Of a stretch of 64,000 nt of DNA, positions 1-64,000 are shown piece by piece. Where the stretch lies: positions 62,001 to 126,000 of the forward strand of contig NZ_KE386491.1 of NCBI RefSeq assembly GCF_000427405.1. Direction: 5' to 3'. The position numbers and the translations under genes are program-made. The DNA is from Flectobacillus major DSM 103 (GTDB taxonomy: Bacteria > Bacteroidota > Bacteroidia > Cytophagales > Spirosomataceae). Numbering within the stretch: the stretch's first letter is position 1; each line of letters opens with the position of its first letter. Under the pieces are notes generated by a model, which worked only from the letters and a program-made list of their open reading frames with translations, searched no databases and was not told the DNA's origin.

Positions 1-1632
1 CTATTTATCGACGAATTACACACAATCGTTGGTGCTGGTGGTGCATCAGGTTCATTGGATGCCTCAAATATGTTCAAGCCTGCGTTGGCTCGTGGCGATA
101 TCCAAGTTATCGGAGCTACTACGCTTGATGAATATCGTCAATATATCGAAAAAGACGGTGCTTTGGCTCGTCGTTTCCAAACGGTTATGGTAGATGCCAC
201 TACAGTGGAGGAAACAATCGAAATCTTGAACAATATTAAAGATAAATACGAAGATCATCACCACGTAACTTATACCGATGAGGCTATCGAGCAAGCCGTG
301 AAATTGTCAGAACGTTATATCTCTGACCGTTTCTTGCCAGATAAAGCTATCGACGTGTTGGACGAAGTGGGGGCTCGTGTACATATTTCTAATATTACTG
401 TTCCCGACGATATCGTCGCTTTGGAAGCAGCTATTGAGAATATCAAGAAAGAAAAAAATGCGGTAGTAAAATCACAAAAATACGAAGAGGCTGCTCAGCT
501 AAGAGACCGTGAAAAACGTTTATTAGAGCAACTCGACCGTGCAAAACGTGATTGGGAAGAAGATACCAAACGTCGTCGTTATACTGTGTCTGAAGAAAGC
601 GTAGCGGAGGTAATTGCTCAGATGACAGGTATTCCTGTAAGCCGTGTAGCAGCTACTGAAGGTCAGAAGCTGTTGAATATGAACGAAGAGCTTAAAGGTA
701 AAGTGATTGGTCAAGACCAAGCCATTATCAAGCTCGTGAAGGCTATTCAACGTACAAGAGTAGGCTTGAAAGACCCTAAAAAACCAATTGGTTCATTTAT
801 TTTCCTAGGCCCAACAGGGGTTGGTAAAACAGAATTGGCCAAAGTATTAGCTCATTATTTATTTGATAAAGACGACGCTCTAGTAAGAATAGACATGAGT
901 GAGTACATGGAGAAATTTAGTGTATCTCGCTTGATTGGAGCACCTCCAGGTTATGTTGGTTATGAAGAAGGGGGACAATTAACCGAAAAAATCCGTCGCA
1001 AGCCGTATGCAGTGGTATTGTTGGATGAAATTGAAAAAGCTCACCCTGATGTATTCAACTTGTTGTTGCAGGTACTCGACGATGGTATCTTGACTGATGG
1101 TTTGGGTCGTAGAGTAGACTTTAGAAATACCATCATTATCATGACTTCAAATATCGGGGTTCGTGACTTAAAAGATTTTGGAACTGGAATTGGTTTCTCA
1201 ACAAAAGCTAAAGCCGACAATGTCGACGATGCAATGAAAAGTACTATCCAGAATGCTTTGAGAAAAGCATTTTCTCCAGAATTCCTCAACCGTTTGGATG
1301 ATGTAATCGTGTTCAACTCGCTTGAACGTGAACATATTCACCAAATTATTGATTTGATGTTGAAGAAACTATTCAATAGAATCTCGGCATTGGGGTATCA
1401 GGTAGAATTAACTGAGAAAGCGAAAGATTTCTTGGCCGAAAAAGGTTATGACCAACAATATGGTGCAAGACCACTCAATAGAGCTATTCAACGCTATTTG
1501 GAAGACCCTGTAGCAGAAGAAATCTTAAAAGGAGATTTGGCAGAAGGTGATGTTATCTTAGCTGATTATTCGGGAGAAGGCGATGCTCTGACTTTGTCAA
1601 GAACATCTACAACCGCAATCACTGAGGAATAA
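1..1632 (+). CDS. clpC: ATP-dependent Clp protease ATP-binding subunit ClpC (3' part)
   Basis: This is the C-terminal 543 residues of a Hsp100/ClpC unfoldase; the frame is open from base 1, so the N-domain and most of D1 lie outside the window. The fragment opens on the D1 Walker B segment (LFIDELHT) and has the ARRF arginine-finger region. A UVR-type coiled segment ([20 protein letters not shown], about bases 475-534) separates ClpC from ClpB, whose middle domain is longer. The D2 Walker A GPTGVGKT is encoded at 808-831, followed by the D2 Walker [13 protein letters not shown] and a complete ClpB D2-small C-terminal domain. ClpC proteins unfold substrates for the ClpP peptidase in the cytoplasm. 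The reading frame is intact to the stop, and a terminator follows directly. Confidence 0.95.
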
Positions 1633-1652
1633 TCTTTGGTAGAATATATCAT

Positions 1653-1684
1653 AAAAAGGCTGCCCGAAAGGGTAGCCTTTTTGT
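1653..1684 (+). terminator. intrinsic terminator of clpC
   Basis: A 13-bp stem (1653-1665 with 1670-1682, one G-U pair in the core) closes a GAAA tetraloop and runs into a T-rich tail, about 20 nt after the clpC stop. Confidence 0.85.
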
Positions 1685-1775
1685 TGTTATGTATCAACAC
1701 GATGCCAAACAGTATTTATAACCCCTAACATTGCGAAAATACATAGGGAAGAGCTAGCCTTAGAAAACTTAGTTT

Positions 1776-1943
1776 TTACTTGCAAACGCCACATGTACCC
1801 CCATTTTTGGCACAATGCTTACAGTATTTACAATTTTTACAAACAGAACAGCTTTTTGAACCAGAACAACCACGACGACTAACTTCGCCAATCATTGTGA
1901 ATGAGGTTGTTAATAATAAGAAAGCAATAATTGTTTTTTTCAT
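1776..1943 (-). CDS. small exported cysteine-rich protein, 55 aa
   Basis: An ORF read by eye on the minus strand: ATG at 1943-1941, TAA at 1778-1776. It encodes MKKTIIAFLLLTTSFTMIG, a typical short signal sequence, then a basic tail with eight cysteines at residues 26, 32, 35, 38, 41, 44, 51 and 54. Five of them form a strict C-x2-C ladder (32-44), followed by C-x6-C-x2-C. I do not recognise the family. The spacing suggests metal binding, for example copper or zinc, or disulfide pairing after export; this is inference. It sits alone between clpC and the SGNH gene. Signal-peptide quality, a normal start and the regular Cys pattern argue that it is real although very short. Confidence 0.65.
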   Translation of the reverse strand: MKKTIIAFLLLTTSFTMIGEVSRRGCSGSKSCSVCKNCKYCKHCAKNGGTCGVCK

Positions 1944-2026
1944 AGCTTAACGGTTTGATTTATGTGTTAGTATTGTATTAAGAAACTGTCTAGTTTTGCA
2001 TATCAACAGTGTTTTCTTGAAAACGA

Positions 2027-2058
2027 CAATAGACAGATTTCCGAGAATCTGTCTATTG
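2027..2058 (-). terminator. hairpin terminator downstream of the SGNH hydrolase gene
   Basis: A perfect 13-bp inverted repeat (2027-2039 with 2046-2058) and a 6-nt loop lie 18 nt past the stop of the 2077-2889 gene. The T tract on the minus strand is weak, so it may also stabilise the transcript's 3' end. Confidence 0.6.
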
Positions 2059-2076
2059 CATTTATGGCTATTGGCA

Positions 2077-2889
2077 TTACTCTAGCAAATGATTGAGTAG
2101 CTTGATATTGGTGAAATTATTGCCAAAATAGGTATTCTGTATGGTTGGCGTTTTTCCTGTTAATGCTTTAAAAATTTGTCCTGCTATTAAATAAGAACCC
2201 ATTTTGTTAGGATGTGTAGCATCGGAAAGTAATACCAAAGGACTGTCGAGATTACGGGCTTTGTGATATATATCTTCTAAGGGGATTTTTTCGACCAAAG
2301 CTTGTTGTTTTAGGCGAGCAAACTCTCCATCAAGTAAAGTTTGTTCTTGATAACTCGAAAACATACTTTCTGAACAAAACTCTTTTTGAATAAAATTGGT
2401 GGAGTCTGTAATAATTGTGGTACAGTATCTATTAGGGTATTTATGATGTAAGTATGGACTAATCAGATAGGTACGAGTACCATTGGGTTGTACAAGATGT
2501 TGTAATTGCTGAATGCTTGCAAACAACCTGTTTTTCATTTCGGGAATAAGCAGTTTGTTGACAGTTTCCTGTAAAATAATTATATTCCAGACACTTGATT
2601 GTAGTGTCTGAAGACTTATTTGTTTGAAATACTGCGAGTTGGGGTATATAGTATCGGGGGATTTGTTAGTCAAAGCTTGTTTTAGCTTACTGACCAACGT
2701 GTAACCGTCGGTATTAAATGCGTATATTTCGGTGGCATAACCATGCTCTTGTAGCATCGTTTGAAGTTCGGTTGGAAGATTGTTGGCACACAGAATACTA
2801 TTGCCAACAAGTAGAATTCGAGTTTTATTTTGACAAATTGCACAAAATTGTACAAGAATGAAAGTAACTAAAACTAATACAAGTCTCAT
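2077..2889 (-). CDS. SGNH/GDSL-type hydrolase, exported
   Basis: A 270-aa protein from the ATG at 2889. I prefer this start to one 12 codons upstream because it places a clean signal peptide (MRLVLVLVTFILVQFCAICQ) at the N-terminus. The mature part opens with ILLVGNSI, the block I of SGNH hydrolases (nucleophile Ser in GNS), and near the C-terminus has SDATHPN, the block V Asp-x-x-His pair. The family hydrolyses esters, often acetyl groups on glycans or lipids; the substrate cannot be read from the sequence. It is monocistronic, on the minus strand, with hairpins on both sides. Confidence 0.75.
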   Translation of the reverse strand: MRLVLVLVTFILVQFCAICQNKTRILLVGNSILCANNLPTELQTMLQEHGYATEIYAFNTDGYTLVSKLKQALTNKSPDTIYPNSQYFKQISLQTLQSSVWNIIILQETVNKLLIPEMKNRLFASIQQLQHLVQPNGTRTYLISPYLHHKYPNRYCTTIITDSTNFIQKEFCSESMFSSYQEQTLLDGEFARLKQQALVEKIPLEDIYHKARNLDSPLVLLSDATHPNKMGSYLIAGQIFKALTGKTPTIQNTYFGNNFTNIKLLNHLLE

Positions 2890-2930
2890 GGTTGTAAATG
2901 AAAATGGATAGGTATAATAGCTCAAGGAGA

Positions 2931-2970
2931 AGTACTACGTTTGGAGTTATTCAAGAAAAAACGTAGTACT
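2931..2970 (-). terminator. hairpin terminator downstream of the WG-repeat gene
   Basis: Perfect 12-bp arms (2931-2942 and 2959-2970) enclose a 16-nt loop, immediately after the stop of the minus-strand 2978-4879 gene and upstream of the SGNH gene, separating the two transcripts. Confidence 0.6.
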
Positions 2971-2977
2971 CTGCAAT

Positions 2978-4879
2978 TTAATTATCTTTATTGACTTTAC
3001 TTCTTACTTCATCAAATTTGGCACAGTTGGTAAGGCAATCTCCTGATTTGTTTAGTTTAAACCTATTTTGGTTGGTATCTAACAAATCATAATTATAGCT
3101 AGAGTCCAGCACTACCGACGTAAATATACAAGGGGCTACTTTGGCATTGAACTTATTGATAAGGCCTATTTGATTATTCCCTTTAGAGGCAATCGCTAAG
3201 CCATTATTGAAACTATCTAAAAAGGTATATTCGGGGGGTATCTGGATTTTACCTTTGGTATCGACATACCCAAATTTACTATTTTCATGCTGTACCAAAT
3301 AAAAGCCTTCGGTGCTGGCTGCTACATTTTTGAACTGACATTTGGCCAAATATTTTCCTGAAAAATCTAACGTTCCCCACAAGCCATCAAGTTTGACAAA
3401 CAAAAACTGAGCTGTTGTTTGTACTTGTTCAAATGGTTCTGGCGTAATTACCTTGAAGTCATCTTCCCGAACCAAAATATATTTGAAAGCTCTAACTTTT
3501 TCGTTACTGCGATACGCCTTTACAACAATACAGTTTTGTACCGTTGAGTCTGTAACCGTATAATTGATTTTACCAGCATCAGGGTATTTGGTAATTGGTA
3601 ATACCACTGTTCCGCCGTTTACATCAATTACTTTGTCGGCCTTACAAGTACCTATTTTGCTTCCTTTGGCATCGAGGTTACAGCTTACAATTTCTTTGAC
3701 AACCAGCATTCCTTTTTTATTGATTTTGCCTACAGCTTCATAATTAAACGGAATAACATCTTGTCCTGCAAGGTTGATAAATCCAAATTTAACACCTTTG
3801 CCTACGATTTCCTTACTGGCAGGTAGCAAATCAAATTCGCCAATACTGCCTAGCGATGTATATTGGGGTTCTATCAAAACTGTAAAATCTTTGTTGATAA
3901 TACCAAAAAGGTTGTTGTTACTCTGTACAATTGCCAATCCACGGGTATCAAAATCACTGATATTTTTAAAAACTTTACTGATTTTGAGTGTTTTGGTATT
4001 GATAAGCTGTTGAGTATTATCGTCAATACCCTTCACAAATCCATTGGCATCGGCATCGGTCAAGATACCATATTGTGGAGGCCAAATAATGTCGCCATTG
4101 GTATTGGCTAGTCCAATTTTATCGCCTGTTTTGATTTTGATAAGGCCATTTACTCCCGTAGGAGCAATTAAATCAAAATTAGGCACAACGGGGCTTTTAT
4201 CTTCAATTTTCCAAAGCCCCCATTTATTGTTCATTTTTACCGCAAATACCGATGAGCTAATTGGCGTAATGTCATCGTAAAGAGGAGAGATATACTGATT
4301 AGTTTTGTCAAAACTATTGTTAATTAAGGCACATTTTCCTGAATTGAGTTTTATCCAACTAATACCATTGGCTAAAGCTTTGGCATCTTTTACATCTTGA
4401 AAAATATCACTTTCATTGCCCAAAGCATCTACAAAAAACCAATCATGTTTTTTTACCAAAGCTTTTCCATTATTAAAAGCCTCAGCTTGTTCGTATTGGC
4501 TAGGAATAACTTCTTCGCCACATAGGTTCAAAAAGCCCCATACTTGGTCTTTCTTGATTCTGGCAAAGCCTTGTTTATAATTTTCAATAAAGCCATAGCG
4601 AACATTACTTCTGAGCTTATCGAGTGGAAAAGCCAAAATATTTTTTCCTTCCAAGTCGGTAGATTTTACTAATGGTACACCCGATTTGTTATTAAAACAG
4701 GTTTGAGCATCAGCATTTTTGCCAGGGTCTATAGCTGACAAAGTTTTGTGATAAACCAAGGTTGAAATACCCTTGGTATGAGCAGCCAATAAGGTAAATA
4801 CCCCTCTTTTTTCTAGGCTTTTGGCATAGAAAATATGAGTTATTGACAATAAATACGTTAATAGAAATGTACTTTTCAT
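2978..4879 (-). CDS. WG-repeat (KWG) protein, exported
   Basis: A 633-aa protein from the ATG at 4879. The open frame extends 35 codons further, but only this start gives a signal peptide (MKSTFLLTYLLSITHIFYAKS). Almost the whole mature chain consists of WG-type beta repeats, seen as recurring blocks such as VWGFLNLCGEEVIPSQYEQ, KFGFINLAGQDVIPFNYEA and KFGYVDTKGKIQIPPEYTF. WG repeats fold into beta structures that usually mediate binding; no catalytic domain is visible. Location is probably periplasmic or cell-surface. It is monocistronic. The function is unknown, and the repeat family is the only firm assignment. Confidence 0.75.
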   Translation of the reverse strand: MKSTFLLTYLLSITHIFYAKSLEKRGVFTLLAAHTKGISTLVYHKTLSAIDPGKNADAQTCFNNKSGVPLVKSTDLEGKNILAFPLDKLRSNVRYGFIENYKQGFARIKKDQVWGFLNLCGEEVIPSQYEQAEAFNNGKALVKKHDWFFVDALGNESDIFQDVKDAKALANGISWIKLNSGKCALINNSFDKTNQYISPLYDDITPISSSVFAVKMNNKWGLWKIEDKSPVVPNFDLIAPTGVNGLIKIKTGDKIGLANTNGDIIWPPQYGILTDADANGFVKGIDDNTQQLINTKTLKISKVFKNISDFDTRGLAIVQSNNNLFGIINKDFTVLIEPQYTSLGSIGEFDLLPASKEIVGKGVKFGFINLAGQDVIPFNYEAVGKINKKGMLVVKEIVSCNLDAKGSKIGTCKADKVIDVNGGTVVLPITKYPDAGKINYTVTDSTVQNCIVVKAYRSNEKVRAFKYILVREDDFKVITPEPFEQVQTTAQFLFVKLDGLWGTLDFSGKYLAKCQFKNVAASTEGFYLVQHENSKFGYVDTKGKIQIPPEYTFLDSFNNGLAIASKGNNQIGLINKFNAKVAPCIFTSVVLDSSYNYDLLDTNQNRFKLNKSGDCLTNCAKFDEVRSKVNKDN

Positions 4880-5285
4880 ATAGTAAAGCAAGGTATTATA
4901 ACAAAAAAATATAGAAAATTTAAGTAAATGCGTCACTTTTATTAAGCTACAGCTTTGAATAGCAAGCGTTACTATACAAACCACTTGTATAGTAAATAAA
5001 TTTTTATCGAGCGGATTTATTTACGATAGAGAGAAAATTAAGCAATAATAATAATGAAGGGCGGCATGCAAGTTTTTCAAAAATAGTGTATTTGCGATAA
5101 AAAAGCAATAAAGTTGAATAGCATTTTTGAAAGACACTATACGACAGATAGAATGCTTATCTTTACAATTAATTTTGTGGTCTTATTTGGTTCTGCTATT
5201 TTTGGGCTTTGGAAAGATTGAAGCTTTCAAAGAAATCATTTGATTAGACCAATAAGCTTCGATTTAATTAATTAATTCAAAAACA
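4880..5285. other. intergenic region with a palindrome, between divergent genes
   Basis: No ORF of note. It separates the WG-repeat gene (minus) from fabG (plus). It holds an 11-bp perfect inverted repeat, TTACTATACAA-N5-TTGTATAGTAA at 4969-4995, about 90 bp upstream of the WG-repeat start. This has the size and symmetry of a dimeric repressor or activator site; the regulator is unknown. I found no exact TAnnTTTG promoter for fabG; TATCTTTA near 5158-5165 is the closest match. Confidence 0.4.
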
Positions 5286-6032
5286 ATGGGTTTACTACAA
5301 AACAAAGTAGCATTAGTTACAGGTGCATCAAGAGGAATCGGTAGAGCAATCGCCATCCGTTTTGCTCAGCAAGGTGCCAATGTCGCATTTACATATTTGT
5401 CTTCCGTAGAAAAAGGACAAGCTTTAGAAGCCGAATTAGAAGCTTTTGGTATAAAAGCCAAAGGGTATCGTTCGGATGCTTCTGATTTTAAACAAGCAGA
5501 AGAGCTTGTTAATCAGGTGCTTGCTGATTTTGGGGCAATCGATACGCTTATCAACAATGCTGGTATTACCAAAGACGGACTGTTGATGCGTATGTCTGAA
5601 GAACAGTGGGATTCTGTGATTCAGGTAAACTTGAAATCGGTATTTAATTTAACGAAAGCCGCAATCAAGTCGATGATGAAAGCCAAGTCGGGCTCTATTA
5701 TCAACCTTACCTCAGTAGTAGGTTTGCGTGGAAATGCTGGACAAGCCAACTATGCTGCTTCAAAAGCGGGAATCATTGGTTTTACAAAATCGGTAGCTTT
5801 AGAACTGGGCTCAAGAAATATCCGTTCAAATGCTATTGCACCGGGTTTTATCGAAACAGAAATGACTGGTGAACTCAACGAAGCTGCTACAGAAGAATGG
5901 AAAAAATCAATTCCGTTAAAGCGTGGTGGTCAGCCAGAAGAAGTAGCCGACGCTTGTATCTTCTTAGCTTCTGATATGTCTCGTTATATTACAGGGCAAG
6001 TGATTCAGGTTGATGGTGGTATGTTGACCTAG
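5286..6032 (+). CDS. fabG: 3-oxoacyl-[acyl-carrier-protein] reductase FabG
   Basis: A 248-aa short-chain dehydrogenase that reduces 3-oxoacyl-ACP with NADPH in the fatty-acid elongation cycle. It shows the Rossmann TGASRGIG (residues 12-19), the NNAG motif (90-93), the catalytic Asn115, Ser143, Tyr156 and Lys160 (YAASK), and the PGFIETEMT segment that is typical of FabG after the active site. Length and C-terminus (ITGQVIQVDGGM) match FabG rather than a specialised sugar dehydrogenase. Other fab genes are not adjacent, so it is transcribed alone, with its own terminator at 6052-6100. Other SDR reductases are similar, but the match over the whole chain is strong. Confidence 0.93.
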   Translation: MGLLQNKVALVTGASRGIGRAIAIRFAQQGANVAFTYLSSVEKGQALEAELEAFGIKAKGYRSDASDFKQAEELVNQVLADFGAIDTLINNAGITKDGLLMRMSEEQWDSVIQVNLKSVFNLTKAAIKSMMKAKSGSIINLTSVVGLRGNAGQANYAASKAGIIGFTKSVALELGSRNIRSNAIAPGFIETEMTGELNEAATEEWKKSIPLKRGGQPEEVADACIFLASDMSRYITGQVIQVDGGMLT

Positions 6033-6051
6033 TTTTACCATAAAATCATAT

Positions 6052-6100
6052 AAAGCAATAGACGGTTTTCGGATTTAGAACTGCTGTCTATTGCTTTTTT
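6052..6100 (+). terminator. intrinsic terminator of fabG
   Basis: Stem AAAGCAATAGAC (6052-6063) pairs perfectly with 6086-6097 and is followed by T residues, 20 nt after the fabG stop. Confidence 0.85.
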
Positions 6101-6283
6101 ATTGGTATATGCTAAGAAGCCTACACCCGTAATTACCAATTTTTACACTAATTATATAATAAAATCAGCATAATTGTCATTTTTAGCACAATGATTGCTA
6201 TTTTGTATTATACTTTGTTAATACTGTAAATACAGGTTGATTTAAGCCTATTGCTTAAAGCTTTTTGCCTACAGCTACTTATT

Positions 6284-8368
6284 ATGAAATTCGACTTTTT
6301 ATTTCAATCTTCTCCTTGGTTGGTTCCGCTCTGTATATTGGTTGGCGGTTTATATGCTTTTTCTTTGTACCAACAAGCCTCAAGCTCGTGGAGTAAGCAA
6401 GCCAACTGGCTTATGGCTTCATTTCGCTTTGTTGCATCAACTATTCTGTGCTTTCTACTATTGAATTTTCTGATTCGTCAAGTTACGCAAAGTATTCAGA
6501 AAAAAACGGTTGTAATTGCCATTGACAACTCGCAGTCGATGAGTGTTGTAGGAAAAAAAATACTCGAAGCTTCGCTAAAACAATTAGATGAGCTAAAAGA
6601 AAGCCTAACTCAACAAGATTATGATGTGAGTTTTGCTTCGTTCGACAGCGAAGCCCCTACAACAGCAAGTTCGGTTCAATTCAATAAAAAAGCTACCAAT
6701 CTTTCGTCGTTGATAGCGGGTATCAAAAATGCCCAAGAAGGCAATAATTTGGTAGATGTAGTATTGCTGTCGGATGGTATTGTTAATGAAGGCATCAATC
6801 CCAGTAACGAAAAATTTACTTTTGCTGTTCATACTATTGGCTTGGGCGATACCATTCCTAAAAAAGACCTTAGTGTAAAAGCTGTATATGCCAATAAAAT
6901 AGCCTATTTAGGCAATAAATTTCCTATTCAGGCAGATATTGCATCGTATGGATTTAATGGCAAATCGGCTAATGTATATTTGAAGCAAGGTGCCAAAGTA
7001 CTAGAAAAACAAACAATTAGTTTTTCGCAAAACGATGATTTAAAAACCTTATCGTTCAATGCCGTTGCTAATCAGAAAGGAGTACAACATTTAACCATAG
7101 AAGTAGATATATTGTCGGGTGAATATAGCAGCAAAAACAACCGCCAAGAGGCTTATATAGAGGTAATAGATGGAAAAGAAAAGGTATTGATTTTGGCATT
7201 GGCACCACACCCCGACATCAAGGCTTTGAAGAGTATTTTGGACAATAACGATAACTTTGAGATAGACGTAAAAATTCTGACCGAAAACTCAGCCCCCGAT
7301 CTAACCTCAAAATCGTATGATGTAGCTATCTTACATCAGTTACCCGACTACTTTAATGCCTATTCGTCAGCCTATAAACCATTGTTAGACAAAGGAATAC
7401 CTTGTTTGTTTGTTTTAGGGAATCAATCAGGAACATCTTACTTGAATCAACTAAACCAAGCAGTGCGAATTTCGTCGCAGGCTGGTCAAACCGATAAGGT
7501 AACAAGTTATTTCAATAGTAATTTCAAAGTATTGAATTTTGAAACAGACAAATTAGAGCTTATCAAGCAGATGCCACAAATTTCGGTACCTTTTGGCGAA
7601 TTCAAGCTATTGCCTAATTCAGAAGTATTGCTTTACCAAAAAGTAGGGAATTTATTGACACAAAAACCTTTGTTAGTATTAAATACAGGCATAAAAAAAT
7701 CGGCCATATTTGCAGGAGAAGGGATTTGGTCGTGGCGTTTAGAAGAGTTTGACCTGACCGAAAAACACGAAGTCGTAGATGATATTTTCTTGAAGGTGAT
7801 ACAATACCTTTCTACCAAAGATGATAAACGCAAACTACGAGTATATCCAATCAATAATGCGTTCTTGTTGGGCGACAAAGTGGTATTTGAAACAGAAATG
7901 TATAATGCCATTTATGAGAAATTGTATAACATTCCTGTTAAACTTGAACTCAAAGATGAGAAAGGGGGAACTCGTACCTATACGTATTCAACTTCATCCG
8001 AAAATAGTAAATTTGAAATCAGTGCTTTGCCTGCGGGTGTATATCAATACAAAGCCAGTGCTACGATTTTGGGTAAAAATGAACTGAGCACAGGCGAGTT
8101 TATTATCAAAGACCAACAAATCGAGTTGATTCATACCACTGCTGATTTTGACATACTACGACAGTTGTCTAAAAATACAGGAGGGAAGTTTGTTCAGCCC
8201 AATCAATTAGCATCTTTAGAACAGACAATACTCAACCATAAAGTTCCCGAAAAGATAGAAGCCACCGAAGACCTCAAAGAAATGATTAATATGCGTTGGA
8301 TATTCTTCTTGGTTTTGGCATTATTCACCGCCGAATGGGTTATGCGTAAATACTTTGGCGGGTATTAG
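6284..8368 (+). CDS. VWA-domain membrane protein
   Basis: A 694-aa protein from the ATG at 6284; the open frame starts 11 codons earlier without a better start. Two membrane segments occupy roughly residues 8-30 and 40-65. A von Willebrand A domain follows with a MIDAS motif D81-N-S83-Q-S85, and the later VVLLSDGI strand is typical of VWA folds. A long beta-rich region comes next, and a last membrane helix lies near the C-terminus (MRWIFFLVLALFTAEWVM). This layout, TM-TM-VWA-ectodomain-TM, is widespread in Bacteroidota proteins related to BatA/BatB but longer; the function is undetermined. It is not next to a MoxR ATPase gene, as Bat operons are. A strong terminator follows. Confidence 0.75.
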   Translation: MKFDFLFQSSPWLVPLCILVGGLYAFSLYQQASSSWSKQANWLMASFRFVASTILCFLLLNFLIRQVTQSIQKKTVVIAIDNSQSMSVVGKKILEASLKQLDELKESLTQQDYDVSFASFDSEAPTTASSVQFNKKATNLSSLIAGIKNAQEGNNLVDVVLLSDGIVNEGINPSNEKFTFAVHTIGLGDTIPKKDLSVKAVYANKIAYLGNKFPIQADIASYGFNGKSANVYLKQGAKVLEKQTISFSQNDDLKTLSFNAVANQKGVQHLTIEVDILSGEYSSKNNRQEAYIEVIDGKEKVLILALAPHPDIKALKSILDNNDNFEIDVKILTENSAPDLTSKSYDVAILHQLPDYFNAYSSAYKPLLDKGIPCLFVLGNQSGTSYLNQLNQAVRISSQAGQTDKVTSYFNSNFKVLNFETDKLELIKQMPQISVPFGEFKLLPNSEVLLYQKVGNLLTQKPLLVLNTGIKKSAIFAGEGIWSWRLEEFDLTEKHEVVDDIFLKVIQYLSTKDDKRKLRVYPINNAFLLGDKVVFETEMYNAIYEKLYNIPVKLELKDEKGGTRTYTYSTSSENSKFEISALPAGVYQYKASATILGKNELSTGEFIIKDQQIELIHTTADFDILRQLSKNTGGKFVQPNQLASLEQTILNHKVPEKIEATEDLKEMINMRWIFFLVLALFTAEWVMRKYFGGY

Positions 8369-8791
8369 TATGATAACAAATAATATATCATTTAGTAATA
8401 TTTTATCAATGAGTATTTTGCTATAACTGGCGAATCAATTCGCCAGTTATAAAAATAAATGGCCTATTCTCATCAATAACTCCCTTTCCTACAAGCTTAT
8501 ATGCTAAGGTTTGGATAGTTTTTTGTCTACACTTGCTATACTATTTCTTCCATATTGGGTATTTGTAGCTTAAATAAATCCAAAAAAGTCTAATGATGTT
8601 AATACAGTTTTAAGCCTAGTATATTGGCTTGGTCTAAAATCGCTATTGTTTGACCTCTTGGCGTTATGCTTAATTGGATTATTTTGTGGTAATTTGTTGC
8701 GTGATTCAGTCATTGTACCAAAGCCTATATGGCATCAGTGGCATGAAGGCATAGAAAATTTGTCAATTACAATTTTATTATCAATAAATTT
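8369..8791. other. intergenic region between the VWA gene and leuC
   Basis: Besides the terminator at 8422-8451 I see no gene. A leucine-containing reading frame near 8510-8570 lacks an ATG and is not called. No known riboswitch pattern is apparent. The leuC promoter must lie in the last 200 bp, but no exact TAnnTTTG box was found. Confidence 0.4.
8422..8451 (+). terminator. intrinsic terminator of the VWA gene
   Basis: A 14-bp perfect inverted repeat (8422-8435 with 8438-8451) with a 2-nt centre and an A/T-rich tail, 53 nt past the VWA gene stop. Confidence 0.7.
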
Positions 8792-10195
8792 ATGAGTAAT
8801 CCAGTAAGTACCTTATTCGACAAAGTGTGGGATTCACACGTTGTTCGCAAAATTGAAGATGGCCCAGATGTATTTTTGATAGACCGTCACTTTATTCACG
8901 AAGTAACTAGCCCAGTGGCTTTTTTGGGTCTTGAAACAAGAGGTATTGGTGTATTGTATCCTGAAAGAACATTTGCTACAGCCGATCACAACACACCAAC
9001 AATCAACCAACATTTGCCTGTTGAGGATGCTCTTTCTGCCAACCAATTGAAAGCATTAGAAACCAACTCGGCCAAATATGGTATTTCACACTGGGGGTTG
9101 GGCGATCCCAAAAATGGTATTGTACACGTAGTTGGCCCTGAAAATGGTATTACCTTGCCAGGTATGACTATCGTTTGTGGTGACTCACATACTTCTACTC
9201 ACGGAGCATTTGGGGCTATTGCTTTTGGTATCGGTACTTCTGAAGTTGAAATGGTACTTTCTTCGCAATGTATCATGCAGCCAAAGCCTAAAAAAATGCG
9301 TATTACCGTAAAAGGTGCATTGGGCAAAGGTGTTACTCCTAAAGACGTAGCTTTATATATTATCTCACAAATTACAGCAAGTGGTGCAACTGGTTATTTT
9401 GTAGAATATGCTGGTGAGGTATTTGAAAATATGACTATGGAAGGTCGTATGACTGTTTGTAACCTTTCTATCGAAATGGGTGCACGTGGTGGTATGATTG
9501 CTCCAGACGAAACTACATTCAATTATTTGCAAGGCCGTGAAAAAGCACCAAAAGGCGACGATTGGGAAAAAGCTTTGGCTTACTGGAAAACTTTGAAAAC
9601 AGACGAAGGTGCTACCTTCGACTACGAGTTGACCTTTGATGCTGCCGATATTGAACCCCAAATTACGTATGGTACAAACCCAGGCTTAGGAACAGGTATT
9701 ACCAAAAATATTCCTGCTGCTACAGACGTAAAAGATGGTGAGGCTTCGTACAAAAAATCTTTGACTTACATGGGATTTGCCGAGAATGAATCTATCATTG
9801 GCAAGCAAGTAGATTATGTATTCTTGGGTAGCTGTACCAATGGCCGTATCGAAGACTTCCGTGCATTTGCTTCTATTGTAAAAGGCCGTAAAAAAGCTGA
9901 TAACATCACCGCTTGGTTGGTACCGGGGTCACATATCGTTGAAGCTCAGATCAAGGAAGAAGGTATCTTAGATATTTTGACCGAAGCAGGATTTTTGTTG
10001 CGTCAGCCAGGTTGCTCGGCATGTTTGGCAATGAACGACGACAAAATCCCAGCCGGTAAATATGCTGTAAGTACTTCAAACCGTAACTTTGAAGGTCGTC
10101 AGGGGCCAGGTTCTCGTACACTTTTGGCATCGCCATTGGTTGCTGCAGCAGCGGCTGTAACAGGCGTAGTTACCGACCCAAGAACCTTGTTATAA
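8792..10195 (+). CDS. leuC: 3-isopropylmalate dehydratase large subunit LeuC
   Basis: A 467-aa aconitase-family subunit that with LeuD isomerises 2-isopropylmalate to 3-isopropylmalate in leucine synthesis. The three [4Fe-4S] ligands are C348 (in GSCTNGR) and C408 and C411 (in GCSACLAM). The substrate-binding segments [14 protein letters not shown] and [20 protein letters not shown] are intact, and the length is normal for bacterial LeuC. LeuD follows after 184 bp, then a LeuA-type synthase and LeuB, all in the same direction, so this begins the leucine gene block. The start ATG at 8792 is the only reasonable one. Confidence 0.97.
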
Positions 10196-10379
10196 AGGTA
10201 ATCAACTGAGCAAATCGATGCTTGATTTTGTTGCATTGATACACTTGCTCGGTATAACCAAAGCTCTTTCTTTTGAGCCAATAATTAATTGATAAATCAA
10301 TTTTGCTAACAGGTATTACGAGCAAAATAGGCTGCACCTAGCTTACAGCCGAAGCTCGCAAGCCCAAAGCCCCAACAAT

Positions 10380-10976
10380 ATGGCATACGATAAATTCGAG
10401 GTATTACGCTCATCGGCGGTGCCTCTTCCAATAGAAAACGTTGATACAGACCAAATTATCCCTGCTCGCTTTTTGAAAGCCACTAAGCGTGAGGGTTTTG
10501 GCGATAATCTTTTCCGTGACTGGCGTTACAACAACGATGATTCGCCAAAGCAGGATTTCGTATTGAATAACCCAACTTATTCAGGAAAAATCTTGGTTGG
10601 TGGCAAAAACTTCGGTAGTGGGTCAAGCCGTGAACACGCAGCTTGGGCAATTTATGATTACGGTTTCCGTTGTGTAATATCTAGCTTTTTTGCAGATATT
10701 TTCAAGGGTAACTCTTTGAATATCGGTATTTTACCAGTACAGGTAAGCCCAGAATTTTTGGATAAAATTTTCTTAGCTATCGAAGCCGACCCCAAGGCTG
10801 AATTAGAAGTAAATCTTCCTGCTCAGACTATCACTATTGTAGCTACAGGCGAAAGCGAAAGTTTTGCTATCAATGGTTATAAAAAACACAATATGCTTAA
10901 TGGTTTTGACGACATTGATTATTTGCAATCAATGAAAGAGGAAATCAAAGAGTTTGCCGAGAAGAGTTTGTATTAA
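10380..10976 (+). CDS. leuD: 3-isopropylmalate dehydratase small subunit LeuD
   Basis: A 198-aa swivelling domain of isopropylmalate isomerase, partner of LeuC. It carries the family signatures [17 protein letters not shown] near the N-terminus and [14 protein letters not shown], the loop that contacts the substrate. Length is as expected. It is 184 bp downstream of leuC; this is a rather wide gap for an operon, but I see no clear terminator in it, so co-transcription is likely. The 85-nt gap to the next gene holds an inverted repeat. Confidence 0.96.
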
Positions 10977-10985
10977 TAGTTGCTT

Positions 10986-11042
10986 TAGGCAATAGGTAAT
11001 AAATAATAAGCTCTTGTGCTTGTGTTTACTGCTTATTGCCTA
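10986..11042 (+). repeat. inverted repeat between leuD and the leuA-type gene
   Basis: TAGGCAATA (10986-10994) pairs with TATTGCCTA (11034-11042). A second, mutually exclusive pairing, AATAAGC (11005-11011) with GCTTATT (11031-11037), overlaps it. There is no T tract, so it is probably an RNA-processing or stability element, not a terminator. Confidence 0.35.
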
Positions 11043-11061
11043 GTGCATATAGCAACAAAAT

Positions 11062-12579
11062 ATGAGACATATAGAAATTATGGACACCACACTCCGTGAC
11101 GGAGAACAAACCAGTGGTGTATCTTTTTCCGCTTCTGAAAAATTAACAATTGCTCAATTGTTGTTGCAAGAAGTGAAAGTAGACCGAATCGAAATTGCTT
11201 CTGCTAGGGTTTCTGAAGGTGAATTTCAGGCAGTAAAAAAAGTAACTGAATGGGCCAAAGAAAATGGCTTTTTGGATAAAGTAGAGGTCTTGACCTTTGT
11301 CGATGGCCAAACATCTGTCAATTGGATGTTAGAAGCCGGTGCTACAGTCATGAACTTACTCACCAAAGGTTCACTGAATCATTTGACTCATCAACTGAAA
11401 AAAACACCAGAACAACACTTTGCCGAAATAGCTCAAGTGATTGAACTGGCTGGCTCGAAAGGAATTAAATGCAATGTCTATTTGGAGGATTGGAGTAATG
11501 GTATGCGAAATTCGCAGGAGTATGTGCTTCAATACCTTGATTTTCTGGTTCTGCAACCTATCGAAAGAGTGTTGTTGCCCGATACGCTTGGGGTATTAAC
11601 CCCTCGTGAAACCTACGATTATATTAGTTTACTAACAAAACGTTATCCCAATACTCATTTCGACTTCCATGCACATAACGACTACGACCTCAGTATCGCC
11701 AATGTAATGGAAGCTGTACGTGCTGGAGCTCATGGCCTTCACTTAACCGTTAATGGTATGGGCGAGCGTGCAGGAAATGCTCCGCTTTCGAGTGCTATTG
11801 CGGTTATCAACGATTTCATGAACGCCGATGTAAAAACGTCGGTGAATGAACATTCTTTGTATTCTATTAGTAGGCTAGTCGAAACTTTCTCTGGATTTAG
11901 GATTCCTGTCAATAAGCCTATTACAGGCGAAAATGTATTTACACAAACGGCTGGTATTCATGCCGATGGAGACAATAAGAAAAATTTGTACTTCAACGAT
12001 TTGATGCCCGAACGTTTTGGCCGACAACGGAAATATGCCCTTGGGAAAACTTCTGGAAAAGCTAATATTGAGAAAAATTTGCAAGATTTAGGTATCAAGT
12101 TGGCCGATGAAGACCTCAAGAAAGTAACCCAACGAATTATTGAGCTAGGCGATAGAAAAGAAATGGTAACGCCCGAAGATTTACCATATATCATTTCTGA
12201 CGTACTTGATAGTAATTCGATTGAGGAGAAAGTGGTTGTATTGAATTATGTACTTACGCATTCAAAAAACCTAAAACCGTCGGCTACTGTTCAAGTACAA
12301 ATTGGTGAAAAGTTTTTTGAGGAAAGTGCTCAAGGCGATGGTCAATACGATGCCTTTATGAATGCCTTGAAAAAGATTTATTGCCAGCTAGAAACGTGTT
12401 TGCCTACCCTCAATGACTATGCCGTACGGATTCCTCCTGGAGGAAAAACCGATGCCCTTTGTGAAACCATTATTACTTGGGAGCATAATGGCAAAGAGTT
12501 CAAAACCAGAGGCTTGGATTCTGACCAAACGGTAGCAGCGATAAAAGCAACTCAGAAAGCGTTGAATATTATAGGCTAG
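11062..12579 (+). CDS. 2-isopropylmalate synthase-family enzyme (LeuA2-like)
   Basis: A 505-aa member of the LeuA/CimA/homocitrate synthase family that condenses acetyl-CoA with a 2-oxo acid. The HMGL-like TIM barrel begins at once with MDTTLRDGEQ (catalytic R12, metal ligand D13), and the second metal site FHAHNDYDLS is intact. VNGMGERAGNAPLS precedes the linker, and a C-terminal LeuA-dimer regulatory domain occupies about residues 370-505. Placement between leuD and leuB supports 2-isopropylmalate synthase activity in leucine synthesis. The sequence is of the divergent type that databases name LeuA2 or citramalate synthase, so a citramalate role feeding isoleucine cannot be excluded. For that reason no gene symbol is given. 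Confidence 0.85.
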   Translation: MRHIEIMDTTLRDGEQTSGVSFSASEKLTIAQLLLQEVKVDRIEIASARVSEGEFQAVKKVTEWAKENGFLDKVEVLTFVDGQTSVNWMLEAGATVMNLLTKGSLNHLTHQLKKTPEQHFAEIAQVIELAGSKGIKCNVYLEDWSNGMRNSQEYVLQYLDFLVLQPIERVLLPDTLGVLTPRETYDYISLLTKRYPNTHFDFHAHNDYDLSIANVMEAVRAGAHGLHLTVNGMGERAGNAPLSSAIAVINDFMNADVKTSVNEHSLYSISRLVETFSGFRIPVNKPITGENVFTQTAGIHADGDNKKNLYFNDLMPERFGRQRKYALGKTSGKANIEKNLQDLGIKLADEDLKKVTQRIIELGDRKEMVTPEDLPYIISDVLDSNSIEEKVVVLNYVLTHSKNLKPSATVQVQIGEKFFEESAQGDGQYDAFMNALKKIYCQLETCLPTLNDYAVRIPPGGKTDALCETIITWEHNGKEFKTRGLDSDQTVAAIKATQKALNIIG

Positions 12580-12987
12580 AAATGATAGGCTCAAAAGCTT
12601 TTGTTGGTCTTTGATTGTTATTTCATCTTGTTGTGTCAGTGTTCTATTAGTAGTATCTGACCAGTTAAGTTTTAACTAATATCAGGTAAATAGGGTTAAG
12701 GCCTTTGTTATATAACTTGGTATCAGGATTTTAATATTAAAAGGCTTTCAGGAGTGTTTAGGTTATCTTCTAGTTTCTTCAATGAATCCTTTTCTATTAG
12801 CGAGTGAATTTATTTTGCTAGCTACAAAAGGTTGAATAGCTTCAATTGGTAGGTGTAAACCCTTTTATCAAGCTGAAGCTAAACTTATAGCTAGGTTAGC
12901 TAAAACTAGAAATATTGTTAAATCCAAATAAGGGACTTTGCACTTTGTGCCTCAGGGGCTTTGTGTATTGGTCTCTACAACTATAAA
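12580..12987. other. long leader upstream of leuB with a 17-codon mini-ORF
   Basis: 408 bp without a conventional gene. It holds a mini-ORF at 12782-12835, MNPFLLASEFILLATKG, with four Leu and one Ile codon. After it come segments that can pair (AGCTTCA with TGAAGCT, and repeated TAGCT units) before the leuB start. This could be a translational attenuator, but leader-peptide attenuation is unproven here and such short ORFs are common by chance. A CAAAAGCTTTTG palindrome lies at 12592-12603. Confidence 0.3.
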
Positions 12988-14061
12988 ATGGCAAAAAAGC
13001 ATATCTTAGTCGTTCCCGGTGATGGCATCGGACAAGAAGTTACCGCTATTGGTAAAAAAGTATTAGAAAAAATTGCTGAGAAATTTGGTCATGAGTTTAC
13101 TTATGACGAAGCTCTTATTGGACACGTAGCCATCGAAGCTACTGGCGACCCACTTCCTGCTGAGACATTAGAAAAAATGCGTGCTTCAGATGCTGTACTA
13201 TTTGGTGCAGTAGGCCACGCCAAGTACGACAACGACCCTCACGCTAAAGTGCGTCCAGAGCAAGGTTTGTTGAAAATGCGTAAAGAATTAGGATTGTATG
13301 CCAACCTTCGTCCCATCAAATTATTTGATGAGTTGTTAGAAGCGTCAAGTATCAAGCCCGAAATATTGAAAGGAGCTGATATTCTTTTCTTCCGTGAATT
13401 AACAGGCGATATCTACTTTGGAGAAAAAGGCCGTAAAAATGATGGTGCTACTGCTTATGATATTGCAGAATATAGCCGCTATGAAGTAGAAAGAATTGCT
13501 CGTAAAGCATTTGATGCAGCTATGACACGTGGCAAAAAACTTATGTCAGTAGACAAAGCTAATGTTTTGGAAACAAGCCGTTTGTGGCGTGAAGTGGTTC
13601 AGCAAGTAGCCCTAGAATATCCAGAAGTAGAAGTTACACATCAGTTTGTAGACTCTGCTGCTATGATGTTGATTAAAGACCCAAAACAGTTTGATGTAGT
13701 AGTAACAGCCAACTTGTTTGGTGATATCTTAACAGACGAAGCTTCGCAAATTGCAGGTTCAATGGGAATGTTGGCTTCTGCCTCGGTAGGAGATAGCACA
13801 GGCGTATATGAGCCAATTCACGGTTCGGCACATGACATTACTGGCAAAGGTATTGCCAACCCTATGGCTTCTGTACTATCGGCAGCATTGTTGTTAGATA
13901 TTTCTTTTGGCTTAAAAGCTGAATCTGAAGCCATTATCAGTGCTGTAGACCAAGTGTTGAAAGCTGGTTTCCGTACAGGTGATATTGCTACCAAAGACAC
14001 TCCAAAAGATAAGATTTTAGGTACTGATGCTATCGGAGCCGAAATCTTGAGTAGAATTTAA
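12988..14061 (+). CDS. leuB: 3-isopropylmalate dehydrogenase LeuB
   Basis: A 357-aa NAD-dependent decarboxylating dehydrogenase that turns 3-isopropylmalate into 2-oxoisocaproate. The ATG at 12988 is chosen because it gives the usual MAKKHILVVPGDGIGQEV start; the frame before it has only a TTG. Family motifs are VLFGAVG, LGLYANLRPIK (arginines that bind the malate moiety), the VDKANVLETSRLW helix, DVVVTANLFGDILTDEA (metal ligands) and EPIHGSAHDITGKGIANP, the NAD-binding loop. Length is normal. It ends the leucine block, and an intrinsic terminator follows at once. Confidence 0.96.
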   Translation: MAKKHILVVPGDGIGQEVTAIGKKVLEKIAEKFGHEFTYDEALIGHVAIEATGDPLPAETLEKMRASDAVLFGAVGHAKYDNDPHAKVRPEQGLLKMRKELGLYANLRPIKLFDELLEASSIKPEILKGADILFFRELTGDIYFGEKGRKNDGATAYDIAEYSRYEVERIARKAFDAAMTRGKKLMSVDKANVLETSRLWREVVQQVALEYPEVEVTHQFVDSAAMMLIKDPKQFDVVVTANLFGDILTDEASQIAGSMGMLASASVGDSTGVYEPIHGSAHDITGKGIANPMASVLSAALLLDISFGLKAESEAIISAVDQVLKAGFRTGDIATKDTPKDKILGTDAIGAEILSRI

Positions 14062-14096
14062 GCATAATCAAACACTTGTGCATATATTTATGATAG

Positions 14097-14122
14097 AAAG
14101 GGCGGTATTCCGCCCTTTTTTT
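14097..14122 (+). terminator. intrinsic terminator of leuB
   Basis: A 9-bp perfect stem AAAGGGCGG / CCGCCCTTT closes a TATT loop and is followed by a T tract, about 35 nt past the leuB stop. Confidence 0.92.
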
Positions 14123-14185
14123 ATGTCTCTGGTTTTTTTTCCAAAAACATCCTGCAACTTTGTATCCAAATACCTTTGTGATGCG

Positions 14186-15085
14186 ATGAGAAAGTTTTGT
14201 GTTAAAGTCCTATTCCTGATCCTATATGGTTGTAGTGGAGGGGTACATGCCCAGTCTAGCAATACCATAACTGATACGATTAATACCAATAGATTAAAAA
14301 AACTCATAATAGGCGAATCGCTGATTTATGGAGTTACGATTGCAGGCTTGAGCAGTGCTTGGTATAGCGAAAAAGCTGATGGATTTCGTTTTTTTAACGA
14401 TAATAACGAATGGTTTCAACTAGATAAATTCGGGCATTTTTATACCAATTATCACCTTTGTCGAGCCAATACCCAAGCTTTCCGTTGGGCTGGTTTATCA
14501 CAAGAAAAAGCCTCACTTTGGGCAGGTGTATCAGGTTTGGCATTTATGACCACTATTGAGCTACTCGATGGCACACAACCAGAATATGGGTTTTCGTGGG
14601 GCGATATGACCGCCAATATCTTGGGGCCTAGTTTATTTGTAGGCCAGCAATATTTGTGGCACGAAACCCGTATTCAGCCCAAATGGTCGTTTCATCCTAC
14701 CAAATTGGCTCGCCTCAATCCTCAATTATTAGGCAAAGATGCTTCTCAGCAATGGGTCAAAGATTATAATGGACAAACCTATTGGTTTTCGGCCAATCTG
14801 GCAAAGTTTATTCAGTTACACCCCAAGTTTCCTAAATGGCTCAATGTTGCCGTTGGGTATGGTATCGACAACATGATTAATGCCGATGCCGAAAAAAGTA
14901 AACAAAATGGATATGTGCCTTATCGCCAATATTATTTGGCTTTAGACCTTGATTTATCGCATATCAAAACTCGTTCTAAGGTGCTGAATACCCTACTTTT
15001 TGTATTAGACCAAATCAAAATACCTGCTCCAACCTTAGAATATAACCCCAAGCAGGGATTTATTTTTCACCCTATTTACTTCTAA
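14186..15085 (+). CDS. DUF2279 (YfiM-like) protein, exported
   Basis: A 299-aa protein from the ATG at 14186; the frame is open from 14078, but that start would run through the leuB terminator. The N-terminus MRKFCVKVLFLILYGCSGGVHAQ is a signal peptide, possibly a lipoprotein one with Cys in YGCSG. The DUF2279 core is recognisable from FQLDKFGHFYTNYHLCR, through SLWAGVSGLAFMTTIELLDG, to SWGDMTANILGPSLFVGQQ. This family is common as a predicted outer-envelope protein in Bacteroidota and has no assigned reaction. TACCTTTG at 14171-14178 matches a -7 promoter box and would give an almost leaderless mRNA. Confidence 0.75.
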   Translation: MRKFCVKVLFLILYGCSGGVHAQSSNTITDTINTNRLKKLIIGESLIYGVTIAGLSSAWYSEKADGFRFFNDNNEWFQLDKFGHFYTNYHLCRANTQAFRWAGLSQEKASLWAGVSGLAFMTTIELLDGTQPEYGFSWGDMTANILGPSLFVGQQYLWHETRIQPKWSFHPTKLARLNPQLLGKDASQQWVKDYNGQTYWFSANLAKFIQLHPKFPKWLNVAVGYGIDNMINADAEKSKQNGYVPYRQYYLALDLDLSHIKTRSKVLNTLLFVLDQIKIPAPTLEYNPKQGFIFHPIYF

Positions 15086-15190
15086 GTCAAATCATTGTTC
15101 CTTGTGGTTATTGTCTCTAACTTTGAGGAAAATTTATCATATCTTTAAGCTTTCTTTAGGCTTAATAGCAACAGCAAAACATTTTTAAAT

Positions 15191-16183
15191 ATGAATATTG
15201 GCGACAGAGTACGCCTTGTTCACGGTCGTGAAGAAGGGATTATTACCAAAGTATTACCTAATAATATTGTTGAAGTAGAAATAGAAGACGGTTTTAGAAT
15301 ACCCATTAAACGTTCGGAAGCAGTAGTAATCAATGAGTTGGAATCAAAGGTTTTTAAGCCGCAGCCTATTGTAGCAACAACCTTTGAGCCTCAGCGAACC
15401 TCGTACGATAGGTTTCAAACGCCCACAGCCGATGTTTTGGCCAACAAGGGTATTTATATGGCCTTTGTGCCTGTCAACGACCGAGAACTTTCTCAGTATC
15501 TTATCAACAATACTGATTGGGATTTGCCGTTTATGCTATCAGTAGGAACAGACCCACATCACAAAGGATTGGCCTCTGGCATGTTGAAAGCTAAAACACA
15601 TATCAAGGTACAACAAGTATTTGTACAAGATTTTGAAAATTGGGGAACATTCACATTTCAGGCATTCTTTTTTCGTTTGGCATTTATGCAACTCAAGCAG
15701 CCATTGCTAAAAGCTATGAAGTTTAGAATTAATACATTTTTTAAAAACAAACAAAAAGCACCTTTAATCAATCAAGATGCACATTTGTTTCAATTGGATA
15801 GCGAAGATGTAACTACGCCTGTTAAAATTGAACCAGAAAAAATTGTAGAAAAGATGTTTGAAAAGCAAAGTGCCGTCGAAAAACTCCCTTTGCCAAGCAA
15901 ACCTAGCAAAGTTGTAGATTTGCATATAGAAGAGCTAACCAACGACCACTTTACAATGTCGAATCGCCAGATGTTGGAGCTACAACTAAGTACCTTCGAG
16001 CGTCAATTTGAAGCTGCAATTGCCAATGGAATGGACGAAATCATTTTTATTCATGGCGTAGGTAATGGCGTACTCCGCAACGAATTACATAAACGTTTGT
16101 CGGGGTATAAAAATGTCAAATATTTTGAAGATTCACAGAAAGAAAAGTTTGGTTATGGGGCTACCAAAGTGAAAATAAAATAA
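15191..16183 (+). CDS. DUF2027 domain protein with C-terminal Smr domain
   Basis: A 330-aa cytoplasmic protein. Residues 1-50 form an SH3-like/KOW-like head (MNIGDRVRLVHGREEGIITK), the middle matches the Bacteroidota DUF2027 beta domain, and the last about 85 residues are an Smr (small MutS-related) domain with VVDLHIEEL at its start and FIHGVGNGVLRNELHKRL, which carries the HGxGxGxLR signature. Smr domains are nucleases that act on DNA or on mRNA of stalled ribosomes; which applies here is unknown. The next gene begins 36 bp later on the same strand, so they are probably co-transcribed. Confidence 0.8.
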   Translation: MNIGDRVRLVHGREEGIITKVLPNNIVEVEIEDGFRIPIKRSEAVVINELESKVFKPQPIVATTFEPQRTSYDRFQTPTADVLANKGIYMAFVPVNDRELSQYLINNTDWDLPFMLSVGTDPHHKGLASGMLKAKTHIKVQQVFVQDFENWGTFTFQAFFFRLAFMQLKQPLLKAMKFRINTFFKNKQKAPLINQDAHLFQLDSEDVTTPVKIEPEKIVEKMFEKQSAVEKLPLPSKPSKVVDLHIEELTNDHFTMSNRQMLELQLSTFERQFEAAIANGMDEIIFIHGVGNGVLRNELHKRLSGYKNVKYFEDSQKEKFGYGATKVKIK

Positions 16184-16219
16184 CAATACCCCAATAACAA
16201 TTTAACGAAAAAACAACCC

Positions 16220-17632
16220 ATGAAGCAGTTTTTTGTAGCATTTATCGCTACGGCCTTGATTCTTCAAGGATGTGCTAGTTCGCAAAACTCGGGAGGAACT
16301 ACCACTAATCCTACCGCACCCAAAGAGTCATATAACGTAAACTCCAAGCAAGTGGAAAAGTATTTGTCAACCATCAGTATTCCTTTCGAGGTAACCATGG
16401 CTGATGTGGCCCGCCAAATCAATACCAATGTCAAAGATTTGGTTTTTGAAGACAACAGCATGGACGATAATAACTACGATAATTTCATGTGCAAAGTATG
16501 GAAACGTGAAGATATTGTTGTGACTGCTCAGAACGAAACTTTCAACTTTACTGTACCGCTCAAAGTATGGGTGAAAGTAGGATATAAAGTGTTGGGAATG
16601 CAGATTCCTGCACAAGAATTACAATTTGATTTTAATGTAAAATTTGGTTCAAAGTTCTCGATTTCACCCAATTGGGACGCTAATGTCCAAAGTTTTCCGA
16701 TTGGTTATGATTGGATAAAAAAACCCGTAGTTCGTTTGGCTGGTTACGAAATACCAGTAACCACCTTGGTCGAAAAAGCCCTTAATTCGCGCCAAGGCGT
16801 ATTATTGAAAGCCCTAGATGATGCCGTCAAGAAAAATGTTGAAATCAAAAAGTATGTAGTTCAAGCATGGAATACCTCTATGCAGCCTTACATGCTTTCT
16901 GAAAAATATAGAACTTGGCTAAAAGTAACTCCTGTCGAGTTGCAAATGACACCATTGACAACCATCAACAACAAAGTTAAGGCTACGATTGCCATAAAAG
17001 CTTATACCGAAACAATTACAGGCAATAAGCCTTCGATACAGCCAGTCAGTACAGTACCCGACCTCAAGGTAGTTCAGCAAGTACCCGACGATTTTCAGGT
17101 AGGTATTATTGCCGAAATTCCACACAGTGAGGCTGCCAAGTTAACTGCCGATACTTTGGTTGGTCAAAAGTTTTCGTTTAAAGAAGGCAAATACAATGTG
17201 TCGGTAACGGGTGTTGATATTTATGGCAGTCAGGACAAAATGGTGATCAAAGCAGGCCTACAAGGAAGTGTCAATGGCAATATTTATTATAAGGGTGTTC
17301 CTACTTACGACCCTGCTACTAAGTCAATTTACCTTGAAAACTTTGATTATGACCTCGAAACCAAAAGCTTGTTGCTCAAAACGGCCAATTGGATTTTTCA
17401 GGGAAAATTCAATAAAAGTATGAAAGAGGCTCTTACATTTCAGATTGGCGGACAGGTAGACGAGATGAAAAAACAAATTCAAGCCAACCTCAACAAGCCT
17501 GTTTCGAAAGGTATTAGCCTAAACGGAAATATCACCGAGCTCAATCCAGATAAGGTTTATTTAACTCCCAATTCTATTATTGCTGTAATTATGGCCAAAG
17601 GGAAGTTGAATTTAAAAGTAGACGGATTATAG
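16220..17632 (+). CDS. DUF4403 family lipoprotein
   Basis: A 470-aa protein with a lipoprotein signal (LILQGCASS, acylated Cys at about residue 18), followed by a Ser/Thr-rich linker and a long beta-rich chain matching DUF4403. Family traits are an early STISIPFEV segment, the central repeats with KVWVKVGYKV, and the C-terminal NGNITELNPDKVYLTPNSIIAVIMAKGKLNL. DUF4403 members are predicted to bind lipids in a tubular fold and to sit at the outer membrane; the function is not established. It lies 36 bp downstream of the DUF2027-Smr gene. The rnpB promoter begins at its stop codon. Confidence 0.75.
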   Translation: MKQFFVAFIATALILQGCASSQNSGGTTTNPTAPKESYNVNSKQVEKYLSTISIPFEVTMADVARQINTNVKDLVFEDNSMDDNNYDNFMCKVWKREDIVVTAQNETFNFTVPLKVWVKVGYKVLGMQIPAQELQFDFNVKFGSKFSISPNWDANVQSFPIGYDWIKKPVVRLAGYEIPVTTLVEKALNSRQGVLLKALDDAVKKNVEIKKYVVQAWNTSMQPYMLSEKYRTWLKVTPVELQMTPLTTINNKVKATIAIKAYTETITGNKPSIQPVSTVPDLKVVQQVPDDFQVGIIAEIPHSEAAKLTADTLVGQKFSFKEGKYNVSVTGVDIYGSQDKMVIKAGLQGSVNGNIYYKGVPTYDPATKSIYLENFDYDLETKSLLLKTANWIFQGKFNKSMKEALTFQIGGQVDEMKKQIQANLNKPVSKGISLNGNITELNPDKVYLTPNSIIAVIMAKGKLNLKVDGL

Positions 17633-17660
17633 TTTGGCACAACAAATGTGCCTATCTTTG
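17633..17660 (+). promoter_or_regulatory. rnpB promoter
   Basis: TTTG at 17633-17636 and a perfect TAnnTTTG box, TATCTTTG, at 17653-17660. The spacer of 16 nt is slightly short for Bacteroidota. The expected start, 5-7 nt after the box, coincides with the inferred 5' end of the RNA. Confidence 0.7.
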
Positions 17661-17664
17661 TGAC

Positions 17665-18092
17665 ATAAATAGGTCGTCTTATCGCCTTTGTTTTGACAAG
17701 GGAGGAAAGTCTGGACAACTTAGAGCATCATGCTTCCTAACGGGAAGGCACGTATTTGGCGACGAATCCGTGACAGCTAGTACCACAGAAAATTACCGCC
17801 TGTAAGGGTAAGGGTGAAAAGGTAGAGTAAGAGCCTACCGCTCGTTTGGTGACAAACGGGGCAGAGGTAAACCTCATGAGTTGAAAGACCAAATAGGCTG
17901 GCGAGAGAAAACAGCAATGTTTTTGAAAAAGGGTTGCTCGTCCGATGTCAGCGGGTAGGTTGATAGAGCGTATCGGTGACGGTACGTCGAGATAAATGAT
18001 AAGACAGCAAATTGATGGAAGTTTTGGCGTTTTTCGGAACAAAATTACCCAAATTAATGAGCTGACAGAATCCGGCTTATAGACTTATTTAT
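17665..18092 (+). ncRNA. rnpB: RNase P RNA (bacterial type A)
   Basis: The catalytic RNA of RNase P, which removes 5' leaders from tRNA precursors. Conserved blocks in order: GAGGAAAGTCTGGACA near 17702-17717 (P4 5' strand), CACAGAAAATTACCGCC near 17783-17799, GGGTAAGGGTGAAAAGGTAG, AGAGCCTACCGC, and the 3' universal GACAGAATCCGGCTTATAGA near 18064-18083. The ends are set by P1: ATAAATAGGTC (17665-17675) pairs with GACTTATTTAT (18082-18092) with one G-U. The length of about 428 nt is normal. The upstream promoter and downstream terminator show that it is an independent transcript. Confidence 0.96.
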
Positions 18093-18093
18093 A

Positions 18094-18132
18094 AAAAAAG
18101 GCTATTTAGTATATGCTAAATAGCCTTTTTTG
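18094..18132 (+). terminator. intrinsic terminator of rnpB
   Basis: A-rich flank and stem AAAAAGGCTATTTAG pair with CTAAATAGCCTTTTTT around a 6-nt loop, directly after P1 of the RNase P RNA. Confidence 0.93.
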
Positions 18133-18215
18133 CTGAGTAGAATATACAAAGAGTAAAGGAAAAATCTTTTTTTGATGAGATAATATTCTTTTTTGATATT
18201 TTTATTAAACTAGCA

Positions 18216-18245
18216 TTGTTAACTGCGTAAAATTGATTATCTTTG
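18216..18245 (+). promoter_or_regulatory. rpsP operon promoter
   Basis: TTG (18216-18218), exactly 19 nt spacer, then TATCTTTG (18238-18245). This is a full match to the Bacteroidota housekeeping promoter and predicts a start near 18251 and a leader of about 57 nt before rpsP. Confidence 0.8.
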
Positions 18246-18307
18246 CACTCCAATTTACAAATACCATAACCGAAGGACGGGTTCCTTCACTAAAACGTAA
18301 GTGAAAA

Positions 18308-18832
18308 ATGGCTGTTAAAATTAGATTAGCACGTCGTGGACGTAAAAAATTAGCGATTTTTGATATCGTAGTAGCAGATGCTAGAGCTCCTCGCGATGGT
18401 CGTTTCATCGAGAAAATCGGAACTTACAATCCAAACACAAACCCTGCAACAATCAACTTGAATGATGACAAAGCGTTGCAATGGGTAATGAATGGTGCTC
18501 AGCCAACTGACACTACTCGTGCGATTTTGTCATACAAAGGAGTATTGTTGAAAAAACACTTGCAAGTAGGTGTTAATAAAGGTGCAATCTCTCAAGAAGT
18601 AGCTGATAGCAAGTTCGAAGAGTGGAAGAGCGTTAAAGATTCTAAAATTTCTGGTAAAGCTGACTCTTTATTGTCTAAAAAAGAAGCTGATAAAGCTGCT
18701 CGTTTAGCTGAAGAAACTAGAATCAGTGCTGCTCGTGCTGAAGCAATTGCAAAGAAAAATGTAGTTCCTACTGAAGAAGAAGCTCCTGTAGCTGACGAAG
18801 CAACTGAAGCTCCTGCTGAATCTGCAGAGTAA
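18308..18832 (+). CDS. rpsP: 30S ribosomal protein S16, C-terminally extended
   Basis: A 174-aa protein. The first about 80 residues are classical S16 ([31 protein letters not shown], then KIGTYNPN), which binds 16S rRNA during 30S assembly. The remaining about 95 residues form a charged, Ala/Glu-rich tail that ends in repeated [17 protein letters not shown] units and looks disordered. Long S16 tails are usual in Cytophagales, so this is not a fusion. rimM and trmD follow in the standard order. Confidence 0.96.
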
Positions 18833-18970
18833 TTCTGACAAGGCATTATCATATTAAATGGTACAAATCTGTTATATTTTATAGATTTGTATCATTTTTT
18901 TGTTTATGCCACCCCCATCTTTTATTTATAGAATTCAACCCGAGAACTTGCTGTGGTTCTCTTTATCATT

Positions 18971-19498
18971 ATGACTAAAGAAGATTGTTTTGAATTAGGT
19001 AAAATCACCAAAACACATGGCGTAAAGGGTGAGGTGATTTTGTGGCTTGACGTTGACTTTCCCGAGGATTACGAAGATATGGATAGCCTTTTCTTAGAAG
19101 TTCGTGGCGAATTAGTGCCATATTTTATGGAATCATACCAGCTTAGGGGTAATAGAGCAATCGTTAAGTTTGAAGATTGTGATACCTTCGAACAAGCCGA
19201 AACAATGGTGAATTTACAAGCATTTTTGCCATTAGAGGTACTCCCTGAATTGGAGGATGACCAGTTTTATTACCATGAAATCATTGATTTTCAGATAATT
19301 GACAAAAAATTAGGTATTTTAGGGCTAGTTCGTACTGTCTATTCAATGCAGGCACAAGATTTGCTGGTAATGGAGTATCAGGGTAAAGAAGTGCTGATTC
19401 CAATTAATCCCGAAATTGTGCTAGATGCCGACAAAGAAGCAAAAATACTCAATGTCGACCTTCCTGAAGGATTATTAGATGTGTACCTAAGTGAATAA
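18971..19498 (+). CDS. rimM: ribosome maturation factor RimM
   Basis: A 175-aa protein from the ATG at 18971; the six codons upstream begin with a non-ATG codon. The N-terminal RimM domain starts with CFELGKITKTHGVKGEVILW, and the C-terminal PRC-barrel includes FYYHEIIDFQ and VLIPINPEIVLDAD. RimM binds S19 and helps 30S head maturation. It lies 138 bp after rpsP and 85 bp before trmD, the order found in many bacteria. Confidence 0.94.
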   Translation: MTKEDCFELGKITKTHGVKGEVILWLDVDFPEDYEDMDSLFLEVRGELVPYFMESYQLRGNRAIVKFEDCDTFEQAETMVNLQAFLPLEVLPELEDDQFYYHEIIDFQIIDKKLGILGLVRTVYSMQAQDLLVMEYQGKEVLIPINPEIVLDADKEAKILNVDLPEGLLDVYLSE

Positions 19499-19583
19499 TT
19501 TTACCATATTATCAATACGAGGTAGCAGAAAAGGTAGATGAAATGGGCTATTATTTTACTATTTTACTAAAGAATATACGATA

Positions 19584-20270
19584 ATGCGAATAGATATTAT
19601 TTCGGTTGTTCCTAAATTAATGGAAAGCTTCTTTGCTCATTCTATTATCAAAAGAGGTGCTGAGGCTGGGCATGTTGAGGTAGTTTTGCATGATTTACGA
19701 GATTATTCATTGAGTAAACAACGTCAGGTTGATGATTATGCTTTTGGGGGGGGGGCTGGTATGGTTATGAGTATCGAGCCAATTGCAAGATGTATCCGCC
19801 ATTTGCAAAGTGAAAGAACTTACGACGAAGTTATTTATATGACTCCCGATGGCGAAACCTTTAACCAAAAAATAGCAAATACGCTTTCTCTCAAGGGTAA
19901 TTTGATATTTTTGTGTGGACATTATAAAGGAGTAGATCAGCGAGTAAGAGACCTCTTTATTACCAAAGAAATTTCTATTGGTGATTATGTACTTTCTGGA
20001 GGTGAGCTGGCTGCGGCTGTATGTGCCGATGCCATTATAAGGTTGGTACCAGGGGTACTAAACGATGAGACTTCGGCCTTGACCGACTCTTTTCAGGACA
20101 ACCTGCTTGCTCCACCTGTGTATACTCGTCCTGCCGAGTTTGAGAACGTAAAAGTCCCTGAGATTTTACTCTCTGGGCATGAAGCAAAAATAAATGATTG
20201 GCGTTTTGAGCAGTCAATTGCTCGTACCAAAGAACGCAGACCCGATTTGTTAAAAAACTCAGGTTTTTAA
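19584..20270 (+). CDS. trmD: tRNA (guanine-N1-)-methyltransferase TrmD
   Basis: A 228-aa SPOUT methyltransferase that makes m1G37 in tRNA from S-adenosylmethionine and prevents +1 frameshifting. It has [13 protein letters not shown] at the start, the [13 protein letters not shown] loop, and the trefoil-knot SAM pocket [15 protein letters not shown] and [12 protein letters not shown]. The conserved GGG of the [11 protein letters not shown] motif is encoded by a run of ten G (19746-19755), a slippage-prone tract inside an essential gene. The frame is intact as read. rplS, which usually follows, is not here. Confidence 0.95.
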
Positions 20271-20666
20271 AGAAAAACCTATAGATTTGTGATTTTTTAG
20301 TTATATTTACTTTTTAAGTATTTGTACTTAAAATTGTTTTGCTGATGACATATCTGTAAGCAATTCTGCAAGCAACTTGTTTTTTCTGTCAATAACAAAA
20401 AAACATAGTCATTAAAGAGCAGTGTGTTTGGGCGTAGATTTTTTATTAATAGATATTTTTATTTCATACTATTTTACTATATTGCATCAAAATAGTACTC
20501 GTTAGTAAGAAATTTTTAAAAGCTGACTTTTATCAGTGTTTTGTGTAGAAATATCATAGTTTTAAGATATAAAATATTAAAAATAAACAAAGTAAGGATT
20601 ATAATTCAGAAAGCTCGATGCTAGTAGTGTCGGGCTTTTTCGTTGATAAATGCCTAAGATGAGTTA
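20271..20666. other. AT-rich intergenic region with one hairpin
   Basis: No ORF is supported. At 20609-20642 a stem AAAGCTCGA / TCGGGCTTT (with G-U) and a following T tract form a plus-strand terminator 340 nt after trmD. It may end the rpsP-rimM-trmD transcript, or an unannotated short RNA in the region, for which I have no further evidence. Confidence 0.45.
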
Positions 20667-20927
20667 TTACTTTGTACAGAAGTATAAAATCGAAAAAATG
20701 ATATATATCACTAGATAGCTTCTGTAAAAATTTCGAGCCTTGAGATAAACCTGATTTTCTGGATACAGATTACCCAAAAGGCCATGTAATTCTTTAATGA
20801 AATAAGGTTTGATATTGATACTCCAATGATCGTCTTGATAAACAATTTTGCGGAACTTACTACGGTAAATTCCCATGGGAAAACCACAGAGCATCCAAAT
20901 CCAGAAGAGTACAGTATTGAGAGTCAT
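20667..20927 (-). CDS. small two-helix membrane protein, unknown
   Basis: An 86-aa protein from the ATG at 20927; a TTG nine codons upstream would extend it to 95 aa. A hydrophobic segment (TLNTVLFWIWMLCGFPMGIY) and a C-terminal one (YRSYLVIYIIFSILYF) flank about 45 polar residues, an arrangement expected of a real membrane protein rather than of a random frame. I do not recognise a family. It is isolated, on the minus strand. The start choice and the reality of the gene remain uncertain. Confidence 0.45.
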   Translation of the reverse strand: MTLNTVLFWIWMLCGFPMGIYRSKFRKIVYQDDHWSINIKPYFIKELHGLLGNLYPENQVYLKARNFYRSYLVIYIIFSILYFCTK

Positions 20928-21063
20928 AAAGAGAAGGTATATATGTTTTAACAAAAAACTATAATTCCGATAGGATTGTTTTTGAAAATAGATAATATAG
21001 AATGAATCTTGTTTAAAGTGTTGTAAATCAGGACTTTTTCGTGATAAGACTAGTTTTTCAAAT

Positions 21064-21100
21064 AAAAAGGGAACTACAGTTTTAATGTAGTTCCCTTTTA
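21064..21100. terminator. bidirectional terminator downstream of the PPC-like gene
   Basis: A 14-bp stem, AAAAGGGAACTACA pairing with TGTAGTTCCCTTTT, with A and T tracts on both sides, 27 nt past the stop of the minus-strand 21127-22080 gene. Confidence 0.85.
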
Positions 21101-21126
21101 TTTGAGTTTTTCGCTAATAATTATTT

Positions 21127-22080
21127 TTAGTTGAGTGTAAAAACCAACTGCCATAATTTCTTCTTTTTCTTTTTATCTTCCACCGAGCTAATATTTATCG
21201 TAAGGATATCTTGGTCGGTAGATGCACTGAAATATTGGTCAGTAGCAGGTTGTTCTAGCCAGCTACGAGTGAGTACCTGTAGCTGTTTTTTTAGCGTAGA
21301 GAAATAGGCTTTGGTATCATCTTCACTTTCTGATTCAAAAACCACAGATTTGTAATTAGCTGTTTGACCGCCATTATCTACGATAATAATAGCAGGTTTG
21401 CCTTTTATAATTTCAGCTTTAGCATTGTAGCGTTCTTGCCCAGCGGCTTTATCTACAGCCTTATCTTTTTTATCCTTTTTCTGTTTTTCGCCAAGAATAT
21501 CTTTGAAATTATTCTTTTTGGAGGCCAAAAGATTCTTGAAATTTTGCGTTAACTCAGGGTCTACCTGCGACTCGATGGCACTGGTCGTATAGATGGTTTT
21601 TTTGATGCTGTATTTGCCTAGTTGCCCTGCGTCCATTGAAGTAGCCAATAAAGTATAAGTACCAGTAGTAGGTGCTTTAAAGTGAAATTTATTGTAGCTA
21701 TTTCCAGTAAATGGGTTTGAGTCGTAGCTAAACTCGGTTTTTTGTTGTTTGTTGGGACTTTTGAGTCCCAGCATAACCCTAAAGTTGGCAGAGCTATGTT
21801 CAATAGTCATTTCCTCGCCAGCGTGCAGGGTTATTTTATAAGAATCATAATACCTTTTTAGACCATCTTGGTTTGAGGATAAGTCTTTTGTACTAAGGCT
21901 TGCTTCTACGTGGTCCTCTACTTGTTGAATCGTATTTTTTATTTGATTTTTATTGAGGAGTTCTGTTGAATCGGCACTAATGGTTTTGCTAGGAACAGCT
22001 TTTTTGGTTGGTTTCTTTTTCTGTGCAAAAGTGGTTAACGATAGTAAAATTAATCCACTAAGGAAGAGTACTTTTTTCAT
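21127..22080 (-). CDS. exported protein with pre-peptidase C-terminal-like domain
   Basis: A 317-aa protein with a clear signal peptide (MKKVLFLSGLILLSLTTFAQ) and a lysine-rich linker. Residues about 75-165 resemble a PPC (bacterial pre-peptidase C-terminal) beta-sandwich: YDSYKITLHAGEEMTIEHSS and APTTGTYTLLATSMDAGQLG follow the family pattern. The C-terminal half has a low-complexity KKDKKDKAVDKAA stretch and no recognised motif. Such domains usually assist secretion or binding, but no protease is attached here. It is monocistronic with its own terminator. The function is unknown. Confidence 0.6.
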   Translation of the reverse strand: MKKVLFLSGLILLSLTTFAQKKKPTKKAVPSKTISADSTELLNKNQIKNTIQQVEDHVEASLSTKDLSSNQDGLKRYYDSYKITLHAGEEMTIEHSSANFRVMLGLKSPNKQQKTEFSYDSNPFTGNSYNKFHFKAPTTGTYTLLATSMDAGQLGKYSIKKTIYTTSAIESQVDPELTQNFKNLLASKKNNFKDILGEKQKKDKKDKAVDKAAGQERYNAKAEIIKGKPAIIIVDNGGQTANYKSVVFESESEDDTKAYFSTLKKQLQVLTRSWLEQPATDQYFSASTDQDILTINISSVEDKKKKKKLWQLVFTLN

Positions 22081-22230
22081 TATATATTTTTTAATGGTTT
22101 TGAAGTGTGCAAATAGCTACATTCTGAAGAAAGAAACAACAAAATAAAAGATGATTTTGTGAGTGGTCAACTCGTTTGTATGGCGGGGAGATTTGCTGTA
22201 AATAGCTATTTTTTTGATTTTCAGGGTCTT

Positions 22231-22272
22231 AAAAGCATTTTCAGGCTAATGTATAGCCTGAAAATGAGCTTT
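22231..22272 (-). terminator. terminator of the trehalase operon
   Basis: Perfect 13-bp arms CATTTTCAGGCTA / TAGCCTGAAAATG around a 5-nt loop, flanked by AAAAG and CTTTT, six bases past the trehalase stop at 22278. Confidence 0.85.
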
Positions 22273-22277
22273 TGTGC

Positions 22278-23780
22278 TTATTCGGTTAGTAATCGAAGGA
22301 GTACGCCATTGCTCCAGCCAAATCCATCTTGGTTGGGGTATTCGCCGCCGCCACCTAATAAATCAGGGTCAACAACATTGTATTTTTCTGTCATTTTGCC
22401 TGTGTTTTGGTATACTTTTTCATTGGTGGCAATCCAACGTTCTTGAATATTAGTAGCAAGTGCAATATATTGATATTTCCTTAGCCCCTGATAACTTATC
22501 CAGTGTAAAGGAGCCCAGCCATTAGGTGAATCCCATTGCTGACCTGTTTGCAGGGTTGTTGTAATAAGGCCCCCTTTTTTCAAAAAATCAGTGGCAATAC
22601 GCTCAGCTACTAATTTTGCTTGTGTTGGACTAGCAATTTCAAAGAATAACGGAAATACACCTGCCAAAGAAAAAACAGAGGTAGGGGTTTGTTGAATAAA
22701 GTTGTAATCAAAAAAGAATCCTTGTGAGTCGTTCCAACAGATAGCCAAAATAGCTTTTTGTCGAATATGGGCTTTTTGTAGATACTTCTCGTGCTGTTCT
22801 ATGTCGCCTAGTTGCTGATAAATACTGGCTAATGTTTTTTCAATATGAAAAAGTAAGCAGTTTAAATCAACAGGAATAATATCGGTGGTAATAATACTTT
22901 GAAGATTCTGAGTATCGGCTAGCCATCTACTACTAAAATCCCAACCCGACTCTGCGGCGGCTCTTAGGTTTCTAAAAACAGACTTAGCGTCGTTATTAGA
23001 AAGATGTGCTATTTCCAAATCTTCTTTAAAGGCTTCGGGGCGGGGTGTATCTAGTTTGTCCCAATAACGATTAAGTACCACTCCATTGGGCAAGCGAACT
23101 ACCCTTCTATAGCTTGGGGTTTCTTCAGAAAGTTGCTCAGCACCATCCATCCAGAAATGATATTCTTTTTCGATATATGGCAAGTACTTTTCTATGGCTT
23201 TATGGCCGCCTATTCCCTCTTGAAGGAGCTGTACCATCAGGGTGAAAAAGGGCGGCTGCGAACGGCTTTTATAATAAGTACGATTGCCATTAGGGATATG
23301 CCCTATGGTTTTAATCAAATAGGCGAAGTTTTCGACCATTGATTCAATCAAATCATACCTACGACTAACCTGTAGCCCTAGCATCGTAAAATACGAATCC
23401 CAATAATATATTTCCTGAAAACGACCACCAGGTACAATGTAAGGATAAGGCAATGGAATCAACGAACCCCTCGACTGGTCTGGCTGGCGTGTGAGTACAT
23501 TCCAAAGCCCATCAATATGCTCGTCGATGGGCTTAGACGCATCACTGGTGTACTCAGGTAAATCTATCGTAGTTAGGTGAAAAAAGTCATCGACAAAAGA
23601 TTCTAGCTTAAAATCTTCAAGATTTTTTTGTTGAAGATAAGCATCTATAATAACCTCTTTTTCAAATTTGGGAATACAGTCATTGAAAGTTTTAGAATCG
23701 GGAAAAATATTGCTTAATTGGATTGCCTCAAATAATTCTCCAAATTCAGTGAGTTCAAAATTGTTTTCATGTAGATTCAT
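22278..23780 (-). CDS. treF: trehalase, GH37 family, cytoplasmic
   Basis: A 500-aa protein from the ATG at 23780; a longer start at 23822 would overlap the transporter gene. It hydrolyses trehalose to two glucose molecules. Both GH37 signatures are present: PGGRFQEIYYWDSYF (signature 1) and QQWDSPNGWAPLHW (signature 2), with GNRTYYKSRSQPP between them and the glycine-rich GGGGEYPNQDGFGWSNG near the end. No signal peptide is seen, so cytoplasmic TreF is more likely than periplasmic TreA. The gene follows the MFS transporter gene by 28 bp, in one operon that would import and cleave trehalose. Confidence 0.9.
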   Translation of the reverse strand: MNLHENNFELTEFGELFEAIQLSNIFPDSKTFNDCIPKFEKEVIIDAYLQQKNLEDFKLESFVDDFFHLTTIDLPEYTSDASKPIDEHIDGLWNVLTRQPDQSRGSLIPLPYPYIVPGGRFQEIYYWDSYFTMLGLQVSRRYDLIESMVENFAYLIKTIGHIPNGNRTYYKSRSQPPFFTLMVQLLQEGIGGHKAIEKYLPYIEKEYHFWMDGAEQLSEETPSYRRVVRLPNGVVLNRYWDKLDTPRPEAFKEDLEIAHLSNNDAKSVFRNLRAAAESGWDFSSRWLADTQNLQSIITTDIIPVDLNCLLFHIEKTLASIYQQLGDIEQHEKYLQKAHIRQKAILAICWNDSQGFFFDYNFIQQTPTSVFSLAGVFPLFFEIASPTQAKLVAERIATDFLKKGGLITTTLQTGQQWDSPNGWAPLHWISYQGLRKYQYIALATNIQERWIATNEKVYQNTGKMTEKYNVVDPDLLGGGGEYPNQDGFGWSNGVLLRLLTE

Positions 23781-23808
23781 TTTAATAAGGGCTGTTTTCA
23801 AAAAATGG

Positions 23809-25074
23809 TTAATGACCACCACCTCCAGTTTGAAAAGTCACAGAATCATTAGTGTACTTTTTCTGTAACTGCCGGAAGTAGAATAGTAGCCCAACGAGCA
23901 GTGTCATTGGTAGAAGCGAGAAATAAAATGCCGTTTGGCCTCCATACGCTTCAAATATATGTCCTGTAATAATTGAGCCAGTAGTACCTCCCAAAGCTGA
24001 AAAAATAACAATTAAACCCGACATCATACCGTGTTGTTTTTGGGGCAAAGCACTCAAAATGATAGAGTTGATGGCTGGGTAAATAGGAGCAATCAAAAAA
24101 CCAATGAGAGGGAACATAAACGCTACAATAGGAGCATCAACCCACCCTTTGATTGGGCCTGTACCTAGATTTTGAGCAAGTGGAAGTGCTAAAATCACTA
24201 ATACCCCCGCTGTAATAATACAAGCCGATAATACCAACAACCATGGTAGTTTACGTAATAATAAACCCGCAATAAACCTTCCTAAAGCTGTTGATGCTGC
24301 CAGAATACTGGCCATTTGTACGCTGAGGGTGGCTGGCAGATGTAATACCTTGCTGTTGAAAGTTGGTAGCCAACTCATAATACTCTGCTCAATCAATACA
24401 TAAATGAACGCACTAGCTACAAACACAAGTACAATAGGTACTATTGCTAGCCTCAACATCTCGGCAAAAGACCCCGTTTCTGGCTCAGTACTAATAGCTG
24501 TTTGTGGTTCGGCAATTGGTGTGCTGTATAACAAAACGAAAGCTGTAAAAGCCATACCCGCCAACAAATAATATACTTTAGTCCAATTGTTTGAACTGAG
24601 ATTGCTATCGTCAATAAAGGCACTAAAAATAAAATAGCCTGTAAGAATCCCAACCATAAAAAAGGACTCTATGAAATTCATCAAACTGATATGTTCGCCC
24701 TCGCTTTTGGTAACTAAGCCAATAGTAGCATATACCGATACTTTGATAAGGGCAAAAGAAATACCTACGGTAGCAAACAAAACTTTGGTCATCCAAAAGG
24801 CATTCATAATAGGCATACCCAAGCAGGCAATGGTTACTAGCCCCAATGCTATAAGCATGGCATTTTTATAGCCAATTTTGGTAATATAAGAAGCCATAAT
24901 AAAGGACATAGCTGCAATACTGAGGTCTTTGAAGGCTTCTAAAACACCTGCCGAGGATTCTGAAATATGGTAGGTAGATTGAACTTGTAATATCACTGTG
25001 CCGACGCTATTAAGAAGCATCGCAAACAGGAAATAATTGATAAATAGAGAGAGTTTTATTCGCCAAAAATTCAT
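23809..25074 (-). CDS. MFS transporter, probably for trehalose or a related sugar
   Basis: A 421-aa protein with twelve predicted membrane segments. It has the usual MFS layout of 6+6 helices with a central loop near residues 195-210 (EPQTAISTEPETGSF), ending in a short cytoplasmic tail with FQTGGGGH. It lies directly upstream of the trehalase gene (28 bp), so sugar uptake is inferred from context, not from a substrate motif. The start ATG at 25074 begins a normal first helix (FINYFLFAMLLNSVGTVI). A hairpin lies in the leader. An AraC-type regulator is divergent. Confidence 0.8.
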   Translation of the reverse strand: MNFWRIKLSLFINYFLFAMLLNSVGTVILQVQSTYHISESSAGVLEAFKDLSIAAMSFIMASYITKIGYKNAMLIALGLVTIACLGMPIMNAFWMTKVLFATVGISFALIKVSVYATIGLVTKSEGEHISLMNFIESFFMVGILTGYFIFSAFIDDSNLSSNNWTKVYYLLAGMAFTAFVLLYSTPIAEPQTAISTEPETGSFAEMLRLAIVPIVLVFVASAFIYVLIEQSIMSWLPTFNSKVLHLPATLSVQMASILAASTALGRFIAGLLLRKLPWLLVLSACIITAGVLVILALPLAQNLGTGPIKGWVDAPIVAFMFPLIGFLIAPIYPAINSIILSALPQKQHGMMSGLIVIFSALGGTTGSIITGHIFEAYGGQTAFYFSLLPMTLLVGLLFYFRQLQKKYTNDSVTFQTGGGGH

Positions 25075-25103
25075 ATTACAAGATAATCATAGCGTGAGAG
25101 ATA

Positions 25104-25127
25104 AAAAGCGGAACTAAGTCCGCTTTT
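25104..25127 (-). terminator. terminator-like hairpin in the transporter/trehalase leader
   Basis: AAAAGCGGA pairs with TCCGCTTTT around ACTAAG. Read on the minus strand it ends in a T tract, 30 nt before the transporter ATG. A candidate -7 box (TAAATTTG, minus strand, 25161-25168) would put the hairpin inside the 5' leader, so it could act as an attenuator, or block read-through from upstream. Confidence 0.5.
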
Positions 25128-25300
25128 CTTTGAATTATTATATAAATGGTTAATGAAGTACAAATTTACACGAATAATTAGGCATTTGACTACTCTTTTA
25201 TTATTGTATATTAGTACTGTATTAATATTTTTACAAAAAAAAACCTCTATTTTAAAGTAATTATGTGCTATTTTAGAAAAGTAATGCTAGACTGAAAGAT

Positions 25301-26149
25301 ATGAAAACAGAATTTGAACGTATACAAGCCGACGAGGGAAGTTCTTTCAGGCTATTGTACCAAAAGGTAAAAGCAGAAGACTTTGCTTGGGATTACCATT
25401 ATCATCCCGAGTTAGAAATTGTTTGTGTATACAACGGTATTGGACGTAGGCATGTTGGTAATCATTTGAGTTATTATGAAGATGGCGATTTGGTATTGAT
25501 TGGCTCAAATATACCACATGGGGGCTTTGGCTTTGGAGCTTTGGGCGACCACGAAGAAATAGTGCTGCAGTTTATGTATAATTTTTTGGGTGATTCTTTT
25601 TTTTCAAAACCCGAAATGAGTCGTATTAAAAAACTTTTTGAGAGTGCTCAGCAGGGAATTCGGTTTTATGGACAAACGCAAATAATAGTAGCACAGCGGC
25701 TCAAACAAATCAAAGAGATGCCACATTTTGAAAGGATGCTAGCGTTGCTTCAAATGTTTCAGTATTTGGCCAATTCTACCGAATACGAGCTACTCAATAA
25801 AGTAAATACACGCTATGATTTTAGTATGCGAGACCAAATAAGGTTACGGAAAGTGTATCAGTATGTCGAACAAAATTTTACCAAAAAAATAGACATAGAA
25901 GAAGTAGCCGAGCTATCTAATTTGACTGTTCCTGCTTTTAGTAATTATTTCAAAAAAAATATCAACCAAACGTTTACCGATTTTGTGAATGAATATCGGA
26001 TAAATTATGCCTGTAAATTACTGATAGAAGGGAAAAGTGTTGCCGATACGTGTTTTGAAAGTGGGTTTAATAATGTTTCTTATTTTGGTCGAGTATTCAA
26101 AAAACTTAAAAAAGTACAACCATCACAGTTTACCTTCGACCGACTTTAG
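25301..26149 (+). CDS. AraC-family transcriptional regulator with cupin domain
   Basis: A 282-aa protein. Residues about 15-95 form an AraC-type cupin effector domain (WDYHYHPELEIVCVYNGIG, HVGNHLSYYEDGDLVLIG), and the last about 100 residues hold two helix-turn-helix motifs (IDIEEVAELSNLTVPAFSNYFKK and SVADTCFESGFNNVSYFGRVFKK), ending FTFDRL. The gene is divergent from the MFS-trehalase operon with 226 bp between, so it probably controls sugar uptake genes in response to a small ligand. Its 3' end overlaps the convergent serine hydrolase gene by 4 bp. Confidence 0.88.
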   Translation: MKTEFERIQADEGSSFRLLYQKVKAEDFAWDYHYHPELEIVCVYNGIGRRHVGNHLSYYEDGDLVLIGSNIPHGGFGFGALGDHEEIVLQFMYNFLGDSFFSKPEMSRIKKLFESAQQGIRFYGQTQIIVAQRLKQIKEMPHFERMLALLQMFQYLANSTEYELLNKVNTRYDFSMRDQIRLRKVYQYVEQNFTKKIDIEEVAELSNLTVPAFSNYFKKNINQTFTDFVNEYRINYACKLLIEGKSVADTCFESGFNNVSYFGRVFKKLKKVQPSQFTFDRL

Positions 26150-27243
26150 CGGGTAAAATCCAAGGCCGATTTGAAATCAAAGGAAGGTGTCCATAACTTA
26201 TTGGTTTTGAGAATATCTATTAATTTAGCCTCTATGCCATGATTATCAGCTAGATTGGTAAAATAGACAAAGGCAAATTGCTTGTCTGGTACAAAATATA
26301 CACCATTGCTAAAACCCGAAGTACTTCCTGAATGATATAGCTCTAGTCCATTTTGTGGAGTAATGGTATTGAACCAGCCCATACCATAACGCATTTTTGA
26401 GTCGTCAGTAATGGTATAATTAATTTGTTCGAGTTCTTTTTTTAGCTGAAACAAAGTACCTTGTTGAATAGCCTTGAGCCAGATTTGGTAATCATTGAGC
26501 GAGGTATAAATACAACCATCGCCTTTGGTAGCACTGGTAATACTTTGGTCGGCCAATACTACCTTTCCTGTGCTATCTTGGGCGTAGCCTAATGCTCGCA
26601 AAGGCATTTTACTAACAGGGTCGTACAAATAGGTATTTTTCATTTTGAGTGGCTGAAAAATATTTTGTTCAATAAATTCAGTATATGATAGCCCCGATAC
26701 TATTTCTACGATTTGTGCTAATATACAAAACCCCGAATTGCTGTATCTAAATTGTGAACCTGTTTCAAAATAAACCCTATTTTCGGTAGCTAATAAATTT
26801 ACAACGGCCTCGTCAAGAACCTGTGCTGTAAAGTTTTTGGGTATCAACTCTTCATAATCCAGAATACCTGAAGTATGGGTGAGGAGGTGGCGTATTTTGA
26901 TTTTTGACCCTACAGCTTGATTAAAAAGAGGGAAAAAACGCATCAAATTATCATCATAACTAAGTTTACCTTGGTTTTTTAGTATCATGATACAGGCCGC
27001 CGTAAATTGTTTTGATACCGAGGCCATTCTAAAATTAGTATATTGATTAATGGCAATATTGTTTTGGATATTGGCCTTACCTTGCCAATATTTATAAACA
27101 ACTTTACCATCGTTGATAAGCATGAATACGCCGCCAACTTCTTTGTTGACGAAATGTTTTTGGATGGTAATATCTAGGTCTTTTGAGAGATTTTGTGCAA
27201 TACTACCAAAAGATAGGAGCAGTAAACATAAAATTATACGCAT
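26146..27243 (-). CDS. beta-lactamase-family serine hydrolase (class C-like), exported
   Basis: A 365-aa protein with signal peptide (MRIILCLLLLSFGSIAQ). The S-x-x-K nucleophile motif is S75-V-S-K78 in FRMASVSKQF, the Y-S-N motif is in RYSNSGFCILA, and HSGSTSGF stands for the third (K/H-S/T-G) motif. The family includes esterases, D-amino-peptidases and penicillin-binding-like hydrolases; the substrate is not indicated, and true beta-lactamase activity should not be assumed. It is downstream of a small gene with a gap of 4 bp, likely one operon. It is convergent with the AraC gene. Confidence 0.85.
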   Translation of the reverse strand: MRIILCLLLLSFGSIAQNLSKDLDITIQKHFVNKEVGGVFMLINDGKVVYKYWQGKANIQNNIAINQYTNFRMASVSKQFTAACIMILKNQGKLSYDDNLMRFFPLFNQAVGSKIKIRHLLTHTSGILDYEELIPKNFTAQVLDEAVVNLLATENRVYFETGSQFRYSNSGFCILAQIVEIVSGLSYTEFIEQNIFQPLKMKNTYLYDPVSKMPLRALGYAQDSTGKVVLADQSITSATKGDGCIYTSLNDYQIWLKAIQQGTLFQLKKELEQINYTITDDSKMRYGMGWFNTITPQNGLELYHSGSTSGFSNGVYFVPDKQFAFVYFTNLADNHGIEAKLIDILKTNKLWTPSFDFKSALDFTR

Positions 27244-27247
27244 AAAC

Positions 27248-27472
27248 TTATCGTTGTTGTTTGAGGTTTTTTAATAGTGTTTCACAATATTGTGCATCAG
27301 GAACAGGGATTTTAACCTCTCCTCGCATAATTTGGTAGAAATATTCATCAGATGTAATCCCAAGATGTAATTTATACATTTCTCTAAATCTATTCCTTTT
27401 TCTTCTTGAGCCTTGCCCTGCAATACTTTTCCAAAGCTTGGTAATATGAAAGGGCATAAAATTATGTTCCAT
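27248..27472 (-). CDS. small basic protein, unknown
   Basis: A 74-aa protein from the ATG at 27472; the frame begins six codons earlier at a TTG. It is basic and apparently helical (WKSIAGQGSRRKRNRFREMY, then FYQIMRGEVKIPVPDAQY, LLKNLKQQR at the end). I do not recognise a family. It lies 4 bp upstream of the serine hydrolase on the same strand, which supports a real gene co-transcribed with it. The basic stretch might bind nucleic acid; that is a guess. Confidence 0.55.
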   Translation of the reverse strand: MEHNFMPFHITKLWKSIAGQGSRRKRNRFREMYKLHLGITSDEYFYQIMRGEVKIPVPDAQYCETLLKNLKQQR

Positions 27473-27695
27473 TGTATGTTGTTTTGGCAAAATTAAGCCA
27501 TCTTGGTTAAGAATTGATATATTTAAAGTAAATATCTAAAAATTAGTATTTTACAAAAATAGTTTATTAGAATAATACAATTGTGATAGCCTGACAGAAG
27601 AGAGTGAATAATATGATTAATATCATTTAGTGTAGAAATAAAATACCAGAACTTGCATCAGAGATTAAATCTATCCCAATAAAATTATATTTATC

Positions 27696-28976
27696 ATGTC
27701 TATAACTTCCGCAGAAGAAGCCCTAAAAGTAATCAAATCGGGCGATAAAATCTATATACATAGTGTGTCGGCAGCACCACTTCATTTATTAGAAAACTTA
27801 GTAAAAAGGGCAGATTCGCTTCGCAATGTCGAATTGTATCACCTACATACCGAAGGCGACGCTCCTTATACTCGTGCCGAATATGCGGGTGTTTTTCATA
27901 CCAATGCGTTTTTTATTGGCAAAAATGTACGAAATGCGATTGCCGAGGGGCGAGGCAGTTATATTCCTATTTTTTTGTCTGAAATTCCTCGCTTATTTCG
28001 CCACAAAATCATACCGCTCAATGTTGCCCTTATATCGGTTTCTGTACCTGATAAAAGCGGCTTTTGTTCATTAGGAACATCAGTAGACGCTACCTTGGCG
28101 GCTATTGAATGTGCCGATATCGTGATTGCACAAGTGAATAAATTTGTGCCTAGAACGCTTGGCGATAGTCAAATCCATGTTAGTCGTATCAATTATCTTG
28201 TGCCTTTTGATGCTCCTTTGCATGAAGTTTCGTGGGGGCAGCCCTCTGTGATTGAGCAGCAAATTGGCGAAAATGTAGCCTCTTTGGTCGACAACGGAGC
28301 TACTTTACAAATGGGTATTGGGAGTATTCCAAATGCTGTATTGTCGGCTCTCACCAATCACAAAGATTTGGGTATTCATACCGAAATGTTTTCAGATGGT
28401 ATTATTCCATTAGTAGAAAAAGGTGTTATTACTGGTAAATACAAGAAAAAACATCAAGGAAAAATTGTGGCTACCTTTTTGTGTGGAACACAACGGCTGT
28501 ACGACTTTGTCGACGATAACCCGCTGGTAAATATGCTGGGTGTCGATTATGTCAATGATACTGCTATAATTCGCCAAAACCCTAAAGTTACGGCTATCAA
28601 TAGTGCTATCGAAATAGATGTTACAGGGCAAGTATGTGCCGATAGTATTGGGTATCAGATGTATTCGGGTGTGGGTGGACAAATGGATTTTATGCGAGGT
28701 GCTGGACTTTCAGAAGGAGGGAAACCCATTATAGCGTTGGCTTCGACAACCAAAAATGGCCAATCAAAAATTGTAACGCATTTGCAAGAAGGGGCTGGGG
28801 TAGTTACTACACGGGCTCATGTACATTATGTGGTTACAGAGTATGGGGTGGCGTATTTGTATGGAAAAACATTGGTAGAAAGAGCCAAAGAGCTTATCAA
28901 GGTGGCTCATCCTGCACATCAAGAGCGATTAGAAAAAGAAGCTTTTGAGCGGTTCAAGCATCAATTTAGTAACTAA
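27696..28976 (+). CDS. acetyl-CoA hydrolase/transferase family protein
   Basis: A 426-aa class I CoA-transferase of the 4-hydroxybutyrate CoA-transferase/Cat type, acting in the cytoplasm on acyl-CoA and carboxylates. Motifs: QMGIGSIPNAVLSAL, then HTEMFSDGIIPLVEKG with the catalytic glutamate E230, and the C-terminal GGQMDFMRGAGLSEGGKPI and VVTEYGVAYLYGKTLVERA. Length is normal. It is monocistronic. A propionyl/acetyl-CoA:acceptor role is likely, but the exact substrate is undefined. Confidence 0.88.
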   Translation: MSITSAEEALKVIKSGDKIYIHSVSAAPLHLLENLVKRADSLRNVELYHLHTEGDAPYTRAEYAGVFHTNAFFIGKNVRNAIAEGRGSYIPIFLSEIPRLFRHKIIPLNVALISVSVPDKSGFCSLGTSVDATLAAIECADIVIAQVNKFVPRTLGDSQIHVSRINYLVPFDAPLHEVSWGQPSVIEQQIGENVASLVDNGATLQMGIGSIPNAVLSALTNHKDLGIHTEMFSDGIIPLVEKGVITGKYKKKHQGKIVATFLCGTQRLYDFVDDNPLVNMLGVDYVNDTAIIRQNPKVTAINSAIEIDVTGQVCADSIGYQMYSGVGGQMDFMRGAGLSEGGKPIIALASTTKNGQSKIVTHLQEGAGVVTTRAHVHYVVTEYGVAYLYGKTLVERAKELIKVAHPAHQERLEKEAFERFKHQFSN

Positions 28977-29138
28977 TGAGTAGGCTGAATTTAAAATATG
29001 AGTTATCTCAAATTTAGAGAATGATGAATGAGTGATTATTGTTTAATATGGTTTTCACCAGTAGAGGTGCAAGCTTTGCGTCAAAAGCTGAGTCATTCTG
29101 AAATGTAAGATGAAACATAAATCATCCCGAATTTTTAG

Positions 29139-29184
29139 ATCAAACAAGGCGGCCGAAAAACTAATCTCGGCCGCCTTGTTTGAT
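29139..29184. terminator. bidirectional terminator between convergent genes
   Basis: A perfect 18-bp stem (29139-29156 with 29167-29184) of high GC content and a 10-nt loop. It is itself surrounded by imperfect 22-bp inverted repeats at 29112-29133 and 29235-29256 (19 of 22 pair by hand count). It lies between the CoA-transferase gene and the PmoA-family gene. Confidence 0.8.
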
Positions 29185-29270
29185 TAATAGTCAATAAATG
29201 CCTAGTATTTGTGTACTTTTTAAAATTATCCTACAATTCAGGATGATTCATGTTTGTTTTGTACTTATTC

Positions 29271-30317
29271 CTAGAGGCTTTCGGCAAATTGTTTTGCTAG
29301 TGTATTGTACTCACTATCGCTAACTTTTCCAGAGGTAATAACGGTACGATAGCGTAGAGTCATAGACTGATGCGGAGCTAATTTGTAATTAAGCGTTTCT
29401 TTGCCTTGCGAAAATACCTTGACCCCCAAAGGATTAGCTGCAAATAAGCCATAACCACGAGCATGCCAATAGGTTGGATAACTTACATTTTGTGGGTGGT
29501 CGATAATACAAATAGAAATATCTTCATTATTGATTTTGCCAGAAAGGTCCATCCAGTTGGCTCTTGTAGCCCAAACCGCCTCGCCATTGATTCCGTTGCT
29601 ACCGTGGTACTGTCCTGTAATTCCTGAGTTATCAAGCTTATCTACTTTGGTTTCGATTCCATTGGCATCGACAAAAATATCAGGTTTGTCAGAGGGATGC
29701 TCTAATTCGCGAGCTACCCGAATAGCAAAAGCACCATCTTTTACATCGGCAAATGTTACTTCTTTGTCTTCAGCTGTTAGGGTGGTAATACGATCAATTA
29801 TACGCTGGTTGCCTTTCGCATAAAAAATATAGGTAGTTTCCTCTTTTAGCAAAGTACTTCCTTTGCCATCGGTATCTATCCAATCGGCTGTTACCTGCAA
29901 TTCACCTTTACCATGCCCCCCAACTACCTTCTCGATACCTGTATGACGAATAGTTCCATATTTGCTACGGTCTTTGATAGCCGTTGAGTTATTCCAAAAA
30001 TCAAAACCATTAACGGATTCGTAGTTGAGCCACATACCAACATGATGAGGGTGGTCGACACGCTCGCCAGCTTTTTTGATAAAAGGATAACTGCGAGTAA
30101 CAATTGTACCTTTGGAAGTGCGAATAGGGTATAAAACTGGTTTTTTCAGAATGGAATCACTCGGAAAAAAATAAGCGGTAAAAGGCTGTCCATCGACTAA
30201 GACATCAACTTTTTTTTCATTTTTTTTCACGACCAACTGAATTTTATCTACTTTTTGCTGAGCATACGAACCAGCAGAGGCAATCATAAGGCCCACTATC
30301 AAGCTTATTTTCTTCAT
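29271..30317 (-). CDS. PmoA-family protein (DUF6807), exported
   Basis: A 348-aa protein from the ATG at 30317, which gives a signal peptide (MKKISLIVGLMIASAGSYAQ); the frame extends 12 codons more without benefit. It matches the PmoA family: PVLYPIRTSKGTIVTRSYPF, the DHPHHVGMWLNYESVNGFDF block with two adjacent histidines, and a C-terminal YWHARGYGLFAANPLGVKVF. Despite the name, members are not methane monooxygenases. They have a carbohydrate-binding-like beta fold and often sit in sugar-utilisation loci. It is downstream of SusD on the same strand, though a terminator (30457-30486) lies between. Confidence 0.82.
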   Translation of the reverse strand: MKKISLIVGLMIASAGSYAQQKVDKIQLVVKKNEKKVDVLVDGQPFTAYFFPSDSILKKPVLYPIRTSKGTIVTRSYPFIKKAGERVDHPHHVGMWLNYESVNGFDFWNNSTAIKDRSKYGTIRHTGIEKVVGGHGKGELQVTADWIDTDGKGSTLLKEETTYIFYAKGNQRIIDRITTLTAEDKEVTFADVKDGAFAIRVARELEHPSDKPDIFVDANGIETKVDKLDNSGITGQYHGSNGINGEAVWATRANWMDLSGKINNEDISICIIDHPQNVSYPTYWHARGYGLFAANPLGVKVFSQGKETLNYKLAPHQSMTLRYRTVITSGKVSDSEYNTLAKQFAESL

Positions 30318-30456
30318 TTGATAATATAATTTACAAATAATGATGAACCACAATTGCGTTCAATGGTTACAGATTGTTAACCTAATTGGTAATTTTACAA
30401 GATAAAGATGAATAAGAAAAGGATTTACTCAAAAAAGCGATAATTTATTCAATACA

Positions 30457-30486
30457 AAAAGCCGAACCAGTAATGGTTCGGCTTTT
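30457..30486 (-). terminator. terminator after susD
   Basis: Stem AAAAGCCGAACCA / TGGTTCGGCTTTT with a GTAA loop, 30 nt past the SusD gene stop; it is T-rich in both directions. The PmoA gene therefore probably has its own promoter or depends on read-through. Confidence 0.88.
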
Positions 30487-30516
30487 CTAAGATATGATTT
30501 GGGTAATATTTACCTA

Positions 30517-32196
30517 TTAATAACCAGGGTTTTGGGCAAATACACCTTTTTCAGAACGGTCAATTTGTGTTTGTGGAATAGGACGAACCAAGTGTATTGC
30601 TTTTACATTTGGTGCAGCCTGTGGATTGTATTTTTGAACACGCTCAACCAAGATTCCCCAGCGTTTTAAGTCCATCCAACGAGTTTGTTCGCCTGCCAAT
30701 TCTCTAGCTCTTTCTTCTACAATAAGGTTGAAGTCGACAGTAGACACTTCCATAGCAGACTGTTTTCCTGGCCAAGCTGCACGACGACGAACCATATTGA
30801 TAGCATCAGTAGCTGCTTTGACATTTCCTGCACCAAGCTGAGCTTCGGCAAGCATCAAATAGGCATCGGCCAAACGGTATACAAAGAAATCTCGGCTACC
30901 CGACTCGTAAGTCATATCTGGACGCTTGGTATCGAAGAATTTACGCAAAGTTGGGAATAATGCTTCCGAATATTTGCTTGGTACTAATACCTGATATGGT
31001 TTTTTGGCACGTTCCTCTTTCGACATTTCATAACCTGGAATAAATATAGCTGTATCGCCAGCCGCAAAGGTTACTTTAGCTTTTGAATCATCAAAAGCAG
31101 TATTGTAACTACCTGGCTTGTTAGAGTACCAAGTATCTTTAAAGGTTTTTTTATAGCGAGAATCGTTTACTCTTTCGCCAAATACAACATCAGTACAGTA
31201 AGTAGTTGGGCGTAAACGCTTGAATGGACGACCATTAAGGATATCACGTTGCATACCAGCCTGTACGTCGTATTGCATACCAAACAACAAGTGCAAGTTG
31301 TTGCCACCATTAACATTACCAGTGTTGTTGGTTAAGTTGGTCAACAAGTCGGATGTATATTGTACCGCAAATACGATTTCACTGTTTTTCTGGTTGTTTT
31401 CGTCAAAAACACTAGCAAAATCGTCTAGCAATTTGAAACCATAATTATTTACCACATTGTTACATAAAGCAGCTGCTTTAGAAAAATCGTCTGTTGCTTT
31501 TTGACTAGAATACGCTTTGGCCAAATACACTTTGGCTAAACTCATTTCGGCAGCAGGCTTAATAGCCCTTCCGTATTGTGATGATGAGTTAGGCAGGTCG
31601 GCAATAGCCTCAGTAAGGTCTTTGATAATAGCATTGTACATCTCGGCCTCGGTAGCTCTTTTGGTTGCTTTAGTTGGCACTAGGGTTTCTGTCAATCTTA
31701 AATCTACACCACCCCACTGCTGAAACAAAAGAAAATAATAGTGAGCTCTTAAAAATTTTGCTTCTGCAATTCTTAGTTTTTTGGTAGCATCGGCCAATGA
31801 ATTGCTTGGGGCACGAGCAATAATAGCATTACAGGTATTGACCCCTTTGTAAAGCTCGTCCCAGGTGTTGCCCAGATAATCTACCGTAGGGTTAAGCTGG
31901 GTATCATAGAAATGAAAGCCTTTGTAACTACCATCGGCACCAGTAGCATAAATATCGGTACCATATTCGGTCATTGTGAGGCCCTGTTGTGTTCCATAAT
32001 AATATCTAAGACTAGAATAGGCAGCATTTACAGCATCTTCTAGACCTTTCGGGGTATTCATGTAGTCATTACCAATACCCGAAATAACTTTTTCATCCAA
32101 CAAATCTGAACAAGATTGCCCCGTAAGCATTAAAGCAGCAAAACCTAAGACTCTTGCATGTTTAAATATATATTTGATATTCATCGTATTTTTCAT
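30517..32196 (-). CDS. SusD/RagB-family nutrient-binding outer membrane lipoprotein
   Basis: A 559-aa protein. The N-terminus is a lipoprotein signal ending LMLTGQSCSDLLDEK, with the lipid-anchored Cys near residue 29. The SusD-like N-terminal domain with TPR helices follows (YYYGTQQGLTMTEYGTDIY, KLRIAEAKFLRAHYYFLLFQ), and the RagB C-terminal domain has YRLADAYLMLAEAQLGAGN and ERARELAGEQTRWMDLKRWG. SusD forms the lid on the SusC channel and captures glycans or other oligomers at the cell surface. It is 58 bp downstream of its SusC partner. Confidence 0.95.
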   Translation of the reverse strand: MKNTMNIKYIFKHARVLGFAALMLTGQSCSDLLDEKVISGIGNDYMNTPKGLEDAVNAAYSSLRYYYGTQQGLTMTEYGTDIYATGADGSYKGFHFYDTQLNPTVDYLGNTWDELYKGVNTCNAIIARAPSNSLADATKKLRIAEAKFLRAHYYFLLFQQWGGVDLRLTETLVPTKATKRATEAEMYNAIIKDLTEAIADLPNSSSQYGRAIKPAAEMSLAKVYLAKAYSSQKATDDFSKAAALCNNVVNNYGFKLLDDFASVFDENNQKNSEIVFAVQYTSDLLTNLTNNTGNVNGGNNLHLLFGMQYDVQAGMQRDILNGRPFKRLRPTTYCTDVVFGERVNDSRYKKTFKDTWYSNKPGSYNTAFDDSKAKVTFAAGDTAIFIPGYEMSKEERAKKPYQVLVPSKYSEALFPTLRKFFDTKRPDMTYESGSRDFFVYRLADAYLMLAEAQLGAGNVKAATDAINMVRRRAAWPGKQSAMEVSTVDFNLIVEERARELAGEQTRWMDLKRWGILVERVQKYNPQAAPNVKAIHLVRPIPQTQIDRSEKGVFAQNPGY

Positions 32197-32254
32197 TTAA
32201 CGTTTAATAAATGTTAGCCTGCAGTTACTTTTTTGTGATAACTAAGCGTTCGAC

Positions 32255-35200
32255 TTAAAATTTAGCATTAATACCAACCGTAAATACTTTGGTTGCTGGT
32301 GTAATACCATTGTCAACAGCCGTTCCAGACGTTTCAGGGTCAACACCGTTGTATTTTGAAATAAATTTTGACCAAATTAAAGGTTGTTGAATACTAGAGA
32401 AAATTCTCAATGATTCCATACCCAATTTTTTAGCAATATTGTCTTTGAAGGTATACCCAAAGTTGATGTTTCTCAATTTGATAAACGAACCGTCAAAGTA
32501 AATCAAAGTAGTGTTGTACTGAGGGAATTCTTGTGTACTAAACGGACGAGGGAATTCGGCATTTGGGTTGTTTGGTGTCCAATAATCTACTTTGATTTGT
32601 TGGTAACGACCAGCCAAAGCGTTGTTGTTTTGGTGGAAACCACTTACGATTGTTTGTCCAAAACGCCCAAAGAAGAAGAACGATAAGTCAAAGTTTTTGT
32701 AAGTAAAACGGTTTGTCAAACCTGCCGAGAAATCAGGTACATCCGAGCCTATCAATACTCTGTCTGAAGCATTGATTACGCCGTCGCCATTAGTATCTTG
32801 TACCTTCACTTGCCCTACACCAGCACCCAAGGCATTACCTTTGTCGCCAGGGTAGTATTTGGCTGCTTGTTCGGCTTCGCTCGCTTGCCAAATTCCTACT
32901 TTTTTGTAGTCAAAGAATGAGTTAAGGGGTTGTCCAATAAACCATTTGTTACCAATGTCATCTACAGCACCATTGTAAAGGGAAAGAATTTCTTCTTTGT
33001 TTTTAGTGAATTGGAAATCTGTTGTCCATTTAAAGCCTCCTTTTGTATTGACGTTTACTGTTGAAAGCCCCAATTCGATACCTCTGTTGCGAGTTTCACC
33101 TACGTTACGAGTTACGGCCGCAAATCCGATAGAGCCAGGCAATTGGTCAGACAATAATAAGTCGGTGGTATTGGTTTGATAAAGCTCTAATGAACCTTGT
33201 AGTCGTCCTTTCCAGAAACTGAAATCAAAGCCGACGTTGGTAGTAGCAGAGCTTTCCCATCTTAAATCTGGGTTACCAATAGTGTTTGGACGGTAGCCAA
33301 AAGCACCTGTATTGTCCCAAGCATACGAAGTTCTGTTTAACAAACCTTGCGTTTGGTACGGAGCAACCCCTTGGTTACCTACAGCACCATAGCCAGCTCT
33401 GATTTTGAGGAGGTCAAGCCACTGAACACCTTTCAAGAAGTCTTCATTGCTAATATTCCAGCCCAATGCTATACCCGGGAAGTTACCATATTTGGTATTT
33501 ACCCCAAATCGGCTTGAGCCATCACGGCGAAGTGTTAAGGTAAGCAAATATTTATCGTTATAATCGTAGTTGATACGACCCATAAACGAGTTGATAGTCC
33601 ATTCTGTTAACATACTACCCACACCCACAACACTACTCGCATTACCCAAATTATAGAATTGTTGTGTTTCTGCAGGAACCCCCTGAACATTGGCTGTATA
33701 AGACTCAAAACGGTCTTTTTGAATAGACTGAAGCAATGTTACGTTCAAATTGTGCTTACCGTAGGTTTTCTGGTAATTAATAATGTTTTCGAGCGTCCAG
33801 TTAAAGCCAAAACGGTTTTCGTCCGAAGCTTGTGGGTCACCACCTTTTCTAGCATTGGTTTGAGCCCCAATAAATCTACCCCAGCGTGAAATAGTGAAAT
33901 CTGGGCCAAAGTTGACACGGTATTTCAAGCCCTCCAGAATTTTCACTTCAGTATAGATACTATTAAAAATTCTATATCTTCTAGTATTGTCTACCTGTGC
34001 ACCCGGAACAATCTCGGCCAATGGGTTGGTCAACAAAGCATCGTTAGTAGGAGTAAAATTGATACTACCGTCAGCTTTATACGCAGCACCCAGCGGGTTT
34101 TGTTGTATCGTAAAACTATACGGGTTCAAATTTTCGCCATTTCTGTTGCTAAACATCATATAAGAAGATAATCCTACTTTCAACCATTTATTTACCTCAT
34201 GGTCGATATTAGCACGCAACGATGTTCTGGTATAATCTAGCCCTTCTGTAATACCTTTGTCTAGGAAATAACCAGCCGAAATATAGAACTGAGTTCTGTC
34301 GTTTCCGCCCTGAATACCAATGGTATGGTTTTGTTGGAAACCTTTTTTCAAAATCAAGTTTTGGTAGTCGGTACTTCTGCCTTCGGCCAAGCCAGCTACA
34401 ACGTTGGGGTCGCCACCCAATACGGCTATTTTTGAATCAGCCACAGGGTCCGACTGGCCAGTGGGTACAATAGCCCCAGCTGCGTTTCTGTAGATACCCG
34501 TAGAGCGGTAAGCTTCTCGTACATATTCAGCAAACTCTGGCCCGTTAAATAACGTCAACTTATTCAAGGCCTCCGACTGGCCTACATACATATCATAAGT
34601 AACGGTTGTTTTTCCTTTTACACCACCTCTTTTGGTTGTTATCAAAACTACACCATTGGCACCTCTAGCACCGTAGATTGCCGTAGCGGTGGCATCTTTG
34701 AGTACTTCCATCGACTGCACGTCGTTGGGGTTCATGTCTTCATAACCAGCCGATAAAGGAATACCATCAACTACATAGAGCGGGTCGTTTCCAGCGTTGA
34801 ATGAACGACGACCACGAATCAAAATTTTGGGTGTTGTTCCTGGTTTTGAACCCGACTGCGAAACGTCAACCCCAGCGGTTCTTCCTTGTAATGCCTGTCC
34901 TAAGTTGGTAATGGGCATTTCCGAAATTTGCTTGGCCGATACTTGCGATATAGCACCTGTTAATTGACTTTTCTTTTGTGTACCATAACCTACAACCACA
35001 ACCTCGGAAAGAGCTTGGTTTTCAACAGCCAAGGTAATATTGATTGAACTTCTTTTGCCTATAGCTACCTCAGTAGAAACATAACCAATAGCTGAAATCC
35101 CTAATATGTCTTTTTCTGATGAAGAGACAATCTTGAATGAGCCTGTGCCATCGGTAGTTGTACCTTTGTTTGTACCTTTTATCATAATACTCACCCCAGG

Positions 35201-35341
35201 AATACCCTGTCCGTCTTCAGAGGAGGTTACTTTTCCTGTTACCGTTTGTTGGGCGAAGCCAGTAAAACTCAGCATTAAGAGCATCGCGAACGATAACATA
35301 CTCATAAGCCCTCTTTTCAATAGTAAAAGTTTATTTAGCAT
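32255..35341 (-). CDS. SusC/RagA-family TonB-dependent transporter
   Basis: A 1028-aa outer membrane protein from the ATG at 35341 (two codons after a TTG that opens the frame). Signal peptide to about residue 32 (FTGFAQQ), then a carboxypeptidase-D-regulatory-like domain (VTGKVTSSEDGQGIPGVSIM), the plug (GYGTQKKSQLTGAISQVSAK), the SusC signature with VLKDATATAIYGARGANGVV, and a 22-strand type barrel ending VFTVGINAKF. There is no STN signalling domain, so direct contact with an anti-sigma factor is not expected. It pairs with the following SusD to import an oligomer energised by TonB. It is 37 bp after the FecR-like stub. Confidence 0.96.
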   Translation of the reverse strand: MLNKLLLLKRGLMSMLSFAMLLMLSFTGFAQQTVTGKVTSSEDGQGIPGVSIMIKGTNKGTTTDGTGSFKIVSSSEKDILGISAIGYVSTEVAIGKRSSINITLAVENQALSEVVVVGYGTQKKSQLTGAISQVSAKQISEMPITNLGQALQGRTAGVDVSQSGSKPGTTPKILIRGRRSFNAGNDPLYVVDGIPLSAGYEDMNPNDVQSMEVLKDATATAIYGARGANGVVLITTKRGGVKGKTTVTYDMYVGQSEALNKLTLFNGPEFAEYVREAYRSTGIYRNAAGAIVPTGQSDPVADSKIAVLGGDPNVVAGLAEGRSTDYQNLILKKGFQQNHTIGIQGGNDRTQFYISAGYFLDKGITEGLDYTRTSLRANIDHEVNKWLKVGLSSYMMFSNRNGENLNPYSFTIQQNPLGAAYKADGSINFTPTNDALLTNPLAEIVPGAQVDNTRRYRIFNSIYTEVKILEGLKYRVNFGPDFTISRWGRFIGAQTNARKGGDPQASDENRFGFNWTLENIINYQKTYGKHNLNVTLLQSIQKDRFESYTANVQGVPAETQQFYNLGNASSVVGVGSMLTEWTINSFMGRINYDYNDKYLLTLTLRRDGSSRFGVNTKYGNFPGIALGWNISNEDFLKGVQWLDLLKIRAGYGAVGNQGVAPYQTQGLLNRTSYAWDNTGAFGYRPNTIGNPDLRWESSATTNVGFDFSFWKGRLQGSLELYQTNTTDLLLSDQLPGSIGFAAVTRNVGETRNRGIELGLSTVNVNTKGGFKWTTDFQFTKNKEEILSLYNGAVDDIGNKWFIGQPLNSFFDYKKVGIWQASEAEQAAKYYPGDKGNALGAGVGQVKVQDTNGDGVINASDRVLIGSDVPDFSAGLTNRFTYKNFDLSFFFFGRFGQTIVSGFHQNNNALAGRYQQIKVDYWTPNNPNAEFPRPFSTQEFPQYNTTLIYFDGSFIKLRNINFGYTFKDNIAKKLGMESLRIFSSIQQPLIWSKFISKYNGVDPETSGTAVDNGITPATKVFTVGINAKF

Positions 35342-35378
35342 ATACAATTGGATTAAGAATTAAATTGGTCAATGATAA

Positions 35379-35645
35379 TTAAGATGAAATAGATTTATTA
35401 ATTCGTTGCCAGAGTTCATCTTCTTCAAAATTTGTAAGCGATTCGTCTGGTATTTCTTGCAAAATGATTTCTTTAGCTGTTTCGATTTCTTTATTTTTTT
35501 GTGGAAATTTTTTGATAAATTCTTGCCAAAAGCTACTGATTTGTGGGTTGTTAGGTTCTGAAATCCATTGTAAAAAGAAACTGTCCGAAACAAAATCCTC
35601 TGCCAGATACTTTTCATATTTTACAAATGTGTCCAGAATCTTCAT
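35379..35645 (-). CDS. stand-alone FecR N-terminal-like domain protein, 88 aa
   Basis: An 88-aa protein with no signal peptide or membrane segment. The sequence FVSDSFFLQWISEPNNP, FWQEFIKKFPQKNKEIETA and EEDELWQRINKSISS follows the cytoplasmic N-terminal domain of Bacteroidota FecR anti-sigma factors. A full FecR would continue here into a membrane helix and a periplasmic domain; this one stops. It lies directly upstream (37 bp) of the SusC gene and about 0.6 kb downstream of an ECF sigma gene. I infer a soluble anti-sigma partner. A decayed FecR is an alternative, but the frame is clean and no remnant of the rest was found before SusC. Confidence 0.6.
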   Translation of the reverse strand: MKILDTFVKYEKYLAEDFVSDSFFLQWISEPNNPQISSFWQEFIKKFPQKNKEIETAKEIILQEIPDESLTNFEEDELWQRINKSISS

Positions 35646-36272
35646 AATTGAACTATATAAAGTATTTGTTGTGATTTTTTGGTATAAGGCTATGTCTTTA
35701 TCTTTCTACTCGTTTTCTGTACAAAAAAGGATAGTTTTTTATTTTTATATATTAGTACAGGCCCAAACCAAAGAATATAAGCTGTAGTTGAATCAATAGG
35801 GGATTTCTTAAATAGCATATAAGTTGACTGATACTCAACTTATAATGGTAATTGTAGGTGTACTTAATCTTGAATAAAGTACTGGTTTTTAGAGTAAGGC
35901 TTCAAAAAACCTTTTCAAGTATGTTTTAGTTGAGCTATTTGCAGGCACATAGATTCGTTTAACTAGAAGTATAAAATATGATTTTAAAAGTTTATTGAGG
36001 TAAATCTTGACAGTGTATCTAAGCATATACAGCTTTGGTTTTAGCCAATAACTAAGAACTCTATCTTCAAGCTATCTTTTTGAAATAGTTATATTAATTA
36101 ATGAATTATGTCAAAAAAACATCTACATAAGAAGCATAATATGAATTTCTACTTGTTTTTTTTGTATAAAAAAAAGAGCTTTGGGAATGTTTCTTTCTCC
36201 AAAGCTCTTTTTATAAATGGGCTGTATATGTTATATCATAAGAAATACTATTATGTTGGTTTTTTAGGAAAA
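35646..36272. other. intergenic region between the sigma factor and FecR-like genes
   Basis: AT-rich, without a supported gene. At 35818-35844 there is a perfect 10-bp inverted repeat, TATAAGTTGA-N7-TCAACTTATA, which could be an operator for the downstream FecR-like/SusC/SusD transcript. The sigma-gene terminator lies at 36171-36212. The promoter of the SusC operon must be here; an ECF-type promoter cannot be recognised without a consensus. Confidence 0.4.
36171..36212 (-). terminator. intrinsic terminator of the ECF sigma gene
   Basis: Stem AAAAAGAGCTTTGG / CCAAAGCTCTTTTT (14 bp, perfect) with a 14-nt loop, about 60 nt after the sigma gene stop. It separates the sigma gene from the FecR-like/SusC/SusD transcript. 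Confidence 0.88.
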
Positions 36273-36854
36273 CTAAGCAAATGACACTTTTTCGATAGAA
36301 ATGTGCTGTTTTAAGGTTTTCAGTGCTCCAAAAATAAGGTTATAAACCGACTGAGGGTTGATGTCCATGAGGTTTGAAATTTGGTCGGTATCCATATCAT
36401 GGAAAAACTTCAATGAAATAGCCTCTCTTTGACGCTTGGTCAAAAAACGAAAAGATTCATTCAATACATTGCTAAATTGCTGTTCATCTTCACAAGCTAC
36501 CAATCGGTTTTCGTGCGAACCCACATAGTCGGGGTATTCTACATAGTAGCTTTCATGATGTTGTATTTGGCGTTGTTGGGTTTCCAGATGACGCACTAAT
36601 TTTCTTTTGATAGAAGCCATCAAATAATAACGAATAGAAGTAGTTTCGCCTAAATTTTGATGGTTTCTCCAAAGCTCTACAAACAAATCATGCAAACAAT
36701 CTTTGATTAATTCACGGTCTTGCGTGATGCTAGTACTGTAATTATACAAGAGATTTACATAGCTACGGTATATCAACGTGAAGGCATCGTGGTCGCCTCC
36801 ACGAAAAGCATTCCATAAGCCCACCTCATCCGTAATTTTTTTTGTAGTCATCAT
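36273..36854 (-). CDS. ECF RNA polymerase sigma factor (sigma-70 family)
   Basis: A 193-aa protein with the two ECF domains: sigma-2 at about residues 20-90 (FTLIYRSYVNLLYNYSTSIT, DRELIKDCLHDLFVELWRN) and sigma-4 at about 125-185 (LTKRQREAISLKFFHDMDTD, then ISNLMDINPQSVYNLIFGAL). This is the type that in Bacteroidota pairs with FecR anti-sigma factors to turn on SusC/SusD loci, and both partners lie just downstream. A promoter-like TTG-N21-TATCTTTA precedes it and two LacI-type operators lie further upstream. The adjacent ATG codons at 36854 and 36851 make either start possible. Confidence 0.92.
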   Translation of the reverse strand: MMTTKKITDEVGLWNAFRGGDHDAFTLIYRSYVNLLYNYSTSITQDRELIKDCLHDLFVELWRNHQNLGETTSIRYYLMASIKRKLVRHLETQQRQIQHHESYYVEYPDYVGSHENRLVACEDEQQFSNVLNESFRFLTKRQREAISLKFFHDMDTDQISNLMDINPQSVYNLIFGALKTLKQHISIEKVSFA

Positions 36855-36885
36855 AGGAAATTAGTTTTTTTTCTAAAAATCTTCC

Positions 36886-36917
36886 TAAAGATATAATAAT
36901 AAAATAGCACTTTTCAA
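36886..36917 (-). promoter_or_regulatory. candidate promoter of the ECF sigma gene
   Basis: On the minus strand TTG (36915-36917), 21 nt, then TATCTTTA (36886-36893), seven of eight bases of the -7 consensus. The predicted start near 36879 gives a leader of about 25 nt. Confidence 0.5.
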
Positions 36918-36937
36918 GGGTTTTATTGAATATTTTT

Positions 36938-36964
36938 CCGTAAACGTTTACGGAAACGTTTACG
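36938..36964. promoter_or_regulatory. tandem LacI/GalR-type operators
   Basis: CCGTAAACGTTTACGG (36938-36953) is a perfect 16-bp palindrome with the central CG of LacI-family sites. CGGAAACGTTTACG (36951-36964) is a second site with one asymmetric base, sharing three bases; the centres are 12 bp apart. They lie in the divergent gap between the sigma gene (minus) and the amidohydrolase gene (plus). The remaining 324-bp gap contains no gene. TAAATTTG at 37049-37056 is a possible -7 box for the amidohydrolase. Confidence 0.65.
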
Positions 36965-37178
36965 ACCAGAATCTTGTGTAAACAGGGTAATACAGAACTC
37001 CACAAAATAGCCTACATGTCGTTAAGCGGTAGATATACTTAATTTGGCTAAATTTGGTAGAAACTTGTTGGATGTTAGAAAATTTGCTTCAATTTTTACA
37101 CTTTGTAATATTTTATACGGTAAAATTTCTGATTTACCATATCACTTTTCACAAACTACCTTAAATTCTAATTCTTTC

Positions 37179-40100
37179 ATGAAAAAACTCCTTTACACAT
37201 TCATCAGCATTATGATGTTTGGAACGGTACTTCAGGCTCAAACCTCAACATTTCCACGCAATGGGGTGCAGGATGAGCGACCGAACCTATATGCTTTTAC
37301 CAATGCCACCGTTATTACAGATGCCAATACGGTTATTGAAGGGGCAACATTACTTATCAAGGGTACCGTAATTGAGGCCATTGGCAAAAACGTTACTATT
37401 CCTGTAGGTACTACGATTGTCGACCTTAAAGGAAAACGTATTTACCCTTCGTTGGTTGAAGCCTACTCAAACTACGGTTTGCCAGAAGTAAAAAGAGAAG
37501 CTGGCCGTTTTCGTGGCGACCCCCAGTTTGACTCAAAAAAGAAAGGAGCTTATAACTGGAACCAAGCCGTAACGCCAGAGATAAGTGCTACCGATTTGTA
37601 CTCGGGCAACGCTGCTGCTGCCGAAGAGTTGCGTAAAGCTGGTTTTGGTGCTACTATTTCGCACTCGCAAGATGGTATCGTTAGAGGTACTTCGGTGTTG
37701 GTGGCCCTTACCGACGAAAAAGACCAAGAGGCTGTTTTGAAAGGCAATGTGTCTTCACATTTTTCTTTCTCGAAAGGTAGTTCTACCCAAGACTACCCCA
37801 ACTCATTGATGGGGTCGGTGGCTTTGCTTCGCCAAACATATTTGGATGCCGATTGGTACAAAAAAAGCAAGACAAAACCCGAATACAATATTTCGTTAGA
37901 AGCATTCAATAACAATGCGGCTTTGCCACAGGTATTTGAGGTTACAGATAAATTGGGCGTTTTGCGTGCTAACAAAATCGGAAAAGAATTTGGGGTACAA
38001 TATATTATTAAAGGTGGTGGCGACGAATACCAACGTCTCGACGAAATCAAAGCGATTGGTGCATCATTGATTTTGCCACTTAATTTTCCGTCTACTCCCG
38101 ATGTTGAAGACCCATTCGATGCTAGCGTAGTATCGTTGGCCGAAATGAAACACTGGGAAATGGCTCCTGCCAATGCTGCTATTTTGGCAAAAGCAGGTAT
38201 AAATTTCGCTTTCACAAGTACTAGTTTGAAAAGTAAAGCCGATTTCTTGGCCAATCTTCGTAAAGCAATCGAGTATGGTTTGGACGAAAAAGTAGCTTTA
38301 GCTGCTATTACTTCAACACCAGCTCAATTATTAAAAGTAGATAACTTGGTTGGTAGCTTAAAGCCAGGTATGTTGGCCAACTTCTTGATTACTTCCGACA
38401 ACATTTTCAAGGATGGTAATATCATTTTTGAAAACTGGGTAAAAGGAAAACGCTTTGTTATCAACAACATGAATGTAACAGATTTGCGTGCTACTTACGA
38501 CTTGGCTGTAGGTACTAAAACAGGCTTGAAATTGAATATTACAGGTAAGTTTGATAAGCCTGAATACCAAATTCAAGTAACTGACTCAATCAAGGTTAGC
38601 CCTAAAGTGACAAGAAATGGCGATTTATTCACGATTTCTTTCAAATTGGATGCCAAAAAAGACAAAGGAGATACACGTATTAGTGCTTATTATGATGGCA
38701 AAAACTTGAAAGGCGATGGTTTTGATGCAGAAGGAACACCCGTAAAATTTGTGGCTAATTACAAAGATGCTTTCAAAGAAGCCGTTGTAAAAGCTGATAC
38801 CGCCAAAAAAGTACTTCCTTCTATCGGTAAAATTACGTATCCATTCAATGGCTATGGTACAGAGCAAAAACCCAAAACTGAAACGATTTTGGTGAAAAAT
38901 GCTACTGTTTGGACAAACGAAAAGGATGGTATCTTAAAAAATACCGATGTGTTGTTGAAAGATGGTAAAATTGCTCAAGTAGGCAAAAACCTAAGTGCCA
39001 CAGGAGCTAAAGTAATTGACGGAACAGGGAAACACCTAACCAATGGTATTTTTGATGAACACTCTCATATTGGTCTTTTGTCGGTAAACGAAGGTACTCA
39101 GTCGGTAACTTCTGAGGTACGTATGGAAGATGTAGTAAACTCGGAGGACGTAAATATTTATCGTCAATTAGCTGGTGGGGTTACTTCTTCTCAGTTGTTG
39201 CACGGTTCGGCCAACTGTATTGGTGGACAATCAGCTATTATCAAGTTGAAGTGGGGTGAAGCTCCAGACGCTTTGAAAATACCAAACGCTGATGGCTTTA
39301 TTAAGTTTGCTTTGGGCGAAAACGTAAAACAAGCTAACTGGGGCGACCGTGCTCGTGTTCGCTTTCCACAAACTCGTATGGGGGTTGAGCAAATCATGAT
39401 GGATGCGTTTTTGCGTGCTAAAGAATACGAAAAATCATGGAACGAATACAACAAAGCTACTAACAAAGCTACCTTGACAGCCCCTCGTCGTGATTTAGAA
39501 TTAGATGCCTTGGTAGAAATTTTGAACAAAAAACGTTTTATCACTTGTCACTCGTATGTACAGTCTGAAATCAATATGTTGATTAAAGTAGCTGATTCAT
39601 TGGGCTTCAAAGTAAATACGTTTACGCATATCTTGGAAGGTTATAAAGTAGCCGACAAAATGAAAGCTCACGGAGCAAACGGTTCTACTTTTGCTGACTG
39701 GTGGGCCTACAAAATGGAGGTAAAAGAAGCTATTCCGTTCAATGCGGCCTTGATGACTAAAGTGGGTATCAATACCTCTATCAACTCGGATGATGCAGAG
39801 ATGGCTCGTCGTTTGAACCAAGAAGCTGCCAAAACCGTAATGTACGGAGGTTTGACAGAAGAAGAAGCTTGGAAATTAGTTACTTTGAACCCAGCAAAAA
39901 TGTTGCATTTAGATGGCCGTTTGGGTAGTATCAAAGCAGGGAAAGATGCCGATGTGGTACTTTGGAACGAAAACCCACTTTCGGTATATGCCAAGCCAGA
40001 AAAAACAATCATTGATGGTGCCGTATATTTTGACATCGACAAAGACAAAGAGCTTCGTGCATCTATTGCCTCAGAACGCAATCGTTTGATTCAGAAAATG

Positions 40101-40253
40101 TTGAATTCAAAAGCTGGTGGTGCTCCAACGGTAAAACCTGATTTCAGAAAACCTAAATTATTCCACTGTAATACTTTGGGCGGTTTGACCGAAGAAGAAG
40201 GAGAAGTAAGAGCATTTGGTATGTTGCAACAAGACGATAGCTGTGGTAAATAA
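37179..40253 (+). CDS. double-domain amidohydrolase, exported
   Basis: A 1024-aa protein from the ATG at 37179, chosen because it starts a signal peptide (MKKLLYTFISIMMFGTVLQA); 45 codons of open frame precede it. It contains two amidohydrolase modules. The first (about residues 25-440) has the beta-sandwich and barrel skeleton but lacks the H-x-H metal motif (YPSLVEAYSNYG at that place). The second (about 570-990) has H628-S-H630 (IFDEHSHIG), then ITCHSYVQSE, FTHILEGYK and NSDDAEM, a full set of metal ligands. Family members are cyclic amidases, prolidases and deaminases; the substrate is unknown. It forms an operon with the next gene (52 bp). Confidence 0.82.
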   Translation: MKKLLYTFISIMMFGTVLQAQTSTFPRNGVQDERPNLYAFTNATVITDANTVIEGATLLIKGTVIEAIGKNVTIPVGTTIVDLKGKRIYPSLVEAYSNYGLPEVKREAGRFRGDPQFDSKKKGAYNWNQAVTPEISATDLYSGNAAAAEELRKAGFGATISHSQDGIVRGTSVLVALTDEKDQEAVLKGNVSSHFSFSKGSSTQDYPNSLMGSVALLRQTYLDADWYKKSKTKPEYNISLEAFNNNAALPQVFEVTDKLGVLRANKIGKEFGVQYIIKGGGDEYQRLDEIKAIGASLILPLNFPSTPDVEDPFDASVVSLAEMKHWEMAPANAAILAKAGINFAFTSTSLKSKADFLANLRKAIEYGLDEKVALAAITSTPAQLLKVDNLVGSLKPGMLANFLITSDNIFKDGNIIFENWVKGKRFVINNMNVTDLRATYDLAVGTKTGLKLNITGKFDKPEYQIQVTDSIKVSPKVTRNGDLFTISFKLDAKKDKGDTRISAYYDGKNLKGDGFDAEGTPVKFVANYKDAFKEAVVKADTAKKVLPSIGKITYPFNGYGTEQKPKTETILVKNATVWTNEKDGILKNTDVLLKDGKIAQVGKNLSATGAKVIDGTGKHLTNGIFDEHSHIGLLSVNEGTQSVTSEVRMEDVVNSEDVNIYRQLAGGVTSSQLLHGSANCIGGQSAIIKLKWGEAPDALKIPNADGFIKFALGENVKQANWGDRARVRFPQTRMGVEQIMMDAFLRAKEYEKSWNEYNKATNKATLTAPRRDLELDALVEILNKKRFITCHSYVQSEINMLIKVADSLGFKVNTFTHILEGYKVADKMKAHGANGSTFADWWAYKMEVKEAIPFNAALMTKVGINTSINSDDAEMARRLNQEAAKTVMYGGLTEEEAWKLVTLNPAKMLHLDGRLGSIKAGKDADVVLWNENPLSVYAKPEKTIIDGAVYFDIDKDKELRASIASERNRLIQKMLNSKAGGAPTVKPDFRKPKLFHCNTLGGLTEEEGEVRAFGMLQQDDSCGK

Positions 40254-40304
40254 GCCATTGTTTGTCAACAACCCATTCAAGGATTTCTATTAAAATAAAA
40301 AACG

Positions 40305-41609
40305 ATGAAAAAAATATCATTTATATATATTCTGGCTTTGTTATTAAGTAGCAAAACCATTTTTGCCCAAAACCAAGCTGCCGCAAGCCCTCAAACCAAG
40401 GCTATTGCCCTGACTGGTGCTACGATTCATACGGCTGCTGGGCAGGTTATCGAAAACGGTGTAATTGTATTTGACAAAGGTATTATTACAAAAGTTGGTG
40501 CGGCTGGTACAGTATATGATAAAGCTGCTACCGAAACCGTTGATGTGTCTGGAAAACATGTTTATCCTGGGCTTATTTCACCTGTCAACCAATTGGGCTT
40601 GATTGAAATTGAGGCAGTACGTGCTACCAACGACCAAGCCGAAATTGGAGCTATTAACCCTCACGTTCGGGCTTTGATTGCCTATAATACCGACTCTGAG
40701 CTTATTCCGACGGTACGTGGCAATGGCGTTTTGATTACGCAGGTAACACCCGTTGGCGAAATTATTTCGGGAATGTCGTCGGTAATGCAATTAGATGGCT
40801 GGAACTGGGAAGATGCCGTCTTGAAAAAAGACGATGGTATTCACCTCAACTGGATTGGTTATTTTAAACGTGACTTCAACTTTGATACATTCTCGGCTAC
40901 GTTGAAAAAGAATGATAAAAAAGAAGAACAATTGCGCGAAATCGAGAAAACGTTTACCGATGCAATTGCTTATGCTCAAATCAAAAACCCAAGCGTAATC
41001 AACGTGAAAATGGAAGCTATGAAGGGCTTATTTGATGGCTCGAAGAAGTTGTACATTTCGGCTGATTATGGCAAAGAGATTATTGAAGCAGTACAATTTG
41101 CTAAATCTAAAGGCGTAAAAAGTATCGTGATTATTGGTGGCGAAGAGGCTCTTTTAGCAGCCGATTTCTTGCGCGATAATAACGTACCTGTAATTGTGGC
41201 AAGTACTCACCGTTTGCCCAATAGCGTAGACGACGACACTGACTTGCCGTACAAATTGCCTCATTTGTTGGCTCAAAAAGGTGTTACGGTAGGTTTGGCT
41301 TATATTGGTCTGAACTGGCGTACACGCAATTTGCCTTTCTTGGCAGGTACTGTGGCTGGTCATGGAATGAGCAAAGAAGATGCCTTGAAACTTGTAACTA
41401 TTAATAATGCCAAAATATTGGGTATCGACAAATACGTTGGAACACTCGAAGTAGGCAAGCACGCAACTTTGGTAGTGTCGCAAGGCGATTTACTAGATAT
41501 GCGTTCGGCAAAAGTAGAACATGCGTTTATTCAGGGTAAAAAAGTTGACCTTGATGACAAACAAAAACGTCTTTACAAAAAATACGCTCAAAAATACGGT
41601 ACAAACTAA
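40305..41609 (+). CDS. amidohydrolase-like protein without the metal site, exported
   Basis: A 434-aa protein with signal peptide (MKKISFIYILALLLSSKTIFAQ). The amidohydrolase frame is visible (IALTGATIHTAAGQVIENGV at the start; VGTLEVGKHATLVVSQGDLL at the end), but the H-x-H position reads YPGLISPVNQLG, so the metal site looks lost. It resembles the N-terminal module of the preceding protein, hence probably an ancient duplicate. In many Bacteroidota such genes occur side by side and may form a complex with the active partner; that is inference. A strong terminator follows. Confidence 0.8.
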   Translation: MKKISFIYILALLLSSKTIFAQNQAAASPQTKAIALTGATIHTAAGQVIENGVIVFDKGIITKVGAAGTVYDKAATETVDVSGKHVYPGLISPVNQLGLIEIEAVRATNDQAEIGAINPHVRALIAYNTDSELIPTVRGNGVLITQVTPVGEIISGMSSVMQLDGWNWEDAVLKKDDGIHLNWIGYFKRDFNFDTFSATLKKNDKKEEQLREIEKTFTDAIAYAQIKNPSVINVKMEAMKGLFDGSKKLYISADYGKEIIEAVQFAKSKGVKSIVIIGGEEALLAADFLRDNNVPVIVASTHRLPNSVDDDTDLPYKLPHLLAQKGVTVGLAYIGLNWRTRNLPFLAGTVAGHGMSKEDALKLVTINNAKILGIDKYVGTLEVGKHATLVVSQGDLLDMRSAKVEHAFIQGKKVDLDDKQKRLYKKYAQKYGTN

Positions 41610-41629
41610 TCATTATGAGTTTGTGTCTT

Positions 41630-41668
41630 GGGGCTTCTCATTCTTTGCAGAATGGGAAGCCCTTTTTT
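41630..41668 (+). terminator. terminator of the amidohydrolase operon
   Basis: GGGCTTCTCATTCT pairs with AGAATGGGAAGCCC (one mismatch in the middle) around TTGC, followed by six T, about 20 nt past the stop. Confidence 0.9.
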
Positions 41669-41784
41669 CTAATACCTGTATCGGTTTGCTACAAATGACT
41701 TTTATCAGTTTTATATCAACTTGTACTCATCTATCTTTTTGGAATTAAGTCTGACATTTGTTGTACCAACAAACGAGCTTAGTT

Positions 41785-43308
41785 ATGAAAAAATATGGAT
41801 ACGCTTTCTCAATACTATTCTATTCTTTTGGGTTATTTGCCCAAAGTTCCAGTAATATCAATATCGAATCGTTGCTTAATCAGCTTTGTGATGATGCTGT
41901 TTTTGCCAAACAACTCAATATTACCGAGCCAAGCCAATTAAAGGCATTTTATGCCAATAATACTTTTCAGCCTATTTGGAACAAAAAAACAGAACCATTT
42001 GTCCATACTTTTTTTAAAGTAGCAGCCAATGCCCAATCTTGGGGGCTATCGCCACAGGATTATCACCTTGCTTATCTAACTTCTGCCAATAATACAAGCC
42101 TCGAATATGAGCTGGTATGTACGCATGCAATGCTTTCGTTCCTCAACGATGTATCGTATGGAAAACGCCCTAGTGATTTGTTGTTCAATGGATTAGCGTA
42201 TAATAATGAGTCGGTGAATACAGCTGTTATTTTGGCCAATTACTACAAGCATCTATCATTTGAGCAAATTGTACAGAGGGTCGAGCCACAAAATAAGCAT
42301 TATCAACTCTTGACAACATCGCTGAGAAATTGGCAACAAGATACAACCCAATATCTTCCTGTAAAATTGACTAAAACCTTGGTCGGAAATACTCCTTTGC
42401 TTCAACGACTAGCAGGATATGGCTTTATAGAATCATCGCTGGTGCATTATCAAGACAGCGAAATTATTATAGCAGAGGCTCTGAAACAGTTTCAGAGGCT
42501 CTATAATCTTGTGCCAGATGGTATTTTGGGAAACAATACACTAAAAAAACTTAACCTCAAAAAAGCAGATTTGATCAAAATTATTCAGCACGATATAAAT
42601 TACATACGCTATTTGAATGGCTTGATGTATCCTCAGTATATTCAGGTGAATATTCCATCTGTCGACTTGCGGTTGGTACAAAACTCACAAGATATACTTA
42701 CCATGAGGGTAATAGTAGGAAAAGCTAGCACAGCTACCCCAAGCTTGTTTAGTAGCATCAAACAAATCATATTTTTTCCTTATTGGTATGTACCCAATAG
42801 TATTGCTACCAAAGAAATACTACCTATTGTACAACGAGACCCCCTGTATTTGAGTAACAATGGCTTTCAGGTACTCGACAGTAAGTGGAATGTCCTTGAT
42901 GAGTTTTCGATCGATTGGGCAAATATCAACCCCAATAAGTTTCCTTATAAATTCAGGCAAGTGTCGGGTTGTGATAATTCATTGGGTATCGTAAAATTTG
43001 ATTTCGACAGCCCATATAGCATCTATTTGCACGATACCAATAACAAAAACCTATTTGGCCGAGCCAACCGATATTTGAGTCATGGATGTATTCGTTTAGA
43101 AAAGCCTTATGAACTTGCTGCCAAAATTTTGAACGATAGTAATTTGGTCAATACCCTATACGAACAGCGTTTTGCACCTGATCTAAAACCTAAGTCATAT
43201 TCTGTAGAACAAAGCTTGCCTGTGCTTATTACCTATTTGTGTTCGGGTATAGATACAACAGGCAAGCTGGTGATTTACGATGATATTTATCAAAAAATTA
43301 AACCCTAG
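41785..43308 (+). CDS. L,D-transpeptidase (YcbB/LdtD type)
   Basis: A 507-aa protein from the ATG at 41785 with signal peptide (ending YSFGLFAQ). It has a scaffold domain at about residues 30-200, a peptidoglycan-binding domain (ALKQFQRLYNLVPDGILGNN), and a YkuD catalytic domain with SPYSIYLHDTNNK and the active site YLSHGCIRLEKP, whose Cys is the nucleophile. The family makes 3-3 cross-links in peptidoglycan or attaches proteins, in the periplasm. It is convergent with, and overlaps by 4 bp, a second L,D-transpeptidase-like gene. Confidence 0.9.
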   Translation: MKKYGYAFSILFYSFGLFAQSSSNINIESLLNQLCDDAVFAKQLNITEPSQLKAFYANNTFQPIWNKKTEPFVHTFFKVAANAQSWGLSPQDYHLAYLTSANNTSLEYELVCTHAMLSFLNDVSYGKRPSDLLFNGLAYNNESVNTAVILANYYKHLSFEQIVQRVEPQNKHYQLLTTSLRNWQQDTTQYLPVKLTKTLVGNTPLLQRLAGYGFIESSLVHYQDSEIIIAEALKQFQRLYNLVPDGILGNNTLKKLNLKKADLIKIIQHDINYIRYLNGLMYPQYIQVNIPSVDLRLVQNSQDILTMRVIVGKASTATPSLFSSIKQIIFFPYWYVPNSIATKEILPIVQRDPLYLSNNGFQVLDSKWNVLDEFSIDWANINPNKFPYKFRQVSGCDNSLGIVKFDFDSPYSIYLHDTNNKNLFGRANRYLSHGCIRLEKPYELAAKILNDSNLVNTLYEQRFAPDLKPKSYSVEQSLPVLITYLCSGIDTTGKLVIYDDIYQKIKP

Positions 43309-43886
43309 CGAATAGCCAAAATAAAGGCATCTTTGGGTTTGATTAACGATACCACTTGACCAATCATGGCAGGGGTAACGGCAAAACATCCAAATGAATT
43401 TCCTTGTCGCTTGTATTGTATAGCATTTTTTTCAGAAACATAATCGGCAGCATGAAAAATAATACCTCTTTGTGTAGCCTTATCGTTGAGCCCTTTGTTG
43501 AGCCCCAATAAACGCAGGCTAAGGCCATGTTTTCCATGAAACTGTTCTGTTGGAATAAATATTCCCAAGCTAGAACACAAGCTTCCTTCATCGTTAGAAA
43601 ACGACTCGGCTAAGGCACTGCGTCCCGACCCTTTGCCATGAGCCACCCACGTATTGAGGAGGCATATTCCCGATACCAAATCGACAATCCAGAGGCGTTT
43701 TTCAAAAGAAGGTTTTGAGAAATCGACAATACAGGCAATTCGTCGATTATTTACCTTATCGTACTGCTGTATCGCTTCTTTTGCTTTGGCAAGCAAATAG
43801 GCAGGTGTGGCGGGGCTATCGTCTTTGGCCAAAGCCCCGAAGCTGACAATACCACATAAAAATGCAATCAAACCTTTTTTTACCAT
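43305..43886 (-). CDS. murein L,D-transpeptidase catalytic domain protein (YkuD_2)
   Basis: A 193-aa protein from the ATG at 43886, which begins a signal peptide (MVKKGLIAFLCGIVSFGALA). The rest matches the YkuD_2 family: ACIVDFSKPSFEKRLWIVDL, AHGKGSGRSALAESFSN, and the catalytic stretch RGIIFHAADYVSE with GNSFGCFAV, where His and Cys form the active site. It should act on peptidoglycan peptides in the periplasm. The opposite gene is a YcbB-type enzyme with a different fold variant; the two share their last 4 bp. Confidence 0.85.
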   Translation of the reverse strand: MVKKGLIAFLCGIVSFGALAKDDSPATPAYLLAKAKEAIQQYDKVNNRRIACIVDFSKPSFEKRLWIVDLVSGICLLNTWVAHGKGSGRSALAESFSNDEGSLCSSLGIFIPTEQFHGKHGLSLRLLGLNKGLNDKATQRGIIFHAADYVSEKNAIQYKRQGNSFGCFAVTPAMIGQVVSLIKPKDAFILAIR

Positions 43887-44098
43887 TGTTCTATTAAGTT
43901 TTAACGAGTGCATAGAATAGCTTATTTTTTGTGTACAAAATAAACCTTTCTTATACAACGAAAGTTGGCTTAATTATGATTGGATATTCTTATTTATTCT
44001 TCTAATATTGATATAAATCATCTTATTTTCTGAAACTGGTCAACTTTTGGTTTTTAGAGAGATATTACATTTGCTTATTCATCAATCTCACTGCTGTT

Positions 44099-44839
44099 AT
44101 GTCCAGAACCGAACATCATTTTCTTGCGGGTCGTCATTCTCGACTTTCTGAACTAAAATACCTCATAAAAGTTTGCCTAGAGTTTATCAAGGGATTTCGT
44201 GTATTGCATTTTTTAGGGCCATGTGCTACGGTATTTGGTTCGGCCCGAATCGGCGAAGGAGAATTCTATTACGACCAAGCTCGGCAAGTAGGGAGTTTGC
44301 TTGCCAATATGGGTTTTACCGTTATGACAGGCGGGGGCGGAGGTATTATGGAAGCCGCCAACCGAGGTGCTAAAGAAGCCAACGGTGTGTCGGTAGGGTG
44401 CAATATTATTTTGCCCCACGAACAACAGCCTAACCCGTATTTGGATAAAGTCGTAGAATTTGATTTCTTTTTTGTAAGAAAGGTTCTATTGAGTAAATAT
44501 TCTTATTGCTTTATTGTAATGCCAGGGGGCTTTGGTACGCTCGATGAAATGTTTGAAGCCATAACGCTTATTCAAACCCAAAAAATGAACAGATTTCCTA
44601 TTATTCTTTTTGGAAAATCGTATTATCAAAAACTCTACGAGCAAATTGTACAGATGTCGCAAATAGGAACGATTTCGCCCGCAGATTTACAACTTTTTCT
44701 TATTACCGACTCGCTAGAGGAGGCTCGCTTGCATATTCATCAGCATGCCATTGTAACGTTTGGGCTTAACCAATACCGCCAATTTAAGCCATCGGGGTGG
44801 TTTATGGAAAAAAAGATAAAGAAAAACAAGATGAAATAA
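44099..44839 (+). CDS. LOG-family protein (nucleotide 5'-monophosphate phosphoribohydrolase)
   Basis: A 246-aa Rossmann-like protein of the TIGR00730/LOG family. It shows VMTGGGGGIMEAANRGAKEA, the nucleotide phosphate loop, and MPGGFGTLDEMFEA, the PGGxGTxxE motif with the catalytic glutamate. Members release free base from nucleoside monophosphates, in plants giving active cytokinin; in bacteria a purine or pyrimidine 5'-nucleotidase activity is reported (PpnN). N-terminal basic helices make it longer than plant LOG. It is monocistronic, with a hairpin after it. Confidence 0.88.
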   Translation: MSRTEHHFLAGRHSRLSELKYLIKVCLEFIKGFRVLHFLGPCATVFGSARIGEGEFYYDQARQVGSLLANMGFTVMTGGGGGIMEAANRGAKEANGVSVGCNIILPHEQQPNPYLDKVVEFDFFFVRKVLLSKYSYCFIVMPGGFGTLDEMFEAITLIQTQKMNRFPIILFGKSYYQKLYEQIVQMSQIGTISPADLQLFLITDSLEEARLHIHQHAIVTFGLNQYRQFKPSGWFMEKKIKKNKMK

Positions 44840-44866
44840 AGATAAGACGTATCGCTAATACAAGAT

Positions 44867-44910
44867 AGGCTGTTGCTGAACGGGTACTGTTCAATAACAG
44901 CCTGTTGTAT
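44867..44910 (+). terminator. hairpin after the LOG gene
   Basis: AGGCTGTT (44867-44874) pairs with AACAGCCT (44896-44903), with an inner GAAC/GTTC extension; the T tract is weak. Confidence 0.55.
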
Positions 44911-45017
44911 TTGTACCAAAAGTTAGAGCATTGATTTAAAGCATAATACGAGCTAACACATCTCATTATTTTGAGAGATAAAAAGACTGATCTTTGTTCC
45001 AATCAATAGAAGTAAAT

Positions 45018-45842
45018 ATGAAATCGATACTCGTACCCACCGACTTTAGTCCAACTGCTTTGAAAGCAGCTGAATTTGCAGTAACGCTTGCCAACGAACT
45101 TGGCTTGGAGCTCGTTCTTGTGAATGTATTTAATTTAACATCGGCATTTCCCTATGAGTCGCCGAGTATGCTAGAATTAGAAATTCATGAATCGCAAGTA
45201 ATATCTGAAGGACGATTGACCTTACTGAAAGGACAGCTATCATCAGGATGTAAGCAGCCTATCAAAACCTTGAGTGTGTACGGGGTGATTCCTGAAGTTA
45301 TAGACCAAGTAGCTCAAAAAACCAAAGCTGCGTTTATTGTGATGGGTACACGAGGCATACACGATATGTGGGAACAAATAATGGGTAGCAATAGCTATTT
45401 AGTAGTAAAAAACGCTCCATGTCCTGTCTTTGTGATTCCTGATAGTGCAACGTTTAGCGAAATGAAAAATATTGTATACGCTTCTGATTATGCTCATAAC
45501 GAAGTAAAAATTGTACAAGAAATAGTAAGCATTGCTGAGCATTTCAAAGCCCAAACCAATATTCTACACGTTCATGATGTAGACGAAGCCGATTTGACCG
45601 ACGACCAAACGATTTCGAGCTGGTTGACTACAGAATTTGAAAATAAAGAAGTACGTAGTACCATTTTTATTAGCGAAGATCCCGTAGAAGGCATAGAAGC
45701 ATTTATTAAAAAGAACCAACCCGATTTATTGGTGTTGGCGATGACCGAAAGAGGATATTTTGAAAATTTAATACATAAAAGTGTTACCAAACACTTTGTT
45801 CAAAATTTCAATCTTCCTTTACTTATTATTCCTAAAGGGTAG
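45018..45842 (+). CDS. universal stress protein, tandem UspA domains
   Basis: A 274-aa protein from the ATG at 45018; the frame upstream opens with TTG. Two Usp domains: the first (KSILVPTDFSPTALKAAEFA) ends with the nucleotide-binding MGTRGIHDMWEQIMGSNSYL, close to G-x2-G-x9-G-S/N. The second starts near residue 150 (NIVYASDYAHNEV) and ends FNLPLLIIPKG, with a degenerate ATP loop. Double Usp proteins are common in Bacteroidota and respond to starvation or stress; the target is unknown. A terminator follows. Confidence 0.88.
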   Translation: MKSILVPTDFSPTALKAAEFAVTLANELGLELVLVNVFNLTSAFPYESPSMLELEIHESQVISEGRLTLLKGQLSSGCKQPIKTLSVYGVIPEVIDQVAQKTKAAFIVMGTRGIHDMWEQIMGSNSYLVVKNAPCPVFVIPDSATFSEMKNIVYASDYAHNEVKIVQEIVSIAEHFKAQTNILHVHDVDEADLTDDQTISSWLTTEFENKEVRSTIFISEDPVEGIEAFIKKNQPDLLVLAMTERGYFENLIHKSVTKHFVQNFNLPLLIIPKG

Positions 45843-45887
45843 ATTTATTTATAACAGGTTTCCTTACTGATTATACATAATTTTATC

Positions 45888-45927
45888 AAATCCCATTCTT
45901 GTTTCAACAGCAAGGCTGGGATTTTTT
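45888..45927 (+). terminator. terminator of the Usp gene
   Basis: AAATCCCA/TGGGATTT with an inner CTTG/CAAG pairing, followed by TTTTT, 45 nt past the stop. Confidence 0.82.
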
Positions 45928-46013
45928 GTTTTTTCACTGAATATCTTATTATTATTGAACTGTCCTCCCTACAAGGCACTTGTTTAGAAACTGCTTTTTT
46001 ACTTTCTTTGGAC

Positions 46014-47474
46014 ATGGAAAAAAATCAACAACTAAAGAAAGAAATAGGATTATTAGATGCCAGTATGATTGTCATTGGCTCTATGATTGGCTCGGGTATT
46101 TTTATTGTATCGGCCGATGTTACTCGAAATCTTGGTTCGCCTGGCTACCTTTTGCTTACATGGGTTATTACAGGTATCATTACTTTAATATCGGCTTTGG
46201 CCTATGGCGAGCTGGCAGGTATGATGCCCAACGCTGGGGGGCAATATGTGTATCTTCGTGAAGCCTACAATCCATTGGTAGGTTTTCTTTTTGGCTGGAC
46301 CACCTTCCTGGTTATCGAAACAGGTACAATTGCTGCAGTAGCTGTGGCTTTTGCCAAATATACAGGTGTTTTGCTACCCAATATTATTGGTACAGACTAT
46401 GTTTTTTTAGGCATAAATACCCAACAATTATTGGCAATAGCCCTCATTATTTTCCTAACGGTAATAAATCTGAAGGGCGTAAAAAATGCCAAAGTTGTTC
46501 AATTGATTTTTACAGTTACCAAAATAGGAGCATTGCTTGGCCTTGCTGTATTGGGAATTATTGTGGGGCTCGACCCTCAAAAAGGTGTTTGGGCTATTAA
46601 TTCCATTGATTTTTGGAGTCCAGTGAAAATCATTTGGGAAAATGGCAAAATCATGGATTATGAATATCTTTCTGGCCTTGGCCTTTGGTCGGCTATCGGA
46701 TTGGCCTTGATTGGCCCATTGTTTTCGTCGTCGGCATGGAATAACGTTACCTATATTGCTGGCGAAATGAAAAACCCTAAAAAAGATATTCCTTTGAGCT
46801 TGTTGTATGGTACTTTAACCGTGAGTGGCTTGTATATTTTGGCCAATATTGCGTATCTCATGCTTTTGCCAGTACAAGGCCATCCCAACGCACCAGATAC
46901 CCTTTCACGCGGTATTATGTTTGCTACCAACGATAGGGTAGGTACAGCCGCTGCCGAAATGATTTTTGGTAATCCAGCAGCCATTATTATGGCGGTATTT
47001 ATCATGATTTCAACCTTTGGCTGTAACAATGGTATTATTTTGTCGGGTGCTAGAGTGTATTATGCTATGGCTAAAAATGGGTTGTTTTTCAAAAAAGCTG
47101 GTGAGATAAACAAAAATGGTGTACCTGGGTTTTCATTGATTATTCAATGTGTTTGGGCTTGTTTGCTTTGTCTATCAGGTACTTATGGCGATTTGCTAGA
47201 CTATACCGTATTCTCTATTTTGGTGTTTTATATTCTTACGATTGGAGGGGTATTTATTCTTAGAAAAAAACAGCCCGATGCACCTCGTCCGTATAAGGCT
47301 TTTGGTTATCCTTTAGTACCCGCTATTTATTTGTTTTTTGCTACAGGGTTGTGTGTCAACTTGTTGATTTACAAGCCTATTCCTTCATGGGCAGGCGTAG
47401 GTATAGTAGCCTTGGGTATTCCTGTTTTTTATTTCTGGAAAAAGAAAGAAAAAGCTGCCGAATCAGAAAAATAG
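46014..47474 (+). CDS. APC-family amino acid permease
   Basis: A 486-aa protein from the ATG at 46014 (the two codons upstream begin with TTG). Twelve membrane segments and the APC hallmarks: IGSMIGSGIFIVSADVTRNL in TM1, with the unwound G-S-G segment that binds the amino-acid backbone, and a conserved SALAYGELAGMMPNAGGQYV in TM2-3. The C-terminal region ends KKKEKAAESEK. It resembles transporters of the LAT/serine-threonine exchanger subgroup; the substrate cannot be defined. It is monocistronic with a terminator. Confidence 0.88.
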   Translation: MEKNQQLKKEIGLLDASMIVIGSMIGSGIFIVSADVTRNLGSPGYLLLTWVITGIITLISALAYGELAGMMPNAGGQYVYLREAYNPLVGFLFGWTTFLVIETGTIAAVAVAFAKYTGVLLPNIIGTDYVFLGINTQQLLAIALIIFLTVINLKGVKNAKVVQLIFTVTKIGALLGLAVLGIIVGLDPQKGVWAINSIDFWSPVKIIWENGKIMDYEYLSGLGLWSAIGLALIGPLFSSSAWNNVTYIAGEMKNPKKDIPLSLLYGTLTVSGLYILANIAYLMLLPVQGHPNAPDTLSRGIMFATNDRVGTAAAEMIFGNPAAIIMAVFIMISTFGCNNGIILSGARVYYAMAKNGLFFKKAGEINKNGVPGFSLIIQCVWACLLCLSGTYGDLLDYTVFSILVFYILTIGGVFILRKKQPDAPRPYKAFGYPLVPAIYLFFATGLCVNLLIYKPIPSWAGVGIVALGIPVFYFWKKKEKAAESEK

Positions 47475-47489
47475 AATAGCCCTTCAATG

Positions 47490-47532
47490 AAATCGTCCCT
47501 AAAACTATATGTGGTTTTAGCGACGATTTTTT
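47490..47532 (+). terminator. terminator of the APC permease gene
   Basis: AAATCGTC-CCTAAAAC pairs with GTTTTAGC-GACGATTT around a TATATGTG loop with one internal mismatch, followed by TTT. Confidence 0.88.
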
Positions 47533-47591
47533 GTTGGAGTGTTTGTGTGAGTTGAGGGGTTCTTAATCTGTCCATTAAAGAAATTCGGGAT

Positions 47592-47861
47592 TTGTATCGA
47601 TTAGAAGCTAAAGAAGTAAATCAAGCATTTATTGACCAAGCCTTTAACGAACTTGTATTGGGCATTTATTTAGACCATTATCGAGGACGTTTGAGTAAGG
47701 TTTTTAATCGCAATGAATTGACTTTAGTGTATGAAATTTTGAAGAAATTAACCGAAAGCCAATCAGTTAATGAATTGGAATTGTATGATTTATCGGTAAA
47801 AATCATCTTGAAAGTTCTTTTAAAATCAATATTAAAATGGTTTGAAGAACATTTGAATTAA
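47592..47861 (+). CDS. hypothetical protein of 89 aa, uncertain start
   Basis: The frame opens after a TGA about 13 codons upstream and has no ATG near its beginning; a TTG at 47592 is used. The sequence (VNQAFIDQAFNELVLGIYLD, then FNRNELTLVYEILKKLTESQ, ending ILKWFEEHLN) is helical and has the composition of a real protein. I do not recognise it. It could be a gene with a rare start codon, or the tail of a broken gene. A terminator follows, shared with the convergent permease operon. Confidence 0.4.
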   Translation: MYRLEAKEVNQAFIDQAFNELVLGIYLDHYRGRLSKVFNRNELTLVYEILKKLTESQSVNELELYDLSVKIILKVLLKSILKWFEEHLN

Positions 47862-47878
47862 AAATAAGCATAATTTAC

Positions 47879-47918
47879 AAAGCTAAATCTGTCCCAATCT
47901 GGGACAGATTTGGCTTTA
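47879..47918. terminator. bidirectional terminator of the ABC/TonB operon
   Basis: AAATCTGTCCCA (47885-47896 region) pairs with TGGGACAGATTT, extended by AAAGC/GCTTT across a bulge. It lies between the small plus-strand ORF and the end of the permease operon. Confidence 0.85.
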
Positions 47919-47921
47919 ATA

Positions 47922-49274
47922 CTACACCTGATAAATACTCTTCTTAAAATTCAGCCAACCCAATGCACCAAAAAGCAGAATAAAAATCACTAAGGATAAG
48001 TATGAGTGCAAACCTCCACTTTCGTGTGGATTCTTGAAGGTTTCTATGTTGAATTTATTCCATTTTTCGCTGTTTACGGGTACTTCACGAAATATTTTTG
48101 GATAAAAATATAACCTCATTTTTTCGTGAAACTTCCCTGTTTCTTCCAAAAATTGTAAATGATTACTTAGCCCCGATTGTGCTATTTCATTGAGCTGAAT
48201 TTGCGTATGAATCGTAGGAAAAAACTGGGCAATGCTATTGCTGGCTCTATTGCGTTGATTAAGTTTTTCTTTGAAAGCAGTCGCCTGAGTAGCCGCTTCG
48301 TCATCACCAATTTGTTGCATGGCATAGTACCATAGCCAACTAAATTCTTTGTCGGGCAAAGGAAATTGCTTGAACTGTGGATAATGTGCATAAAACCTAT
48401 TCATGGTTTGGGTTTTATCGGTATCCCATTTTTCATGATAGCCTTTGCGTTGCTTGAGGGTGGTGGACAAGGCTTCGGGAACGGGATATTTGTTTACCAA
48501 ATAATTGTTGAGACTGGCTGGCAAAATAATAATCAGTACAATCCAGATTGACAACAAAATAACCGCATTGGCATTAGAACTTTTTTGCAAAGACGCTACC
48601 CAAAAGCATATCCCAAACCAGCATAAAATATACAAAAGGGAAATCCCGACGAAAGAGAAGAAGATACTTTCTAAAGGTATTTTCAGGAAAAAAACAGATA
48701 ATAATAGAATGAAAAACAATACTGCCACGACACCGATAAACCTGATAAAAAAGAGTTGCAATACATATAAAAACAGGTTTTTGCTCTGAATTGCCACAAT
48801 TCGCCAAGTGCCAGATTCTTTTTCTTCTGAAATAATATTATAGGTAAATGCAATGATTATCAATGGAAACAAAAAGATAAGTACAAAGCTAAAGTCGATA
48901 TTTCCGAGCAAAAGATTGGTCGGATTATTCAAATCAGCATCGTACTTTTGGGCTTCTAAGCCTCTGATGGTTAGGCTCTGAATGGAAGGATTGACATCTC
49001 GCTGACCAATCGACAAACCATTCATAGGTAATGTTTCGTTGACGAAGGCAAACTTCAAATAATACAATAATAGCCCTATTTCATCTTGATGATGATGGAC
49101 ATTTCGGGCAGTATACTCTTTTTGGTAAGCAGCTGTTTCTGTAATATTTTGTTCTTGTTTTTCTATAAATTGTTTGCCTACAAAAAGGCTGACGATTCCT
49201 GCGATAAGTAAAAAACTGAGTCCTATTTTTACACTATTCGACCGTATAAAATTCTTGAATGCTAAGACTATCAT
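47922..49274 (-). CDS. ABC-2 type permease with DUF3526 (second copy)
   Basis: A 450-aa membrane protein: one N-terminal helix (KIGLSFLLIAGIVSLFVG), a large periplasmic loop to about residue 120, then five more helices from FSFVLIFLFPLIIIAFTYNI with the EEKESGTWRIVAIQS cytoplasmic turn characteristic of ABC-2/NosY permeases, and a second periplasmic domain (YHEKWDTDKTQTMNRFYAHY). Its last helix ends GALGWLNFKKS. It is the final gene of the ABC ATPase-TonB receptor-permease operon, starting 1 bp after the previous gene's stop. Export of a small molecule or transport of a metal complex is possible, undetermined. Confidence 0.8.
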   Translation of the reverse strand: MIVLAFKNFIRSNSVKIGLSFLLIAGIVSLFVGKQFIEKQEQNITETAAYQKEYTARNVHHHQDEIGLLLYYLKFAFVNETLPMNGLSIGQRDVNPSIQSLTIRGLEAQKYDADLNNPTNLLLGNIDFSFVLIFLFPLIIIAFTYNIISEEKESGTWRIVAIQSKNLFLYVLQLFFIRFIGVVAVLFFILLLSVFFLKIPLESIFFSFVGISLLYILCWFGICFWVASLQKSSNANAVILLSIWIVLIIILPASLNNYLVNKYPVPEALSTTLKQRKGYHEKWDTDKTQTMNRFYAHYPQFKQFPLPDKEFSWLWYYAMQQIGDDEAATQATAFKEKLNQRNRASNSIAQFFPTIHTQIQLNEIAQSGLSNHLQFLEETGKFHEKMRLYFYPKIFREVPVNSEKWNKFNIETFKNPHESGGLHSYLSLVIFILLFGALGWLNFKKSIYQV

Positions 49275-49275
49275 A

Positions 49276-50724
49276 TTAAATTGCTTTTAAGGTTTTAGAC
49301 AGTATTCTGATAAAAAATAATAATAGCCCTATCCAAAAAATAAAGGCAAAAATGGAAATGATTTCATGGCTAAAAACCGTACTTACTTCTGCTTCTTTAT
49401 AGACAAATTCGTGCATTTCTTCCCAATGTTTTTTGTCGATAGCATGAGGTTTTTCACCTACTGCTGGCTTTTTATTACTGATAAATTTTATTTGTAATTC
49501 ATTCATTTTCTGAGCCATTTCGTAGCGATATTGCTCTGCTTGCTCTTGAAAATTGATGTATGAAGCAAAATCAGTACTTGCTAAGGCCATCGATAAGTTT
49601 TTAATCGCCATAAACGGATTCAAAAATGCCATACCTTTAGAAAAACTATTCTGTTTATCATAGATTTTTAGAAGCTCGTCTAAATGATGATTATAAATAT
49701 TAGCACTGATTTTTTCGCCTTCTGCCATCACAAAACCGCTATAATTAAAGGGCAATTTTTGTACTGAATCTACTTGATAAACCGTCAGAAGTGAATCCTT
49801 CAAACTTTTATAATGTGGGTCGTTGGGGTTGTGGCTATCGCCTTCTTTGAGTATGTCATTTTCAATATCGGCATTAAATTGTGCTTTTGAGGGCGTCGAA
49901 TAAAGGTAAGCTCCCAAGGCCTGCGAACCTCTCGGAAGTACAATCGTAAGCATCAACCAAAGCCCAATCAATGAAGTAAGAGCCGTTTTAGAACTTTTAC
50001 TGATGGCAGAAATCAACACAGCGATTACACAAAAAATAACTAAATAGACAAAATAAACCAGTATAATCAAAAGTAAACGAATACTTTCGTCTATTGAAAT
50101 ATTCATATTTTGAAGTAAAGCCCAAAGGAGAATCGTTGCCACGATAATTGGAATAAAGAGTATCATTACTACGCTAATAATTCCAAGACTTTTACCCACA
50201 ATTAGTTCTTTCCAGCTTACTCCTTGGCTCAATAGTATTTTAAGCGTTCCGTTTTCTCGTTCGTTGGCAATACTGCTAAAACCCAAGAAGAAAATTAGCA
50301 ATGGTAAAAGTACTTGTAGCACCATTGCAATACTGATTTCACCAAAACGCAACATTCCAGTTGAAAAACCAGCTTCTGAGAAGTTGACGGTATTTTGTTT
50401 ATGAGCTTCCAGAAAAATCGTATTGCCCAAAAAGCTTTCCATGCCAAAATCAAATACACTTAATGGAGCTTTTGGACGAAATGCAAAATGACCAAAATGT
50501 GCCATTCGGTGTGGATGTTTGTCAGGATTACTCAGCCAATCTTTTCGAGCTTGTTCTTGGTATTTTACTCGTATTTCATTTTGTTTCTGAAAATTTATCC
50601 AACCCGAAAAAGCCGCATAAATCAGTAGTAAACCTATAAAAATCGTCAACAGAAATACAGCCTTATTCCTGAAGGCAGTATTTCTAAAATGCTTGGCGAT
50701 AAGAATTTCTGTATGTGAAAACAT
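49276..50724 (-). CDS. ABC-2 type permease with DUF3526 (first copy)
   Basis: A 482-aa paralogue of the following gene. N-terminal helix (AVFLLTIFIGLLLIYAAFSG), histidine-rich loop (KHPHRMAHFGHFAF), then the ABC-2 core with LIFFLGFSSIANERENGTL and SQGVSWKELIVGKSLGIISV, and a second extracytoplasmic domain before the C-terminal helix. The two DUF3526 permeases probably form a heterodimer driven by the ATPase at 53201-53896. The gene lies 4 bp downstream of the TonB receptor gene, so receptor and permeases are translated from one mRNA. Confidence 0.8.
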   Translation of the reverse strand: MFSHTEILIAKHFRNTAFRNKAVFLLTIFIGLLLIYAAFSGWINFQKQNEIRVKYQEQARKDWLSNPDKHPHRMAHFGHFAFRPKAPLSVFDFGMESFLGNTIFLEAHKQNTVNFSEAGFSTGMLRFGEISIAMVLQVLLPLLIFFLGFSSIANERENGTLKILLSQGVSWKELIVGKSLGIISVVMILFIPIIVATILLWALLQNMNISIDESIRLLLIILVYFVYLVIFCVIAVLISAISKSSKTALTSLIGLWLMLTIVLPRGSQALGAYLYSTPSKAQFNADIENDILKEGDSHNPNDPHYKSLKDSLLTVYQVDSVQKLPFNYSGFVMAEGEKISANIYNHHLDELLKIYDKQNSFSKGMAFLNPFMAIKNLSMALASTDFASYINFQEQAEQYRYEMAQKMNELQIKFISNKKPAVGEKPHAIDKKHWEEMHEFVYKEAEVSTVFSHEIISIFAFIFWIGLLLFFIRILSKTLKAI

Positions 50725-50728
50725 ATTA

Positions 50729-53179
50729 TTAAAATTTGTACGTCAATGTAAGAGTCATATTTCTTGGTGCAGCAGGGAACAAACGCAAATAGTTCTGAGC
50801 TCCCAGCCAATAAGTAGTATCAAAAACATTCCCTGCATTCAAGGCTACTTGCACATTGCTGTTGTTTGGCGTGTAATAAAGTGCTGCATCAAAAGCCGTA
50901 AAAGCAGGTACTTCAAAGGCACGACTAAACCAAGGAATTCTACTGCCTTGGTGCTGAACGCCAAAACCTACACCAAGGTCTTTGAGAGCAGAAGTGTTTT
51001 GGAAATTATAGCGAGTCCAGATATTGAAGCTATTTCTGGGCGTATTTTGCTTTCTTGCACCAATCAACGATTTGTCGTTGTCTTCAACAATCACGGCATC
51101 AATATAACTGTACGAGGCATTGATTTGCCAGTTGGGCAAAATATAGCCTGCAATATCCCACTCAATTCCACGGCTTCTTTCAGCACCACGAGTAACCAAA
51201 AGGTCGGGATTTGTTGGGTCGTTGGCATTCATCAAAATATTTTTCTGATTGATTTCGTAGAATGCCACATTCAATCTTACTCGATTATGAAACAAGTCAG
51301 CTTTAAGTCCTAATTCTTTCAAATCGCTTCTCAGTGGGTCAAATTGACTCCCCGCAGGCAATGAACCCGTTTGTGGCATCAGCGTTACGGTATTCGATTG
51401 TGGTTGAAAACCTTCCAAATAAGTACCATAAACATTGATAGATGTATTGATACTGTACGTTAAACCGACTCTTGGTAACAATGCCGTTTTTTCTACCGTT
51501 AATGAATTATTGGCTTTGTAGTTGGTGATGTCTTTGAACCATTCATTTCTTAAACTCAACAACAACGTAAATTTATTCCACTGTAATTGCTCTTGAATAT
51601 AAATAGCATTGGTAGTGGTAAGTGCTGAAGGCAAAGCCGTGCGAACATTTAAAGTATAATCTTCTACGTTACGAATGGTATAAGTTGGATTTGCCAAGTC
51701 GAAGTGATTGACGTTAGGTTTGGGCAATACCTTTCCACCGACCGTAATTGTCTGATAATTGGCGGCATTGGCTAATACAAACGAGCTTGCCACAGAACCA
51801 TCTTTCAACAAATAACCACGAGCCGCATTTTGTCCGCCACCTTTCAGTTTTTGCCAACTGTTCAAATCGTAACCTATTAATAATTTATGACTGGCTTTTC
51901 CTGTTTTAAAATCAAAATTGAAGTAACTATTGAGGTTATCGATATTCCAATATTGCTGACGCTGAACAAATTGCATAGCTGCCAAACTTGTTACAGGCTG
52001 ATTGCTAATATCTACGGCAAAAGCGTTGGTTGTGCGGTGTTCTTGTAAGTTTTCTGTCCAAGATTGTTTCATGTAAGAAGTATTGAAACCAATATTTTGG
52101 CTAAACTTATGAGCAATATTTCCCATAATGATTACTTCTTTAGATTTGAAAAAATCATTGGAAGCACCCAAATTCAAGCTTGTTGGTGTACTGCTTAAGT
52201 CTGTTTTTCCAGCCGTTGCACCAAAAATTGGCTGACCTCTATCCAGATTTCCCGTCATATTACTAAAAATCAATTCGGCATTAATGGCAGTTTTGTTATT
52301 AGGAATATAGCTGAACGAAGGCGAAACCAATACAGATTTATTCCCAACCAAATCTCGGAAAGAACGGGCTTCCTGATACGCCGCATTCACACGGTACAAC
52401 AAAGTTTTAGCATCGTTTAAAGGCCCCGTAAAATCCAACGTTCCTCTGAAAGTACTAAAACTCCCGACGCTCATACTTACTTCTTTTCTATCAATCGCCA
52501 AAGGTTTTTTCGTCACTAAATTGATACTTCCCCCTGGGTCAACCGATGAAAAAGTGGCACTTGCTGGCCCTTTAATTACTTCTACTCTTTCAATATTGGT
52601 CGTCAATGGTTGTAAGAAATAATATTGACGAGTACGCATTCCGTTGATAATTTGTCCTTCTTCATTCTGACTAATTCCTCTAATCGAATATTGATTATAA
52701 TAACTTGAGGGAATAACACCACTGGCAATTTTTACGGCATCTGCCAAGTAAAAGGCTTGTCGGTCGGCAATAAGTTCTTTGGTAACTGTTGAAATAGCTT
52801 GTGGAATGTCTTTATTCAAAGCCGAAATTCTGGTAGCCGAAAAAGAGTACTCGCTGTTATAATCTTTGGCTACTCTTCCTAATACTTCTACGGTTTGTAA
52901 CTCATTGTTTTCAGGTGTTAAGGCAATGTCCAAAAAAGCTCCGCTGGTTTTTATTTGATAGGTTTTGTAGCCTACCGAAGAAATTTTGAGCATTCCTTTC
53001 CCCGAAATCTCAAAATTTCCCTCCGCATCGCTGACAGCACCTTGTTTTGTATTCAAAAATTGAATACTTGCCCCAATGATTTTTTCGCCCGTAGTGGCAT
53101 CGCTTACTTTGCCTTTGGTATTTTGTGCTTGAAGGTAAATAGAGGTTAATACAGATAAAATGGTAAAAAAGTACTTCAT
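50729..53179 (-). CDS. TonB-dependent siderophore-type receptor
   Basis: An 816-aa outer membrane receptor. Signal peptide (ending SIYLQAQ), a carboxypeptidase-regulatory-like domain (TKGKVSDATTGEKIIGASIQ), a plug (FSATRISALNKDIPQAISTV, IERVEVIKGPASATFSSVDP) and a 22-strand barrel ending APRNMTLTLTYKF. The plug and the GSFSTFRGTLDFTGPL segment are those of the FhuA/FpvA-like siderophore receptor family, so an iron chelate or related metallophore is likely. It sits inside an ABC operon, between the ATPase and the permeases, an unusual arrangement for an uptake receptor. Confidence 0.9.
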   Translation of the reverse strand: MKYFFTILSVLTSIYLQAQNTKGKVSDATTGEKIIGASIQFLNTKQGAVSDAEGNFEISGKGMLKISSVGYKTYQIKTSGAFLDIALTPENNELQTVEVLGRVAKDYNSEYSFSATRISALNKDIPQAISTVTKELIADRQAFYLADAVKIASGVIPSSYYNQYSIRGISQNEEGQIINGMRTRQYYFLQPLTTNIERVEVIKGPASATFSSVDPGGSINLVTKKPLAIDRKEVSMSVGSFSTFRGTLDFTGPLNDAKTLLYRVNAAYQEARSFRDLVGNKSVLVSPSFSYIPNNKTAINAELIFSNMTGNLDRGQPIFGATAGKTDLSSTPTSLNLGASNDFFKSKEVIIMGNIAHKFSQNIGFNTSYMKQSWTENLQEHRTTNAFAVDISNQPVTSLAAMQFVQRQQYWNIDNLNSYFNFDFKTGKASHKLLIGYDLNSWQKLKGGGQNAARGYLLKDGSVASSFVLANAANYQTITVGGKVLPKPNVNHFDLANPTYTIRNVEDYTLNVRTALPSALTTTNAIYIQEQLQWNKFTLLLSLRNEWFKDITNYKANNSLTVEKTALLPRVGLTYSINTSINVYGTYLEGFQPQSNTVTLMPQTGSLPAGSQFDPLRSDLKELGLKADLFHNRVRLNVAFYEINQKNILMNANDPTNPDLLVTRGAERSRGIEWDIAGYILPNWQINASYSYIDAVIVEDNDKSLIGARKQNTPRNSFNIWTRYNFQNTSALKDLGVGFGVQHQGSRIPWFSRAFEVPAFTAFDAALYYTPNNSNVQVALNAGNVFDTTYWLGAQNYLRLFPAAPRNMTLTLTYKF

Positions 53180-53200
53180 AATATTTTTGTGTGTTAGTTT

Positions 53201-53896
53201 TTATACCGTTTGTAAATACAATTGTTCTAATTCGTTGGCCGAAATATCTTTGGCATCAATTACCGAAACCAAGTTGCCTTGTTTCATAATACCGATGCGA
53301 TGAGCCACTTCTTTGGCACGAAAAATATCATGTGTTGCCATCAGAATTGCCGTTCCGTTGGCTGAAAGTTCTTTCAAGATTTCCGAAAATTCATTAGAAG
53401 CTTTTGGGTCTAAGCCAGAAGTAGGTTCATCCAATAGCAAGGCTTTGGCATTTTTGGCGATGGCTATGGCAATGCCTACTTTTTGTCGCATTCCTTTTGA
53501 ATAACCACCAAGTGCCTGATGATGAGCCGTTTCTTGAAGTCCAGCTTTGCTTAAAAAAGCACTTAATTCATGGGTTGAATAAGTAAACCCTGCCAATGCA
53601 CTAAAAAAAGCAAGGTTTTCGATACCTGTAAGATTGGGATAGAGCATCACCGTTTCAGGAATGTAAGCCAAGTGTTTTTTGGTTTCGAGGGCATTTTCTA
53701 CTACCGAAATACCATTGATAGTTACTGTACCCTCGCTGGGTTCAATAAAGCCCAAAAACAAATTGATGGTAGTAGTTTTGCCAGCTCCGTTCTGTCCCAA
53801 CAAGGCAAAGATTTCACCTGATTGTATATGCAAGTCCAAGTGATTGAGGGCAGTATGATTCCCGTATTTTTTGGTAAGGTTGTTAGCTGTTAGCAT
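53201..53896 (-). CDS. ABC transporter ATP-binding protein (NosF/CcmA-like)
   Basis: A 231-aa ATPase from the ATG at 53896; longer starts would enter the promoter palindrome. Walker A GQNGAGKTTT, Q-loop ETVMLYPNLTGIEN, signature GGYSKGMRQKVG and Walker B ALLLDEPTSGLDP are intact, and MATHDIFRAKEVAHRIG carries the switch His. The chain is of the short type that serves ABC-2 permeases. It begins the operon and presumably energises the two DUF3526 permeases encoded downstream. Its promoter lies in two overlapping palindromes. Confidence 0.93.
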   Translation of the reverse strand: MLTANNLTKKYGNHTALNHLDLHIQSGEIFALLGQNGAGKTTTINLFLGFIEPSEGTVTINGISVVENALETKKHLAYIPETVMLYPNLTGIENLAFFSALAGFTYSTHELSAFLSKAGLQETAHHQALGGYSKGMRQKVGIAIAIAKNAKALLLDEPTSGLDPKASNEFSEILKELSANGTAILMATHDIFRAKEVAHRIGIMKQGNLVSVIDAKDISANELEQLYLQTV

Positions 53897-53905
53897 GTGG
53901 ATGTG

Positions 53906-53983
53906 TTTGTATATTTGCAATATTGTTGCAAATATACAAACACCAAAGCCTTTTTGCAATAATATTGCAAAAAGGCTTTGGTG
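53906..53983 (-). promoter_or_regulatory. promoter with two palindromes, ABC/TonB operon
   Basis: Palindrome A is 53906-53920 / 53926-53940 (15-bp perfect arms, core TTTGCAA-N5-TTGCAAA). Palindrome B is 53941-53961 / 53963-53983 (21-bp perfect arms, 1-nt centre at 53962, core TTGCAATA/TATTGCAA). On the minus strand TTG (53957-53959), 20 nt, TATATTTG (53929-53936) is a full Bacteroidota promoter. B overlaps the -33 box and A overlaps the -7 box, as expected of a repressor site. The centres are 39 bp apart, as in the copy at 54774-54840. B could also act as a terminator for the upstream gene. Confidence 0.75.
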
Positions 53984-54039
53984 TCACGAATAAAAAAAAT
54001 GGTATTGTGTGAAAATCAATGCTCGGGGGAGTTGTAGCA

Positions 54040-54726
54040 TTATAATCGTTCAAAAGGAATATCTAATAGCTCGAACGTAGTGTTGCTCACATAATTAAAA
54101 TGCCACCATTCCATCGGGTCAACTTTGAAGCCGTGTTTTTTCATGGCAGATTTCAATAATTCTCGATTTTTGATAACCTCTTGGGGTAGTTTCATAAACT
54201 CAGGATGAGCCGCATATACCAAGGCATCAAAAGGTGTTGGCATTTTTAACTCCTTTTTGGTTTTGAGGTTAATCAAAGTCAAATCAAGAGCAATACCTCG
54301 ATTGTGTTTACTTCCCTGCCACGGCAAACCCATATAAAGTGTATCTGGTAGTATTTCAAACATCTGACAAGTAACCGAATAAGGGCGATAAGCATCATAA
54401 ATTTTAAGGCTAAAGCCTTGGGCATTTAACTCTTTCTGAACAGCTCCCAAAGCTTTTGCTACAGGCAATCTTACCAATGCCGCTGGTTTTTTGTAAAGTT
54501 GGGTATAAAAAACGTTCTGAGCAGTGGCGTATTTGATGTCCAAAGCAATATTGGGTACATAATCTTTTATTGGAACAAGTGCTTTGTTGGGGTCTTCTCG
54601 GATAGTTTCTTTTAGTTTTTGGAGGTCTGAAATGATTGTTAATCCGTATTGATTAGGTATCTGGGCAATTCCAAGATTCAAAGCGGATAAAATAATGACG
54701 AAGATTCTGACAACGTTTTTACACAT
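54040..54726 (-). CDS. D-alanyl-D-alanine dipeptidase (VanX/DdpX family), exported
   Basis: A 228-aa peptidase of family M15D. An N-terminal hydrophobic stretch (IFVIILSALNLGIA) looks like a signal peptide. The zinc ligands are H141 and D148 in GSKHNRGIALDLT, and H209 in EWWHF, with catalytic E207; R114 in YDAYRPY stabilises the substrate. VanX-type enzymes cut D-Ala-D-Ala released from peptidoglycan, so the cell can reuse D-Ala or avoid feeding it into precursors. There are no vanA or vanH homologues nearby, so this is not a glycopeptide-resistance cluster. Its promoter is a near copy of that of the neighbouring ABC/TonB operon. Confidence 0.9.
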   Translation of the reverse strand: MCKNVVRIFVIILSALNLGIAQIPNQYGLTIISDLQKLKETIREDPNKALVPIKDYVPNIALDIKYATAQNVFYTQLYKKPAALVRLPVAKALGAVQKELNAQGFSLKIYDAYRPYSVTCQMFEILPDTLYMGLPWQGSKHNRGIALDLTLINLKTKKELKMPTPFDALVYAAHPEFMKLPQEVIKNRELLKSAMKKHGFKVDPMEWWHFNYVSNTTFELLDIPFERL

Positions 54727-54773
54727 AAAAGAATATTATTATGGTATCTAGGGGTGGAGGATAGATATGTGTG

Positions 54774-54840
54774 CATTTGCAATAGTGTTGCAAATGTATA
54801 AAACATAAAGCCATTTTGCAATAATATAACCCAAAAAGCT
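54774..54840 (-). promoter_or_regulatory. promoter with two palindromes, dipeptidase gene
   Basis: CATTTGCAA-N5-TTGCAAATG (54774-54796) is palindrome A-prime; a degenerate palindrome B-prime follows, centred at 54824. On the minus strand TTG (54819-54821), 20 nt, TACATTTG (54791-54798) is a promoter. From TATTATTGC to GCAAAT it aligns with the promoter at 53906-53983 with about ten differences in 56 positions (hand count). The predicted leader is about 58 nt. Confidence 0.7.
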
Positions 54841-55025
54841 TTGTTTGTCGGTAGTAATAAAAACTACTTTCCCAATAAGTAATAGGTATTGATAGTAAGA
54901 GCCAATATAAAAAGTATAATGAGAGATGTGTGATGGTAGTTTAATACTTAAATTTAGTACCTTTCATAAAAAAAGTTTACCTCACAAATATATTCATCAT
55001 ATAGAAAATGTAAAAAGATATTGTT

Positions 55026-56114
55026 ATGGCATTGAAACAAATATTATTTTTTAGCTTTTTAACAATTTTCACATCCTGTAATGGACAAGAAAAAACAAAA
55101 CCTGTTAAAGCTCCTAATATTTTCAGACAGAGCCCAACCATTATAAGAAAACACAAGGCCGTGGGTTTAGGGACTGATTTTGATACAACTTTAGTGAGTC
55201 AGTATATCCGAAGTATTTTTCAGGATTCAAAAGGGAACTTATGGTTTGGTACTATAGGCGAAGGCGTAGTACGATATGATGTGAAAACATTGACCTACTT
55301 TTCTAATCTCGATGGCTTTATCAATAACTCAGTTTTTGCTATTAATGAAGATAAAAAGGGGAATCTTTGGTTTGGGACAGACCAAGGCGTTTACAAATAT
55401 GACCCCAGTCGGGCAGCAGGAGAGGCTTTTAGGAATTATAACCAAAAAGATGGTTTGAGCCACATAAATATAAGTCGAAAAAGTATCCTTGTTGATAAAT
55501 CGGGTACTATTTGGGTAGGCACACATGGTGGTGTTTTTCAATATGACCCCTCTGCCGATACAAAGGGCAGACCAAGCTTTTCGTTATTTCAGCCGCTTTC
55601 CTCTATAAATATTGCGGGCATTATGGAAGATAAAAAAGGTAATATTTGGTTTGCTTCTTCCGATAAAGGTGTTTTTCGTTATGATGGAAAAGTAATTACC
55701 CATATTGCAGAAAAGGAACAATTGGGCGAAAACTATGCAGGAGGTATTGCAGAAGATAAAGCTGGAAATATTTGGTTTACCATGAAAACTGGTATTTGTA
55801 AATATGATGGAAAGACCTTAACCGAATATACTGCCAAAGACGGATTAGGTGGAACTGAATTTTGGGGAATTTATATAGAACAGTCAGGGATTATTTGGAT
55901 TACCGCCCGAGGCAGTACTACCCGATTTGACCCTTCTATTCCCTTACCAAATCCAAAAGCGTTTACGGTATTTACACCTGCCGATGGCTTAAACTGCTGT
56001 GTTCAAAGTATGTATCAAGACCAATCTGGAAATATGTGGTGGGGAGCAGGGCAAGGCCTTTTTAGGTTTGATGGCAAACGGTTTTATCAGGTTACAAAAA
56101 ATAGTTCGTGGTAG
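55026..56114 (+). CDS. seven-blade two-component-regulator-type propeller lipoprotein
   Basis: A 362-aa protein. Lipoprotein signal FLTIFTSCNGQEK (Cys near residue 18), then seven propeller repeats of the form D-x-x-G-N-x-W-F-G-T...Y/FD, at the segments SKGNLWFGTIGEG, KKGNLWFGTDQG, KSGTIWVGTHGG, KKGNIWFASSDKG, KAGNIWFTMKTG, QSGIIWITARGS and QSGNMWWGAGQG. This is the ligand-binding propeller of Bacteroidota hybrid two-component sensors, but here it stands alone without a histidine kinase. It could bind a glycan or signal at the outer membrane; no partner is adjacent. Confidence 0.82.
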   Translation: MALKQILFFSFLTIFTSCNGQEKTKPVKAPNIFRQSPTIIRKHKAVGLGTDFDTTLVSQYIRSIFQDSKGNLWFGTIGEGVVRYDVKTLTYFSNLDGFINNSVFAINEDKKGNLWFGTDQGVYKYDPSRAAGEAFRNYNQKDGLSHINISRKSILVDKSGTIWVGTHGGVFQYDPSADTKGRPSFSLFQPLSSINIAGIMEDKKGNIWFASSDKGVFRYDGKVITHIAEKEQLGENYAGGIAEDKAGNIWFTMKTGICKYDGKTLTEYTAKDGLGGTEFWGIYIEQSGIIWITARGSTTRFDPSIPLPNPKAFTVFTPADGLNCCVQSMYQDQSGNMWWGAGQGLFRFDGKRFYQVTKNSSW

Positions 56115-56250
56115 TATATCATAGCCCAACGAGCAAAATAAAATAGGTAAGTGCTTGAAAAATAACATAAAGAGCCAACAAAAGAGCCTATTAATATACC
56201 TAAAAAATCGGGTAAATATAGATATTTATACCTACCCGACAACAACGCCT

Positions 56251-56646
56251 CTAACAAGCACATTGAATCTTTGCTCCAGTTTGGCTGGCTTTTGTCCCTT
56301 CGGTGGCATAGCCGTCAAACTTCCACCATTCAATGCCACCAATTAATTCTTTGACCTTAAAGCCCAGCCTTGACATATTCAAAGCTCCTTTGGTAGAGGC
56401 ATTACACCCGATTCCATCACAATAAGTAACATAGACAAAATCTTTGTCTAAATCTTTGGTAGTTTCTTCATTCATGTCACGATGAGGAATATTAATGGCC
56501 GTTGGAATATGCTCGGCTTCAAAACCAAATGCTTTTCTTGTATCAATAGCAATCACCCTTTCACCATTATTGAAGGCATCAAACAAATCTGATGGGTCCA
56601 TTTCAAATGCCAATTTGTTTTCGTAATATGTAATTTGTGTGTCCAT
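56251..56646 (-). CDS. rhodanese-like domain protein
   Basis: A 131-aa single-domain sulfurtransferase from the ATG at 56646, no signal peptide. The rhodanese fold is visible (VIAIDTRKAFGFEAEHIPTA, then YVTYCDGIGCNAST). C76 is the persulfide-bearing residue in the loop CDGIGCN, and ELIGGIEWWKFDGY is the usual C-terminal motif. It transfers sulfur between small carriers or proteins in the cytoplasm. It is divergent from a LysR gene across 147 bp with an operator-like repeat, so it is the likely target of that regulator. Confidence 0.85.
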   Translation of the reverse strand: MDTQITYYENKLAFEMDPSDLFDAFNNGERVIAIDTRKAFGFEAEHIPTAINIPHRDMNEETTKDLDKDFVYVTYCDGIGCNASTKGALNMSRLGFKVKELIGGIEWWKFDGYATEGTKASQTGAKIQCAC

Positions 56647-56706
56647 TTTTTTATATTTAATTGATTGATGCAGCAAATTTATAATAGCAGAAAATCGAAT
56701 AAAAAC

Positions 56707-56739
56707 GAAAATAATTCATCATCATCATTCATTATTTTC
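56707..56739. promoter_or_regulatory. LysR-type operator in the rhodanese/LysR gap
   Basis: GAAAATAAT (56707-56715) and ATTATTTTC (56731-56739) are perfect 9-bp arms with a 15-nt spacer of TCATCATCATCATTC. This has the size of an interrupted LysR site between divergent genes. TAGTTTTG at 56765-56772 is a -7 box for the LysR gene. Confidence 0.5.
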
Positions 56740-56793
56740 ATACAAAATCCCCCAACAAATTGTATAGTTTTGTACATAATTTAGCAATCAAAA

Positions 56794-57693
56794 ATGGAGA
56801 TTAGGCATTTAAAACTTATAAAAGCTATTGTAGAAGAAGGTAGCATAACCAAAGCTATCGATAAGCTTCATTTAACACAATCGGCTTTGAGTCATCAACT
56901 CAAGGAAGCAGAATATCAGTTGGGTACACAAATATTTTTACGGCAAAATAAAAAGCTCATATTAACCAAAGCAGGCGAAAAATTGTACGAAACTGCCAAC
57001 GACGTATTAGCAAAACTATCGAGTACCCAGCAAGAAATCAAACAAATGATTTTGGGAGAATTTGGTACAATCAGAATAAGTACCGAATGTTATTCAAGTT
57101 ATCATTGGTTGCCCTCTGTTTTAAAACAGTTTCATCTACTATATCCTAATGTCGACTTGCAAATCATAATGGAGGCAACGCATTATCCATTACAAAAGCT
57201 ACAAGAAAATATCATTGATATTGCTATTACCAGCGACCCAATACAAGAAGACAGCATAAAATACTTGGAGCTTTTTCAAGATGAAATGTTAATGGTAGTA
57301 TCTACGAATCATGCTTGGGCAAACAAAAAATACGTAGTAGCCGAAGACTTTGCCACCGAGCATTTATTGATACATTCTTTGCCATTAGAAACTGTCACGG
57401 TTCATCAATTTTTGTTAGCACCCGCAAAAGTAACGCCTAAAAAAATCACACCGCTTCCACTCACAGAGGCATCAATCGAAATGGTAAAAGCAGATATGGG
57501 AATTATGGCAATGGCAAAATGGGCAATACAGCCATATTTAAAAGATAATTCATTGAAAACCATCAAAATTGGCAAGAATGGATTAAAAAGAAAGCATTTT
57601 ATTGCCATTATGAATAACAAAATATATCCCAATTATTTTAATCATTTTATAGAGTTTTTACAAACCGAAATTCACCAACAATGGACTATATAA
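56794..57693 (+). CDS. LysR-family transcriptional regulator
   Basis: A 299-aa regulator. Winged helix-turn-helix at residues 1-60 (MEIRHLKLIKAIVEEGSITK, HLTQSALSHQLKEAEYQLGT) and a LysR substrate-binding domain to the end, with IRISTECYSSYHWLPSVL and DIAITSDPIQEDSIKYLEL. The N-terminal ALSHQLKEAE differs from the more common ALSRQI sequence but is typical of MetR/MetJ-like LysR members. It diverges from the rhodanese gene. A GNAT gene begins 13 bp before its stop, so they are translationally coupled. Confidence 0.9.
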   Translation: MEIRHLKLIKAIVEEGSITKAIDKLHLTQSALSHQLKEAEYQLGTQIFLRQNKKLILTKAGEKLYETANDVLAKLSSTQQEIKQMILGEFGTIRISTECYSSYHWLPSVLKQFHLLYPNVDLQIIMEATHYPLQKLQENIIDIAITSDPIQEDSIKYLELFQDEMLMVVSTNHAWANKKYVVAEDFATEHLLIHSLPLETVTVHQFLLAPAKVTPKKITPLPLTEASIEMVKADMGIMAMAKWAIQPYLKDNSLKTIKIGKNGLKRKHFIAIMNNKIYPNYFNHFIEFLQTEIHQQWTI

Positions 57694-58154
57694 TCAGAGA
57701 ATGTACAGAAAAAGATTTGCCCGAATTGGTTGAACTATGTGGCCTGCATTCGGAATATGAGCGAGCAGATTTTACGCCAATAGGAAAAGAAGTTTTATTG
57801 AAAAAGGCAATGTTTTCAGACCCCCCCCGACTATTTTGTTTTGTTATTGAAAGCCATAACAAACTACAAGGGTATTTTTCATATACTTTTGACTACTCTA
57901 CTTGGGACGCACAAACTTTTTTGTATTTAGATTGTCTGTATTTAATGCCAGCGTTTAGAGGACATCGCATTGGCGAAAAAGTATTTGATAAGCTCAAAGA
58001 AATAGCAATGCAAAACGATTGTGTAAATATTCAATGGCAAACCCCAATTTTCAATGAAAGAGCCATACAATTTTACCACCGAATAGGAGCTACAGGAAAA
58101 AATAAAGTAAGGTTTTTGATTGATATAAAACATACAGATAATGAATCTGTTTAA
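57681..58154 (+). CDS. GNAT-family N-acetyltransferase
   Basis: A 157-aa enzyme that uses acetyl-CoA. The GNAT core is seen as YLDCLYLMPAFRGHRIGEKV, with the acetyl-CoA-binding R-G-x-x-I-G, and TPIFNERAIQFYHRIGATG for motif B. The substrate is unknown. It overlaps the end of the LysR gene by 13 bp, so it belongs to that transcript. Eight consecutive C at 57821-57828 encode the DPPR stretch, a tract that could slip; the frame is open as read. Confidence 0.85.
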   Translation: MDYIIRECTEKDLPELVELCGLHSEYERADFTPIGKEVLLKKAMFSDPPRLFCFVIESHNKLQGYFSYTFDYSTWDAQTFLYLDCLYLMPAFRGHRIGEKVFDKLKEIAMQNDCVNIQWQTPIFNERAIQFYHRIGATGKNKVRFLIDIKHTDNESV

Positions 58155-58721
58155 ACTTTCATAAAATTGCTTGCGTAAGCAATGGATTTATACTGTTTGA
58201 GCGAAGCGAGGTGGAACGCCAGTCCGATTATAAATTCTTGAATTTTTGTGGCCGCCTAGTTAAAAAGTAAGAAGAAGAATTAATCGATAAAATATGCTTT
58301 GAGAAAAGTTTAAACAGCTTCAATATTATGCTAACATAGCTGGTATAATATTATCGATTAGCCAACAGATTACCCATCTGTTTACCAAATTTTCTACCAT
58401 AAATTTGTAATAAAGCTCGCCTTCTAGTACATTTATTAAGCCTTTGTTGCTGGCTCTCAAATACTAAATCCTACCACTTCAGAAGTATCTTTTCGTTAGG
58501 TAAAATCCTAAAAAACAGACATATTCTGTCTTTTCTAAAAACCCTTTGCCTAACAGGCAAAGCTACTCCTTCAAAATAATTTATGAGCTATACATATAGC
58601 AATTGTACCTACTATTAGTTTAAAAATTCTCAATGCTTTTATTTATCCTAAAAATTAAAAAAACAAATGGTCACAAGCAAAATGCTTTGTGATATTGAGC
58701 TAAACTCTTGACAAGAATGTT
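58155..58721. other. intergenic region, 567 bp, possible repeat remnants
   Basis: No ORF is supported. 58165-58260 contains a TTGCTT-GCGT-AAGCAA hairpin and then a stretch that looks GC-richer than its surroundings (near 58200-58230), resembling relic or repeated DNA. 58545-58563 (CTTTGCCT-AAC-AGGCAAAG) and an ACAGA-N5-TCTGT hairpin upstream of it form stem-loops that could be terminators or part of a small RNA. None can be assigned. Confidence 0.35.
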
Positions 58722-59264
58722 ATGGATAATCAACGCCCTCCTTTCCCCCCATTTAGCCTTGAAACAGCTATTCTGAAAGTACAAATGGCTGAAGATGCTT
58801 GGAATAGTCGAGACCCCGAGCGTGTATCGTTGGCTTATACCATTGATACAGAATGGCGTAATCGAAGCGAATTTATCAATGGTCGTGAAGAAGTAAAAAG
58901 CTTTTTGACTCGAAAATGGCAGAAAGAACTAGATTATAAACTCAAAAAAGAACTCTGGTCTTTTAATGACAATCGTATAGCGGTACGTTTTGAATACGAA
59001 TACCATGACGTTGCTGGACAATGGTTTAGGGCTTATGGTAACGAACTTTGGGAGTTTGACCAAAATGGACTAATGCAAAGGCGGTTTGCGAGTATCAACG
59101 ATTTGGCCATTGATGAGTCTACAAGAAAGTTTAAAGATCAACTAGAAGAGGAGGTTGTTGTTCCTGATGAATGTGGTGATGCACTTTGGGATAAAGTTTT
59201 GGAAGAAGCAGACAAAAGAGATGCCCTAAAAAAAATACTTTTGGGAAATACAGACAAAAAATAA
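58722..59264 (+). CDS. DUF1348 (NTF2-like) protein
   Basis: A 180-aa protein; the first about 145 residues form an NTF2-like cone ([55 protein letters not shown]) that matches DUF1348. The tail from about residue 140 is charged and extra to the family ([20 protein letters not shown]). The biochemical role is unknown; NTF2-like proteins bind or isomerise small molecules. It is followed 13 bp later by a PPOX-fold gene, so the two share an operon. Confidence 0.8.
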
Positions 59265-59277
59265 ATCGTAAAAATCA

Positions 59278-59838
59278 ATGAATTATTATAACATAGCATT
59301 TTCAGATGCCAGTAAAAAACTACAAGAGCGTTTTGGCAGTCGTAATACTTATTCAAAGGCTGAAAAGTTTGGCGTAAAAGAAGGACTCAGCGACAACGAG
59401 ATACGCTTTATAGAAGAGCGAGATAGTTTTTATATGGCTACTATTGGCACAAACGGATTTCCTTATATTCAGCATCGTGGAGGGCCGACTGGTTTTGTCA
59501 AGGTAATAGATGATAAAACTATTGCTTTCTTAGACTTTGCAGGGAATAGGCAGTTTGTTTCGGTTGGGAATATGCTATCTAATGACAAAGTAGCCTTAAT
59601 CATGGTGTCCTATCCTCACAGAGCAAGGATTAAATTGTATGCCAAAGCTAGAATAGAAGAACTAGACGCTAATCCAGCATTAACGGAACAACTCCAACTA
59701 GATAACTACAAATCTCGTCCCGAACGTATTATTATTCTTGATATAGAAGCATTTGATTGGAATTGTCCACAACATATTACACCACGCTACACACTTGCCG
59801 AAATAGAGGAATCTATCAATGGAGATCTGGATATATAG
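59278..59838 (+). CDS. pyridoxamine 5'-phosphate oxidase-family protein
   Basis: A 186-aa flavin-binding split-barrel protein. The PNPOx-like core runs from FIEERDSFYMATIGTNGFPY, with HRGGPTGFVKVID, to SNDKVALIMVSYPHRARIKL, and a C-terminal DWNCPQHITPRYTLAEIE segment is typical of the subgroup. Members bind FMN, F420 or heme; without the PdxH C-terminal pyridoxal site, this is unlikely to be the true vitamin B6 oxidase. It lies 13 bp behind the DUF1348 gene and may be a redox partner. Confidence 0.85.
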   Translation: MNYYNIAFSDASKKLQERFGSRNTYSKAEKFGVKEGLSDNEIRFIEERDSFYMATIGTNGFPYIQHRGGPTGFVKVIDDKTIAFLDFAGNRQFVSVGNMLSNDKVALIMVSYPHRARIKLYAKARIEELDANPALTEQLQLDNYKSRPERIIILDIEAFDWNCPQHITPRYTLAEIEESINGDLDI

Positions 59839-59912
59839 CTTAGTATGTATCAATATCGTGAGGGCGGGTTTAGTACTAAAGTAATTTGTCAATCATTTTC
59901 ATAAAAAGATTT

Positions 59913-59969
59913 TATCAAAATACGTTAAATATTTATTGATTATCAATAAATATTTAACGTATTTTGATA
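59913..59969. promoter_or_regulatory. 57-bp palindrome over the DUF2975/YozG promoter
   Basis: A perfect inverted repeat with 28-bp arms (59913-59940 and 59942-59969) and a single-base centre, 59941. On the plus strand TTG near its middle, 20 nt spacer, GTATTTTG (59959-59966) is a promoter-like pair (7 of 8 at -7), with a start near 59973 and the DUF2975 ATG at 59993. Its position suggests an operator, probably for the YozG-type repressor encoded two genes on; it would also form a hairpin in either transcript. Confidence 0.6.
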
Positions 59970-59992
59970 TGGAATAAAAGTATAAAATCATT

Positions 59993-60472
59993 ATGAAAAG
60001 AATTTCAATAGTATTTCTTCAAACAGCCGTCGTGCTGATTGGTATTGTGGCACTTGCCATGTTGATTAGATTTCCCTTAACTGAGGGTAGAGCCACCAAC
60101 TTAGACTTGTTGAGTATCTACTTTGACAAGGTTATTTTGTATGGGTATGCAACATCCATTGCCTTTTTTGTGGCACTATACAAGGCATTCAAATTGCTGG
60201 GGTATATCGGACAAAACCAAGCATTCTCTACCAATGCCATTCAGACATTAAAGAGTATCAAATATTGTGCAATTGTACTCAGTATTTTAATTGTAATAGG
60301 AGGAGTATACATAAAAATATTCCATGATAAAGATGACGACCCTGCAGGTTTTTTGGCCATTTGTATTGTAACTACTTTTGCCTCTATTGTAGTGGCAACG
60401 GCTGCCGCAATTTTTGAAAAAATATTACAAAATGCCTTTGATATGAAATTAGAAAATGATTTAACCATTTAG
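59993..60472 (+). CDS. DUF2975 membrane protein
   Basis: A 159-aa integral membrane protein with four predicted helices (IVFLQTAVVLIGIVALAMLI; YATSIAFFVALYKAFKLLGY; YCAIVLSILIVIGGVYIKI; FLAICIVTTFASIVVATAAA). It matches DUF2975, a family that is almost always encoded next to a small YozG-type helix-turn-helix regulator, as here, with 4 bp between the genes. The function is unknown. The pair resembles YoaS/YozG of bacilli. Confidence 0.82.
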   Translation: MKRISIVFLQTAVVLIGIVALAMLIRFPLTEGRATNLDLLSIYFDKVILYGYATSIAFFVALYKAFKLLGYIGQNQAFSTNAIQTLKSIKYCAIVLSILIVIGGVYIKIFHDKDDDPAGFLAICIVTTFASIVVATAAAIFEKILQNAFDMKLENDLTI

Positions 60473-60476
60473 AGCT

Positions 60477-60698
60477 ATGCCAATTATTGTAAACCTAGAC
60501 GTGATAATGGCAAAGCGAAAAATATCGCTGAATGAACTTTCAGAAAGAGTTGATTTGACATTATCCAACCTTTCTATCTTAAAGACAGGAAAGGCAAAGG
60601 CTATTCGTTTTAGTACCTTAGAAGCCATCTGCAAAGCCTTAGACTGTCAACCAAGTGATATTTTGGAATATGTAAATGACGAAAAAAGTACAACCTAG
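60477..60698 (+). CDS. Cro/C1-type HTH regulator, YozG-like
   Basis: A 73-aa one-domain DNA-binding protein: IVNLDVIMAKRKISLNELSE, then LTLSNLSILKTGKAKAIRFS as recognition helix and turn, and LEAICKALDCQPSDILEYVN as the closing helices. This is the YozG/XRE-like type paired with DUF2975. It probably represses its own operon through the palindrome at 59913-59969. Start at 60477, 4 bp after the DUF2975 stop. Confidence 0.88.
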   Translation: MPIIVNLDVIMAKRKISLNELSERVDLTLSNLSILKTGKAKAIRFSTLEAICKALDCQPSDILEYVNDEKSTT

Positions 60699-60911
60699 CT
60701 ATAATAGCTATGGTAGGTGTGGTGTATGATATAAATTTTTGATAATCAAAAGATTAGCCATTGAGTGGTTGTTGCTGTTGTAATCTATTTTTGTCATAAG
60801 TATTTAAAAAAGTAACCCATATTTGGGACGTACCAGGAAGCATTGTGACAATTCCTTTTTATATTAGTTGGGGATATATGAAACTGTAACAAAACAGACA
60901 AGCCGTTCTTT

Positions 60912-60955
60912 TTGATCTATATCAAAGTTTGAAGATAAAAGGTGTTGCATTTTTG
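60912..60955 (+). promoter_or_regulatory. FNR-type box and promoter of the DUF2798-Crp/Fnr operon
   Basis: TTGAT-CTAT-ATCAA at 60912-60925 is an exact FNR/CRP-family site. CATTTTTG (60948-60955) matches the -7 box in seven of eight positions. The box centre is 36.5 bp upstream of the last base of the -7 box, giving about -41.5 from the start, class II activation. The rest of the 279-bp gap upstream shows no gene. Confidence 0.65.
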
Positions 60956-60977
60956 CACCATTATTAATCTTTAAACA

Positions 60978-61211
60978 ATGCGAAAAATGAAAAAGAAATA
61001 TTTTAAATACATCAACACTTTGTTTGTAGTAATTCCAATGACACTGATTATGGCCTTTGTGGGGTTGATGCGTAATTATGGCTTTGGCGAAGACTGGTTT
61101 TTCAAATTCCTGAAGGCTTGGAGTGTCATGTTGCCTGTGGCTTATGCCGCAGCTTTTCTTATTATTCCCAATGCCCGAAAGCTGGCCGAAAAATTAGCCG
61201 TAAAAGAGTAA
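60978..61211 (+). CDS. DUF2798 small membrane protein
   Basis: A 77-aa protein with two helices (YINTLFVVIPMTLIMAFVGL and AWSVMLPVAYAAAFLIIPNA) and the NARKLAEKL tail that are typical of DUF2798. The function is unknown. It starts 22 bp after a -7 box and lies 14 bp upstream of a Crp/Fnr gene, forming an operon probably activated by that regulator. Confidence 0.8.
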   Translation: MRKMKKKYFKYINTLFVVIPMTLIMAFVGLMRNYGFGEDWFFKFLKAWSVMLPVAYAAAFLIIPNARKLAEKLAVKE

Positions 61212-61225
61212 CCTGATTATTTTGA

Positions 61226-61795
61226 ATGTACCAACAACTTATCCATTATATCAACAGCCAAATCAAAGTCAGTGAAGACGAACTGAGGATGATTCTTTCT
61301 TTCTTCAAACCCTTGAAATTAAAGAAAAATGAACTTCTCGTAACACACGGACAAACTAGCCAACGGACTTTCTTCGTTGGCAAAGGTTGTTTACGGATAT
61401 TTTTTATCAACGAAGATGGACAGGACGCTACACGCTATTTTGCTTTTGAAAACCAGTTTGCTACCGCTTTGGTTAGTTTTATTACTGGCGAGCCTTCCGA
61501 AGAGTTTATACAAGCTGCCGAACACACGGAACTACTGTATATTACCCACAAAGATTTCTTTCATCTGTTCGATTCTATTCCCCAATGGGAAAAATTTTAT
61601 CGCCATTATCTCGAAAAAGCCTATGTGAATAATACCAAACGCCTGATGTCTTTCCTCACACAGGACGCTACTGAAAAATACCGCCAGTTGCTGAATGAAA
61701 ACCCAATCATTGTGAGGCGATTGCCTAATAAAATGGTTGCTTCTTATCTTAATATTTCTCAGGAAACACTAAGTCGTTTAAAATCGAAAGTCTGA
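61226..61795 (+). CDS. Crp/Fnr-family transcriptional regulator
   Basis: A 189-aa protein: a cyclic-nucleotide-binding-like beta roll (about residues 20-120; NELLVTHGQTSQRTFFVGKG) and a helix-turn-helix at the C-terminus (NKMVASYLNISQETLSRLKS). The recognition helix has E180-T-L-S183-R184, the E-x-x-S-R pattern by which FNR reads TTGAT. Only one cysteine is present in the N-terminal part, so no Fe-S cluster as in E. coli FNR is expected; the ligand is unknown. Matching TTGAT-type boxes lie upstream of its own operon and upstream of the next gene. Confidence 0.9.
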   Translation: MYQQLIHYINSQIKVSEDELRMILSFFKPLKLKKNELLVTHGQTSQRTFFVGKGCLRIFFINEDGQDATRYFAFENQFATALVSFITGEPSEEFIQAAEHTELLYITHKDFFHLFDSIPQWEKFYRHYLEKAYVNNTKRLMSFLTQDATEKYRQLLNENPIIVRRLPNKMVASYLNISQETLSRLKSKV

Positions 61796-61804
61796 TAGTA
61801 TTTT

Positions 61805-61848
61805 TTGACCTATATCAAAGTTCAGCGGTTTGAAGAGCCATAATTTTG
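61805..61848 (+). promoter_or_regulatory. FNR-type box and promoter of the siderophore-interacting protein gene
   Basis: TTGAC-CTAT-ATCAA at 61805-61818 (one mismatch in the left half) and TAATTTTG at 61841-61848, a perfect -7 box. The centre-to-box distance is 36.5 bp, the same as in the site at 60912-60955. Confidence 0.65.
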
Positions 61849-61870
61849 TCATAATAAAAATAGACAGATT

Positions 61871-62593
61871 ATGAATCAGCCAAAAGAATTAATAATACAA
61901 AGCGGAACTGTTTTGGAAAACAGACAGATTGCCGCACATACCTTTCACTTAAAAATTCAAAGCGATGATTTTGCAGATATGCAGTGTGTCGGTGGGTTTA
62001 CGGTAGATATTTTTTTAGGAAATCCTTACGAAAACGCTAATTGCGAAAACCGAAAATACTCTTTTTGGAACTACGAACCCGTGTATCACATCGTTGATTT
62101 GGCTATTTGTACATTCTCAAATGGAAAAGGAGCTAAATGGATACAAAAATTGCAGCAGGGCAACCGTATTTTCTTCAAACCACCCAAAGGAAAATTACTA
62201 GCAGACAACAGTGCCGAAAATTACCTACTGATTGGTGACATCACGTCTTTATCTCATTTGTACGAAATACACAGAAACCTTGCCGTAAGTAAAAATATTT
62301 TTAGTTTTATTTATGCAGAACAAGAAGCTGATTTTTTTCCAGACATTGATAACAGCTTCCCATTGCATCATTATATCATTAGCCCAACGCCGACAGATAA
62401 GGTAGTGAATAAAATCGTTAGCCTTTTGCCAGCACAGCTTGACAACACTATTGCTTATGTTTTTGGGCATCCAGAGGTATGTATCGCCTTGCACCATTAC
62501 TTAAAGCACAACAAAAATATGCCAACCCAGTATCTGCGAACAAAACCATTTTGGAAAGCAGAAAAGAATGAGTCGGCCAGTGCTATATGCTGA
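61871..62593 (+). CDS. siderophore-interacting FAD-binding reductase
   Basis: A 240-aa flavoprotein of the siderophore-interacting/ferric-reductase-like superfamily. The FAD-binding barrel includes NRKYSFWNYEPVYHIVDLAI, with the R-x-Y-S/T motif, and KGAKWIQKLQQGNRIFFKPP. The second half is an NAD(P)-binding-like domain (YLLIGDITSLSHLYEIHRNL; NTIAYVFGHPEVCIALHHYL). Members release iron from internalised siderophores by reduction; a general reductase role is also possible. No uptake receptor is adjacent; its promoter is probably controlled by the upstream Crp/Fnr protein. Confidence 0.8.
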   Translation: MNQPKELIIQSGTVLENRQIAAHTFHLKIQSDDFADMQCVGGFTVDIFLGNPYENANCENRKYSFWNYEPVYHIVDLAICTFSNGKGAKWIQKLQQGNRIFFKPPKGKLLADNSAENYLLIGDITSLSHLYEIHRNLAVSKNIFSFIYAEQEADFFPDIDNSFPLHHYIISPTPTDKVVNKIVSLLPAQLDNTIAYVFGHPEVCIALHHYLKHNKNMPTQYLRTKPFWKAEKNESASAIC

Positions 62594-62641
62594 CCTTTAG
62601 TAAGAAATCACTATGAGTAGGCAATTGCTCATGATTCATTT

Positions 62642-63019
62642 TTATGATAAACCACTTACAAATTCGCCTTTTTCGCTGACAACCTTATTGCCCCATTGAG
62701 TGATTGCTTCCAATACAGGAATAAAGCTTTTGCCAAAATCACTTAAAGCATAAACAACCTTGATAGGCGGTTTTTGGCCATATACTTTTCTTGATACCAA
62801 GCCGTCTTTTTCTAATTGCTTCAACTGTAAACTTAGGGTCATTTCGGTAACGGTAGGCATTTCTTTACGGAGTTCGTTGTACCTCTTAGCCTCGTCTTTT
62901 AAATGATAAAGGATAACGGCTTTCCATTTTCCACCCACCAGATCCATTGTCAGGCTTACCGTACAAGGGTAAGCTTTTCCTTTCAATTTTACATAATCTC
63001 CGATACATTCTGTTTTCAT
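62642..63019 (-). CDS. HxlR-family transcriptional regulator
   Basis: A 125-aa winged-helix regulator. CTVSLTMDLVGGKWKAVILY is the HxlR signature, with an N-terminal Cys (residue 19) that in several members senses quinones or aldehydes; MTLSLQLKQLEKDGLVSRKV is the recognition helix and wing. The gene diverges from the NAD(P)H oxidoreductase gene across 195 bp, a common pairing in electrophile-stress loci, so it is probably its repressor or activator. Its own promoter is well defined. Confidence 0.9.
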   Translation of the reverse strand: MKTECIGDYVKLKGKAYPCTVSLTMDLVGGKWKAVILYHLKDEAKRYNELRKEMPTVTEMTLSLQLKQLEKDGLVSRKVYGQKPPIKVVYALSDFGKSFIPVLEAITQWGNKVVSEKGEFVSGLS

Positions 63020-63059
63020 TTTGTAGCTTTTATTAACCTATCTGTTTTGATAGTTATTG

Positions 63060-63090
63060 CAAATGTATTCTACTAAAAATAGTTTTGCAA
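63060..63090 (-). promoter_or_regulatory. hxlR promoter
   Basis: On the minus strand TTG (63088-63090), exactly 20 nt, then TACATTTG (63060-63067). The predicted start near 63053 gives a 34-nt leader. It shares TTGCAA and TACATTTGCAA wording with the palindrome promoters at 53.9 and 54.8 kb, but lacks the second half-site. Confidence 0.7.
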
Positions 63091-63214
63091 CTAAAATAAT
63101 GATAGTACCAATGCAAAAGAAAACCCAAGACACTACAACCTATGAAGGACGTAGCCTGTATGTTTTCGGATTGGTTATTCATACAAAAATATACTCAACC
63201 GTAAAATTGTAATT

Positions 63215-63760
63215 ATGGCATTAATCATTTTAGCACATCCCAATTTTGACAAGTCGTTTGCTAACAAAACAATTATTGAAGCATTGGAAAACAGTAAATT
63301 AGATTTGGAAATCAGGAATATACACGACTTATATCCCGATTTCAAAATTAATGCAAAAGCAGAGCAAGAGGCTTTGCTAAGACATCAGACAATCGTTTTT
63401 CAGTATCCTTTCTATTGGTACAGTATGCCTGCAATCTTAAAACAGTGGTTCGACATTGTATTTGAATATCAGTTTGCCTACGGCTCAAAAGGTGACAAGC
63501 TGAAAAACAAAAACTTTGTGCCAAGTTTTACGGTAGGCTCATCAGAAAGCAGCTATACAGCCTTGGGCTTCCAGCATTTTCGGGTATATGAATTTTGTAA
63601 GCACCTAGAGCAGACCGCATATCATACACAAATGAATTACATCGACCCGATTTATTTTCATGGAACTTCCTTAGCTGCTGGCTACACCCCAGATAGTATA
63701 ATGACTAACGCAAAACACCATGCCCAAAAACTGATAGCAACACTCAGCCAATTGCAATAA
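63215..63760 (+). CDS. NAD(P)H oxidoreductase, flavodoxin-like fold (KefF/MdaB type)
   Basis: A 181-aa FMN/FAD enzyme. The N-terminal ALIILAHPNFDKSFANKTII and QYPFYWYSMPAILKQWFDIV are the phosphate and flavin-binding signatures of the NQO1/KefF/MdaB family, and AYGSKGDKLKNKNFVPSFTV is the following loop. It reduces quinones or related electrophiles with NAD(P)H. It diverges from the HxlR regulator gene, so it is likely induced by the compounds it detoxifies. Confidence 0.87.
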   Translation: MALIILAHPNFDKSFANKTIIEALENSKLDLEIRNIHDLYPDFKINAKAEQEALLRHQTIVFQYPFYWYSMPAILKQWFDIVFEYQFAYGSKGDKLKNKNFVPSFTVGSSESSYTALGFQHFRVYEFCKHLEQTAYHTQMNYIDPIYFHGTSLAAGYTPDSIMTNAKHHAQKLIATLSQLQ

Positions 63761-63950
63761 AGTAATACACTATTTGAACAATAGAATCGAAGAGATAGTA
63801 CATAGCCTAACCCGCTTTATGGCTACAGTCAATGTTATCTAAGAAATTATTCAATATTATCTTTTTGGGAATTGAAAATTTAGTATTTTCACATTGATAC
63901 TATTACAAACAATAAAATTCATCTTGAAAATCACCTAAAAGTCAAACATA

Positions 63951-64000
63951 ATGCCGAAAGAATTATCAGAACTAACAGACCAAGAGCTGTTGGATGAAGC
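63951..64000 (+). CDS. start of an unidentified CDS
   Basis: ATG at 63951 opens a frame that runs off the window end and reads MPKELSELTDQELLDEA, amphipathic and probably helical. There is too little sequence to name a family. It follows the oxidoreductase by about 190 bp, which hold no gene. Confidence 0.55.
   Translation, partial: MPKELSELTDQELLDE

Follow-up and report, generated by a model that had tools for sequence, protein, structure and literature searches.

The window analysed here, a stretch of 64,000 nucleotides from Flectobacillus major DSM 103 (contig NZ_KE386491.1, forward-strand positions 62,001 to 126,000), carries on its minus strand the genes of an ABC transporter and a TonB-dependent receptor next to that of a VanX-like dipeptidase. 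The features of interest are as follows.

47922-49274, minus strand: permB, ABC-2 permease with DUF3526 (PF12040, 3.9e-26)
49276-50724, minus strand: permA, ABC-2 permease with DUF3526 (PF12040, 2.1e-30; PF12679)
50729-53179, minus strand: TonB-dependent siderophore-type receptor, 816 aa (TIGR01783, 282.5 bits, above the cut-off of 223.5)
53201-53896, minus strand: ABC transporter ATPase, 231 aa from the ATG (PF00005); orthologues align from the same start
53903-53943: palindrome A1 (core 53914-53932), perfect, 18-bp arms; proposed operator of the ABC/TonB operon
53929-53959, minus strand: putative promoter of the ABC/TonB operon, TTG-N20-TATATTTG, its final TTTG common to box A1
53940-53984: palindrome B1 (core 53953-53971), perfect, 20-bp arms; second proposed operator, over the -33 region
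54040-54726, minus strand: M15 D-Ala-D-Ala dipeptidase (VanX/DdpX-type), 228 aa (PF01427, 1.1e-26, 94.3 bits, above the cut-off of 27)
54774-54796: palindrome A2 (core 54776-54794), 9-bp arms; proposed operator of the dipeptidase gene
54791-54821, minus strand: putative promoter of the dipeptidase gene, TTG-N20-TACATTTG
54815-54821: B2, a lone half-site TTTGCAA at the position of B, its facing arm lost

Near-duplicate promoters with a rare palindrome

Bacteroidota promoters have a -33/-7 consensus in which the -7 element reads TAnnTTTG. Both TTG-N20 promoter elements announced by the original prediction are present on the minus strand, 862 bp apart, one before the ABC/TonB operon and the other before the dipeptidase gene, and their positions suggest that each drives the unit adjoining it. 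They are near-duplicates, as had been proposed, with 60 of 85 aligned bases identical; over 70 bases they have 53 in common, compared with 38 for the next best place on the same strand of the window. Taken alone, the TTG-N20-TAnnTTTG pattern is hardly rare: both strands of the window together hold 11 matches.

The core of the box, TTTGCAA-N5-TTGCAAA, was found with zero mismatches at A1, B1 and A2 in a pattern search of the window, so that palindrome A is indeed exact at both promoters; A1 covers the -7 element and the start region of the ABC/TonB promoter. Palindrome B had also been predicted for both, and here the two sites differ: B1 is perfect, while the dipeptidase promoter has the half-site only, faced by the sequence TAACCCA, and we rejected B2 as a full palindrome since the arm there is just 1 bp long. 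The predicted A-to-B distance of 39 bp is likewise exact for A1-B1, but for A2 it is measured to a lone half-site. B1 was also rejected as an operator only, since downstream of the dipeptidase gene it forms a strong terminator-like hairpin with a 20-bp stem (z = -7.1 for the RNA fold); both roles are possible. A1 (41 bp) and B1 (45 bp), both perfect palindromes, have 4 bp in common. As TATATTTG is present on both strands of A1, transcription in the opposite direction is possible.

The 6.22-Mb genome holds four copies of the exact palindrome, three of them at these promoters, and one match to the pattern read backwards. With up to three mismatches allowed, matches in the window are not in excess (19, the mean being 14.7, and 15 of 100 shuffles reaching as many); only near-exact sites are therefore meaningful, and weak sites were never used alone. 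The fourth exact palindrome lies in an intergenic region with three tandem boxes, the exact one and two imperfect ones; on one side is a MerC gene with a COG0523 GTPase gene behind it, on the other a divergent gene for a 183-aa lipoprotein. Two tandem boxes also precede a second MerC gene. Among the matches listed, which include some of the two-mismatch sites, these are the further non-coding near-exact boxes of the genome. The GTPase reaches 562.9 bits (E 3.3e-169) against the NCBIfam ZigA model NF038288, with the next family at 176.7 bits; since this is 37 bits short of the cut-off of 600, we call it ZigA-like only.

Several smaller observations concern the boxes and their neighbours. One-mismatch sites in coding regions (L107, L108, L114 and L115) were treated as chance, and the one at L110 is intergenic. 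A box-like site between the genes of a 138-aa Fur protein and a cation diffusion facilitator (CDF exporter) (L022 1374-1392; G000:C6:287826-287844) could be due to chance or could serve the control of zinc export. The family of lipoproteins of about 183 aa (L005 7841-8392; L053-L062), the commonest box neighbour in the 30 box-selected loci described below, matches no Pfam or NCBIfam model and is a candidate new zinc-starvation protein. Directly behind an exact box in L082, L098, L100 and L102 is the gene of a small protein (about 153 aa) that is probably secreted, and a protein resembling it adjoins a LolD/FtsX-like ABC pair at L005 2111-4585. The idea that the 159-aa protein beside the LolD/FtsX-like pair is a Zrg-type zinc transporter was dropped when no Pfam or NCBIfam family matched it. 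No znuABC or ZIP gene was seen beside the boxes among the neighbours inspected in this general survey.

Conservation of the box in the family

A more specific, 19-bp form of the box, TTTGCAAYANNRTTGCAAA, is present in 86 of the 150 family genomes, and its reversed-pattern control in none of the 150. When 30 loci were selected by the exact box rather than by gene (11 of them from one genus), genes of a small recurring set stood beside the box in 28, a number that rests partly on queries from those same loci and becomes 27 without self-hits and 25 with queries from the window's own genome only. These neighbours were the lipoprotein (13 loci), MerC (9), a membrane protein family that we label HGCC-type (5), the GTPase (4) and the TonB receptor (2); the two loci outside the set were L077 and L078.

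The operon itself was followed through permA, which has a match in 54 of the 150 family genomes. Leaving out ten weakly matching genomes gave 46 loci from 44 genomes, to which four loci from outside the family were added; the resulting 50 operon loci include the window itself, and G032 and G065 contribute two each. In the 8 kb upstream of permA, at up to two mismatches, a box was found in 45 of the 50, or in 45 of the 47 assessable ones whose upstream sequence is 5 kb or longer (that of L150, L164 and L173 is shorter), some of these boxes possibly belonging to a neighbouring unit, as at L163, where the distance is 6 kb. By comparison, 60 shuffled half-sites hit 1.3 of the 50 loci on average and 6 at most, with 1.4 boxes on average where the real one gave 81. 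The two assessable loci with no upstream box at this threshold are L156 and L169, the latter with degenerate copies. Absence of the palindromes from orthologous promoters, which the original prediction had named as grounds for abandoning it, is thus not what was found. The orthologous receptor is present in 36 of the 50 loci and the GTPase in 17, and in many genomes the box precedes genes of ZigA-like GTPases, MerC proteins and TonB receptors, placing zinc-homeostasis-type genes, as judged by homology, behind a common operator. Three GTPase loci from outside the family (L247-L249) had no box at up to three mismatches, and a phylum-wide Zur box is not supported by them.

The overlap between box and promoter also recurs. 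On 62 of the 170 strand-sides of 85 distinct boxes, a TA stands exactly four bases before TTTGCAA, compared with 8-18 at 13 other offsets, an enrichment which indicates that the box often begins with the last four bases of TAnnTTTG. A second box (at most three mismatches) lies within 100 bp of 46 of the 85 distinct boxes (mean 2.0 and maximum 23 of 85 for 40 shuffled half-sites), and 27 of the 60 neighbour boxes counted are 37-41 bp away, as in A1-B1. At the orthologous operon G062 has the double-box layout, as does G036, where the second box is imperfect; the two boxes are 38 bp apart.

The dipeptidase and its link to the operon

By inspection, the N-terminus of the dipeptidase resembles a signal peptide. 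The protein scores 131 bits against NF007557 (PRK10178; cut-off 176) and 72.2 bits against the VanX equivalog NF033115 (cut-off 320), and is thus not VanX proper. The genome encodes a second M15 enzyme as well (C6:3229456-3230016). M15/VanX-type dipeptidases have a catalytic E and R. The residues H141, D148, H209, E206 and R114 are invariant in eight aligned dipeptidase sequences, and the H-D and E-H stretches of the protein align to those of VanX (PDB 1r44). The zinc ligands of M15 enzymes are described as H, D and H (PMC7812711). The recycling of D-Ala-D-Ala that had been ascribed to the enzyme was an assumption, for which we found no support.

In a scan of species genomes for the dipeptidase, limited to the best 80 of 559 loci, nine of the 12 fetched loci with at least 57% identity adjoin the operon (10 of 13 with the window): two from Lacihabitans, three from the window's genus, two from Algoriphagus, one from Flavihumibacter and one from a MAG. 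The three unlinked ones are that of Spirosoma oryzae, with neither box nor operon beside it, and two fragmentary records. Among the same best 80, none of the 68 M15 homologues below 50% identity has TonB, permA or permB beside it, and nine of the 68 have a distant ABC ATPase match only (25-33% identity). In three genomes of the window's genus, the dipeptidase gene closes a boxed cluster in the order TonB-permA-permB-ABC-dipeptidase, and in Lacihabitans soyangensis the order is MerC-GTPase-TonB-permA-permB-ABC-dipeptidase. Flavihumibacter fluminis has an exact box, TATATTTGCAATAATGTTGCAAA (L174 9911-9929), at the start of the dipeptidase gene, overlapping the likely ATG at 9920, and the ABC, TonB, permease and GTPase genes follow.

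Most operon-bearing loci are without a dipeptidase gene: it is found in 10 of the 50, one of these a remnant; counting G083, which has its copy immediately outside L165, at least 11 have a dipeptidase or a remnant. Broken or partial copies lie near the operon or an intact copy at G074:C38 49231-49673 (L145), L083 7142-7553 and L089, suggesting that the gene has been both gained and lost. The operon genes of the window are 92-97% identical to those of G036, a genome of a different genus without this dipeptidase, while the permA orthologues in the window's own genus are only 47-48% identical to the window's permA, and from these identities, rather than from a tree, the operon has likely been transferred horizontally. 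The dipeptidase, on the other hand, has 80-82% identity to the Lacihabitans enzymes, and 65-67% to the ones from its own genus. To judge by these sequences, the operon and the dipeptidase seem to have different recent histories, yet they sit under copies of one promoter.

A candidate zinc-starvation regulon

That one regulator, probably a metal-responsive one, controls both units had been part of the original prediction, and is now made probable by the conservation of the box, its position before ZigA-like GTPase and MerC genes, and the presence of the dipeptidase gene in the same cluster in other genomes. We consider it highly likely, on the evidence of sequence comparison, that both promoters belong to a zinc-starvation (Zur-type) regulon in which a Fur-family repressor acts at the box and the operon and the dipeptidase gene are derepressed together. 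The identity of the repressor, the metal, the direction of control and the substrate of the enzyme are what we infer here; zinc was assigned because of the ZigA-like GTPase and the make-up of the regulon.

The best candidate for the repressor is a 144-aa Fur-family protein (G000:C6:3519587-3520018) with a match in all 150 family genomes, in 149 at E 1e-47 or better and in G143 at 8e-12. Six box-bearing genomes (G001, G036, G037, G053, G062 and G066) have a single match to it each, and the 138-aa Fur protein (L022) is disfavoured as the regulator since in these six the only match to this type of Fur protein is the orthologue of the 144-aa one. In the PDB, the 144-aa protein is closest to FurB of M. 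tuberculosis, annotated as a 'zinc uptake regulation protein' (E 2.3e-6), with PerR close behind (5.3e-6); it scores 31.2 bits with the NCBIfam Zur model, far under the cut-off of 167, and slightly higher, 33 bits (cut-off 220), with that of the Bacillus iron Fur. The 3.3-kb locus of its gene has no box at up to three mismatches. Some boxed clusters contain or adjoin additional Fur-family genes (L127 4207-4587, L162 6874-7254, L149 12107-12487 and L137 14669-15091); their products, about 29-33% identical to the 144-aa protein, are possibly operon-specific regulators.

In the model that we propose, the Fur-family repressor, most likely the 144-aa protein, would bind the 19-bp box when zinc is sufficient. 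As the box opens with the TTTG that closes the -7 element TAnnTTTG, the bound repressor would cover the -7/start region, and the second box, where present mostly 37-41 bp away, would cover the -33 region. Upon a fall in zinc the repressor would leave, and the receptor/ABC operon and the dipeptidase, which is probably periplasmic, would be made together, along with the MerC proteins, the ZigA-like zinc-chaperone GTPase and the lipoprotein of the regulon. The dipeptidase might then either supply an M15 cell-wall activity at low zinc, like ZrlA of Acinetobacter, or serve uptake directly. As a broader and tentative proposal, which we hold to be less likely than not, the whole may form an undescribed Bacteroidota system for the acquisition of zinc or a zinc carrier, in which a siderophore-type TonB receptor, paired DUF3526 ABC-2 permeases with one ATPase, MerC, a ZigA-like chaperone and a dedicated periplasmic VanX-type dipeptidase, processing the imported ligand or freeing zinc at the cell wall, are all controlled by a Zur box that is specific to the family and merges with the -7 element.

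Of the other readings, the one that survives best is compatible with zinc control and makes the dipeptidase a working part of uptake, cleaving a peptide-like metal carrier in the periplasm or releasing metal, rather than an enzyme acting on the cell wall. It would account for the tight linkage to one operon type across several Bacteroidota groups in three gene orders (dipeptidase last, first or separate), for the lack of TonB receptor and permease genes next to the 68 M15 homologues of lower identity (within the best 80 of 559 loci), and for copies of one promoter being shared by a dipeptidase nearest to that of Lacihabitans (80-82%) and an operon nearest to that of G036 (92-97%). We nevertheless hold it to be less likely than not, since the receptor is found in 36 of the 50 operon loci and the dipeptidase in only 10, which means that the transporter can do without the enzyme; moreover, the VanX-type residues are all kept, and no metallophore synthesis gene was recognised among the ORFs of the window at 46-60 kb.

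The box could also be that of another Fur-family or metal regulator, responding to iron, manganese or nickel, with the dipeptidase carried along in an iron-controlled siderophore receptor operon. The receptor does fall in the siderophore subfamily TIGR01783, the 144-aa protein scores as high with the iron Fur as with the Zur models and has PerR nearly as close in the PDB, and the genome encodes two longer Fur/PerR-type proteins. We regard this as improbable because the recurrent companions of the box are the ZigA-like zinc-chaperone GTPase, present in 17 of the 50 operon loci, and MerC; in addition, no box was found in the 3.4-kb locus of either longer Fur gene, although an absence of autoregulation proves little. 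A locus for defence against glycopeptide or peptide antibiotics, composed of a VanX-like dipeptidase and a drug-export-like ABC transporter, is brought to mind by the resemblance of the enzyme to VanX and by the best NCBIfam match of the ATPase, a DrrA-like exporter (177.7 bits, cut-off 312), but it is very improbable given that the operon includes a TonB receptor, that GTPase and MerC genes share its box, and that no VanA/VanH-type gene was present among the nine window proteins scanned. Lastly, that the palindromes are due to chance or are mere terminator hairpins without a regulatory role, as the strong terminator-like hairpin of B1 after the dipeptidase gene and the chance-level number of weak matches in the window might suggest, is contradicted by near-exact boxes at orthologous promoters, fused to TAnnTTTG and far in excess of shuffled controls.

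The zinc-starvation reading thus provides a candidate Zur box and regulon for this Bacteroidota family, the operator having four bases in common with the -7 element. It also proposes zinc starvation as the likely setting for an ABC/TonB system with DUF3526 permeases, and gives a dipeptidase that had no explanation a place in that system which can be tested. In the open-licence literature we found no earlier report of a Bacteroidota Zur box, no paper on DUF3526 with TonB, and no earlier report of an M15 dipeptidase with Zur inside a TonB/DUF3526-ABC cluster, the dipeptidase and Zur together leading to a paper on NtrC in Burkholderia; the searched text of one review (PMC6103462) has no match for the terms Bacteroid, Flavobacteri or TTGCAA. 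Zinc control in Riemerella has been studied through ZntR (PMC11960050). COG0523 GTPases have been described downstream of Zur boxes, and some boxed paralogues of zinc enzymes, such as AmiA, keep their zinc residues (Haas et al., 2009; PMC2770081); those sites are from Bacilli, proteobacteria and cyanobacteria, and the terms 'Bacteroid' and 'Flavobacteri' are absent from the main text. The present regulon also resembles that of Caulobacter crescentus, where Zur represses the TonB receptors ZnuK/L/M for zinc scavenging, but the abstract of that study mentions neither a DUF3526 ABC transporter nor an M15 dipeptidase (PMC4176598).

The closest parallels concern the dipeptidase. ShyB of V. cholerae belongs to the M23 family, and A1S_3411 (yjiA) of A. 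baumannii is a gene that we take to be zigA. ShyB is a cell-wall peptidase and is induced by zinc starvation through a Zur box, the kind of control that we propose for the dipeptidase, but it is described as a D,D-endopeptidase related to ShyA/ShyC and is not an M15 enzyme (PMC6381278). A. baumannii ZrlA is nearer: as published, it is an M15 peptidase with D-Ala-D-Ala carboxypeptidase activity, VanX-like zinc ligands and a palindromic Zur box in its promoter, and its gene lies beside the GTPase gene A1S_3411 (PMC7812711). It differs in belonging to another phylum, in having as neighbours this GTPase and an aromatic amino acid transporter rather than a TonB receptor and a DUF3526 ABC transporter, and, as far as its published description allows the parallel to be drawn, in having QXH where the dipeptidase of the window has EWWH (PMC7812711). 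The statement in the original prediction that such a link was not described is thus too broad, since an M15 peptidase with a Zur box was already published (PMC7812711), and holds for a dipeptidase within a TonB/DUF3526-ABC cluster, which we did not find in the literature; what appears to be new is the building of the dipeptidase into this cluster, together with the candidate Zur box of this Bacteroidota family. Taken with ZrlA of Acinetobacter and ShyB of Vibrio, the putative regulon suggests by analogy that zinc control of a cell-wall-type peptidase may have arisen more than once.
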